From an uncultured Spirochaetota bacterium (lineage in GTDB: Bacteria > Spirochaetota > UBA4802 > UBA5550): a stretch of DNA of 39,349 nt. Made by a program: the position numbers and the translations under genes. The notes below the pieces were generated by a model. That model worked only from the letters and a program-made list of their open reading frames with translations. It did no database searches and had not been told where the DNA came from. Within the stretch, counting starts at the first letter, position 1. Every line of letters begins with the position of its first letter. The stretch lies in the NCBI GenBank assembly GCA_937872225.1, contig CALMRZ010000059.1, forward strand, positions 1-39,349, in the 5' to 3' direction. Positions 1 to 39,349 of the stretch are shown here, piece after piece.

Positions 1-273
1 GAAATTAATAGCATTTTTTATTCAAACCCACAAAATCTATGGGACAGCAGTGATTTTTTATAATTAAATATTGTGTTAAGGTATTTTATTACATCTTCAA
101 TTCCAACCCGGTAGTATCTAAGAAAACCATCGATGCGAAATGTACCGGCTCTGCGGCTGGTTTCTGTCCAGAATAGAAGTTGACATTTTCCCTGTCCCCC
201 GTAAATTTACATGCGTGATACTAAACGCCATGGCCTCCGGCATGGCGGGCAAACTGGAGAGCGTTGCATTGTC
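1..273. other. AT-rich leader region before the first receptor gene
   Basis: No convincing gene is seen in this stretch. It is clearly more AT-rich than the coding DNA that follows and probably holds the promoter of the AraC-type receptor gene. A GGAG-like element at about 256-260 is the only ribosome-binding candidate for that gene. The window edge cuts off whatever lies upstream. Confidence 0.5.
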
Positions 274-1980
274 ATGAACCGGGATTATTCATTTCAATCG
301 CTAATGGCGGTTTCAGCCGCTTTTCTGCTCATCATGATTGCGGGCCTTTGTTCCGCGGTTGAGGCCGCGCCGGTTAATCCTGCGGTGTCATCCCTGGCCG
401 CGCCGGTCTCGATCGCCGGGGAATGGAAGATCGCCATCGGCGACGACGCGAATTATGCGGCGCCGGGATTCAACGACGCCGCGTGGGACACCGTGAACCT
501 CCCGGGAAACCTCATGACCCGCGTCCTCGCCACAGCCGCCGGCCTCGCCCGCACCGAGGGAATCATCTGGCTCCGCAAGACCATCCGCATCGACCGGGAC
601 CTGCCGAAAGAGGACCTGGGACTTGTCCTGGGCAGGATCGGAAACGCCGATGAAACCTACTTCAACGGCATCAGGATCGGCGCAACGGGCGAGTTCCCGC
701 CCGCGTCCCACTCTATGTGGAACCATCCCCGCTACTACACGGTCAGCCGGGAGTTCGTGCGCTATGGCGCGGACAATGTCATAGCGGTGCGGGTATCGTA
801 CTACCTGTTCGGAGAAGTGCTGGGCGATATGGCCATCACGAACATGAAGGACTGGAAGGCGAAACGGGACATGGGGAAGTTCCTCCTCATCGACCTCTGC
901 TACTTCGTCATCGGCATGGGGCTCACCCTGCTGTTTATTACCGCCTTCTTCTTCATCAGGCGCCCCGCATCGCAGGAATACCTGTTCTACTGCCTGCAAC
1001 TCCTCTGCGGCCTCATCATGGTCATGGAGCTGTGCACGTACTGGGACCTGTACGGGTCGCTCCTGAACCGCTTCAAGATCCTAGCCTTCGGATGGGCGGC
1101 GGTGAACGTCGTGTATCCCATATTTCTCCACCGTATCTACGACCTTAAAAGAAAGAAGATCGAGATCGCCCTCTGGATTTACCTGGCCCTGGTGGTCCTG
1201 TTCGCCGTGATCTTCGTGGATACGGCCAACCTTCGCTTCAACGGCATCATCATGATCGTGGTTACCTATCTTATCGGCCCGTATAACATATCGTGCCACA
1301 TCTCGGCCCTGCGCAGGAAGCACCCCTACGCCAAGCCTTTCAGTTTCTTCGGCATCGTCATCGTCATCGCCGCCATCCACGACGGCGTCCTGTACCTGAT
1401 GAAATTCATCGGCGCCGACCTGAACATGTTCGGTTCTTGGTTCCAGTACATGATATTCCAGTACGCGGCCGCGGGGCTCTACGTGGGCACGGCCCTGGTG
1501 CTGGTGGTGCGCTACGCGAAGATCATGGACGACATCGAGGACCTCAATACCAGCCTTGAGAATTTCGTCATCGAGAACGCCCTCCTGAACGAGCGCCTCG
1601 GCGAAAAGGACGGATCCCAGAAGAGGGGGCCCTATCCGGTCATATCCGACATGGCCGAGGAGAAAATCCAGAAGGTCATCAATTATATCCACGAGAACTA
1701 TACTTTTGATATTTCCCGCGAGGGCCTCGCGGCGACCGTGGATGTCCACCCGGACAGCCTGGGAAAGCTGTTTAAATCGGTCACCAGTAAAAAGCTGGGG
1801 GACTATATAAATGAGCTCCGGGTCAAGGATGCCGCGAAACGGCTCGTGGAGACCGATGATAATGTCATCAGCATCGCCTTTTCCGTTGGTTTTGACAGCC
1901 TCAGGACCTTTAACCGGGTGTTCCCCAAATTCATGAACATGACCCCGGAGAAATATCGGAAAGAGTTCAAGAAAAGCTAA
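274..1980 (+). CDS. Membrane receptor: jelly-roll sensor, 7TM module, AraC-type DNA-binding domain
   Basis: Predicted one-protein signal transducer of 568 residues. A signal peptide (about 1-30) is followed by an extracytoplasmic domain (about 50-190) resembling the sugar-binding jelly roll of family 2 glycosidases, with WLRK, ADETYFNG and NVIAVR segments. Seven hydrophobic helices (about 203-415) match the 7TM diverse-intracellular-signalling type. A short coiled coil leads to a C-terminal AraC/XylS helix-turn-helix domain (about 460-568, with the second helix-turn-helix around SIAFSVGFDSLRTFNR). The ATG at 274 is preferred to the one at 211: it directly precedes the signal peptide, aligns with the paralogue at 3441, and has GGAG upstream. 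The protein would bind DNA while membrane-anchored. The N-terminal 410 residues are closely related to the diguanylate cyclase gene at 3441. The ligand is unknown; a carbohydrate-like molecule is an inference from the fold. Confidence 0.85.
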   Translation: MNRDYSFQSLMAVSAAFLLIMIAGLCSAVEAAPVNPAVSSLAAPVSIAGEWKIAIGDDANYAAPGFNDAAWDTVNLPGNLMTRVLATAAGLARTEGIIWLRKTIRIDRDLPKEDLGLVLGRIGNADETYFNGIRIGATGEFPPASHSMWNHPRYYTVSREFVRYGADNVIAVRVSYYLFGEVLGDMAITNMKDWKAKRDMGKFLLIDLCYFVIGMGLTLLFITAFFFIRRPASQEYLFYCLQLLCGLIMVMELCTYWDLYGSLLNRFKILAFGWAAVNVVYPIFLHRIYDLKRKKIEIALWIYLALVVLFAVIFVDTANLRFNGIIMIVVTYLIGPYNISCHISALRRKHPYAKPFSFFGIVIVIAAIHDGVLYLMKFIGADLNMFGSWFQYMIFQYAAAGLYVGTALVLVVRYAKIMDDIEDLNTSLENFVIENALLNERLGEKDGSQKRGPYPVISDMAEEKIQKVINYIHENYTFDISREGLAATVDVHPDSLGKLFKSVTSKKLGDYINELRVKDAAKRLVETDDNVISIAFSVGFDSLRTFNRVFPKFMNMTPEKYRKEFKKS

Positions 1981-2340
1981 CCTGCCTATTATTCACGTCC
2001 TGTTTGTGCATCCCTGACCGGCGAAAGCACCGATATCCCTGTCTATCGAGTCATTTTCTGCCGGGGAGATGTGTCTGACGATTATCGAACCCGATAGGGT
2101 CAGAGTAAAATTTCTATTTAAACTCCAATTGCCCGATAGTTTTCGGTGCCTATCTGGTTAATGAACCGATAACCATCGCATAATTGTTTACAGTAAGCTG
2201 GGTTGATTGTATACAGCAGACAATGTAAGATCGATCTTTGTTTGGCAAGACAACCGGACGGTTTTTATGTTATATAAAACCATACCGGCTGGATGGTTTT
2301 TAAGATCCAGGTTGAGATACTAGCAGATCAGGAGGAAGAC
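1981..2340. other. Intergenic region with dispersed-repeat copies
   Basis: No gene was recognised in these 360 bases. They contain several pieces of the repeat family found elsewhere in the window: a TATCG-AACC-CGATA inverted repeat at 2083-2096, GGGTCAGAGTAA at 2097-2108, CCGATAGTTTTCGG at 2133-2146 and ACCGATAACCATCG at 2165-2178. The sequence becomes AT-rich toward 2270, where a promoter for the lipase gene is likely, although no clean -35/-10 pair can be assigned. Confidence 0.6.
2083..2178. repeat. Dispersed repeat cluster (ACCGATAAC-type and GGGTCAGAG-type motifs)
   Basis: Contains GGGTCAGAGTAA at 2097-2108, the near-palindrome CCGATAGTTTTCGG at 2133-2146, which is the reverse complement of the consensus with one mismatch, and ACCGATAACCATCG at 2165-2178. 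The same motifs recur near 9.0 kb, 19.0 kb, 20.8-21.0 kb and 37.3 kb, always outside genes. Confidence 0.6.
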
Positions 2341-3258
2341 ATGAAAAGAATAGCTTTATTAACCATGGGTTTGTTACTTGTTACTTCTCTTCTTTATGCG
2401 GGAGGGAGCTCCAGTCAACCGACAAAATACCCTGTTGTCCTGATCCACGGGATAGCGATGAACGATATAAACATCCTGGGTGTCGATTATTTTTACGGCA
2501 TACAGAACGAACTTGAGGATGAAGGATTCACGGTCTTTGTCACCACCCAGGACTGCTTCAACAGCACCGAAGGCAGGGCCAGGGAAGTGTTCCAGGAGCT
2601 TCTCAACATCAAGGCGGTCCATCCGGAATATACTAAATTCAATATCATCGCCCATTCCCAGGGCGCCCTTGACGCCCGGTATCTGGTATCGAACCTGTCG
2701 ACCACGATCAACGGAAAAGTAGTAAAGGGCTCCGACCTTGTCGCTTCCATCACCAGCATATCGGGAGTACACCGGGGATCACCGGTGGCCGACCTGGTCC
2801 TCGGCATTCTGCCTGCCGGCGTGGCCCGTGACGCTGTAGCCGGTATCGTCAATCTCTTCTGGAAGCTCTTCTTTAACAGCGAAAATGCCGATTCCGAGGC
2901 GGCAATACGGAGCCTCGCAACGTCATACATGATCAATATCTTCAACCCCAACGTGAAGGACGTTCCGGGGATCTATTATCAGAGTTACGCCGGAAAGATT
3001 AAAACGATAACGCCCACCTTCCTGGTCTCGGCGCCCCTCAACGCCTATATCAAGTCCGTTGACGGCGCCAATGACTGCATGGTTTCTGTCAACAGCGCCA
3101 GGTGGGGAAATTACCGCGGTGAGATTACCGGGGCATGGTGGTGCGGCGGCGTGGACCACTTCATGGAAATCGGCCATCTGTTCGGCATTACGCCGGGATT
3201 CGACGCTCCCGCTTTTTACGCGGGCATAGCAAAGGATTTACAGAAAAGAGGATATTAA
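2341..3258 (+). CDS. Secreted lipase/esterase, alpha/beta hydrolase of the bacterial true-lipase type
   Basis: A 305-residue protein with an N-terminal signal peptide (about 1-20, ending near LLYAGG, with no lipobox cysteine). The oxyanion-hole strand VVLIHG lies near residues 32-37. The nucleophile Ser106 is in the elbow AHSQG. A plausible acid is Asp245 in NDCMVSVNSARWG and a plausible base is His273 in GGVDHFMEIGH. That order and those contexts match triacylglycerol lipases of Pseudomonas/Burkholderia type (LipA family), so it probably hydrolyses lipid esters outside the cytoplasm. The start at 2341 is fixed by a strong GGAGG at 2331-2335; the ATG at 2293 would precede that site. No lipase foldase gene is seen beside it. 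It lies between two paralogous receptors, which suggests but does not prove that they sense a related extracellular nutrient. Confidence 0.85.
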   Translation: MKRIALLTMGLLLVTSLLYAGGSSSQPTKYPVVLIHGIAMNDINILGVDYFYGIQNELEDEGFTVFVTTQDCFNSTEGRAREVFQELLNIKAVHPEYTKFNIIAHSQGALDARYLVSNLSTTINGKVVKGSDLVASITSISGVHRGSPVADLVLGILPAGVARDAVAGIVNLFWKLFFNSENADSEAAIRSLATSYMINIFNPNVKDVPGIYYQSYAGKIKTITPTFLVSAPLNAYIKSVDGANDCMVSVNSARWGNYRGEITGAWWCGGVDHFMEIGHLFGITPGFDAPAFYAGIAKDLQKRGY

Positions 3259-3264
3259 TTCATA

Positions 3265-3298
3265 AGGGGTCAGGGCGGCCCTGGTTGCTCTGACCCCT
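3265..3298. terminator. GC-rich hairpin after the lipase gene, related to the GGGTCAGAG repeat
   Basis: AGGGGTCAG at 3265-3273 pairs perfectly with CTGACCCCT at 3290-3298. An inner AGGGC/GCCCT pairing at about 3272-3282 is a second possibility. There is no T-tract after it, so termination is uncertain. The arms carry the GGGTCAG/CTGACCC core of the dispersed repeat family, so it may be a repeat copy that serves as a transcript end. Confidence 0.5.
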
Positions 3299-3440
3299 CA
3301 CCCCCCCTGTACTTGTATTGATTTTGAATTTTTCACCGGGAAAAAGCCTGCCGCAAAGGTAATTGAGTAAAAAACACCCTTTTCTGATAATTATTATCTT
3401 GATAAATTGCCCATATTCATGGACTATATTCAAAAATGCC

Positions 3441-5357
3441 ATGGGCCACACGTTCACGCTACAACTGTCAATTGCAGCATCGCTTGTCATTATTTCCCTG
3501 GCATCTGTTTATGCCGGCGGAAGGGACGCCGGCTCGCCCGTCGAATTGAAATCACTCAAAGAACAGTTTTCCCTCGCCGGTCAATGGAGGATAATGCTTG
3601 GCGATGATGCCCGGTATGCTGACCCCGGTTACGATGATTCCTCCTGGGACACGGTTGCCATGCCCGGAAGCCTGATGCCCTATATACTTCCCCGGACCGG
3701 CAGTATCAGCGGAATCCTGTGGTTAAGGAAGACCGTTTATATCGACCGAGACCTGCCGCGGGAGGACCTGGGCCTTATCATGGGAAGGATCTCCAATGCA
3801 GACGAGACCTATTTTAACGGCACAAGGGTGGGCGGCATGGGCGAGTTCCCGCCCGAGGCCCACTCCATGTGGAACCATCCCCGTTACTATCCGGTCAATC
3901 GGCCCTTTATCCAATACGGGGCGGACAACGTCATAGCAGTCCGCCTTTCCTACTATCTGTTCAGCGAGATATTGGGGGAGATAGCCGTATCGGACATGAA
4001 GCATTGGAACAAGGACAAGGACCTGGGAAGGTTCCTCTTCATTGATCTCAGCTACATAGTCCTCGCCATCGGCTTCGCGCTGCTGGTCGTGTATTCCTTC
4101 ATCTTCATGCTGAAGCCCACGTCCCAGGAATACCTGTTCTACTGCCTGCAGCTCCTGTGCGGTTTTTTCATGATGCTGGAAGTGTGCACCTACTGGAACT
4201 TCTACGGCTCCATGATGGCCAGGTTCAAGGTTCTGGGCGTAGCCTGGGCGGCCGTCAATGTCACGCACCCCATATTCCTGCACCGCATATATGACCTCAA
4301 GAGGAAAAGGATCGAGGCGCTCCTCTGGATATACCTGGCGGTCATCGTCTTCATAGCCCTGTTGTTCATCGATGACTCCAATATCCGCCTCGGGGCGATA
4401 TCCATGATTCTGGTCACCCAGCTTATCGGTTTTTACAACCTGTCATGCCATGTCACCGCCCTGGTGAAAAGGCATCCCTATGCCCTGATGTTCAGCTTTT
4501 TCGGGATCATCCTGGTCCTGGGGGCCATACATGACGGCTGGGCCTATCTTCTGAAGCTCTATGTCCTTGATGCAAGGGAGATCTCCGGCTTCTTCCAGGT
4601 CATGGTCCTGCCGTATGCCGCCGCGGGTCTCTATGTCGGAACGGCCCTGATCCTCGCGGTCAGGTTCGTGAGGATGATGAAAGAGGTCGAGGACCTCAAC
4701 GTCAACCTTGAGAAAAAGGTCGATGAAAGAACGTTCCAGCTGAAGGTCCTCACCCATGAGCTTGAGGACAAGAACAGGATCCTCTCGGAGGTGGCATTGC
4801 GGGACAGCCTGACGGGCCTCTATAACCATGCCGCCTTCCACGCCCGGCTTCAGGAACTGATCAACGAATCGAAGCGCCACCGTTTTTCGATATGCGTGGT
4901 GATGATCGATATCGACGACTTCAAGGTCTTCAACGATAACTACGGCCACCAGCTGGGAGACGAGATCCTCCTGCGGATTTCCGATATATTCAAGTCCGGC
5001 CTGCGCGAATACGACGCCAAGTCGAAGTTCCTGGAAGAGTCGGTGGGCGTAAGCACGCAGATTGTCAGGAATTACGACCTTGTCGGCAGGTACGGGGGCG
5101 ACGAATTCGTACTGCTCCTGCCCCACTGCGGGGAGGACGAGGCCAAGGTCGTCGCGGAGCGGATGTGCCGCAGCATCGAGGCGATCCGCCTGAAGAGTTA
5201 TCCGGACCTGAAAATCACCGGGAGCTTCGGTATCGCCATGCTGGACGAGCATACCGAATGCCGCGACAGCAAGGAGCTCATCGCCCTGGCGGACAAGGCC
5301 CTGTACCGGGCGAAATCCGAAGGGAAGAACCGGATATGCTACATCAGGTATCAATAG
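3441..5357 (+). CDS. Membrane diguanylate cyclase: jelly-roll sensor, 7TM module, GGDEF domain
   Basis: Predicted cyclic-di-GMP synthase of 638 residues. The layout is signal peptide (about 1-27), jelly-roll sensor (about 48-185), seven-helix module (about 200-410), a coiled coil with EDLNVNLEKKV, then a GGDEF domain (about 452-638) beginning RDSLTGLYNHAAF. The active-site GGDEF is intact. An RxxD inhibitory-site motif (RNYD) lies five residues before it, so product inhibition is plausible. Unusually, about 21 residues are inserted just upstream, with a second RxxD-like REYD at the other end. The ATG at 3441 aligns with the start of the paralogue at 274. A TTG at 3363 with AAAGG upstream would add 26 residues rich in isoleucine and is less likely. 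The sensor half is very close to that of the AraC receptor, pointing to duplication followed by an output swap. Confidence 0.87.
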   Translation: MGHTFTLQLSIAASLVIISLASVYAGGRDAGSPVELKSLKEQFSLAGQWRIMLGDDARYADPGYDDSSWDTVAMPGSLMPYILPRTGSISGILWLRKTVYIDRDLPREDLGLIMGRISNADETYFNGTRVGGMGEFPPEAHSMWNHPRYYPVNRPFIQYGADNVIAVRLSYYLFSEILGEIAVSDMKHWNKDKDLGRFLFIDLSYIVLAIGFALLVVYSFIFMLKPTSQEYLFYCLQLLCGFFMMLEVCTYWNFYGSMMARFKVLGVAWAAVNVTHPIFLHRIYDLKRKRIEALLWIYLAVIVFIALLFIDDSNIRLGAISMILVTQLIGFYNLSCHVTALVKRHPYALMFSFFGIILVLGAIHDGWAYLLKLYVLDAREISGFFQVMVLPYAAAGLYVGTALILAVRFVRMMKEVEDLNVNLEKKVDERTFQLKVLTHELEDKNRILSEVALRDSLTGLYNHAAFHARLQELINESKRHRFSICVVMIDIDDFKVFNDNYGHQLGDEILLRISDIFKSGLREYDAKSKFLEESVGVSTQIVRNYDLVGRYGGDEFVLLLPHCGEDEAKVVAERMCRSIEAIRLKSYPDLKITGSFGIAMLDEHTECRDSKELIALADKALYRAKSEGKNRICYIRYQ

Positions 5358-5412
5358 CCGGGCGGCCGGGCGACATCGGATTAACAGAACGCTGACTGAG
5401 CGTGAGGATGCC

Positions 5413-5793
5413 ATGAAACGGATGATGGTCATGATTCTTGTCGCTGCATTGGGCGCGGTATCGGGACATGCCGCGAAACCGGGCCGGGACATCATCAGGG
5501 ACGCCGGCGCCCTGTGGGGCCGCGAAGGGGCCATGGTCACCATCGAGGGAACGGTGGCCAGGGAGATATGGCAGCACATGGTGGCCCCCCCGAAGGGTTA
5601 CGGCCATGAAACGTATTTTGACATGGGCACGTTCCAGATCGTCATCTACTCGAAGGATCAGATCGAATGCGACGGCACGGTCCGGGCCACCGGCACGGTG
5701 GTGAGGATAGAAGGATCGTCCAAGAACCCGCGCCGGAAGGAAGCCTGCACCGAGTACCACGTGGCCGTTGATTCGTGGGAATGCCTTAAGTGA
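5413..5793 (+). CDS. Small secreted protein of unknown function, possibly OB-fold
   Basis: A 126-residue protein with a clear signal peptide (about 1-20, cleavage after SGHA). The mature part alternates short beta-like segments (MVTIEGTV, FQIVIYSK, TVRATGTVVRIEG, YHVAVDSWEC), which is the kind of pattern seen in small periplasmic OB-fold proteins; that assignment is an inference from pattern only. Two cysteines near the C-terminus and one in DQIECDG could form a disulphide. A GAGG-like site lies just before the ATG. It follows the diguanylate cyclase gene by 55 bases on the same strand and may be co-transcribed. No family was recognised with confidence. Confidence 0.65.
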   Translation: MKRMMVMILVAALGAVSGHAAKPGRDIIRDAGALWGREGAMVTIEGTVAREIWQHMVAPPKGYGHETYFDMGTFQIVIYSKDQIECDGTVRATGTVVRIEGSSKNPRRKEACTEYHVAVDSWECLK

Positions 5794-5800
5794 AGATGCC

Positions 5801-6349
5801 TTACGCTGCCGCTCCCTTCCCGGATTTTTTAACATAGAACGCCAGCCTGGCGGCAAACAGTGCGATAATCGCCAGGCATGCCGCTGACAGGCCCCACTTC
5901 AACGATGAAAGCAATCCGTTCATGAGAGCCATCCATCCGGGAATCTCCGTTTGCTGCCTGATAATGGCCAGCTCCAGGAAGTTTTCCGCCAGGTCAACCG
6001 CGGCAGCGGCGAAAGGAAGCAGAAAGTATAGAGGGATGTCCCTGGAAATCTCGGATTTCGGCAGTTTCGTTCTCAGGTAACAGAGCAGGAAAAACATGAA
6101 TGAGCTGTAGATGACCGGGTGCAGGAAGTCCATGTAAAAATGGTCCCTGAACACCGCCATGCCGGTTTCGCCCCACGCGGTGATGATGTCCGCCAGGCTT
6201 TTGGCGTCAAAGGAAAACTGGAACTTCAGCTGCCCCGTCCCCAGCGGCCCAAGAATAATGAGAATGGTGGCCTGTGAAATAACATATAACAGGCCGCTGA
6301 TTATGACCAGCGCGGGCAGGAGCTTCCTGTCTGAAATGAATTTTTTCAT
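5801..6349 (-). CDS. Four-helix integral membrane protein of unknown function
   Basis: A 182-residue hydrophobic protein with four predicted membrane segments (about 10-33, 82-101, 110-135 and 143-172) and a charged C-terminal tail. The ATG at 6349 is preferred because a GGGGAA ribosome site lies just upstream and a hydrophobic segment follows at once; the longer frame to 6454 adds a basic stretch without support. It is convergent with the small secreted protein gene, ending 8 bases from it. No family was recognised and no catalytic motif is visible. Confidence 0.6.
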   Translation of the reverse strand: MKKFISDRKLLPALVIISGLLYVISQATILIILGPLGTGQLKFQFSFDAKSLADIITAWGETGMAVFRDHFYMDFLHPVIYSSFMFFLLCYLRTKLPKSEISRDIPLYFLLPFAAAAVDLAENFLELAIIRQQTEIPGWMALMNGLLSSLKWGLSAACLAIIALFAARLAFYVKKSGKGAAA

Positions 6350-6611
6350 GGCGTATTCCCCGGCAATTTTCTGATCAAAGTGCCGATCTTGAACAGCTTT
6401 GTCAATCACTATGGATGCGCCGGCAGCCGGCCGGAAAAAAATTCTGAAATGCATCTCAAATGATAAGTATGAGGGGATAAAGTATTGACATTTGCGGTCC
6501 GGTGGCTTTTGCTTATTGTCAACTGCTTTGTTCTGTCAAACCTGACCGGAATTTCCATGGCATGCTTTCCCGTGTTTGCTGCCGGGTTAACGATACTATC
6601 TGGAGGAGTCA

Positions 6612-7943
6612 ATGGGTTGGAAAGAAACGTATAATAAGAAGCTGGTTTCAATCAGTGACGCAGTTAAAGTGGTGAAGTCGGGCGATTTTATCTGCACGCC
6701 CGGAGGTCCCTGCGCCGCCTATGACCTCGTGGCCGAGGTGGCGAAGCGGTATGAAGAGCTGGAAAATGTGACGGTATCATCGGCCCTCATGATGCGGCCG
6801 ATGCCGCATTTTGAAGCGAAATACCAGGGGCATATCGGCCACCTGGCCCTGTTCCTGGGGCCGCTGGAGCGCATCTTCATGCCCCAGGGAAATATTAAAG
6901 TCAACTCCTGCAGCTTCTCGAATTTCGACGACCTCATCACCCAGGAGCTTAAGCCGGACGTTCTCTTCATGGTCTGTTCCGAACCCGACGAATGGGGCTA
7001 CATGAGCTTCGGTCCCGGCGGGGCGTCGGTTAATTACTCCATCCTGAAGACCGCCCGCGACGTCGTGGTCCAGGTCAATAAAAAGATCCCCTATACCTTC
7101 GGCACCCATGCCCACATCCACGTCGACCAGGCCACCTGCATCTGCGAGCAGGACTACGATGTCCCGGTGCTTCCGAACATCCCGATCACCGACGTGGAAA
7201 AGCAGATCGCGTCCCACATCGTTGAGCGCATCCCAGACGGCGCCACGGTCCAGCTCGGGTTCGGCGGCATCGCCAACGCCGTCGGCTTCTTCCTCGAGAA
7301 CAAGAAGAACCTGGGGGTCCACACCGAGATGCTGACCGACTCGATGATGGACCTGACGAAGAAGGGCGTCATCAACGGCGCGTTCAAGCAGTATTACCCG
7401 GGCAAGATAACCTACGGCTTCGGCGTGGGGTCCAAGGAGCTCTACGAGTTCATGCACCGCAACCCGATGCTCGAATCAATGCCGATCCATTTCATCAACG
7501 ACATCAACAACATCGCCATGAACGACAACTTCATCTCGATCAACAACGCCCTGACGGTTGACCTGACCGGCCAGGTCTGCTCCGAGTCGATCGGCTTCAA
7601 CATGTTCAGCTCAACCGGCGGCCAGCTTGATTTCGTCCGCGGCGCGCACCGGTCGAAGGGAGGGAAGTCCTTTATCGCACTCAACTCCATGTCGGTCGGC
7701 AAATCCGGGCCCATCAACCGCATCACGTCAACGCTCCAGCCGGGGACCGTGGTGACCACGCCCCGGTCCGATGTCCAGTACGTGGTGACGGAATACGGCA
7801 TAGCCGACCTCTGGCTCAAGAGCATCGAGGACCGCGCCCGCGCCATGATCGGCATCGCCCATCCCGATTTCCGGGAGAGCCTTGAAAAAGAGGCCATCGA
7901 GGCGGGCCTGATATCAAAGAAGGTGACGGTGGTGAAAAAGTAG
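6612..7943 (+). CDS. CoA-transferase of the acetyl-CoA hydrolase / 4-hydroxybutyrate CoA-transferase family
   Basis: A 443-residue cytoplasmic enzyme of normal family length. It transfers CoA between short-chain acyl donors and acceptors through a glutamyl-CoA thioester. The likely catalytic glutamate is Glu239 in GVHTEMLTD. A glycine-rich VQLGFGGIANAV stretch and the C-terminal VTEYGIADLWLKS segment are typical of the family. The closest type by eye is 4-hydroxybutyrate CoA-transferase; butyrate or propionate CoA-transferases are alternatives. A strong TGGAGGAG lies before the ATG. A TTGACA at 6485-6490 could be the -35 element of its promoter, but the matching -10 is weak. It stands alone, with no butyrate-pathway genes nearby, so the physiological acyl group cannot be named. 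Confidence 0.85.
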   Translation: MGWKETYNKKLVSISDAVKVVKSGDFICTPGGPCAAYDLVAEVAKRYEELENVTVSSALMMRPMPHFEAKYQGHIGHLALFLGPLERIFMPQGNIKVNSCSFSNFDDLITQELKPDVLFMVCSEPDEWGYMSFGPGGASVNYSILKTARDVVVQVNKKIPYTFGTHAHIHVDQATCICEQDYDVPVLPNIPITDVEKQIASHIVERIPDGATVQLGFGGIANAVGFFLENKKNLGVHTEMLTDSMMDLTKKGVINGAFKQYYPGKITYGFGVGSKELYEFMHRNPMLESMPIHFINDINNIAMNDNFISINNALTVDLTGQVCSESIGFNMFSSTGGQLDFVRGAHRSKGGKSFIALNSMSVGKSGPINRITSTLQPGTVVTTPRSDVQYVVTEYGIADLWLKSIEDRARAMIGIAHPDFRESLEKEAIEAGLISKKVTVVKK

Positions 7944-7948
7944 CCCCC

Positions 7949-7970
7949 CAGCCCCCCCGGAGGGGGGCTG
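7949..7970. terminator. C/G-rich hairpin after the CoA-transferase gene
   Basis: CAGCCCCCC at 7949-7957 pairs perfectly with GGGGGGCTG at 7962-7970 across a four-base loop, six bases after the stop codon. No T-tract follows, so it may be a repeat hairpin rather than a strict intrinsic terminator. Confidence 0.5.
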
Positions 7971-7994
7971 CTGTGGGAATGCATTTCCCGGAAG

Positions 7995-8013
7995 TCCCCC
8001 TCCGGGGGATTTA
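7995..8013. repeat. Left copy of a 19-bp inverted repeat flanking the 8081 gene
   Basis: TCCCCCTCCGGGGGATTTA. Its reverse complement matches the sequence at 8745-8763 at 18 of 19 positions. It also forms its own hairpin (CCCCC/GGGGG). Confidence 0.6.
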
Positions 8014-8080
8014 TGGGGCCAATGTAATCGCAGCGATAAGATTTCAGACTATCCTGAAATAATCCCAACAGGAGGCGCCT

Positions 8081-8707
8081 ATGTTAAACAACCCGGAAGC
8101 GACCGAGCAGGCATTGAAAATACTGCGCAGCGGCGCGACGTTCCAGTGGTACCTGATCCCGATGCTTGCCTTTGTCGTGTACGTCTATTTCAACGAGATT
8201 TCGAAGAAGAACTGGAAGGGAGTGGCGGCGGGCCTCTCGCTCTACATGGTGCACTGGTTCGTGGAGATCGTGAACGCCCTGATACAGCATTGTTCCGGCC
8301 ACGCCCTCTGGACCGTCCCCACGGGGACCGCGTTTCTCCTTCTCATCGGCGTGGGGGTCGAGCTGAGCCTCATGTTCTCCATCTCGGGACTCATTTTCAG
8401 CAAGGTGCTGCCGGAGGACCCGAAGATGAAGATCCTCGGCGTGAACAACCGCCTGGTCATCGCGGTCATCAACGCGGCGTTCTACTCGGTGTTCGAGATC
8501 TTCCTAGTGAAAACGCCGGCCTTCGTGTGGGTCTATCCCTGGTGGGGCGCCCTCACCGTGTTCATCACGGTGTACATTCCCTTCTGGGTGGTGTCGATGT
8601 ACTGCTATGACTGGGAGCCGAAGGTCCAGAAGATAGTTATCGGTTCCCTCTTCGGGGTGAATGCCGTCATGCTCATCGTCTTCGGCGGCATCTTGGGCTG
8701 GATATAG
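8081..8707 (+). CDS. Six-helix integral membrane protein of unknown function
   Basis: A 208-residue protein with six predicted membrane helices (about 20-40, 47-70, 83-112, 124-146, 150-178 and 184-208). Conspicuous polar or aromatic residues lie inside the membrane: HWFVEIVN in helix 2, ELSL in helix 3 and a WVYPWW cluster before helix 5. A strong AGGAGG site precedes the ATG. No family is recognised with confidence. The gene sits between two copies of an inverted C/G-rich repeat, so it may be its own transcription unit. A link with the CoA-transferase upstream is possible from co-orientation but not supported further. Confidence 0.7.
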   Translation: MLNNPEATEQALKILRSGATFQWYLIPMLAFVVYVYFNEISKKNWKGVAAGLSLYMVHWFVEIVNALIQHCSGHALWTVPTGTAFLLLIGVGVELSLMFSISGLIFSKVLPEDPKMKILGVNNRLVIAVINAAFYSVFEIFLVKTPAFVWVYPWWGALTVFITVYIPFWVVSMYCYDWEPKVQKIVIGSLFGVNAVMLIVFGGILGWI

Positions 8708-8744
8708 GCGTGCCATATCCGGTAAGGCCGACCTAAAATCCCCC

Positions 8745-8763
8745 TAAATCCCCCGGAGGGTGA
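8745..8763. repeat. Right copy of the 19-bp inverted repeat flanking the 8081 gene
   Basis: TAAATCCCCCGGAGGGTGA, the reverse complement of the copy at 7995-8013 with one mismatch. Further C/G-rich palindromic sequence (GCCCCC-TTC-GGGGGGG) follows at about 8791-8806. Confidence 0.6.
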
Positions 8764-8815
8764 TTTAAATGATCAGTACCAGGTCAATAAGCCCCCTTCG
8801 GGGGGGGCGGGGGGC

Positions 8816-9016
8816 CTACGGATGCGACAGCTTGAGGCCCACGAGGCCGATGACGACCAGCCCCGCCGACACTATCCTGACCGCGGTGGCGGGGTCCCTG
8901 AAAAAGAGGATGCCCAGGGTGAAGGTCCCGACGGCGCCGATGCCGGTCCATACCGCGTAGGCGGTGCCGATCGGGATTGTCCGCTGGGCCAGGTACAGGA
9001 AGAGGCAGCTCTTGTC
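8816..9016 (-). pseudogene. 3' remnant of a small multidrug resistance (SMR) transporter gene
   Basis: Read on the minus strand, this stretch encodes the C-terminal part of an SMR/SugE-type efflux protein: LYLAQRTIPIGTAYAVWTGI, then a GAVGT motif, two further hydrophobic helices and the ending VGLKLSHP before a TAG stop at 8816-8818. SMR proteins are about 105-110 residues with an essential membrane glutamate in helix 1. Here the first 35-45 residues, including that glutamate, are missing. Similarity stops near SCLFLYL at about 9010-9016, exactly where the tandem repeat array begins. There is no start codon or ribosome site in the correct frame at that point. The gene therefore appears truncated by repeat insertion or a deletion bounded by the repeat. 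It should be non-functional. Confidence 0.75.
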
Positions 9017-9158
9017 GGTATAACAATCGGCCTTTGTTTTGCTCTGACCCGGGATTTAACCGATAACTATCGGACTCTTTGTTGCTCTGACACCCTGAAA
9101 TTACCGATAACAATCGGTCCTGTTTGCTCCGACCCCGGTTGTTACCGATACCAATCGA
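9016..9158. repeat. Tandem array of four c. 44-bp repeat units
   Basis: Four copies of the near-palindrome CCGATAACWATCGG start at about 9016, 9060, 9104 and 9145, giving a period of 44, 44 and 41 bases. Each of the first three is followed, about 10 bases later, by GCTCTGACCC or a variant (9041, 9084, 9126). Copies one and four are degenerate. The motifs match the scattered copies elsewhere in the window. Confidence 0.75.
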
Positions 9159-9427
9159 CATGGCAAGCATCATTTCAATTTTTAACGATTCCCGCATATG
9201 CCCGCACCAGAAACTGGACCCCGTAACCCTGCCGGTCCTGACCCGCATTTCATGCCCTGACTTTGAATAATACGGGACGTGCCAATTAATATTTTGCAAT
9301 TATTAAACCACATGATATGATAAACACCTGATGGATGAACCTCTGCTATGCCGGTGATGGATAGGCCCTCGGTTGAGCCGTTGCGGGGACGCCGTCATTG
9401 GATGGAAAACGCTCTGGAGAGATCGCG

Positions 9428-9721
9428 ATGAAAGGCAGCTACGGAAAAGGTAAAACAAGCAATGAGATAGTAACCGGCAAAGGGCCGTCCGGAACCGCCG
9501 ATAATTATCAGATTGAATACGTCCACGGCAGATTTTACCGTCTGGTGAAGGATGTTAAGACAGAATTCATCCCCGACAGGGAACTTCTTGTTAAAATAAA
9601 GGCGGCGCTGCGGAAAAAGGGCATGTCTCTTAAGGACATTGCCGAGGACCAGCCCCCGGTTGATTTCCAGGTGCTGAGCAGCGGGAAAGTCGTGCTGCGT
9701 CAGATTTATCCGGATAAATGA
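9428..9721 (+). CDS. Small hypothetical protein
   Basis: A 97-residue, soluble, mildly basic protein. The ATG at 9428 is chosen because GGAGA lies at 9416-9420 with ideal spacing; the upstream ATG at 9398 comes before that site. The N-terminus is glycine- and lysine-rich and probably disordered. The rest contains a YHVHGRFYRLV-like beta stretch (IEYVHGRFYRLVKD), a helix with LLVKIKAALRKKG, and a C-terminal strand (FQVLSSGKVVLRQIY). No family was recognised. It stands alone beside the broken SMR gene and its repeat array, with no operon partner. Confidence 0.55.
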   Translation: MKGSYGKGKTSNEIVTGKGPSGTADNYQIEYVHGRFYRLVKDVKTEFIPDRELLVKIKAALRKKGMSLKDIAEDQPPVDFQVLSSGKVVLRQIYPDK

Positions 9722-9922
9722 ACGTCCATCTGTCGTAATGGTCTTTGTGGTGATTTCCCAGCCCCCTGCAACGCCGCGGCTCTGAAAAAACCGGCTTTGT
9801 TCCGTTGAAAAGAGCCAATCGGTATCCCGGCCCGATTCTTAATTAAGGACCTGCGTATCCCCTGGCCCAGGACCGCTTCCATCGTATCGTACCGGATGTT
9901 TTCAACAAGTCGGCGATGAGCG

Positions 9923-10960
9923 TTACGATTCTTTGCCTTCGGACGGCTTCGTTTCCTTGGTAAGCTCAAAGCTGAATATGGCCGAGAAGGTCCCGCCGTA
10001 GTAATGGTCCGATTTCCCGTTGAACCTGAAACCGCTGGCATCCGATCCCATGAAATAGAGAAACTGGTACCGGGCACCCAGGGAAAGGGTGAGGTGCGCC
10101 GCCGGTATCCGGTAGGCGAAGCTGGTCGTGATATTTCCCCCCACGGCGTTATAGATCAGCCTGTTCTTCCGCTGGTTGTGAAGGGCGTCCTTGAAATTGA
10201 GCGGCAGTATGAACCCTTCTCCGCCATCTCTGATAAACATAATGAAGAACGAGTTATTGGCTTTCATCTGGGGATACTGGTAGAGGGCCGATACATTGAA
10301 GAAGAAGAACAGGTTCTCCACAACGTGCGCGCTGAAGCTTGCCCCGAGCCCGCCGGAATAACCGTTGTAGGTGATGCGCGTGTCGTTGTATATCCAGTAG
10401 TTTCCGGAGTCGGGACCGATGAGCCTCATGGGCACGTTGCAGGGTCATTCGGCGACGGTGTAATGCTGGAACTTGAAGCCGATGAACACTTTCATGAACG
10501 AGGTAACGGCGCAGCTCAGGGTCGGGTCAAGATCATACTTGTTCGTGCTCTGCCGCGAGGAAATCGCCGTCGGGGTGACAAGCCAGCTGACCTCCATCAG
10601 CGTCACGAAGACCGGTGCCGGGTAGGACGCCGCCAGGTGGGAAAATTTCGAAATATACCTGCCCGTGACAAAGACCGCGGAAACGTTCCAGCGTTCGGCA
10701 AAACTGAATCCCAGGGAGAAGCCGTAAAGGGGCGCCGGGTCCATGGTGAACCTGTGCTTCCAGGTATAGGACTGGGTGTTGTTTTTACTCAGCAGATTGT
10801 CTTTATAAAAAGGTTCTCAGGCGGCGTAGTAGCGGTAGGGCCCGAAACTGATGGATGCCGCATGTGAAACCGCCGGGATGGCTGCGGCCATGATGAGGAA
10901 GAATAGAATGAAGGTGAATTTCCTGCTGGAGCCGTGTTTTCCCTCGGTTGATGCGGTCAT
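9923..10960 (-). pseudogene. Outer-membrane beta-barrel protein gene with two in-frame TGA codons
   Basis: One continuous minus-strand frame of 346 codons runs from an ATG at 10958-10960, preceded by AAGGA at good spacing, to a stop at 9923. It is interrupted only by TGA codons at 10817-10819 and 10445-10447. The start encodes a typical signal peptide ending AAAIPAVSHA. The remainder has the alternating aromatic beta-strand pattern of an outer-membrane barrel, including GYSGGLGASFSAHVVENLFF and ARYQFLYFMGSD, and ends in a strand with a near-terminal phenylalanine. Other genes here use TGA as a normal stop, so the simplest reading is a recently inactivated gene. The context YYAA-TGA-EPFY would suit an ancestral tryptophan (TGG). 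Readthrough or recoding is not excluded. No specific barrel family was recognised. Confidence 0.65.
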
Positions 10961-11411
10961 TTTCAATATCCTTATACCGGAATGTGTAACTATTAGCGGC
11001 CTCTAAAAAACGTAAGGCGGAAATATCCGCGCATGTCTGTTCTGGTTATGGAAGAGCATACTGGATCCTATGCGAACTATGATGGGGCCGGATTATTTTT
11101 TCAATGAGAATCCCCGGATTGCTTCATAAAATGTATGCTGGCACTTACCCGTTTTGGATTCAAATGACGGGGAGCGCTCTCCGATGGCTTGATGATGCTT
11201 CCGGTATCGACCGCATTCCTCTTTCAGCCTTATCATTGTATATAGTGATCAAGTGACATTAAAAAATTGCGAAAAAAAAAGATCGGTTGCGTCCGGCTGC
11301 TGTATCATGCTGGCAGGTATCGTATGGGTCATTCATCACCTGATAGGTAATAAAAAAAGATAACGTTGTAGATACTGTTGATCTGATGGCATATGGTCTG
11401 CTGAAATTACA
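10961..11411. other. Intergenic region without recognised genes
   Basis: About 450 bases between the start of the barrel gene and the end of the lipoprotein gene on the same strand. It should hold the promoter of the barrel gene. No coding frame with a convincing start and composition, no tRNA and no copy of the dispersed repeat was found. A run of nine A residues lies near 11272-11280. Confidence 0.5.
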
Positions 11412-11412
11412 A

Positions 11413-12042
11413 CTAATAGGCCACGCAGAGAAGATAATTGCTGCCTGAACTGCAAATCAGGGAACCCCATGTAATCCAGCTGGAATTGGTAAAATTTGAA
11501 TTCCCCATCTGGCCGATGGTCATCGATGAGCCAGACGTCCAACCGCTGCAATTATTGCTGTTTAACGTCCCGTCTGCATTGCTGCCGTTCCACCATTCCA
11601 GACCGCCGCCCAGGACGCTTGCGGCGCTTAATGTCATATCAATAGATCCGTCCCAGATGCTGGCCCAGTCGGTGGAAATGATATTTGCCCCTCCGCCATC
11701 AACAACGGAAATGCCGGTCCGGTAGGCAGGGGGGACAAGGTCAATGATCAGGTCGGAGGAGTCTACTGATAAAAACGCATGCACAGTGGTCCCGGCCGTG
11801 GGATTGGCGGCTGTGCATAGCGCATCGGCGCCGGCCCGGCCGCCCAAGTTGCCATTTGGCTGTTGCCCGGCGCTGTAGATATAGATGGCTGCCGGCGGAG
11901 GAGTCACCGCGGGAGCGTTAGGCTTAACGCCCAATAATAATAAGGGTTCATCCTTAGTATTGAAAACTAAATTATCACTCTCACAGGTGATGAAGAGCCC
12001 CGTCGTTCCCAAAAGCATGATAATAAACAGAATCTTTTTCAT
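11413..12042 (-). CDS. Secreted lipoprotein resembling the DUF1554 family of Leptospira
   Basis: A 209-residue protein. The N-terminus MKKILFIIMLLGTTGLFITC is a lipoprotein signal with a relaxed spirochaete-like lipobox ending in Cys20. A proline-rich linker (PPPAAIYIYSAG) leads to a domain with GNLGGRAGADALC, STDWASIWDGSID, WNGSNADG, NNCSGWTSG and a terminal YLLCVAY. This succession of GG-AGAD-C, paired tryptophans and cysteines resembles DUF1554 / endostatin-like C-type lectin folds known from Leptospira surface proteins. That is recognition by eye and should be treated as probable. The ATG at 12042 sits only 13 bases from a promoter -10 candidate, so the transcript may have almost no leader, and no good ribosome site is visible. 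The ligand is unknown. Confidence 0.72.
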   Translation of the reverse strand: MKKILFIIMLLGTTGLFITCESDNLVFNTKDEPLLLLGVKPNAPAVTPPPAAIYIYSAGQQPNGNLGGRAGADALCTAANPTAGTTVHAFLSVDSSDLIIDLVPPAYRTGISVVDGGGANIISTDWASIWDGSIDMTLSAASVLGGGLEWWNGSNADGTLNSNNCSGWTSGSSMTIGQMGNSNFTNSSWITWGSLICSSGSNYLLCVAY

Positions 12043-12055
12043 GGCCAACCATATA

Positions 12056-12084
12056 ATAGTATAATATTTTTTCATCCATGTCAA
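12056..12084 (-). promoter_or_regulatory. Predicted sigma-70 promoter for the DUF1554-like lipoprotein
   Basis: On the minus strand a perfect TTGACA (12084-12079) is separated by 17 bases from TACTAT (12061-12056). The start codon at 12042 follows 13 bases after the -10 element, implying a very short or absent leader. Confidence 0.45.
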
Positions 12085-12159
12085 ATTAATTGTCCGTTTT
12101 AATATTAAGGATAATACAATTGATGTAAATGACAGGCATCAATTTTAACGAGAGTTACA

Positions 12160-13059
12160 TTAATACACCACCAGCACGCCGCGGTCCAACAGCTCTTTGA
12201 TCGTGCCCGTGTCCCTGACCGGGTTTCCCAGAAGGTTGACATAGAGCAGGCTTTCCAGTGTCTTTAATGCTGTAATATCCTCGATCTCGTTGAACGAAAG
12301 GTCCAGCTCCTTGAGGTTTACCAACGCAGCCAGGCCGCTGATATTACGGATACGGTTCCCGGAGAGGAACAGCGACTCCAACTGAGCCAGGCGCGAAAGG
12401 GGGGCGATGCCGCTGATGTGGTTTCCGGAGAGGTTCAGGCCGCTGATGTTCATGCAATGCTCGACTCCCTTCAGGTCGACGATGTCGTAATCGGACAGGT
12501 CGAGTTCGCCCTCAATGGACTGCACGTCCTCAATGGTGATGGTGAAATCCAGGTTTCCCAGTATCAGCCTGGTGAGGGCCTCGATGAAGCCGTATTCATG
12601 GTCGTCGTAAGCTTCTTCGAATTCATCGGCTTCGTCCACCCCGGCGGCATCTTCATCATAGGGGGTTTTTTCATCATATCCGAAATCATCGTCACTGTAG
12701 GCGTAGGTCTCGTCAACGGTCCGCTCATCCCTGTGAACAGCGCGCTGCGGGGGGACGTCAAAAATGAAGATGTTTTTCAGCCGGGCCAGTTCTTCCAGCC
12801 TGTTGTTCCTGAAATGGAGCTCGATTTCGTTGAGTATTTTCGTAAGCTTGTCCGGGTGGTAGTGCTGAATGACACGGGCGAACATCCTGCTCAGGCCGCT
12901 CTCAGACGGCTCGATGCCCAGGAGTTCCGCGTAGAATGAGAGGCCGTTGAGGTCCCGGGCCCGGTACCTGGCTATGATATCCACGGTTATATCCTTCAAC
13001 CGGGCCTGATTCACCTGCTTTTTCAGTTTATGATAGATGCTGTCTATGGTGTCTGTCAT
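12160..13059 (-). CDS. J-domain-like protein with leucine-rich repeats
   Basis: A 299-residue cytoplasmic protein with an unusual pairing of domains. Residues about 40-80 (FYAELLGIEPSESGLSRMFA, then RVIQHYHPDKLTKI) have the LG-x-HPD pattern of a DnaJ J-domain. A very acidic linker (about 115-160, rich in Asp, Glu and Tyr) follows. Residues about 175-299 form four or five leucine-rich repeats of internalin/SDS22 type (ISGLNLSGNHISGIAPLSRL, LESLFLSGNRIRNISGLAAL, LKELDLSFNEIEDITALKTL). The HPD would allow it to stimulate an Hsp70 ATPase while the repeats select a protein client; that role is inferred. The ATG at 13059 directly precedes the conserved part. The start could be 13131, because neither site has a strong ribosome-binding sequence. 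No operon partner is evident. Confidence 0.72.
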   Translation of the reverse strand: MTDTIDSIYHKLKKQVNQARLKDITVDIIARYRARDLNGLSFYAELLGIEPSESGLSRMFARVIQHYHPDKLTKILNEIELHFRNNRLEELARLKNIFIFDVPPQRAVHRDERTVDETYAYSDDDFGYDEKTPYDEDAAGVDEADEFEEAYDDHEYGFIEALTRLILGNLDFTITIEDVQSIEGELDLSDYDIVDLKGVEHCMNISGLNLSGNHISGIAPLSRLAQLESLFLSGNRIRNISGLAALVNLKELDLSFNEIEDITALKTLESLLYVNLLGNPVRDTGTIKELLDRGVLVVY

Positions 13060-13220
13060 TGCCTGTTCCGTGTCATGCTCCGGCCGATATTGCCTGATAA
13101 GGCCGGCGCCGGGCCGAGCCATGGTCTTCATGATACCCCGGGGCCTCTATTGTCAAATATTTAAAACCGCGGGCGATCGGGGCGACGTGGAGAAATAGAA
13201 CGGAGGAGGTCATTTAATAA

Positions 13221-13249
13221 TTGACATCTCTTATCAGCTCCGGTACATA
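13221..13249 (+). promoter_or_regulatory. Predicted promoter for the 7TM hybrid histidine kinase
   Basis: TTGACA at 13221-13226, a 17-base spacer, then TACATA at 13244-13249. The -35 is perfect and the -10 weak. It lies about 95 bases before the kinase start codon. Confidence 0.4.
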
Positions 13250-13344
13250 TCGGTGGTGCCTGCAGGTTCCGTGGATAACGGCAGAGGGCAGCCGGCCGGA
13301 ACTCGCCGATACCGCGTTACAAAACTCCTTGGTGATCGAAGAAA

Positions 13345-16044
13345 ATGAATTTCGGATTTCCTCTAATCAGCGGCATCATGATCCTGACCGCCTGCTGCGC
13401 CCTGATGCTGGCGGTATATTCCTTCAATCACCGCGCCACGTCAAGGGCCGCCGTACCCTTCACGTTGTACATGGCCGCAATCGCCGAATGGGCCTTTTTT
13501 GCCGCCATTGAAGCCGCCTCGGCGGATTTCGGGACCAAGGTCTGGTGCGCCAGGATGGAATATATCGGCATAGGAAGCGTCCCGGTGCTCACCCTCCTGG
13601 TGGCCCTGGAATTCAACCGGCCGTTTCATTGGATCACCAGGAAGAGGCTTCTTCTCATCTGGCTGGTCCCCGCACTTAATTTCATCATGGTCCTGACGAA
13701 CGACCTGCACGGTCTCATGTGGACGGATATCACGCCCGGCACAGCGGTATCCGGCAATCTCACCGCCGGTCCCTATCCTGTCTATGAGCATGGACCCTGG
13801 TTCTGGTTTTTCATAGCCTATTGCTATCTCCTGCTGGCCATCGCCACCTTCATCCTGTTCAGGACGGCCATTCGCTCCCGGGACCTGTATCGTTCAAAGA
13901 CCATCGTCCTCATGGTCGGGATCATGATGCCGTGGATCGGCAGCCTGGCCTATGTTCTCGGCATAACGCCGGTGCCGGGCCTCGACCTCACCCCCATTGC
14001 CTTTATGATAACCGGCATCTCGGTGGCGTGGGGCATCATCAGGTACCGTCTGCTGGACATAGTGCCGGTCGCCTGCGACATGCTGATACGGAACATGGGC
14101 GACGCGGTCCTGGTCCTTGACGGCAGAGATGCCATCGAGGACATGAATCCGGCCGCCTGCAGGCTTTTCGGAGCCGACCCGTCGTCGGCCGTCGGCCGCC
14201 CGGTACGGGAGGTGGTTGCGTCCCGATTCCCTTCGGGACTTCTCCCCGCATCCGATCAGGGAACCGATGCAAGCGAGGAGATGCAGTGCGCCGGGGAATC
14301 GCCGGCAGTCTATGATGTCCGGAGCTCCTCCCTGTTCGATGACCGCGGGCGGCTCATCGGGCGGCTCGTCGTCTTTCACGACATCACGGCCCTGAAGCGC
14401 GTCGAGGATGAAATGCGCCGCCTCAACCAGACCCTGGAGGAACGGGTGCGGATGCGGACGGAGATGCTCGAGCGGGAGATGGTCGAGCACAAGAAGGCCC
14501 GGGAAGCGCTCCAGAAGAGCGAGGACAAATACCGTCTCCTGGTGGAGAATATTTCCGATGTCATCTACAGCGTGGACCTTGAGGGCCGGTTCACCTATAT
14601 AAGCCCGGTCATCGAGCAGGTGGCGGGATACAATCCGGAAGAGGTGATAGGGAAGCACTTCAGCTTCTTTGTCGATTCAAACGACCGGCCGAGAATGATG
14701 GAGGATGTCCTGAAGCTGTTTTCGGGGGAGCAGATGCCGCCGCGGGAGTTCCGCGCCGTTGACAAGGGGGGGAATGTCCATTACGTGCGCACCTCGGGCA
14801 GGCTGATTTACGAGGACGGGAAGGTCGCCGGCATCAGCGGCATCATGATAGACGTGACCGAGCGCCACCGTATCGAGGATGAGCGCCGCCGCCTCGAGAT
14901 GCAGCTCCAGCACACCCAGAAGCTCGAGGGCCTCGGCGTCCTTGCCGGAGGGATCGCCCATGACTTCAACAATATCCTCACCGGCATCCTCGGCAACGCC
15001 GACCTGGCCCTCATGAAAATAGGTCCTGATTCCCCGGTCTGGGACAACCTGAGGGATATCCGGAAGGGGTCCTTCAGCGCGGCGGAGCTGTGCCGGCAGA
15101 TGCTCGCCTATTCCGGCAAGGGGAGGTTCGAGCTTGCGCCCATCGACCTCCGCGAGGCGATGAAGGAGATCACCCAGCTCCTCGAGGTATCAATATCAAA
15201 GAAGATCGCCATCCGCTTTGAACTCCCCGAGCGGATGCCGCTCATCTACGGCGACGCCGTGCAGGTGAGGCAGATCATCATGAACCTCGTCATCAATGCC
15301 TCCGAGGCCATCGGTGACGAGACGGGGGCCATCATGATCGCCGCGGGCTCCACGGATATGTCGCGGGCCGACCTCAAGAGCACCTACCTGGACGACAACC
15401 TGCCCGAGGGGGAGTATGCCTACCTGGATGTGACCGATACCGGCACCGGCATGGACCGCGAGACCGTCGCCAGGATCTTCGAGCCCTTCTTCACCACAAA
15501 GTTCACCGGACGGGGCCTCGGCCTTGCCGCGGTCCTCGGCATTGTCCGGGGCCACCGGGGCGCGATCAGGATCAACAGCGAGCCGGGTAAGGGCACCTCC
15601 TTCAGGGTTTTCTTCCCGGCCCTGCATGGCCAGGGCGTCCGCGAGGAGGCGAAGAGGGAGCCTTCCGGGACATGGCACGGGTCCGGCACCGTGCTCCTGG
15701 TCGATGACGAGGAAACGGTCCTTTCGGTGGGGAGGCGCATGCTGGAGCTCCTCGGCTTTTCGGTGCTGACGGCGGCCAACGGCATTGAGGCCCTCAGGAT
15801 CTTCAGGGAGCATGCCGCGTCGATCGTGTGCGTCATACTCGACCTCACCATGCCGATGATGAACGGCGTCGAGGCGTTCAGTGAACTGAAGAAGATCAGG
15901 CCGGACATCAGGGTGATCATTTCCAGCGGATACAGCGAATACGAGATATCGGAACGGTTCGCCGGGAACACCGTTTCCGGTTTTGTCCAGAAGCCGTACC
16001 ATTTCGAGGAATTTGCCGCGAGGCTCAGGGAAGCGCTCGGATAA
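13345..16044 (+). CDS. Hybrid histidine kinase: 7TM sensor, two PAS domains, kinase core, receiver
   Basis: An 899-residue membrane signalling kinase. The N-terminus (about 1-230) has seven or eight hydrophobic helices of the histidine-kinase N-terminal 7TM type. A first PAS domain (about 240-345), a coiled coil (ERVRMRTEMLEREM) and a second PAS domain (about 390-510, DVIYSVDLEGRFTYISPVIE) follow. In the HisKA segment the phospho-accepting His539 lies in GGIAHDFNN. The ATPase domain has NLVINASEAIG, DTGTGMD and RGLGLAAVLGI boxes. The C-terminal receiver (about 780-899) starts VLLVDDEE, has phospho-acceptor Asp833 in ILDLTMPMMNG, and the conserved lysine in QKPYHFEEF. All key catalytic residues are present. 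No separate response regulator lies next to it, so the target is unknown. The ribosome site before the ATG is weak. Confidence 0.9.
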   Translation: MNFGFPLISGIMILTACCALMLAVYSFNHRATSRAAVPFTLYMAAIAEWAFFAAIEAASADFGTKVWCARMEYIGIGSVPVLTLLVALEFNRPFHWITRKRLLLIWLVPALNFIMVLTNDLHGLMWTDITPGTAVSGNLTAGPYPVYEHGPWFWFFIAYCYLLLAIATFILFRTAIRSRDLYRSKTIVLMVGIMMPWIGSLAYVLGITPVPGLDLTPIAFMITGISVAWGIIRYRLLDIVPVACDMLIRNMGDAVLVLDGRDAIEDMNPAACRLFGADPSSAVGRPVREVVASRFPSGLLPASDQGTDASEEMQCAGESPAVYDVRSSSLFDDRGRLIGRLVVFHDITALKRVEDEMRRLNQTLEERVRMRTEMLEREMVEHKKAREALQKSEDKYRLLVENISDVIYSVDLEGRFTYISPVIEQVAGYNPEEVIGKHFSFFVDSNDRPRMMEDVLKLFSGEQMPPREFRAVDKGGNVHYVRTSGRLIYEDGKVAGISGIMIDVTERHRIEDERRRLEMQLQHTQKLEGLGVLAGGIAHDFNNILTGILGNADLALMKIGPDSPVWDNLRDIRKGSFSAAELCRQMLAYSGKGRFELAPIDLREAMKEITQLLEVSISKKIAIRFELPERMPLIYGDAVQVRQIIMNLVINASEAIGDETGAIMIAAGSTDMSRADLKSTYLDDNLPEGEYAYLDVTDTGTGMDRETVARIFEPFFTTKFTGRGLGLAAVLGIVRGHRGAIRINSEPGKGTSFRVFFPALHGQGVREEAKREPSGTWHGSGTVLLVDDEETVLSVGRRMLELLGFSVLTAANGIEALRIFREHAASIVCVILDLTMPMMNGVEAFSELKKIRPDIRVIISSGYSEYEISERFAGNTVSGFVQKPYHFEEFAARLREALG

Positions 16045-16061
16045 ACAGAATCCGCCCGGGT

Positions 16062-16607
16062 TCAGCCGCCGGAAACGCGGGAAATGTCGGGCGGGTTTTC
16101 CCCGTTCATCGAGCCCCAGCCGCGGGCAATGATCGTCGCCGCCTTCGCCGAGCGCCACTTTTCCGATTTTTCCCTGAAGACGAGCTTCAGCAGCGCTGAA
16201 AGCACCATGACCTCCATGAGGCGGACCGTGTGCCTGGCGCCTCCTACGTCGAAGTCGAGCATGGTGGCGTATTTCCGCTTCATCGGGATGATCATGGACG
16301 TTCCCAGGTCCCAGTCAAGCTCGTGCACCTCGACCACGCTGCTCGAGGGGCGGTTGTTTATTTTCACCGATCCCCTGGAGAAAATGAGCCGCCGGTCCCG
16401 GAGGCCCAGTTTGACCACGGCCCGGTAGATGAAATCGATGAGTGACAGGGGGACGCCCAGGGTGAAATAGCACTCTCCCTTCACCCTGATGAGACGCTTT
16501 ACTTTTTTCACGACCCGCCTGCGCTCCAGCCGGGGCACGAGGATGTATTTTTCCGTGTCGCCGAAGCGGTCGATGGGGACTACCTTGTTTACCTGGCTAT
16601 TTTTCAT
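16062..16607 (-). CDS. Hypothetical protein downstream of a chemotaxis receptor
   Basis: A 181-residue basic soluble protein. No membrane segment or signal peptide is visible. It contains ERRRVVKKVKRLIRVKGECY, a probable strand-rich core (RLIFSRGSVKINNRPSSSVV) and a C-terminal tail. No family is recognised. The short basic stretch recalls the RxxxR entry of PilZ domains, but the D/NxSxxG partner motif is absent, so that was not called. A GGGGAGA site precedes the ATG. The gene lies 35 bases after the methyl-accepting protein gene on the same strand and is probably its operon partner, which hints at a role near chemotaxis signalling. It is convergent with the hybrid kinase gene. Confidence 0.6.
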   Translation of the reverse strand: MKNSQVNKVVPIDRFGDTEKYILVPRLERRRVVKKVKRLIRVKGECYFTLGVPLSLIDFIYRAVVKLGLRDRRLIFSRGSVKINNRPSSSVVEVHELDWDLGTSMIIPMKRKYATMLDFDVGGARHTVRLMEVMVLSALLKLVFREKSEKWRSAKAATIIARGWGSMNGENPPDISRVSGG

Positions 16608-16642
16608 GACGCGTGTCTCCCCGCGGGCCCGGCGCCAGCGGC

Positions 16643-18211
16643 CTAGGCGATGCCCTGGTTCATTTTCTCGGTGCCGCCGATGAGCTCCGAGAGCTCGTCT
16701 GCCATAAGGGCGAGGTTTTCCGCCGTGGAGGAGAGGCCCCTGGCCGCGTCAATGTTGGACTGGATCAGGGTGCTGATGCTGCCGAGGTTCCTGGTTATCT
16801 CGTTCATATCCGTGTCCTGGGTCCTGGCGGCGTTCTTGATGTCGATCGATTTTTTCTGCACGATATCGACCTTCTCCTGGATGTCGACCTTGATCTGCTC
16901 CTGGGTGTTGATGTGGCGGAAGATGTCCCGTGATTTGTCCTGGACCGTGTTGACGATGCCCACGATTTCCTTCAGCATCGCCACGGTGGAGGCGATGCTG
17001 TTCATGCTTTCCATCGACATCTGGTTGTTGTACTGGATCAGCTCCGTTATCTCCTTGAGGCTCCCCACCGACTGGTCGGAGAGCTTGTTCACCTCGTGGG
17101 CGACGACGGCGAAGCCCTTGCCGTGCTCGCCGGCCCGGGCCGCCTCGATCGAGGCGTTCAGCGCCAGCAGCTGTATCTTGTCGAAGATCTCGCCGAGGAT
17201 CTCCATGACGCTCGACAGCTTCCGGGAGCTCTCGAGGAGCTCGTTCGAGTTGCGTTCGATCAGGGTTATGGCCCCTTCGCTGTTCTTCACGATGGCGATG
17301 ACCGACGTGAAGAGATTCGTGATCTCCTCTGAGCTGGCCTTGAGGACGTCTATTTCAACGGCGAGGCTCTTGATAGAATCGATGAGGGTCACGAAGGAGT
17401 CGTACTGGTCGGCCGTACTGGAGCTCACTTGGGCGATGCCGCCGGATACGCCCGTGGCTGTCGCGGCGATCCCGCTGATGGTCGATGCCTGTTCCTCGAT
17501 GTTCCCGGAGAAGGAGGCAGTGGTCTGTCTCATGTCTGCCGCGACCTTCTTTAACTGATTAGAGCTGCCTTTTATAATGGTATGGATATCGAAAAGTTTC
17601 TTGAACTGTTCGTCGTTTTTGCCCTTCTCATCCTTGATGATGCGTATCGAGTTCTCCAGGACCGTGATGGAAAGCATGGCGATGAGATAGGCGATGGTCA
17701 GGGCCGCCAGGCTGTCGATGAGGCCGGTCTTGAGCATGGGGACCAGGGCCGCGTCGATGGTGTCCCTGTTCATGATGAACATGGCCAGGTCTGCGGCCAC
17801 GAAAAAGATGAAGATGAGGGTCGTTACGATGCGCGACGAGAAGACCGCCGCGAACAGAATGCAGACGAACATGAAGTATGAAAGGCTCACGTAGGCGACC
17901 TCCGGCTTTTTCGCCAGAAACATGACGAAAACGACGCCTGAAGTGAGGATGACAAAAATATTGGCCGCAACCTGAAGTTTTCCCCGGCGAAGAAAAACGA
18001 GCGTCAGCAGGGAAAAAAGCGAAGCCGGTATGGCCGCTCCGTAAAACTGGAGGGCCCGTTCGAGGCTTACCGTGAAGGATGCGGCGGCCCCAATATTCAG
18101 GAGTACGATGAGGAACAGGGCGAAAAACATGACCAGGGAGGCTTTTTTTCTGGTCAGATAATCACTTTCGTCAAATTTGTAGAGAATGAAATGATTAAAT
18201 CGTTTGAACAT
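16643..18211 (-). CDS. Methyl-accepting chemotaxis protein with a six-helix membrane sensor
   Basis: A 522-residue chemoreceptor. The first c. 190 residues contain about six membrane helices with short loops and no sizeable periplasmic ligand domain, so the signal is probably sensed in or at the membrane. No HAMP domain is evident. Residues about 210-522 form the long coiled-coil signalling hairpin, whose tip has the family's hallmark sequence around residues 345-380 (LALNASIEAARAGEHGKGFA, then VVAHEVNKLSDQS). It would regulate CheA/CheW and so flagellar movement. GAGGA precedes the ATG, and a TTGACG-16-TATAAC promoter lies upstream. It is followed by a small gene of unknown function in the same orientation. 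Confidence 0.9.
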   Translation of the reverse strand: MFKRFNHFILYKFDESDYLTRKKASLVMFFALFLIVLLNIGAAASFTVSLERALQFYGAAIPASLFSLLTLVFLRRGKLQVAANIFVILTSGVVFVMFLAKKPEVAYVSLSYFMFVCILFAAVFSSRIVTTLIFIFFVAADLAMFIMNRDTIDAALVPMLKTGLIDSLAALTIAYLIAMLSITVLENSIRIIKDEKGKNDEQFKKLFDIHTIIKGSSNQLKKVAADMRQTTASFSGNIEEQASTISGIAATATGVSGGIAQVSSSTADQYDSFVTLIDSIKSLAVEIDVLKASSEEITNLFTSVIAIVKNSEGAITLIERNSNELLESSRKLSSVMEILGEIFDKIQLLALNASIEAARAGEHGKGFAVVAHEVNKLSDQSVGSLKEITELIQYNNQMSMESMNSIASTVAMLKEIVGIVNTVQDKSRDIFRHINTQEQIKVDIQEKVDIVQKKSIDIKNAARTQDTDMNEITRNLGSISTLIQSNIDAARGLSSTAENLALMADELSELIGGTEKMNQGIA

Positions 18212-18244
18212 GGTGCGTAATCCTCGCCGGTAAATTTATTTAAT

Positions 18245-18272
18245 GTTATACTATAGCGGAGATTGCCGTCAA
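18245..18272 (-). promoter_or_regulatory. Predicted sigma-70 promoter for the chemotaxis receptor
   Basis: On the minus strand TTGACG (18272-18267), a 16-base spacer and TATAAC (18250-18245). It lies 34 bases before the start codon. It does not match the flagellar sigma-28 consensus that often drives chemoreceptor genes. Confidence 0.45.
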
Positions 18273-18364
18273 ATGATTAATAATATCTTTTAAATTGCTT
18301 CCTATAAAAAATACTTCCATAATCGCACCTTTTTGACCAAATGTCTAAAAAGGAAGAGGAGGAA

Positions 18365-18988
18365 ATGGATACGGATTTCGCGCAATTTATTGCCGGGGCA
18401 GCCCTCGTTTCCCTTTCCGGGGTCATGGCGCCGGGACCGCTTTCGGCCGTAACGGTGGGGAAGGGGAGCAGGTCGCCCCACGCCGGCATCTTCATCGCCA
18501 TCGGTCATGGCATGGTAGAACTCCCCCTCATGGCCGCGGTTTTTTTCGGCTTTGGATATGTCTTGGCATTCCCGGGCGTGAGGCCCGCCCTCGGCATGGC
18601 CGGGGGCGCGGTGCTTCTCTTCATGGCGATCGGGATGTTCAGAAGCCTTCGCGGCAGCGCAATAACAGCGGTGAGCGACAGCCGTTCTCCCCTGGGGGCC
18701 GGCGTGGTCCTTACGGCGGCCAATCCCTATTTCCTTCTCTGGTGGGCCACGGTGGGCGCTTCCATGGTGATGGGGGCGGCTGTTTTCGGCCCCGCCGGCG
18801 TGGCGGTTTTCATGGCGGTGCACTGGCTCTGCGATTTCGGGTGGAGCTGGGCGCTTTCCGTCCTCTCCTACCGCGGCGGCCGTTTTTTCGGCAACAGGTT
18901 CCAGAAGGCGGTCTGTGCCGTGAGCGGCGCGCTCCTCCTCATCTTCAGCGGCATATTCATACATCAGGCGGTGATGAGCCTGTTCTGA
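18365..18988 (+). CDS. LysE/RhtB-family amino-acid exporter
   Basis: A 207-residue membrane protein with about six hydrophobic helices. The N-terminal segment LVSLSGVMAPGPLSAVTVGK matches the conserved PGP region of the LysE/RhtB exporter family. The GHGMVELPLMAAV stretch and the central TAANPYFLLWW motif are also family features. It probably exports an amino acid or related metabolite across the inner membrane; the substrate cannot be read from sequence. The ATG at 18365 is decided by AGGAGGAA immediately upstream; the ATG at 18341 precedes that site and would add nine charged residues. It is divergent from the chemotaxis receptor gene and appears to be transcribed alone. Confidence 0.82.
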   Translation: MDTDFAQFIAGAALVSLSGVMAPGPLSAVTVGKGSRSPHAGIFIAIGHGMVELPLMAAVFFGFGYVLAFPGVRPALGMAGGAVLLFMAIGMFRSLRGSAITAVSDSRSPLGAGVVLTAANPYFLLWWATVGASMVMGAAVFGPAGVAVFMAVHWLCDFGWSWALSVLSYRGGRFFGNRFQKAVCAVSGALLLIFSGIFIHQAVMSLF

Positions 18989-19028
18989 CCGGCTGCCCGG
19001 TGTGTCCGGTGAGGGGGATTTCATTTTT

Positions 19029-19041
19029 CCGATAGTTACCG
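19029..19041. repeat. Isolated copy of the dispersed ACCGATAAC repeat (reverse orientation)
   Basis: CCGATAGTTACCG, the reverse complement of a degenerate consensus copy, lies 40 bases after the LysE-type gene. Confidence 0.4.
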
Positions 19042-19193
19042 TTTGACGATAAGACTGATATAATCGAAGTGTTGGGAGAGGCGGGATGACCTGGCACAAC
19101 AGGTAGCGGCGGGAAAATGTTAATTTTTGTTGCATAATTTAAGCCTTATCATGAAAATAACACAATTTCATGAATCCATAGAAATTGAATACG

Positions 19194-20291
19194 ATGACAA
19201 TAATTGACCTGATTATCATTTTTGCCAGCGGTCTTTCCATCGTGATGGCCCTGGGGTTACTCGTCCGTCCCATTGATTTTCGCAACATGGTCCTGGCGGT
19301 GATCCTGGCCCTCATGGGTTTTATCACTTTCTCCCTATACCTCCTCCATTCCCAAAAAATTTACGATTACCCGATACTTTTCTTTTTCCAGGTTCCGGTG
19401 GTTCTCTGCATGGGGCCGCTCCTTTTCTTTTACCTGGAGAGCCTTACCGGAGACAGAGACAGGCTTCACCGGAAGGACATCCTTCATTTTGCGCCGCTCC
19501 TGGTGGTGACCCTTTACCTCCTGTCCTATTTCCTTTACACTCCCAATGTTCAACGCGAAGTCGTCTATGAATTGATTAACCAGAACAGGCATATAATGCT
19601 CAGGATCATCTTTACCGGGAGCGTCCTTTCCCCGATACTCTACATAGCCGCGCCGATGGTGCGTATCCTTCTCCAGCTCAAGAAGGGAAACCCCGCGGAA
19701 AAGAAGATAGTCCTCCTCTTTTCCTTCCTGGTGATCTGGGTAATAACCGGCATTATCGGCCTGGGGGGGACCATCTCGCTGTCCCTGCCGGCGCTCAAGA
19801 TAATCAACCTGCTGGTTAGCATGGTCATTTTATGCTTCTATCTCCTGGGACAGAGGTATCCGTACCTCGTCCAGTATGGCACCGTGCATGTTGCAACGGC
19901 GGAGTCTGAATCATACTCCAAGTCATATCTCAACGGTCTTGATCTGGATAACCTGGGAAAGCAGCTGAACGTCATGATGACCAAAGAGAAGCTTTATTGC
20001 GACGAGGACCTCACTCTTCCCCGTCTCAGCCAGTCCCTGGGTGTGACCCAGCACCAGCTGTCCCAGTTCCTTAACCAGCATTACAACAAGAACTTCAACA
20101 ATTATATTAACAGTTTTCGCATTGATGATGCTAAAAAACTTCTCATCGCTGAAGCTGACCGAAATACCCTTTCCATAGCCCTGGCTGTGGGGTTTAACTC
20201 CTATTCTGCCTTTCATTCGGCCTTCAGAAAAGCAACAGGGATATCTCCTGCTGAATTCAGAAAGAAATATGCACAAAATGGAAATAATTAG
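19194..20291 (+). CDS. Membrane-anchored AraC-family regulator
   Basis: A 365-residue protein with about seven membrane helices (about 5-225) and a C-terminal AraC/XylS DNA-binding domain (about 270-360). The first helix-turn-helix is around LTLPRLSQSLGVTQHQLSQF and the second around TLSIALAVGFNSYSAFHSAF. It has no jelly-roll sensor, so it belongs to a different membrane-AraC architecture from the protein at 274. The signal is presumably sensed in the membrane. The ATG at 19194 is taken as start; a TTG three codons upstream (19185) is equally possible, and no strong ribosome site marks either. A textbook terminator follows the gene. No co-directional partner suggests its target. Confidence 0.8.
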   Translation: MTIIDLIIIFASGLSIVMALGLLVRPIDFRNMVLAVILALMGFITFSLYLLHSQKIYDYPILFFFQVPVVLCMGPLLFFYLESLTGDRDRLHRKDILHFAPLLVVTLYLLSYFLYTPNVQREVVYELINQNRHIMLRIIFTGSVLSPILYIAAPMVRILLQLKKGNPAEKKIVLLFSFLVIWVITGIIGLGGTISLSLPALKIINLLVSMVILCFYLLGQRYPYLVQYGTVHVATAESESYSKSYLNGLDLDNLGKQLNVMMTKEKLYCDEDLTLPRLSQSLGVTQHQLSQFLNQHYNKNFNNYINSFRIDDAKKLLIAEADRNTLSIALAVGFNSYSAFHSAFRKATGISPAEFRKKYAQNGNN

Positions 20292-20333
20292 CAATTTATT
20301 TTTAATTTAAACAGCCACGTTGTTCCTTGTTTT

Positions 20334-20373
20334 AAAAATGCCCCTGATTCAAAAAACCCCCAGGGGCATTTTT
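20334..20373 (+). terminator. Intrinsic terminator of the membrane AraC gene
   Basis: AAAAATGCCCCTG (20334-20346) pairs perfectly over 13 bases with CAGGGGCATTTTT (20361-20373), with a 14-base loop and a T-run on the 3' side. The matching A-run means it could also act on the other strand. Confidence 0.85.
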
Positions 20374-20505
20374 TATCATATAACAAGTTGCTGATTTATA
20401 AATCTGAAACAAGAATTTGTTCCAAATTTATAACTATACGAGACTTCAATGAATTTTTGTGCTACGTTTTCATCAGAATTAGCCTTTAGCTGCAATATTT
20501 TAGGC

Positions 20506-20620
20506 AAATCCTCCTAAAATATGTTTAATCACTTTATTCAGCTTAGGTGCTGAGGATTTTCCTTGGCAAATTTTAAGGTAATACTTCTTGTTGGGCTGGT
20601 GCAATACCAGCCCCTCTTTT
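20506..20620 (+). ncRNA. Candidate structured small RNA ending in an intrinsic terminator
   Basis: AAATCCTC (20506-20513) can pair with GAGGATTT (20552-20559), extended on the inside by CTAA/TTAG. It is followed by GGGCTGGT-GCAAT-ACCAGCCC (20593-20613), an eight-base perfect stem with a five-base loop and then CTCTTTTTTT. The terminator has no protein gene before it. The 5' end is unknown and the RNA itself is an inference. Confidence 0.35.
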
Positions 20621-20623
20621 TTT
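20593..20623 (+). terminator. Orphan intrinsic terminator
   Basis: GGGCTGGT (20593-20600), loop GCAAT, ACCAGCCC (20606-20613), then a T-rich tail. It lies 300 bases after the AraC gene, which already has its own terminator, so it probably ends an uncharacterised transcript. Confidence 0.7.
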
Positions 20624-20777
20624 CTACACCGAAATTCTTTGCCCTTCACAATCTGAATATTTATCAAAAATTTGTCATTTTATTAACTGGTATGTGGGTT
20701 CAGTGTTCCGGTCGAAGTTGCTCTCTGCCATCCAGCCCGTTCTTTCATTCAAATATACGCAAATAAGGATTTATTTA

Positions 20778-21023
20778 CCGATATCGGAACCTTCCACTTT
20801 AAAGAGGCACCGATAACTATCCAGGGGGACGTAAACATCTAACTCAGTAGTTTAGGCATCCACGTCTCAATCATATACCGATAACAATCGGGATACAACT
20901 GCTCTGACCCTGTTCGTAATAGCCGGAGCATGGCTCAATGTCGCGGGCTTCTAATACAATTACTGATCCCGGTGTCAGAGTAACCCCTGACAAAATTGTT
21001 TTTTTCCTCTGGTGTCAGAGTAA
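20778..21023. repeat. Dispersed repeat cluster with three CCGAT-type and two GGTGTCAGAG-type motifs
   Basis: CCGATATCGG at 20778-20787, ACCGATAACTATC at 20809-20821 and ACCGATAACAATCGG at 20877-20891, the last followed by GCTCTGACCC at 20901-20910 in the same arrangement as in the 9-kb array. GGTGTCAGAGTAA occurs at 20971-20983 and 21011-21023, exactly 40 bases apart. Confidence 0.65.
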
Positions 21024-21139
21024 AAACCCTAAAAAATAGTCGATTCATAAAAATTCTGTTGATTTAATCTAAATTCTTTTATTTGATTATTCCTGCCTTT
21101 TGAAGCTGATTCAATAGGATTTATAGAGCGGGTACAGGA

Positions 21140-23911
21140 TTGAAACTAAAATACAAATTAATCCTCACCTTCATCATAATCATCATAACAGCGACCCTTC
21201 CACTCTCCCTGTTTATACTCAGTCAACAGGAAAAACAGAAGCTTGCCCTCATAACCCACCAGGGTGAGATAAACAGCCGTGTCCTGGCCCGGACAACCCT
21301 TAATATCCTGATGATGAACGGCGGCGATATCCGGAGCTCCATGGTGGATTCGCAGGACATGATATCCATGCTGAAGCCCCTTGCCGACGACGGGCTTATC
21401 TATGCGGACGCGATCTTGGTTTCTTCCGAGGAACGGTATAACGGCGTGGTACTGTCCCGGTACATCGGCGGGCGTGTTGCACGGAACAACGAACCGAGGG
21501 CCAGGATCACGGCGGCCGAGGTTGACGCGCTGAAGCGGCACCCCGGCCATGCCGAGGTTTCATTTCCCGGCGCGGACGGCGTCTGCTACGAGTTTGTTTC
21601 CTCCGGCTCCCTGCCGGGCAAGCCGGCGGTCTGCCTCGGCAGGCTTGTGTATTCCCAGGCGGTGGTGCTTGCCCCCATCAGGAAGCTCCGCCTGGTCATC
21701 TACGCGGCCATTGCGGTGGCGCTGGTCCTGGCAAGCCTCCTCGGCTTTTTCCTGAGCACCTTTCTCTCGCGTCCCATCGGAAATCTCATCGTGGGCGTGG
21801 AAAAGATCGGCGGGGGCGACCTGGAGCACCGCATCCCGGTGAAGGGCGGCGACGAGCTGGCCATACTGGCCAATACCTTCAACCACCTGGCCCAGATCGT
21901 GCAGCTTGAGATCGACCAACTCCGCACCGCCAACGTCGAGCTGAAGCGCCTCGACAGCCTGAAGGACGAGTTCCTCGCCAACATGTCCCACGAGCTGCGC
22001 ACGCCGCTGTACGGGATCATCGGCATCGCCGAATCGCTCATCGGCGGCGCCGCCGGCCCTCCGAGCGAGAAGTCGATCCACGACCTTTCCCTCATCGTTT
22101 CCAGCGGCCGGCGCCTTGCCGGCATGGTCAATGACGTCCTCGACTTTTCAAAGCTGAAGCACCATGATATCGTCCTCAACCGGAAGCCGGTCAACCTCTA
22201 TTCCCTGGCGCAGATGGTCATAGCCGTTTTGAAGCCCCTGGCGGAAAAGAAGGCCCTCTCGGTCCGGAACGACATTGATCCCGATGCGGCGCTGGTTGAG
22301 GCCGATGAGAACCGCCTCCAGCAGATCATGCTGAACCTCCTCGGCAACGCCGTGAAGTTCACTGAGACGGGCGGTATAACCGTCGCGGCGCGGAGGGAGC
22401 CCGCCGCTGAGGGCTTTTTCACGGTCGTCGTTGAAGACACCGGTATCGGCATCCCCCCGGACAAAACGGGCCGGATATTCGAGACCTTCGAGCAGGCCGA
22501 CGGCTCCATCGCGCGCACCTACGGCGGGACCGGGCTGGGCCTGTCCATAGCGAAAAAACTGGTGGAGCTGCACGGCGGCAGGATATGGGTGGAGACGGAG
22601 GAGGGGAAGGGCTCGCGGTTTTACTTCACGATCCCGGCGGCATCCGGCGCGGCGCGGCCGAGCGGCGCAGCCGGCGAAACGAAGGAGCTCTTCGCGGACG
22701 CGCCGGCGCTTTTTCCCGGGGTGACCCTGGAGGATATCCGCACGATCGAAAACGGCGCCGTGACCAGACCCCGGGAGCGCGGCAGGATACTGGTCGTCGA
22801 CGACGAACCGGTCATACTGCAGGTGCTGATCAATTATCTGACCCTCGAGGGGTATAACGTGGTTACCGCCGCGGGCGGCGACGAGGCGCTGCAGCGCCTC
22901 GATGAATCGACCTTTGACCTGGTCCTGCTTGACGTCATGCTGCCGCGCATGTCGGGGTACGAGGTGTGCCGCATCATCCGCGAGAAGCTGTCCGGCTTCG
23001 ACCTGCCGGTGCTGATGCTGACGGCGCGGAACAAGCCCGAGGACATCGTCGCCGGCCTCGAGGCCGGCGCCAACGATTATCTCACCAAGCCGGTCAACCG
23101 GCAGGAACTCCTGGCCCGGGTGAACAGCCTCATTTCCCTCCAGATATCGGTGAAGCTGAACAACGAGCTTTCGGTGATCAAGCGCGACATCCAGATAGCC
23201 CACGAGATCCAGAAGTCGGTGCTGACGCAGGAATTACCGGAAATTGACGGCGTCGACATGGCCCTGCGGTACGAGCCGATGACCAAGCTGGGGGGCGATT
23301 TCTATGACGTGCAGATGGTGGGGCCGGGCCTCCTCGGCATACTCATCGCCGACGTTTCCGGCCACGGCATACCGGCCGCTTTCATCTGCTCCATGCTCAA
23401 GGTGGCCTACTCGTTCCACCGGCCCGACGCCGGCAATCCCGCGGCCCTCATGGGCCACATGAGCTCCACCATGATCAATTACACCGGCGGGCAGTTCATA
23501 ACGGCCTGTTACGCCTGCGTCGACCTTGGCGCCAGGAAACTGCGCCATTCCAACGCCGGTCACTGGCCCCTGCTCATATGGCGCAAGCGGGAGCAGAGGA
23601 TCATCGCGGCCTATGAAAACAGCATGCCCATCGGCTGGTATGTCGAGAAAGATTACCCCGTCATGGAGTCGGACATCATCGCGGGGGACCGGGTGATACT
23701 CTACACCGACGGCATCCTGGAGGCACGCAACCACCGGGGAATGCTCTTCGGCGAAGAGCGGTTCCACGACTTTATCAGGACCAGCCAGGATTGCAGCGCC
23801 AGGGAATTCGTTGACGGCATCTTTGCGGCGGTGGTTCAATGGATCGGGGGCGACCCCGACGCGAGCCTGGGCGACGATATTACCGTAATCGCCGTGGATT
23901 TTCTTGACTGA
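21140..23911 (+). CDS. Hybrid histidine kinase with receiver and SpoIIE-type PP2C phosphatase domain
   Basis: A 923-residue protein joining phosphorelay and partner-switch modules. An N-terminal helix (about 8-28), a periplasmic sensor of about 150 residues, a second helix (about 190-212) and a HAMP domain lead to HisKA with His284 in NMSHELRTPLYG. The ATPase domain carries NLLGNAVKF, DTGIGIP and GTGLGLSIAKKL boxes. A receiver follows (starting ILVVDDEP, Asp598 in LLDVMLPRMSG, lysine in LTKPVNRQE). A coiled coil then joins a PP2C/SpoIIE phosphatase (about 680-923) with GGDFYDV, ADVSGHGIPAA, SNAGHWP, YTDGILEA and DDITVIAVD metal-site motifs. It should dephosphorylate STAS proteins in response to its kinase or receiver state. 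Two STAS genes follow directly, which supports this. The start is a TTG with a weak AGGA upstream. Confidence 0.9.
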   Translation: MKLKYKLILTFIIIIITATLPLSLFILSQQEKQKLALITHQGEINSRVLARTTLNILMMNGGDIRSSMVDSQDMISMLKPLADDGLIYADAILVSSEERYNGVVLSRYIGGRVARNNEPRARITAAEVDALKRHPGHAEVSFPGADGVCYEFVSSGSLPGKPAVCLGRLVYSQAVVLAPIRKLRLVIYAAIAVALVLASLLGFFLSTFLSRPIGNLIVGVEKIGGGDLEHRIPVKGGDELAILANTFNHLAQIVQLEIDQLRTANVELKRLDSLKDEFLANMSHELRTPLYGIIGIAESLIGGAAGPPSEKSIHDLSLIVSSGRRLAGMVNDVLDFSKLKHHDIVLNRKPVNLYSLAQMVIAVLKPLAEKKALSVRNDIDPDAALVEADENRLQQIMLNLLGNAVKFTETGGITVAARREPAAEGFFTVVVEDTGIGIPPDKTGRIFETFEQADGSIARTYGGTGLGLSIAKKLVELHGGRIWVETEEGKGSRFYFTIPAASGAARPSGAAGETKELFADAPALFPGVTLEDIRTIENGAVTRPRERGRILVVDDEPVILQVLINYLTLEGYNVVTAAGGDEALQRLDESTFDLVLLDVMLPRMSGYEVCRIIREKLSGFDLPVLMLTARNKPEDIVAGLEAGANDYLTKPVNRQELLARVNSLISLQISVKLNNELSVIKRDIQIAHEIQKSVLTQELPEIDGVDMALRYEPMTKLGGDFYDVQMVGPGLLGILIADVSGHGIPAAFICSMLKVAYSFHRPDAGNPAALMGHMSSTMINYTGGQFITACYACVDLGARKLRHSNAGHWPLLIWRKREQRIIAAYENSMPIGWYVEKDYPVMESDIIAGDRVILYTDGILEARNHRGMLFGEERFHDFIRTSQDCSAREFVDGIFAAVVQWIGGDPDASLGDDITVIAVDFLD

Positions 23912-23935
23912 AGGAGTGCGGAGGCATACCCTACC

Positions 23936-24310
23936 ATGATGACGGATATTCTCCATCTCGTCAAACACCATGATGACGCGATACACTATGACAGCTTCGT
24001 GGTGAGGGTGATGGCGGCGGACGTGCTGGACATGGACAGCGCCGGCGACCTGCGGGTGTTCCTCCGCACCCTGATCGGCGGCGGCGTGACGAAAATCGCC
24101 GTTGACATGACGGGCCTTGATTTCATCGACAGCTCCGGCATCGGCGTGCTGATAGAAGCGGCGAAGCACCTGCGGCAGCGCGGAGGGGACGTTGCCCTCC
24201 TGGCGGTGCCGGAACGCGTGCGGGTGATCGTCCAGCCGGTCAGGCTGAACCGTTTCATAAAAATGTTCGATACCGTGGACGAGGTGAAGAATTTTTTCAG
24301 GCATATATGA
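23936..24310 (+). CDS. STAS-domain protein, anti-sigma-factor-antagonist type (first of two)
   Basis: A 124-residue single STAS-domain protein. The signature DFIDSSGIGVLIEA places the phospho-accepting serine at residue 66 or 67. Proteins of this kind bind a partner kinase or anti-sigma factor when unphosphorylated and are reset by a PP2C phosphatase. The gene lies 24 bases after the kinase-phosphatase gene, behind GGAGG at 23920-23924, so the two should be co-transcribed and the phosphatase domain is its likely partner. ATG codons at 23936 and 23939 are both possible starts. No anti-sigma (RsbW-type) kinase gene is seen nearby. Confidence 0.85.
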   Translation: MMTDILHLVKHHDDAIHYDSFVVRVMAADVLDMDSAGDLRVFLRTLIGGGVTKIAVDMTGLDFIDSSGIGVLIEAAKHLRQRGGDVALLAVPERVRVIVQPVRLNRFIKMFDTVDEVKNFFRHI

Positions 24311-24379
24311 GTGATGTTGACGCGGCGCCGGTTTGGAAGGAGCCGGGCGGCACGTGAAACTCCATTCCGAGGTGTTCCG

Positions 24380-24763
24380 ATGAACATGCAATTTGATGTC
24401 ATTAAAGTTTCCCCGGTCTCTGCGGACAAGATCGATTACACGACCCTCATTTTCAAGGTGACCCTGCCCCAGAAAGTGGATATCGACAATTCAAAGGACC
24501 TCTGGGTCTACCTGAAGACCCTCGCCTCCGGCGGCGCTCAGAAAATGTTCATTGACCTGCGGCAGGTCACCTATATTGACAGCTCCGGCATCGGCGTCCT
24601 GATCAATACCGCCAAGCTGCTGCGGAAGCAGAAGGGGGACATCGTGATGGCCAACGTTTCTGACGACATCAAGAGCATCTTTAAAGTGATCAGGCTTGAG
24701 GAATTCATCACCATATTCAACACCGAAGTGGAAGCGGTGAAGTCTTTCAGCTACATCCGGTAG
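24380..24763 (+). CDS. STAS-domain protein, anti-sigma-factor-antagonist type (second of two)
   Basis: A 127-residue STAS protein related to the one just upstream. The motif YIDSSGIGVLINTAK places the phosphoserine at residue 68 or 69. The ATG at 24380 follows GAGGTG at 24369-24374 and begins the conserved fold; the longer frame from the GTG at 24311 adds an arginine-rich stretch with no support. The N-terminal half is longer and more hydrophobic than in its neighbour (TTLIFKVTLPQKVDIDNSKD), so the two may bind different partners. The pair probably arose by tandem duplication and shares the upstream PP2C phosphatase. Confidence 0.85.
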   Translation: MNMQFDVIKVSPVSADKIDYTTLIFKVTLPQKVDIDNSKDLWVYLKTLASGGAQKMFIDLRQVTYIDSSGIGVLINTAKLLRKQKGDIVMANVSDDIKSIFKVIRLEEFITIFNTEVEAVKSFSYIR

Positions 24764-24773
24764 GAGAATGGCC

Positions 24774-25562
24774 ATGAAGGAGCGGATTTACCACGTGGAT
24801 GCCTTCTCGGAACGGCCCTTCGCGGGGAACCCCGCCGGGGTGTGCCTGCTGGACGGCCCGAAGCCTGACGGTTGGCTCCGGGGCGTGGCGCGTGAAATGA
24901 ACCTTTCCGAAACGGCTTTTCTCCTTGAAGAGGGCGACGGCTATTCATTGCGCTGGTTCACCCCGGCGGTCGAGGTCGAGCTGTGCGGTCACGCGACCCT
25001 GGCGGCGGCGCACATCCTCTGGGAGACGGGCCGTCTCCCCGGAGACGGGACCGCGGTTTTCCGGACCCTGAGCGGGGAACTCTCCGCCCGGCGGAACGGC
25101 GGATGGATCGTCATGGATTTCCCGGCAGAGGAGGACATGCCGGCGGATGCGCCGGAGATGCTGGTGCGGGCCCTGGGGGGGGATCCGCGGTACACCGGGA
25201 AAAACCGGTTTGATTATATCCTTGAATTCGGGTCGGAAGAAGAGATACGGGAAATGCGGCCCGATTACAAGCTGCTCGGGACCGTGCCCTGCCGTGGGGT
25301 GATCGTGACGGCCGCGGCGGCGGGGGAGTATGATTTCGTTTCCCGTTTCTTTGCCCCCGCGGTCGGCATAGATGAGGACCCCGTCACCGGGTCGGCGCAC
25401 TGCTGCCTGGGGCCCTTCTGGAACCGGCGGCTCGGCAGGTCGTCATTCACGGCCCGCCAGGTCTCGGCGCGGGGCGGGACCGTTCGGGTCGAGGTCCGGG
25501 GCGGCCGGGTCATGCTGGGCGGACAGGCGGTGACGGTCATGGAAGGGGAGGTGTCGCTGTAA
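24774..25562 (+). CDS. PhzF-family isomerase-like protein
   Basis: A 262-residue cytoplasmic protein of the PhzF/YddE family (two related half-barrels, as in diaminopimelate epimerase). The opening YHVDAFSERPFAGNPAGV is diagnostic. The catalytic glutamate is in NLSETAFLL near residue 45. FTPAVEVELCGHATLAAAH and the second-half DPVTGSAHCCLGPFW are conserved. PhzF of phenazine synthesis isomerises a dihydro-hydroxyanthranilate, but most relatives have unknown substrates and no phenazine genes are here. The ATG at 24774 is chosen because GGAG at 24763-24766 gives seven-base spacing; the ATG at 24768 is too close to it. It overlaps the signalling operon by position only. Confidence 0.87.
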   Translation: MKERIYHVDAFSERPFAGNPAGVCLLDGPKPDGWLRGVAREMNLSETAFLLEEGDGYSLRWFTPAVEVELCGHATLAAAHILWETGRLPGDGTAVFRTLSGELSARRNGGWIVMDFPAEEDMPADAPEMLVRALGGDPRYTGKNRFDYILEFGSEEEIREMRPDYKLLGTVPCRGVIVTAAAAGEYDFVSRFFAPAVGIDEDPVTGSAHCCLGPFWNRRLGRSSFTARQVSARGGTVRVEVRGGRVMLGGQAVTVMEGEVSL

Positions 25563-25565
25563 GAC

Positions 25566-26075
25566 GTGAAAACTGAATTGCTCATGTGGCTGTTCCCGGT
25601 GGTGTTCATGGTCCATGAATTCGAGGAGATCATCTTTGTCAGGCGCTGGATAGACCGGAACCGGGAGGAACTGGCCCGCCGCTTTCCCCGCCTTTCGGCG
25701 CGGATGCTGCCCCTCCTGGAGAGGATCTCCACCGCGTCCTTCGCCTTTGTCGTCGCGGAGGAATTTATCCTGGTATCGCTGGTGACCTTCGGGGCTTACT
25801 GGTTTTCCAATTACGCCCTTTTCATCGGGATGGTAATCGGGTACGGCATACACCTGGCGGTCCATGTTCTCCAGTTTTTCATGATTCGGCGCTACATCCC
25901 CGCCATCGTGACCAGCGCCGCCACGGGCGTCTACGTGCTGTATGTCATCAATTATTTTTACGTCAATGGATTGATGCCGGTGCCGGATGTTGTTATCTTT
26001 ACTGTGGCGTCGGTGGTGGTCCTGGTGCTGAACCTGGCGCTGATGCACAGACTTGCGGAGAGGCTGAGACTGTGA
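25566..26075 (+). CDS. HXXEE-domain integral membrane protein
   Basis: A 169-residue protein with four or five membrane helices. The first helix carries VHEFEE, matching the His-x-x-Glu-Glu signature that names the HXXEE family of uncharacterised membrane proteins. A second acidic pair (VAEEFILV) and a membrane histidine (HLAVHVLQFF) resemble the other conserved positions of the family. These polar residues inside helices suggest metal binding or catalysis, but no function is established. The start is a GTG three bases after the PhzF-like stop codon, so the two genes are translationally close. GGGGAGG lies about 12 bases upstream. Confidence 0.75.
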   Translation: MKTELLMWLFPVVFMVHEFEEIIFVRRWIDRNREELARRFPRLSARMLPLLERISTASFAFVVAEEFILVSLVTFGAYWFSNYALFIGMVIGYGIHLAVHVLQFFMIRRYIPAIVTSAATGVYVLYVINYFYVNGLMPVPDVVIFTVASVVVLVLNLALMHRLAERLRL

Positions 26076-26133
26076 TGGTTGCAGGGATGGCCATCGATGA
26101 TTTTCCGGACCATCGGGATGACAAGGAGCGGCC

Positions 26134-27744
26134 GTGAGCGATACGGACAAGACCCGGGATGAGCTGATCGAGGAACTGAACAGACTGCGGGCCCTTCTCG
26201 CCGGCAGCATCAGGCAGGACGCGCGCCCCGCAAGGGATTCCATGATGGGTTACGGCGGCGAGGAAGAATGGCAGATCATGATGGATATGCTCGGCGACTT
26301 CCTCTTCATCGTCGACATCAAGGGAAGCGTCATCAAGACCAACCCCGTGACGGTGCAGAAGCTCGGTTATTCCATGGAAGAGCTCCTGTCGATGAACATC
26401 TTCGACCTCTACCCGCCGGAGCGGAGGGCCGAGGCCGAGGAGAGTTACTCGCAGATCATCGTCGGCGAGAAATACCTGTGCGACATCCCGTTCCGCTCGA
26501 AGTCGGGGGCCGACATCGCCATCGAAACGAAGGTCACGCCGGGGAAATGGCGCGGCGCGGAGGTGATTTTCAGCATATCGCGCGACGTGTCAGCCGGCAA
26601 GGCGGTGGAATACGAGCTCAGGGTCGCCTTCGAGAAGATGAAATCGATCCTCAGCTCTGTTTCGGCCTATATCTGGAGCGGCATCATCGATCCCGGGGGG
26701 AGGTTCACCTTTATCTACCGCTCTCCGGCCCTTTCAGACATCACCGGCCGTCAGCAGGATTACTTCCGGGGCGGTTTTGATGAATGGTTCGGCATTATCC
26801 ATGTGGATGATCGGGAGCGGGTTTCAGACCTGTACCGGCGGCTCCTGGCCCGCCAGGTTGACCGGGGAGACGACACGTACAAGATATACCACGCCGGGGG
26901 CGACATCAGGTGGGTCCGTGACAGCATCCTGGCCCGTCCCTTCGGGGATAACCAGGTGCGCCTCGACGGGGTGGTCTCGGACGTGACGGAGCGCCGCAGG
27001 GCGGTGGAGGCCCTGGAAAAATCAGAAAGCCGGCTCAAGGGGATCCTCTCCTCCATGACCGAGCTGGTGTTCGCCTTTGACGCCGACATGCGGTTCATTT
27101 TCTACCATACGCCGGACATGAACAAGCTCTATCGCCAGCCGGAGGAGTTCATAGGAAAGCTCCATTCCGAGGTAATGCCCGCCGATCAAAACACCCTGTT
27201 CCGCGCCGCCTTTGAGGCGACGAAGACAAACGGCGAGGCTGAATTTGAATACTGGCTGGAAATCGGCGGCGGCGACCGCTGTTATTCGGCAAAGCTTTCC
27301 CCCATCGTCACGGAAGGTCGGTTTGACGGCGTGGTTGCCCTGGTCCGCGATATAACCGACCAGAAAAAGCTCCAGGACGCCCTGTTCCGCTCCGAGCGCC
27401 GGTACCGGGAGCTCTTCAACAATATCCACGACGGCTCCACCTGGATCGACATGAACGGGAGGCTGATCGATTTCAACCAGCCCTTCGAAGAGCTCCTGGG
27501 CTATGAGCGGGACGAGCTCTACCTGAAGACCGTATGGGACATCACCCCGGAAAAATGGCATGACCTCGAAAAGGGAATCGTCGAAAAGCAGTTGGTCGAG
27601 AGGGGCTATTCAGACCCGTACCGGAAGGAATATACCAGAAAAGACGGCACGGTCGTCCCGGTTGAAGTTAGGAAATATCTCATCCGTGACGATGAAGGGA
27701 AGCCCGAGGGCACCTGGGTCATCGTGAACAGGGTCCCCGCATAG
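26134..27744 (+). CDS. Four-PAS sensory protein without an output domain
   Basis: A 536-residue soluble protein made almost entirely of PAS domains at about 45-160, 165-290, 295-410 and 415-536. Clear PAS/PAC markers are FLFIVDIKGSVIKTNPVTVQ, FSISRDVSAGK, GVVSDVTERRRAVEALEKSE, LVRDITDQKKLQ and WIDMNGRLIDFNQPFEELLG. There is no transmembrane segment, kinase, GGDEF, EAL or helix-turn-helix domain, and the frame ends shortly after the last PAS strand at a TAG. Either it is a stand-alone sensor that works by binding another signalling protein, or its output domain was lost. AAGGAG precedes the GTG start. It closes the run of co-directional genes that begins with the kinase-phosphatase. Confidence 0.85.
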   Translation: MSDTDKTRDELIEELNRLRALLAGSIRQDARPARDSMMGYGGEEEWQIMMDMLGDFLFIVDIKGSVIKTNPVTVQKLGYSMEELLSMNIFDLYPPERRAEAEESYSQIIVGEKYLCDIPFRSKSGADIAIETKVTPGKWRGAEVIFSISRDVSAGKAVEYELRVAFEKMKSILSSVSAYIWSGIIDPGGRFTFIYRSPALSDITGRQQDYFRGGFDEWFGIIHVDDRERVSDLYRRLLARQVDRGDDTYKIYHAGGDIRWVRDSILARPFGDNQVRLDGVVSDVTERRRAVEALEKSESRLKGILSSMTELVFAFDADMRFIFYHTPDMNKLYRQPEEFIGKLHSEVMPADQNTLFRAAFEATKTNGEAEFEYWLEIGGGDRCYSAKLSPIVTEGRFDGVVALVRDITDQKKLQDALFRSERRYRELFNNIHDGSTWIDMNGRLIDFNQPFEELLGYERDELYLKTVWDITPEKWHDLEKGIVEKQLVERGYSDPYRKEYTRKDGTVVPVEVRKYLIRDDEGKPEGTWVIVNRVPA

Positions 27745-27817
27745 CGGCCGCGGGACTGTCGGCGCATTCTGTCGCGGCCAATAAATAGTCCCTGAAATGA
27801 ATTTTACATTTTTCTTG

Positions 27818-27845
27818 TTGACAATACAGTCCCGTTTAATATGTA
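27818..27845 (+). promoter_or_regulatory. Predicted promoter of tRNA-Leu
   Basis: Perfect TTGACA at 27818-27823, a 16-base spacer and TATGTA at 27840-27845, 23 bases before the tRNA. The position suits a stable-RNA promoter. Confidence 0.55.
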
Positions 27846-27868
27846 GGTTCCCTGTACACCAGCGGAAC

Positions 27869-27953
27869 GCCCAGGTGGTGGAATTTGGTAGACACGCATG
27901 GTTGAGGGCCATGTGGGAGTGATCCTGTGCGGGTTCAAGTCCCGCCCTGGGCA
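27869..27953 (+). tRNA. tRNA-Leu, anticodon GAG
   Basis: An 85-base class II tRNA. The acceptor strands GCCCAGG (27869-27875) and CCTGGGC (27946-27952) pair fully, with A as discriminator. The anticodon arm CATGG-TTGAGGG-CCATG reads GAG for leucine CUC/CUU. A long variable arm and the TTCAAGT T-loop are present. CCA is not encoded, so it must be added after transcription. Confidence 0.95.
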
Positions 27954-27962
27954 AATAAGAAG

Positions 27963-27983
27963 AGCCCCGTTTAGGGGCTTTTT
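27963..27983 (+). terminator. Intrinsic terminator after tRNA-Leu
   Basis: AGCCCC (27963-27968), loop GTTTA, GGGGCT (27974-27979) and a short T-run, ten bases after the tRNA. Confidence 0.8.
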
Positions 27984-28061
27984 GGATTTATGCCTGATGA
28001 TAATAAGCCGGTGGCGCTGATCGGCGCCATTCAATTTAATCTTGTAAAGAGAGGAACTGCC

Positions 28062-28568
28062 GTGGCCACGGAACAAACTCTTGTCATTATCAAGCCGGAC
28101 GGACTGGTGAAGTCCCTGACCGGCAACATCCTTTCCCGGCTCTCCGAGACCAAGCTGATCATCATAGGCGCGAAGATCGTGCGGGTGACAGAAGCGCTGG
28201 CGAAGGAGCATTACAAGCACCTGAGCGACAAGCCGTTTTTCGGCGAACTGGTCGAGTATATCATGGGTGACGTGCACAACACCCACCGGGTCATGGCCCT
28301 GATATACCAGGGTGACGGCGCCATATCCAAGGTCCGGGAGATCGTCGGCGACACGAACCCGGAAAAGGCGAACCCGGTCTCGATACGCGGCGCCTACGGC
28401 CGCATCACCACGACGGGCGTTTTTGAGAACGTTGTCCACGCCTCGTCAAGCACCGAGGACGCCGAGCATGAGATAAAGCTCTGGTTCAAGCCGTCCGAGA
28501 TCGTCGGGGACATTTATCCCACCAAGGACGTCGTTCGGGAAAAGGTCCACGAGAAAGACTGGGCCTGA
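28062..28568 (+). CDS. ndk: Nucleoside diphosphate kinase
   Basis: A 168-residue enzyme that transfers the terminal phosphate from NTPs to NDPs through a phosphohistidine. The opening TLVIIKPDGLVK and the active-site His126 in ENVVHASSSTEDAEHEI are diagnostic. It is longer than the usual 140-150 residues because of extra sequence around GDTNPEKANPVSIRGAYGRI and a C-terminal tail (SEIVGDIYPTKDVV). The start is the GTG at 28062: GAGGAA sits just upstream, and the N-terminus then aligns with the family. The longer frame from 27990 adds 24 unsupported residues next to the tRNA terminator. adk follows 30 bases later, so the two nucleotide kinases are probably co-expressed. Confidence 0.92.
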   Translation: MATEQTLVIIKPDGLVKSLTGNILSRLSETKLIIIGAKIVRVTEALAKEHYKHLSDKPFFGELVEYIMGDVHNTHRVMALIYQGDGAISKVREIVGDTNPEKANPVSIRGAYGRITTTGVFENVVHASSSTEDAEHEIKLWFKPSEIVGDIYPTKDVVREKVHEKDWA

Positions 28569-28598
28569 CCGATCCTCACACATTCTGGAGAAATCATC

Positions 28599-29246
28599 AT
28601 GAGAATAATACTGCTGGGGGCCCCGGGCGCGGGCAAGGGGACCGTTTCGGAGATCCTGACTGAACAGTACGGCATAAAACAGATATCGACCGGGGACATC
28701 CTCCGGGGCGCCGTGAAGGCGGGCACCGAACTGGGAAAAACCGCCGAGGGCTACATGAAACGCGGCGAGCTTGTCCCGGATTCCCTTATCCTCGATATCA
28801 TGGAAAAACGCCTCCAGGAAGATGACTGCCGCAAAGGCTTCATCCTCGACGGGTTTCCCCGCACCATCGCCCAGGCGGATTCATTGAAGGAGATGCTGGA
28901 CCGGCTTGGCATGAAGATCGATGCCATCGTCAATCTTGAAGTCCCCGAGGACGTGATCATCAGGAGGCTCTCATCGCGCAGGACATGCTCCAACCATGAC
29001 TGCCAGGCAATATACAATATCTACTCCAAGCCGTCCCGGAAAGAGGGGGTCTGCGACAAGTGCGGCAGCCCCACGGTCCAGAGGGACGACGAGACCGAAG
29101 AGGCGATAAAACAGCGCCTCGCGACCTACGCCGAAAAAACGGCCCCGCTCATCGATTATTACCGGCATGATCCGGCCTTTGTGTCGGCCCCTTCCATCAA
29201 GCCGGAGCCGGCCATTGAGGCGATACGGACCCGCGTCGGCCGTTGA
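28599..29246 (+). CDS. adk: Adenylate kinase
   Basis: A 215-residue enzyme that equilibrates ATP, ADP and AMP. The P-loop GAPGAGKGT is at residues 7-15, the AMP-binding STGDILR near 30 and DGFPRT near 84-89. The LID domain holds a probable zinc site: Cys130 and Cys135 in TCSNHDC, and Cys152 and Cys155 in CDKC. The five-residue gap between the first pair differs from the usual C-x-x-C. GGAGAA precedes the ATG. It is of normal length for long-form bacterial adenylate kinases and directly follows ndk. Confidence 0.94.
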   Translation: MRIILLGAPGAGKGTVSEILTEQYGIKQISTGDILRGAVKAGTELGKTAEGYMKRGELVPDSLILDIMEKRLQEDDCRKGFILDGFPRTIAQADSLKEMLDRLGMKIDAIVNLEVPEDVIIRRLSSRRTCSNHDCQAIYNIYSKPSRKEGVCDKCGSPTVQRDDETEEAIKQRLATYAEKTAPLIDYYRHDPAFVSAPSIKPEPAIEAIRTRVGR

Positions 29247-29383
29247 TGAGGGCCGGCGGGCGGCTGCTGCGCCGCGCAGCGAAAAAATACTTTACAAATA
29301 GACCCTGCTGTAAAGCATACTACGTAATTGACATGGCCGCCGGAAGGCGAAACGGAAGCTGTGACGGCCGTGTTCAATCAACT

Positions 29384-29470
29384 GGAGAGATGCCCGAGCT
29401 GGCCGAAGGGGACGGTCTCGAAAATCGTTGTGGGCTTTGCTCACCGAGGGTTCGAATCCCTCTCTCTCCG
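29384..29470 (+). tRNA. tRNA-Ser, anticodon CGA
   Basis: An 87-base class II tRNA. The acceptor strands GGAGAGA (29384-29390) and TCTCTCC (29463-29469) pair fully, with G as discriminator. The anticodon arm ACGGT-CTCGAAA-ATCGT reads CGA for serine UCG. A long variable arm and the GGTTCGAATCC T-arm are present. CCA is not encoded. Confidence 0.95.
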
Positions 29471-29486
29471 CCGTGAAAAGACGAAA

Positions 29487-29506
29487 GCGCGCATGCGCAT
29501 GCGCGC
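29487..29506. repeat. Perfect 20-bp palindrome between the two tRNA-Ser genes
   Basis: GCGCGCATGCGCATGCGCGC reads identically on both strands and alternates purine and pyrimidine throughout. It fills the spacer between the tRNA genes and could be a processing hairpin or a protein-binding site. Confidence 0.7.
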
Positions 29507-29512
29507 CAACCT

Positions 29513-29597
29513 GGAGAGGTGTCCGAGAGGCCGAAGGAGCACGGTTGGAAACCGTGTGTAGCGTAAGCTACCGGGGGTTCGAATCCCCCCTTCTCCG
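29513..29597 (+). tRNA. tRNA-Ser, anticodon GGA
   Basis: An 85-base class II tRNA. The acceptor strands GGAGAGG (29513-29519) and CTTCTCC (29590-29596) pair with one G-T, with G as discriminator. The anticodon arm CACGG-TTGGAAA-CCGTG reads GGA for serine UCC/UCU. A variable-arm hairpin (TAGCGTAAGCTA) and the GGTTCGAATCC T-arm are present. CCA is not encoded. Confidence 0.95.
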
Positions 29598-29674
29598 CAT
29601 ACGCAATCCCTGGACCTGACCTCGTCCCCCGCCGGGGAGGGGCATATTTTCATGTAAGGATCACAGCCAATCCC

Positions 29675-31405
29675 ATGTCCTACCAGGTAACCGCCAGAAA
29701 GTGGCGCCCCCAGAGCTTCGATGAGGTCGTCTTCCAGGACCATGTTTCCAAGACACTGAAAAACAGCATCGAGAAGGGGCGCGTGTCCCACGCCTACCTC
29801 TTTTCCGGGCCTCGCGGCGTGGGCAAGACGACCATGGCGAGGATCCTGGCGAAGGCCCTCAACTGCGAGACGGGGCCGACCCCCACGCCCTGCGACGCGT
29901 GCGACAACTGCCGGGAAATACGGAAGAGCACGTCCTTCGACGTCATCGAGATCGACGGCGCCTCCAACAACAGCGTCGACGATATCCGCGAGCTGCGCGA
30001 AAACGTCAATTTCGCGCCGGTCAAGTCCAAGTACAAGATCTACATCATCGACGAGGTGCACATGCTGAGCACGGCGGCCTTCAACGCCCTCCTCAAGACC
30101 CTGGAGGAACCGCCGCCCCATGTCGTCTTCGTCTTCGCCACCACCGAGATACACAAGATACCGGACACCATCCTGTCCCGGTGCCAGAAATACTTTTTCA
30201 AGAAGATACCCGTGGATCCCATCGTCGCGCACCTCCGCCTCATCGTGCAGCGCGAGGGATACCGGATATCCGACACGGCGCTTTACCCGATAGCGCGCGC
30301 CGCCGAGGGATCGATGCGGGACGCCCAGTCGCTCCTGGACCAGATCATATCGTTCTCGGACCTGCGCCGCGGAGGCGACGCGGAAATCGGCGAGGAGGAT
30401 GCCCTTTCCATCCTGGGCATCGTGCCGGTGGAAAGCTATACGGCCCTCCTCGGCGCCATCGGCGCCGCGGACGCGGCCGCCGTCATGGCCGAGGTGCACC
30501 GGGTCTCGATCCTGGGGGTGGACATCCCGCGGTACGTGAGCGGCTTCGTGGACCTGCTCCGCACCGTCAGGCTCATACGGAACGGCGTGGCCGTGCATGA
30601 GCTCCTCGGTCTCTCAGAGGAGGAGATCGGGATCGTGCGCGCCGCCGCCGCCGGCTTCCACGACGAGGAGCTCTCGATCATGTTCCGCATCGCCGCCGAC
30701 CTGCAGGCGGAACTCAAGTTCTCCAACAACGAGCGGATCAACCTCGAGATGTCCCTCCTTGACATGATAGCGGTGAAAAAAGCGCCCACGCTCTCCTCCA
30801 TCATAAGCAGGCTCGAGGGGGGCATGGCGGCCCCGCAGCATGAAACGGCGCCGAAGCCGAAGGCCGCCGCGGGCGGTGAGCCGCGGCCTGCCGCCAGGGC
30901 CAAAGGCGATGCCCCGGCGCCGGAAGCGCGGATCGCCGCTGTGCCGGCCCCGGGCGGGATCCGCAGGCACTGGGACGATTTTCTCAACTCGATCAAGGAC
31001 AGCAAGCAGTACCTCCACTGCGTCCTGAAGCCGTCGTCGGTGTCGCTGGACGGAGACACCCTGAACATATCATTCCCGGGAGGAGGGGACAACTCCTATT
31101 ATTTGCGCGTCCTGGAGCAGAAGAACCTCGAATTCATAAAAAAGGAAATATCGGGCCTCTGCGGCAGGCCGATCCGGGTCGTGGTGGGCGCCGGCGGCGC
31201 CGCCGCTCCGGACAGGGGCGGCACTGCGGCAACGGCGGCGGGAAAACCGGAGCGGGCCGCGCCGGAGGACCCGGCGGCCGTGCCGCCGCCTGAAGCGGAG
31301 ATGGTGAAGAACCCCGGCGCCCAGGAATTCAAATCGGAAGACAAGACCGTGGAAAAAATCAAGAACGCCTTCCACGGGCAGATAATAGAAAAAGGAGAGA
31401 AGTGA
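29675..31405 (+). CDS. dnaX: DNA polymerase III subunit gamma/tau (clamp-loader ATPase)
   Basis: A 576-residue clamp-loader subunit. The N-terminus has YQVTARKWRPQSFDEVVFQD, Walker A GPRGVGKTTMA near residues 46-56, a cysteine zinc module (CDACDNC near 73-79), Walker B IIDEVHMLS and sensor 1/SRC motif ILSRCQKYFF. A collar domain follows to about residue 365, then an Ala/Pro-rich linker (about 390-430) and a tau-like C-terminal region. It loads the sliding clamp and links polymerases at the replication fork. Its stop TGA at 31403-31405 overlaps the ATG of ybaB by one base. The dnaX-ybaB-recR order is conserved in many bacteria. The nearest AAGGA is rather far from the ATG. Confidence 0.95.
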   Translation: MSYQVTARKWRPQSFDEVVFQDHVSKTLKNSIEKGRVSHAYLFSGPRGVGKTTMARILAKALNCETGPTPTPCDACDNCREIRKSTSFDVIEIDGASNNSVDDIRELRENVNFAPVKSKYKIYIIDEVHMLSTAAFNALLKTLEEPPPHVVFVFATTEIHKIPDTILSRCQKYFFKKIPVDPIVAHLRLIVQREGYRISDTALYPIARAAEGSMRDAQSLLDQIISFSDLRRGGDAEIGEEDALSILGIVPVESYTALLGAIGAADAAAVMAEVHRVSILGVDIPRYVSGFVDLLRTVRLIRNGVAVHELLGLSEEEIGIVRAAAAGFHDEELSIMFRIAADLQAELKFSNNERINLEMSLLDMIAVKKAPTLSSIISRLEGGMAAPQHETAPKPKAAAGGEPRPAARAKGDAPAPEARIAAVPAPGGIRRHWDDFLNSIKDSKQYLHCVLKPSSVSLDGDTLNISFPGGGDNSYYLRVLEQKNLEFIKKEISGLCGRPIRVVVGAGGAAAPDRGGTAATAAGKPERAAPEDPAAVPPPEAEMVKNPGAQEFKSEDKTVEKIKNAFHGQIIEKGEK

Positions 31406-31737
31406 TGCTGAAGGGACTTGGCGATATCGGAAACCTGATGAAGCTCCAGAAGGAGTTCAAGACCATACAGAAGAAGATCATGGGCGCCTCCCGGGAGGCA
31501 CAGAGCCCCAACGGGAAGGTAAAAGCGGTCGTGAACGGCGAGTACAGGGTTCTGACCCTTTCTATCGACCCGGAGTATCTGAAGGAGGCATCGCCGCGCG
31601 ACCTGGAAAAATCGGTCCTTGCCGCCGTCAACAATGCGGTGGATGAAGTAAAAAGCTATTCGGCGGCCGAGATGGAAAAGCTGACCGGCGGCCTCAATAT
31701 ACCGGGACTCGGGGGACTCGGGAGCATGTTCAAGTAG
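31405..31737 (+). CDS. ybaB: YbaB/EbfC nucleoid-associated protein
   Basis: A 110-residue DNA-binding dimer of the YbaB/EbfC family. Family features are a long N-terminal helix (NLMKLQKEFKTIQKKIM), the strand pair GKVKAVVNGEYRVLTLSIDP, the motif LEKSVLAAVNNAVDEVKSY and a glycine-rich C-terminus. The ATG at 31405 overlaps the last base of dnaX and has AAGGAG eight bases before it; the GTG at 31402 is less likely. The overlap implies translational coupling with dnaX, and recR follows in five bases. Confidence 0.93.
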   Translation: MLKGLGDIGNLMKLQKEFKTIQKKIMGASREAQSPNGKVKAVVNGEYRVLTLSIDPEYLKEASPRDLEKSVLAAVNNAVDEVKSYSAAEMEKLTGGLNIPGLGGLGSMFK

Positions 31738-31742
31738 ACCTG

Positions 31743-32339
31743 ATGAAATCGTCCGCCTATCTCGAAGCGCTCATAAAAAAATTCTCCAAGCTCCCCGGCA
31801 TTGGGCCGAAGAGCGCGTCCCGCATCGCGTTCCATATACTGGGCATGCACCGTGAGGACGTCGAGTCCCTGGCGCGGGCCATGGTCGATCTCAAGCGAAA
31901 CACCTTCACCTGCTCGCAGTGCGGGGGGATATCGGACGGGGAGACCTGCGCCATCTGCCTTGACCCGGCGCGGGACCGCGGCCTCATCTGCGTGGTTGAG
32001 GACGCTAAAGATGTCCTCACCATCGACGGTACCGGCGAGTTCGGGGGGCTCTATCATGTCCTGCACGGCCTGATTTCGCCGCTGGACGGGATCGGCCCCG
32101 ATGAGCTTAACATACAGAGCCTGGTGGAAAAATGCCGGGGCGGGGCCGCGCGGGAAGTGATACTGGCCCTCAACCCGTCGGTTGAAGGCGACGCCACGTC
32201 GCTGTACATGGCGCGGCTCATCAACCCGTTCGGCGTCACCGTAACGAGAATCGCCCACGGATTACCCGTGGGCGCTGACCTGGAATTTGCCGATACCGCG
32301 ACTATCATCAAGTCGCTTGAGGGAAGGGTGAAAATCTGA
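31743..32339 (+). CDS. recR: Recombination mediator protein RecR
   Basis: A 198-residue protein of normal length. It shows the helix-hairpin-helix KLPGIGPKSASRIAFHIL, a four-cysteine zinc finger CSQCGGISDGETCAIC (about 57-72), a Toprim core beginning ICVVEDAKDV, and the C-terminal VTVTRIAHGLPVGADLEF motif. With RecO and RecF it helps load RecA on gapped DNA. It is the third gene of the dnaX-ybaB-recR operon, five bases after ybaB, and is convergent with a PilZ gene. Confidence 0.95.
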   Translation: MKSSAYLEALIKKFSKLPGIGPKSASRIAFHILGMHREDVESLARAMVDLKRNTFTCSQCGGISDGETCAICLDPARDRGLICVVEDAKDVLTIDGTGEFGGLYHVLHGLISPLDGIGPDELNIQSLVEKCRGGAAREVILALNPSVEGDATSLYMARLINPFGVTVTRIAHGLPVGADLEFADTATIIKSLEGRVKI

Positions 32340-32347
32340 AATGGCGC

Positions 32348-32695
32348 CTAGTCGCCGAGCTTTTTTTCCACGTACTGGGCGATGATAGAGTTTCTCTGGT
32401 CGTCGTTCTGCACGAACTGGCAGCCGTATCTCCACTTGGTCATGAGCTTCCGCGAGAACATGACCTGCAGTTTGTCTTTCCTCATCTGCGGCCCGATCTT
32501 ATAAAGAATATTGATGGTGGCACTGTCCAGGTTGTCCCGTTCGCTTTCAAAGGCGAGGCCGCCTACGGAGATATTGTTGAACCAGCACTCGTTGGCCGCC
32601 GGGTTCTCGTCATTTTCGACTATAAAATAGGAGGGCTGGTAAAAATCGGCTCTCGGAAAGGCCCTGTTGTTTTTTTGTTTTTTGCTGAATATCAT
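32348..32695 (-). CDS. PilZ-domain protein, predicted c-di-GMP receptor
   Basis: A 115-residue protein with a single PilZ domain. The N-terminal NNRAFPRADFY carries the RxxxR c-di-GMP-binding motif. WFNNISVGGLAFES carries the partner N/DxSxxG motif about 45 residues later. It is therefore expected to bind cyclic di-GMP and change conformation. The ATG at 32695 is supported by GGGGGA a few bases upstream; the GTG at 32743 has no such site. The gene is convergent with recR. It is one of two PilZ-type proteins in the window, and diguanylate cyclase activity is encoded at 3441. Confidence 0.82.
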   Translation of the reverse strand: MIFSKKQKNNRAFPRADFYQPSYFIVENDENPAANECWFNNISVGGLAFESERDNLDSATINILYKIGPQMRKDKLQVMFSRKLMTKWRYGCQFVQNDDQRNSIIAQYVEKKLGD

Positions 32696-33042
32696 CTTTT
32701 TCCCCCGTTGAGTGATGTTGTTGAATCGCTCGAGAATCCCCACCTGACACCCGGGACCCGATCTTCAGAGACTGTGGCGGAGAAAGGGTTTTGCCCTTGA
32801 ACCCCGGAAAACTGTTTATTTTTTTAATTTTACTATAACAGTATAGTATAATAAAACGACATGATTTTGTCAATGTAAGTTTATTATTTGTACCTGCACG
32901 GGGGTGGGAAAGTGCAATTTTCATGAATTTTTTTTCACTTGTTTGACAAACGGATGTTGGGGGTTTCATTATGTTCCCCTTTTAACTTTAGCCGTTCCAC
33001 CTTTCCCCTGTTTAACGCAATCCTAGCAGATGCGTCCCTGGA
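32696..33042. other. AT-rich intergenic region with a short inverted repeat
   Basis: No gene was recognised. The region is markedly AT-rich between about 32815 and 33000 and lies upstream of the PilZ gene and downstream of der, both on the minus strand. It contains the inverted repeat TACTATA-ACAG-TATAGTA at 32831-32848. Confidence 0.5.
32831..32848. promoter_or_regulatory. Perfect 7-bp inverted repeat upstream of the PilZ gene
   Basis: TACTATA (32831-32837) and TATAGTA (32842-32848) separated by ACAG. It is 136 bases before the PilZ start on the minus strand. The symmetric form and AT-rich setting suit an operator or -10 region, but no -35 partner was fixed. Confidence 0.3.
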
Positions 33043-34362
33043 TTATTTCTTTTTCTTCTTTTTACCTTCTATCTGTATGTCGATGGGGATCCCCTCCAGG
33101 CCCAGCTCTTTCTGCAGGGACTTTTCAAAGTAGCGGACGATGTCCTTCCTGAAATGTTCCGGGTTGTTCACGAAGAGCCTGAACCGGGGGGGCGTCGAAT
33201 CGGTCTGGGTGGCGTAGTATATTTTAATGCTGCTCTGGAGCTGGGGTATGCGGCGCGAGGACTGGATCTGCGCCATAAGGCGGTTCAGTCGCGGGGTTTC
33301 GATTTTCTGCGAAGCCCTGCCCTTGAGCTCCAGGGACTTGTCAATGATCCTGTTCAGCCGCTGTTTGTGCTTCGCTGATATCGAGATGATGGGGAAATCG
33401 CTCGCCTTGTAGAACTGGAACGTGAGGCGGTCGATGAAGGTGTCAAAGGTCCTGTGGTCTTTTTCGATGAGGTCCCACTTGTTCACGGCGATGATCACGG
33501 GCTTGCGGGCCTTCATGATCTCGTCGGAGATCTTCTTGTCCGTTTCGGTCAGGCCCGCCTCGGCGTCGATGAGGTGCACGACGACATCGCACCGCTCGAT
33601 CGATTCAATGGTCCGGGTGAGGGAGTAGAAGTCGACGGCGTCGGTGATGCGGCTTTTTTTCCGTATCCCGGCGGTGTCAATGACGGTGATCCGCTTTTTA
33701 TGATAGATGAAGTCCTCGTCGATGGAGTCCCTCGTGGTGCCGGGGACGTCCGACACCACGGCGCGGGCGTATCCGATGAGGGAGTTCAGGAGCGTCGATT
33801 TGCCGGAGTTGGGCCGTCCCACGATGGCGAGCTTCAGGTCGGCCTCGGGCCGCGCGGTCTTCTTAACCGGGAGCATGTCGAGGACCTTGTCTAGGAGCAT
33901 CGTGACGTTGAACAGGGTCTTCGCCGAGACCGGCACGATGTCCTGGAAGCCCATCTCGTAGAAGTTCGTCATGTTCTCCAGCAGTTCGGGGCCGTCCATC
34001 TTGTTGACCGCGATGATGGCGGGGATCCCCAGTTTGCGGATGATCTCCGCCAGGTCCATGTCGAAGGCCGTGGGCGACGGATTTTCCAGGAGTAGGATGA
34101 TGATGGAGGCTTTCTTTAAATACTCCCGCGCGTTGGCCAGGATCGGTTCGGACAGCTCGGACGAGTCCGGAAGGTCGAGGCCGGGAGAATCGGCGAGGGT
34201 GAACATGATCGATTTGTAGTCGACGTTATACGATAGGATGTCCCTGGTCAGGCCGGGGACGGCGTCGACGATGGCCTTTTTCTGCTTTATGACCGCGTTG
34301 AAAAGGGTCGACTTCCCGACATTCCTTCTTCCGACGATGGCGACGATTGGCAGAGTGCTCAT
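33043..34362 (-). CDS. der: Ribosome-assembly GTPase Der (EngA)
   Basis: A 439-residue GTPase with two tandem G domains and a C-terminal KH-like domain, the architecture unique to Der/EngA. The first P-loop is GRRNVGKS with switch GLTRD and DSPG. The second is GRPNSGKS with PGTTRDSID, DTAG and NKWD. The lysine-rich tail ends KKKKK. It acts in maturation of the large ribosomal subunit. The ATG at 34362 is chosen for AGGAAA just upstream; the frame to 34497 adds 45 unrelated residues. A small lysine-rich gene is transcribed divergently. Confidence 0.94.
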   Translation of the reverse strand: MSTLPIVAIVGRRNVGKSTLFNAVIKQKKAIVDAVPGLTRDILSYNVDYKSIMFTLADSPGLDLPDSSELSEPILANAREYLKKASIIILLLENPSPTAFDMDLAEIIRKLGIPAIIAVNKMDGPELLENMTNFYEMGFQDIVPVSAKTLFNVTMLLDKVLDMLPVKKTARPEADLKLAIVGRPNSGKSTLLNSLIGYARAVVSDVPGTTRDSIDEDFIYHKKRITVIDTAGIRKKSRITDAVDFYSLTRTIESIERCDVVVHLIDAEAGLTETDKKISDEIMKARKPVIIAVNKWDLIEKDHRTFDTFIDRLTFQFYKASDFPIISISAKHKQRLNRIIDKSLELKGRASQKIETPRLNRLMAQIQSSRRIPQLQSSIKIYYATQTDSTPPRFRLFVNNPEHFRKDIVRYFEKSLQKELGLEGIPIDIQIEGKKKKKK

Positions 34363-34611
34363 GGTTTCCTGCTTGTATGATCCGGGTGCAGTATTGTTGG
34401 ATACCCCCTCAAATTCAAGCAAATAACATGATCTATGAGACATAATATTCTGCTTGAAATTTTTTGGGCCCTGTGGCATGCTGATAGTGCAGGGCATAAA
34501 AGCGGCAGCGGGTGACGCGTCATCGGTGCCCGGTCAGTGATGACGCGTAACGCCGTCGTTGGTTGCCGTTTGTGATGGTATCCAATTTTAACAATATACA
34601 TGAGGCGGCGA

Positions 34612-34791
34612 ATGGCCGCAAAATCTGTTAACCTTATCAAGTATCTGATCAAGGGCAAGGAGTCGAGAAGAAAGGCTCTCCTCAAGGAACTCGCCGCGGT
34701 GGAAGGACAGGTTAAAAAGCTCAAAAACGACATGAAAAACGCCGCGAAACGGGAGGCCGCCGCCAGGAAGGCGAAGAAGAAAAAGAAATAA
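34612..34791 (+). CDS. Small lysine-rich coiled-coil protein
   Basis: A 59-residue, highly basic protein predicted to be one long helix (GKESRRKALLKELAAVEGQV continuing into a lysine/alanine tail ending KKKKK). The heptad-like spacing of Leu and Val suggests a coiled coil. The charge suggests nucleic-acid or membrane contact, which is inference only. The ATG at 34612 has GAGG seven bases upstream; the ATG at 34600 overlaps that site. A strong terminator follows, so this is a monocistronic small gene. No family was recognised. Confidence 0.65.
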   Translation: MAAKSVNLIKYLIKGKESRRKALLKELAAVEGQVKKLKNDMKNAAKREAAARKAKKKKK

Positions 34792-34825
34792 GCAGATGCT
34801 GTTTGATACCGTGCATTCTTGATAC

Positions 34826-34855
34826 CGAAAAAGGAGGGGCCGCCCTCCTTTTTCG
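34826..34855. terminator. Strong, potentially bidirectional intrinsic terminator
   Basis: CGAAAAAGGAGGG (34826-34838) and CCCTCCTTTTTCG (34843-34855) pair perfectly over 13 bases around a four-base loop. The A-run on one side and T-run on the other would allow termination in both directions. Confidence 0.85.
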
Positions 34856-34920
34856 CCGTATAATAAAATAATTGATAAAATTCCGGTGATATTCGATAAT
34901 ATAATATAGCGTTGTCCATA

Positions 34921-36147
34921 ATGCCCATAGTCAGGGGTCCGGTCTTGATCCAGATAAACCAGAGAAAAAACAGGGATTTCCAGGAATTTGACGACGTTGA
35001 TGAAATCGTCAACATCCTGAAGTCCCAGTTCACCAACCGCAGGCTCTATATCAAGTACGCAGTGGATAAAACCGAAATAACCGTCAACGAATACAATGCC
35101 GACGGGACGGTGATGGTGGTTACCGACCCGAATTACAAGAACGAGGGGAATTCCCTCATCATTTACGGTCTCTCCGACAAGTATATCGAGGTCGATCTCG
35201 AGGTGATCGAGGAGCGCGGGCCGGGCTATTATCACTGCAGGGTCAGGAGCGCCCGCCGGGCCTTGCGGGGACGGCGGGATCTCCGCTTCAAGGTGGCCCC
35301 GGACGACGTGGTGGCGACCAATTTCAGGATCTCGCGGCACACCATCGACGTGTCAAGTTTCAATATCCCGACCAGCATCAAGGTCGTGCTGGAGCAGTTT
35401 CAGTCGCAGAACTCGAAGATGAGCGATGTCCTCCGGGTGGACGTGTTCAAGCCCGACGACCGTGACCGGCTCCTGATCCAGATGAAAAAGACGGGAAAGA
35501 CCCTCTGGGTCGCCAACACGGCCGAGCCCGATTCATACCGGGCGATGAATGACGATTTCATCGACATGCACGACCTGTACGGGGACGATCTCCCGGCGGT
35601 CATGAAGCGCTACATCGAGCGGGGCTACAAGTCAATCCTTGCGGTCCCGATCATCTATATCACCGAATCGTCGTCGTCGGTCCCCTTCGCGTACATACAG
35701 CTCATATCGAAGAGCAGGGGCTTCGGCCTTGACGACGTCCTGACCGTGAAAGACCATTCCTTCAAGCTCATCGACAGGATCCGCGACGCCAATACCCATC
35801 TCATCCCGATGCACCAGCACGTCGTCGACATCAGCCGGGGCGGGGCCAAGCTCAAGATCACGGACAAGAATCTGCAGAAATACATCATGCGGTCCAAGGG
35901 CTTTATCTTCGACCTGGTCTTCAAGCTCCAGGCGCCCATCACGATTTACGGCGAGGTGAAGGTTTCCTACACGGACGAGGATGAGAACCTCATGGTCGGC
36001 GTCGACTTCGAGGGGAACTCGTCGCGCAAGGACGAGATGAAGCGGTACTATTCGATCCTCAAGCCGATGGAGAACGACTACAAGGCAAAGCTGCTGAAAT
36101 CGATGAAAAGCCGCAAAAAGGAATCACCGCCCGCTCCCGAGCAGTGA
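34921..36147 (+). CDS. DUF1577-like PilZ protein with a GAF-like middle region
   Basis: A 408-residue soluble protein. The N-terminal third holds a strand-rich domain ending at RRALRGRRDLRF, which contains an RxxxR motif of the kind used by PilZ domains. The matching DISRGGAKLKI motif appears only about 190 residues later, near residue 303, followed by PilZ-like strands (ITIYGEVKVSYTDEDENLMV). The intervening region (SDVLRVDVFKPDDRDRLLIQ to DDVLTVKDHSFKLIDRIRDA) looks like a GAF fold. Length and layout resemble DUF1577, described from Leptospira. It probably binds cyclic di-GMP and perhaps another ligand. No good ribosome site precedes the ATG at 34921; a TTG at 34912 is an alternative. Confidence 0.72.
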   Translation: MPIVRGPVLIQINQRKNRDFQEFDDVDEIVNILKSQFTNRRLYIKYAVDKTEITVNEYNADGTVMVVTDPNYKNEGNSLIIYGLSDKYIEVDLEVIEERGPGYYHCRVRSARRALRGRRDLRFKVAPDDVVATNFRISRHTIDVSSFNIPTSIKVVLEQFQSQNSKMSDVLRVDVFKPDDRDRLLIQMKKTGKTLWVANTAEPDSYRAMNDDFIDMHDLYGDDLPAVMKRYIERGYKSILAVPIIYITESSSSVPFAYIQLISKSRGFGLDDVLTVKDHSFKLIDRIRDANTHLIPMHQHVVDISRGGAKLKITDKNLQKYIMRSKGFIFDLVFKLQAPITIYGEVKVSYTDEDENLMVGVDFEGNSSRKDEMKRYYSILKPMENDYKAKLLKSMKSRKKESPPAPEQ

Positions 36148-36154
36148 CGGCCGT

Positions 36155-36856
36155 TCACATCTTTTCCCTGAGCTCCTTAGCAACTTCAGCGTCGGATTTT
36201 CTCGCATAGCAGGGGACGACCCGGTTGTAGTCCTTGAAGCGCGATGGGTCCGCCCGGTAGGCCTCGTTCACCAGCCTGCACATCGTCTCGCCTGAAGGAA
36301 CGAAGTTTTTTTCAAAGACGCCCCGTTCAAGCGTCAGCAGCGCCTCCCGGTACTTTTCGGTGCCGTTGCCGATAAGGCGTGTTTTCCGGGAGATGTCAAC
36401 GCCGCCCAGCAGGCGCTCGATGCCGTAATCGCCCGGCGGGATTATTTCCCGCGGCGCGAGGGGCGATCCGCTTTTCCGGTACAGGGCGCCGAAGACGCGC
36501 CCCTTTTTCGCGTCAAAGGCGACCATGACGTTTTCGCCGGTTTCGCCGTCGACTGATGCCGCGTAGAGCAGGTGGGTCGGAATGCCGACGAGGGGTATTC
36601 CCAGGACCTGGGCCATCATGCGCGCCGTTGATACGGCTATCCTGATGCCGGTGAAGGACCCCGGGCCCACGCCGACTCCCAGGCAGTTGATGTCCCCCGC
36701 CGCAAGGCCCAGCCCGGCCAGGCACCGGTCGATGGTGTCAAGGATCGTCACCGAATGCGACGTATTCACCGCGATCGATGTTTCGACCGCGGCGTCGCCC
36801 CGCGAGGCGGCGATGATTTCCAGCGGCGAAGCGGTGTCAATCACCAGGATGTTCAA
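36155..36856 (-). CDS. tsaB: tRNA threonylcarbamoyladenosine synthesis protein TsaB
   Basis: A 233-residue ASKHA-fold protein. The opening MNILVIDTASPLE and the hallmark GVGPGSFTGIRIAVSTARM near residues 62-80 identify it. It acts as the scaffold of the TsaB-TsaD-TsaE complex that makes the t6A modification on ANN-decoding tRNAs. Its start overlaps the 3' end of tsaE by about 20 bases, so the two are co-translated. tsaD is not in the window. It is convergent with the DUF1577-like gene, only seven bases away. Confidence 0.92.
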   Translation of the reverse strand: MNILVIDTASPLEIIAASRGDAAVETSIAVNTSHSVTILDTIDRCLAGLGLAAGDINCLGVGVGPGSFTGIRIAVSTARMMAQVLGIPLVGIPTHLLYAASVDGETGENVMVAFDAKKGRVFGALYRKSGSPLAPREIIPPGDYGIERLLGGVDISRKTRLIGNGTEKYREALLTLERGVFEKNFVPSGETMCRLVNEAYRADPSRFKDYNRVVPCYARKSDAEVAKELREKM

Positions 36857-37262
36857 TCGTTATGCTCCTGCTCGTTTCGTTCATGTACCCGATCGTGACC
36901 GTTATGCGCGATGCGGGAAGCCGGTCGAGGGCCCGGTCGGCCCACTCGATGACCGAAATGCCGTCGCCCTCCCAGTACTCCTCGAAAAAGAGCTGGTCGA
37001 GCTCGTCGGGACTGTTGATGCGGTACAGGTCAAAATGGTAGAGCGGGACCGCGCCTTCGTATATCTCCATGAGGGTGAAGGTGGGGCTGGTGATTTCGTC
37101 CGTAATGCCCATGCCCCGGGCGATCCCCTTTGCCACGATGGTTTTGCCGGCGCCCAGCTCGCCGATAAGGGCGAACACCGAACCGGGCGCCGCGTTTCTG
37201 CCGAGCTCTGCCGCGAGATCAAGGGTCTCTTCCATTGAATGTGAGATGAGGTTCCGTGCCAT
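36837..37262 (-). CDS. tsaE: tRNA threonylcarbamoyladenosine synthesis ATPase TsaE
   Basis: A 141-residue P-loop ATPase. Walker A GELGAGKT is near residues 34-41, followed by SPTFTLMEIYEG and HFDLYRINSPDELDQLFFEE, both typical of TsaE. ISVIEWADR near the C-terminus is the conserved final motif. It drives the TsaB-TsaD cycle in t6A synthesis. The start is uncertain: ATG codons at 37262 and 37274 are both reasonable and neither has a clear ribosome site; 37262 best fits family N-termini. It forms a two-gene operon with tsaB. Confidence 0.9.
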   Translation of the reverse strand: MARNLISHSMEETLDLAAELGRNAAPGSVFALIGELGAGKTIVAKGIARGMGITDEITSPTFTLMEIYEGAVPLYHFDLYRINSPDELDQLFFEEYWEGDGISVIEWADRALDRLPASRITVTIGYMNETSRSITIEHPGD

Positions 37263-37322
37263 CGCGCCAATCATCGCCGATGGAGCCGGTGAAGGCAAGC
37301 ACAAATGTCTCTACGGGATTTT

Positions 37323-37335
37323 ACCGATAACCATC
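37323..37335. repeat. Isolated copy of the dispersed ACCGATAAC repeat
   Basis: ACCGATAACCATC, matching the first 13 bases of the copy at 2165. It lies in the gap between tsaE and the TetR gene and is the right-most copy seen. Confidence 0.45.
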
Positions 37336-37564
37336 TGAAGGATTTCCCCGATATAAACCGGCGTCAGGGCACAATCGTATCGACGGCCAGGTCATTTTCC
37401 GTTGTGTCGCCATGAAAAATATTTCGCAGAAAAAATTTTTCGGCGCAGGACGCATAACATGCAAATAAAACTATAAAAACCATATTTTTCTTGTGTTTTT
37501 TCCTTGATTATTTATAGTGCAGTTAACAAATATGCCTCTCATAGATAAATACGGGGGAGACACT

Positions 37565-38173
37565 ATGGCGACCATTCCTAAAGAAGAAAAGGCCAAAAAG
37601 AAAAGAAAGATAATTATAGAAGCCCTGAAGAGGCTCCTCGATAAAGACGTGTATTCGCGCATCACCGTGCAGGAAATCGCCGACGAGGCCGGATTCTCCA
37701 AGGGCGGCGTTCTTCATTACTTCCCCACGAAAGAGGACATCTATCTCGAACTGATCGAGGAAATTTTCACCGAATTTGTCCAGGCGCACAGCTCGATTCT
37801 TGAGTGGGAGCTCGGCTCCGACGAGGTGGCGCCCATTTCAGCGCTGGTGGGCGCCGAGAATTTCATCATTGAGAAACGGAACATCAAGATCATCATGAAT
37901 ATCATCCTCTACGCCTTTGAAGAGGACAAGATCATGAAGATCGTGAGCAAGTATATCCGCCTGCACCGCAACTTTTACGATAACATCATATCGGACCTGT
38001 CGAAGGAGGGAAAGGGCCGCAGGAAATCGGACCTGCCGTCGAAATACCTGTCGAGGATCACGCAGACCATCGTGCTCTTCATCGGCCTCCTCGAATCGAT
38101 CGATCCGTCGGATCCGTCGGAAATGGATTATCTCGAAATAGTCAAGTTCGTCACGTCCCTGCTCAGGGGGTAG
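37565..38173 (+). CDS. TetR-family transcriptional regulator
   Basis: A 202-residue regulator. A lysine-rich N-terminus leads to the TetR helix-turn-helix (IIIEALKRLL, then ITVQEIADEAGFSKGGVLHY, then FPTKEDIYLELI) at about residues 18-65. The rest is an all-helical ligand and dimer domain with no recognisable specificity. GGGGGAG precedes the ATG at 37565; the earlier ATG at 37517 lies before that site. The gene before the flagellar region starts only ten bases after it, so the two may be co-transcribed, and the regulator could control motility or itself. The ligand is unknown. Confidence 0.88.
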   Translation: MATIPKEEKAKKKRKIIIEALKRLLDKDVYSRITVQEIADEAGFSKGGVLHYFPTKEDIYLELIEEIFTEFVQAHSSILEWELGSDEVAPISALVGAENFIIEKRNIKIIMNIILYAFEEDKIMKIVSKYIRLHRNFYDNIISDLSKEGKGRRKSDLPSKYLSRITQTIVLFIGLLESIDPSDPSEMDYLEIVKFVTSLLRG

Positions 38174-38182
38174 GCCGGGGCG

Positions 38183-39127
38183 GTGCTCACCGATGGCGCC
38201 GCCGGGACACAGGCCATGGTGGACCGGGAACAACTCTACAGCAACCTGAACGAAGGGATCCTGGCGGAGCGGCTGGGGTCCTTCCATCGCAATCTCAGGA
38301 AAAACCTCGAACTCATCAGGGCCCATGGCGGTCTTCGAAGGGTGGTCCCCGAACTTGACGGGAAAACGGCGGTGGTCATTGCCGCCGGGCCTTCCCTTGA
38401 AAATAATTTCAGCGTCCTGAAACAGTACCAGTACCGCCGGGAACTGGTGTATATCGCCGCCGACATGGCGCTCCGGCCCCTGGCGCGGTTCGGCATCACG
38501 CCGCGTTTTGTGGTGTCGTGCGAAACGAGCCCCCTGGATTTTTTCGGAGGCATCGACACGGCCCGCATGCACCTCCTGGCCTTCAGCTGCATGTCCCACG
38601 CGAACCTCGCGAGGTGGGCCGGCGACATGAGCTTCTACAACTGGATGATGAACCGCCCCGAATATGACGCGCTCTGGGAAACGGCCGGTCGTGACCTCGG
38701 CTTCGTGGCGACGGGCGGCCTGGTGACGACGCAGGCTGTGGCCTTCGCCCTCGGGTGCCGCGTCAGCGGCCTGGTGCTCGCGGGCAACGACCTCGGTTTC
38801 GCCGACCGGTACCATGCGCGCGAGTCGGTTCCATGCAGGGCCTCGGTTGACGGGGCTGACCGCATGGCTCCTCCGGAATCGCGCGAAATGGCCCGGCGGC
38901 GCCGCGCCATGGAATACCGGATCGAGCGCGGTGACCGGACCTACTACACCACCGGGCAGTTCCTGGCGGCGAAGCTGTGGCTTGAAAACCTTTTCAAGGA
39001 CGGCCGCGTCCCCGTGTACGACTGCAGCGACCCCGGCTGCTCTGAAAAATATGTTGCAAAAATGGCTTTAAGGGATTTTATGTCTTCCATGGACGGCAGA
39101 ACCGGAAGGAAAAGGAGAAAGCCATGA
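38183..39127 (+). CDS. MptE-like / DUF115 protein, possible motility accessory factor
   Basis: A 314-residue protein. The segment TAVVIAAGPSLENNFSVLKQ with its GPSL motif, followed by LVYIAADMALRPLARFGITP, is characteristic of the DUF115 / 6-hydroxymethylpterin-diphosphokinase-like family. That family includes the Maf proteins that glycosylate flagellins in other bacteria. GFVATGGLVTTQAVAFALG and LVLAGNDLGF continue the same Rossmann-like domain. The stop codon overlaps the ATG of flbD (ATGA), so translation is coupled, which favours a flagellar role, for example flagellin modification. The start is uncertain: the GTG at 38183 has a GGGG site, and the ATG at 38216 is the alternative. Confidence 0.75.
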   Translation: MLTDGAAGTQAMVDREQLYSNLNEGILAERLGSFHRNLRKNLELIRAHGGLRRVVPELDGKTAVVIAAGPSLENNFSVLKQYQYRRELVYIAADMALRPLARFGITPRFVVSCETSPLDFFGGIDTARMHLLAFSCMSHANLARWAGDMSFYNWMMNRPEYDALWETAGRDLGFVATGGLVTTQAVAFALGCRVSGLVLAGNDLGFADRYHARESVPCRASVDGADRMAPPESREMARRRRAMEYRIERGDRTYYTTGQFLAAKLWLENLFKDGRVPVYDCSDPGCSEKYVAKMALRDFMSSMDGRTGRKRRKP

Positions 39128-39324
39128 TAACGCTTCATAAACTCAATGGTGCGGAATTCATCCTTAATAATAACCACATAGAGACGATAGAATCGACGCC
39201 TGACAGCGTTATCACCCTGATGAATGAAAAAAAGTACATCGTGAAGGAAACCGCCGATGAGATCATACAAAAGATCAGGGAGTACCAGGTGGGAGTGCTG
39301 ACGGGATTGAAGCGGGTCGAATGA
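39124..39324 (+). CDS. flbD: Flagellar protein FlbD
   Basis: A 66-residue protein. MITLHKLNGAEFILNNNHIE, then TIESTPDSVITLMNEKKYIV, is the complete FlbD signature of spirochaetes and Firmicutes. Its biochemical role is not well defined, but in spirochaetes it usually heads a run with motA, motB and fliL. Those genes would lie just beyond the right edge. GGAGAAAG precedes the ATG, which overlaps the upstream stop codon. The c. 25 bases after it contain TTGACA at 39343-39348, cut by the window edge. Confidence 0.92.
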   Translation: MITLHKLNGAEFILNNNHIETIESTPDSVITLMNEKKYIVKETADEIIQKIREYQVGVLTGLKRVE

Positions 39325-39349
39325 CTGCCTGAAAATTACCTCTTGACAT

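Follow-up and report, generated by a model that had tools for sequence, protein, structure and literature searches.

The closest described counterparts of the receptors considered here are the 7TMR-DISM proteins, among them RetS, LadS and NicD of Pseudomonas and RgsP of Sinorhizobium (PMC6107284), in which a periplasmic domain predicted to bind carbohydrate is combined with interchangeable outputs, including GGDEF, and which are expanded in spirochaetes. Membrane-bound regulators of the AraC type have been described in Saccharophagus degradans, where, in the part of that account drawn on here, they adjoin polysaccharidase genes (PMC2386152), and FadR of Sulfolobus acidocaldarius is an example of a lipid regulator from the TetR family (PMC6449355). 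Here, we describe a locus from an uncultured Spirochaetota bacterium, contained in a stretch of 39,349 nucleotides (the window), in which the gene for a secreted lipase stands between two receptor genes that share a sensor and differ in output, one product ending in an AraC DNA-binding domain (P0001) and the other in a GGDEF domain (P0003).

Like the 7TMR-DISM proteins, these receptors have seven helices, as judged from hydropathy and a structural model, together with an interchangeable C-terminal signalling module (AraC, GGDEF or SpoIIE), but their family differs in its main output, the AraC DNA-binding domain, and in its sensor, as no Pfam match to DISMED1 or DISMED2 was found in P0001, P0003 or a 40-member alignment, the fold being a GH2-type jelly roll. 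In a search of the bacterium's own genome, the 7TM model PF07695 gave the window receptor 25.5 bits against a curated cut-off of 29, with a few relatives at 22–27 bits; true DISMED2-7TM-AraC proteins occur in the same order, one of them preceding a lipase. The parallel with S. degradans, as far as the part of that account drawn on goes, is a lineage-specific expansion of membrane-anchored AraC paralogues beside genes for the degradation of external polymers, although the neighbouring genes are polysaccharidases there and lipases here, and it is adjacency that is reported there, not a jelly-roll/7TM architecture or the swapping of outputs. With TetR-family lipid regulators such as FadR the locus has in common that lipid genes are preceded by a palindromic operator, found also beside two TetR genes, although operator and regulon are here putative, having been derived from sequence in this analysis. 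No published description of a 7TM-AraC receptor of the P0001 type was found in a literature search.

A shared sensor with repeatedly exchanged outputs

Receptor, lipase and receptor lie at the positions given in a preliminary description of this DNA, and the elements of the two receptor genes are as follows.

180–207, + strand: sigma-70-like promoter TTGACA-16-TAAATT for the AraC receptor gene (10 of 12 consensus positions matched, in a scan that overall was not enriched relative to shuffled sequences)
274–1980, + strand: AraC receptor P0001 (reading frame open from 211, 211–1980)
391–849, + strand: jelly-roll sensor of P0001 (AlphaFold2; fold matches to the GH2 N-terminal jelly roll)
691–738, + strand: candidate effector loop FPPASHSMWNHPRYY, about residues 161–176 of P0001 (conservation over 32 family members)
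856–1518, + strand: seven helices of P0001 (hydropathy, AlphaFold2 model)
1519–1617, + strand: coiled coil of P0001
1651–1971, + strand: AraC DNA-binding domain of P0001 (Pfam HTH_18, 67 bits against a cut-off of 33.6; fold matches to AraC domains)
3441–5357, + strand: GGDEF receptor P0003 (reading frame open from 3363, first ATG 3441; 54% identical to P0001)
4785–5345, + strand: GGDEF domain of P0003 (Pfam GGDEF, 142 bits; intact RNYD I-site and GGDEF active site)

The start at 274 put forward for P0001 is likelier than the ATG at 211, since the predicted promoter immediately precedes the latter, and transcripts are therefore expected to begin near or past that codon. The two receptors had been said to share almost the same sensor and seven-helix module, which BLASTP bears out (533 bits, 54% identity and 74% similarity over 446 residues, far above chance level), with SQEYLFYCLQLLCG as an identical stretch. 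The common part consists of a beta-glucuronidase-like jelly roll, the seven helices and the coiled coil, within which the alignment stops some 20 residues beyond the last helix; identity per 20-residue block is 0.30–0.80 over residues 61–460 and about 0.1–0.2 immediately after, a sharp drop in the linker that follows closely, not distantly, related sensor halves. Past the coiled coil P0001 continues into AraC and P0003 into GGDEF, and this abrupt switch behind a shared sensor upholds the proposal that one sensor type is wired both to direct gene control and, judging from sequence, to cyclic di-GMP synthesis.

The AlphaFold2 model of P0001 (mean pLDDT 87) supports the jelly roll and the 7TM region, the sensor matching GH2 N-terminal domains at Z 15–17 and the AraC domain, a C-terminal DNA-binding domain with two HTH motifs, matching 3oou (Z 16.8, rmsd 1.3 over 105 residues) as well as 6swi and 3w6v. 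A fold match of the seven helices to a GPCR (Z 15.2) was not accepted as kinship, as helical bundles score high. The GGDEF signature and the RxxD I-site are both present in P0003 (RNYDLVGRYGGDEF), with fitting I-site spacing, which points to a diguanylate cyclase output. Model confidence falls at the candidate effector loop, which in the 32-member comparison is common to AraC, GGDEF and SpoIIE members; its motif FPPxxHSMWNHPRYY is nearly identical in the two receptors, given which they may plausibly bind the same ligand.

Among relatives of the two receptors a third output occurs, a SpoIIE-type phosphatase, and at least six changes of output are required on the sensor tree, with AU tests rejecting a single origin of the GGDEF output (p 0.012) and of the SpoIIE output (p 3e-6). 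An arrangement of P0001 and P0003 as exclusive sisters was likewise ruled out (AU test, p 0.003). The AraC/GGDEF swap is thus real, but what had been described as two swapped outputs is an exchange among three that has taken place several times in the family, not a single local event. Nor is the 7TM-AraC architecture uncommon, as had been supposed: it is found in 22 of 32 close relatives and is the commonest one for the family in this order, the typing of outputs covering relatives short of the distant ones in the phylum.

The lipase, its foldase and the block of the GGDEF receptor

Between the receptors lies the lipase, and at the start of the window the end of an insertion sequence.

2341–3258, + strand: secreted family I triacylglycerol lipase (reading frame 2293–3258; phmmer and motifs)
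32–61, − strand: one end of an insertion sequence that occurs in several copies (terminal inverted repeat CACTGCTGTCCCATAGATTTT at 32–52, minus strand)
53–61: 9-bp target duplication ATTTTTTAT, beside the insertion-sequence end

The lipase, whose start behind GGAGGA is at 2341, matches 1cvl, 1tah, 1hqd and 1ex9 in phmmer (E 1e-19 to 1e-24) and carries its catalytic motifs in order, with Ser in AHSQG, Asp in DGANDC and His in VDHFME; it is by sequence a predicted foldase-dependent family I lipase, like those of Burkholderia glumae/cepacia and Pseudomonas in sequence, catalytic motifs and clustering with a foldase (PF03280). It differs from these in belonging to a spirochaetal system, in which the genome G003 has the receptor gene between foldase and lipase and the foldase–lipase interval of the window's genome very probably holds an insertion element too. 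In G005 the foldase adjoins the receptor and the lipase does not, and in the window's own genome the foldase stands at the end of another contig (C16), the gene on its far side also being conserved; no foldase fragment was seen in positions 1–210 of the window, which contain stops in all frames. Of the seven copies of the insertion sequence in this genome, six lie no more than 60 bases from a known contig end; the right end of C16 has the other end of the element, flanked by the same 9 bp as at the window start. From these opposite ends and the identical duplication we infer that C16 joins the window, the element very probably having split the foldase–receptor–lipase order in this genome. One literature search found no paper on foldase-dependent lipases in uncultured spirochaetes.

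Downstream of the GGDEF receptor follow three further genes.

5413–5793, + strand: 126-aa probable exported protein, second gene of the GGDEF block (68% identical gene behind the GGDEF receptor of G004)
6612–7943, + strand: CoA-transferase of the acetyl-CoA hydrolase/transferase family, third gene (90% identical in G004; Pfam of the G004 copy)
8081–8707, + strand: 208-aa probable membrane protein, fourth gene (84% identical in G004)

The closest relative of P0003, in G004, heads the same series and has no lipase alongside. P0003 belongs to a conserved block other than that of the lipase, which it adjoins in this lineage only. When looked for in relatives, a neighbourhood shared with the lipase is kept for the AraC receptor in G003, whose cluster also contains the foldase, and comparable pairings occur with other AraC regulators; the GGDEF–lipase link is not conserved. 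The preliminary description mentioned neither the SpoIIE-type siblings nor the operator, the foldase or the independent history of the GGDEF gene.

Control of the lipase promoter

Across the order, an AraC-type regulator lies directly upstream of 8 of 44 lipases on the same strand (binomial p ~1e-8 on an assumed background of 1%) and 36 have no AraC neighbour; none of the 44 has an AraC gene downstream or on the opposite strand. These regulators span at least three sensor types, and placing seven AraC-linked lipases on the lipase tree takes seven changes, each of them imposed by well-supported branches, so that, with several sensor types and such scatter, the pairing has been assembled repeatedly. 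P0001 and the lipase-linked receptor of G003 share 83% identity in the AraC domain (57–58% for whole receptors), and a pairwise search of the receptor–lipase gaps downstream of these domains found no clear motif besides a palindrome, present twice in the window.

2244–2267, + strand: palindromic operator 1 (PWM score 12.5; overlaps a weak −35/−10 at 2242–2271)
2279–2302, + strand: palindromic operator 2, ACCATACCGGCTGGATGGTTTTTA (PWM score 18.1)

This palindrome (AAACCGTCCGGACGGTTT) stands upstream of 33 of the 44 lipase homologues and in the divergent promoters of two TetR genes, and the lipases of four genomes without this TetR group, as delimited by a strict E-value of 1e-25, are without it; the two divergent genes and the co-occurrence suggest that it is the operator of a probable TetR-type regulon. 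An AraC site is disfavoured by its presence on lipases without AraC neighbours and by its symmetry, the usual AraC sites not being symmetric. The TTGAC (−35) box that usually follows the operator occurs in none of seven AraC-linked lipases as against 16 of 26 others (p 0.007), and the operator is closer to the start in the AraC-linked ones (p 0.002), in a comparison of related rows made after the data had been seen.

The reading we favour, and hold to be fairly probable, is that a membrane-bound AraC activator (P0001) and a TetR-type repressor act at one lipase promoter, P0003 being a paralogue with a replaced output and a member of another gene block. Counting against it are the missing AraC motif in the gaps, the majority of lipases that have no AraC gene beside them, and the separation of receptor and lipase in G005. 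The reading builds on computed results, namely the shared sensor, the repeated change of output, the recurrent AraC–lipase order, the foldase link and the operator; activation, the TetR identity, the ligand and enzymatic activity are what we infer from them. P0001 would be a one-component membrane receptor whose periplasmic jelly roll binds a ligand, whose seven helices and coiled coil relay the signal inward, and whose AraC domain, on the inner membrane face, acts on the adjoining lipase promoter, most likely activating it. As the same promoter carries palindromic operators, lipase expression would require not only the receptor signal but also that a general repressor, probably one that senses lipids, be released. 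In P0003 a diguanylate cyclase would have replaced the output within the coiled coil, and the SpoIIE phosphatases elsewhere would be driven by the same sensor.

It is unlikely, if still deserving of weight, that the palindrome-binding regulator controls the lipase alone and that the AraC receptors, drawn nearby through a lipid-use neighbourhood, regulate other genes: the distribution of the operator irrespective of AraC neighbours, its absence where the TetR group is lacking and the lack of an AraC site in the receptor–lipase gaps speak for this, but the adjacency is directional, the pairing has been repeated independently and the promoter is altered in AraC-linked lipases. Equally doubtful is a general sugar sensor, responding to a glycolipid headgroup or an oligosaccharide, for which the lipase is one use, the AraC members being directed for the most part at other catabolic genes; the beta-glucuronidase/beta-galactosidase-like fold is consistent with this, as is another AraC member ahead of an amidohydrolase-cNMP-Crp operon, yet the GH2-type jelly roll is a fold of general occurrence, which does not of itself specify a ligand, the residues held in common with GH2 enzymes look structural, and several AraC members have lipid-related neighbours (secretory lipase, START protein, abhydrolases). 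That a single signal, produced or set free by the lipase, is read by both receptors, coordinating lipase expression with cyclic di-GMP at this locus, agrees with the nearly identical loop of the two proteins and with genes side by side on one strand, but is very improbable given that the loop is common to most of the family and that the GGDEF gene of G004 sits with the CoA-transferase block, the lipase as maker of a shared ligand being speculation.

With joint control by P0001 and a repressor as the favoured reading, the locus offers a candidate control circuit for the lipases of uncultured spirochaetes that is open to testing. More tentatively, and with rather less than even confidence, the exchange of a DNA-binding, cyclase or phosphatase effector within the coiled coil, with the ligand kept, may make these proteins bacterial analogues of modular seven-helix receptors; their DNA-binding form would be a single-protein switch from membrane to promoter, and AraC receptors of this and other sensor types would have been recruited repeatedly for foldase-dependent lipases. 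As a natural series with one sensor and three outputs, these receptors would be useful for studying signal transfer from a seven-helix bundle to effectors of unrelated kinds that involves neither G proteins nor a phosphorelay.

Receptors with a common sensor and exchanged outputs

The preliminary description read the two genes flanking the lipase as paralogous receptors with different outputs, AraC and GGDEF.

Receptor and lipase genes of the window
274–1980, + strand: first receptor (P0001), C-terminal AraC domain; open reading frame 211–1980, likely start 274
2341–3258, + strand: lipase; open reading frame 2293–3258, likely start 2341
3441–5357, + strand: second receptor (P0003), C-terminal GGDEF domain; open reading frame 3363–5357, first ATG 3441

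That reading is right: the receptors align over 446 residues at 54% identity. P0001 ends in an AraC domain (HTH_18, 67 bits), P0003 in a GGDEF domain (142 bits) that has an intact active site and an RxxD inhibitory site at the canonical spacing. The abrupt end of their similarity is borne out by an identity plot, in which 20-residue blocks range from 0.30 to 0.80 over residues 61–460 and fall to background level beyond.

An AlphaFold2 model of P0001 built with 40 family members (mean pLDDT 87) matches the jelly roll at the N-terminus of GH2 beta-glucuronidases and beta-galactosidases at residues 61–213 (Z 15–17, about 140 residues) and AraC domains at 483–587 (3oou, Z 16.8, rmsd 1.3). Because the inner loops of its seven hydrophobic helices are positively charged, the sensor is predicted to lie outside and the output inside (positive-inside rule). 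The strongest candidate effector site is a loop, FPPxxxSMWNHPRxY (about residues 161–176), common to AraC, GGDEF and SpoIIE members. The receptors act like 7TMR-DISM receptors, yet Pfam DISMED models match neither window receptor nor the family alignment, and the 7TMR-DISM 7TM model matches below its cut-off; we therefore class them as relatives rather than members.

Among 32 relatives, this sensor–7TM module carries an AraC output in 22, a SpoIIE-type phosphatase in seven and GGDEF in three. The sensor tree requires six or more changes of output, a single origin being rejected for GGDEF (p 0.012) and for SpoIIE (p 3e-6), and in every case similarity stops 0–46 residues beyond the last helix, within the coiled-coil region. 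P0003 pairs with the GGDEF receptor of a related genome, G004, with support 100/99, and P0001 groups with these two at 99/92; the output swap therefore predates the window's gene arrangement. G005 contig C41 carries a tandem array of four same-sensor receptors (L147, 3857–12353), three with SpoIIE-phosphatase outputs and one with AraC, and G010 a divergent SpoIIE and AraC sibling pair. Within what was searched, close members (>30% identity) occur only in the window's order; modules distantly related to theirs are present in 123 of the phylum's 393 genomes. Those relatives of the window's genome that bear a name are 'Spirochaetes bacterium' genomes assembled from metagenomes.

Gene order around the lipase

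The coupling of cyclic di-GMP to the lipase, as proposed in the preliminary description, is the weakest part. G004 repeats the window's order of GGDEF receptor, 126-aa gene, CoA-transferase and 208-aa gene (66%, 68%, 90% and 84% identity), and a search of that genome found no lipase of the window lipase's family and no foldase. These genes form two blocks, a GGDEF block and an AraC receptor–lipase block, not one, and the juxtaposition of the two is specific to the window's lineage.

The AraC receptor–lipase neighbourhood is itself conserved, recurring in G003 with the lipase foldase (PF03280) ahead of it; G005 has the order foldase–receptor. At L110 (G003 contig C9, 5048–9094) the receptor gene stands between lipase and foldase, which is unusual, as the two normally form a pair. 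In the window's own genome, G000, the foldase (61–65% identity to those of G003 and G005) sits at the end of contig C16, and the gene past it is also kept in both relatives. The assembly is interrupted by a seven-copy insertion sequence, whose opposite ends lie at the right end of C16 and the left end of the window.

Insertion sequence
1–61 of the window, and G000 contigs C1, C10, C16, C47, C62 and C90: CACTGCTGTCCCATAGATTTT ends, 9-bp target duplications

These two contig ends have an identical 9-bp flank, and only two of 21 end pairs share one, C16–C59 (the window) and C10–C90, both with opposite end types and both thus linked by the element. Given the opposite ends, the common flank and the G003 and G005 neighbourhoods, the ancestral order was very probably foldase, AraC receptor, lipase, split later by the insertion sequence.

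Among 44 lipase homologues, all within the window's order, an AraC-domain gene lies directly upstream on the same strand in eight, and downstream or on the opposite strand in none; the chance of eight is about 1e-8 at an assumed 1% background. These regulators differ in their sensors: the window and G003 have the jelly roll described above, G036 a distant one, G007 a DISMED2-7TM module, and G022 and G035 (two cases) a cytosolic kinase–AAA–TPR protein; the G002 gene is truncated by the contig end. A lipase tree including seven AraC-linked cases requires seven changes, and because the window's lipase clade may represent one gain and two losses, five independent gains are the safe reading. Proteins of about 1550–1640 aa directly upstream of lipases at L123 (2497–7170), L128 (5520–10148) and L133 (5744–10657) have Ser/Thr kinase, AAA, TPR and C-terminal AraC domains, with GAF in one. 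Related pairings place 7TM-AraC genes before a secretory lipase and a START protein in G016, and before abhydrolases in G001 and on G000 contig C10. A second recurrent 7TM-AraC neighbourhood is seen at L144 (8410–11541), where domain checks identified amidohydrolase, cNMP-binding/TPR and Crp-like genes 3' of the receptor, and, judged by similar gene sizes, at L099, L100 and L146.

A palindrome upstream of lipases

Comparison of upstream regions revealed a palindrome, approximately AAAAAACCGTCCGGACGGTTTTTT, before 33 of the 44 family I lipases, scoring 10–21 (shuffled 99th percentile 4.5, one shuffle at 9.1).

Palindrome sites in the window
2244–2267: site 1
2279–2302: site 2

A scan of loci totalling 1.07 Mb gave 49 sites, versus 3 after shuffling; lipases account for most of them because they were the basis on which many loci had been selected. 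Lipase loci with the palindrome include L125, L128, L132, L133 and L134. In G000 it twice lies between divergent genes, one encoding a TetR regulator (C33, C47), and also precedes START protein, abhydrolase, amidohydrolase and DISMED2-7TM receptor genes. G006, G008, G021 and G030 lack this TetR group and their lipases lack the palindrome; most lipase genomes with the group have it, G002 and G016 being exceptions. Our best guess from this distribution is that the palindrome would be the operator of a TetR-type regulon, apparently undescribed and probably lipid-related.

In an after-the-fact comparison of related rows, a TTGAC box follows the palindrome in 16 of 26 stand-alone lipases versus none of seven AraC-linked ones (p 0.007), and the palindrome is nearer the start in the latter (median distance to where homology begins 133 versus 171 bases; p 0.002), as expected if AraC-linked lipase promoters need an activator.

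The finding is real and belongs to a wider pattern: this family of spirochaete receptors keeps its sensor and exchanges its outputs, the AraC form being placed before lipid hydrolases.
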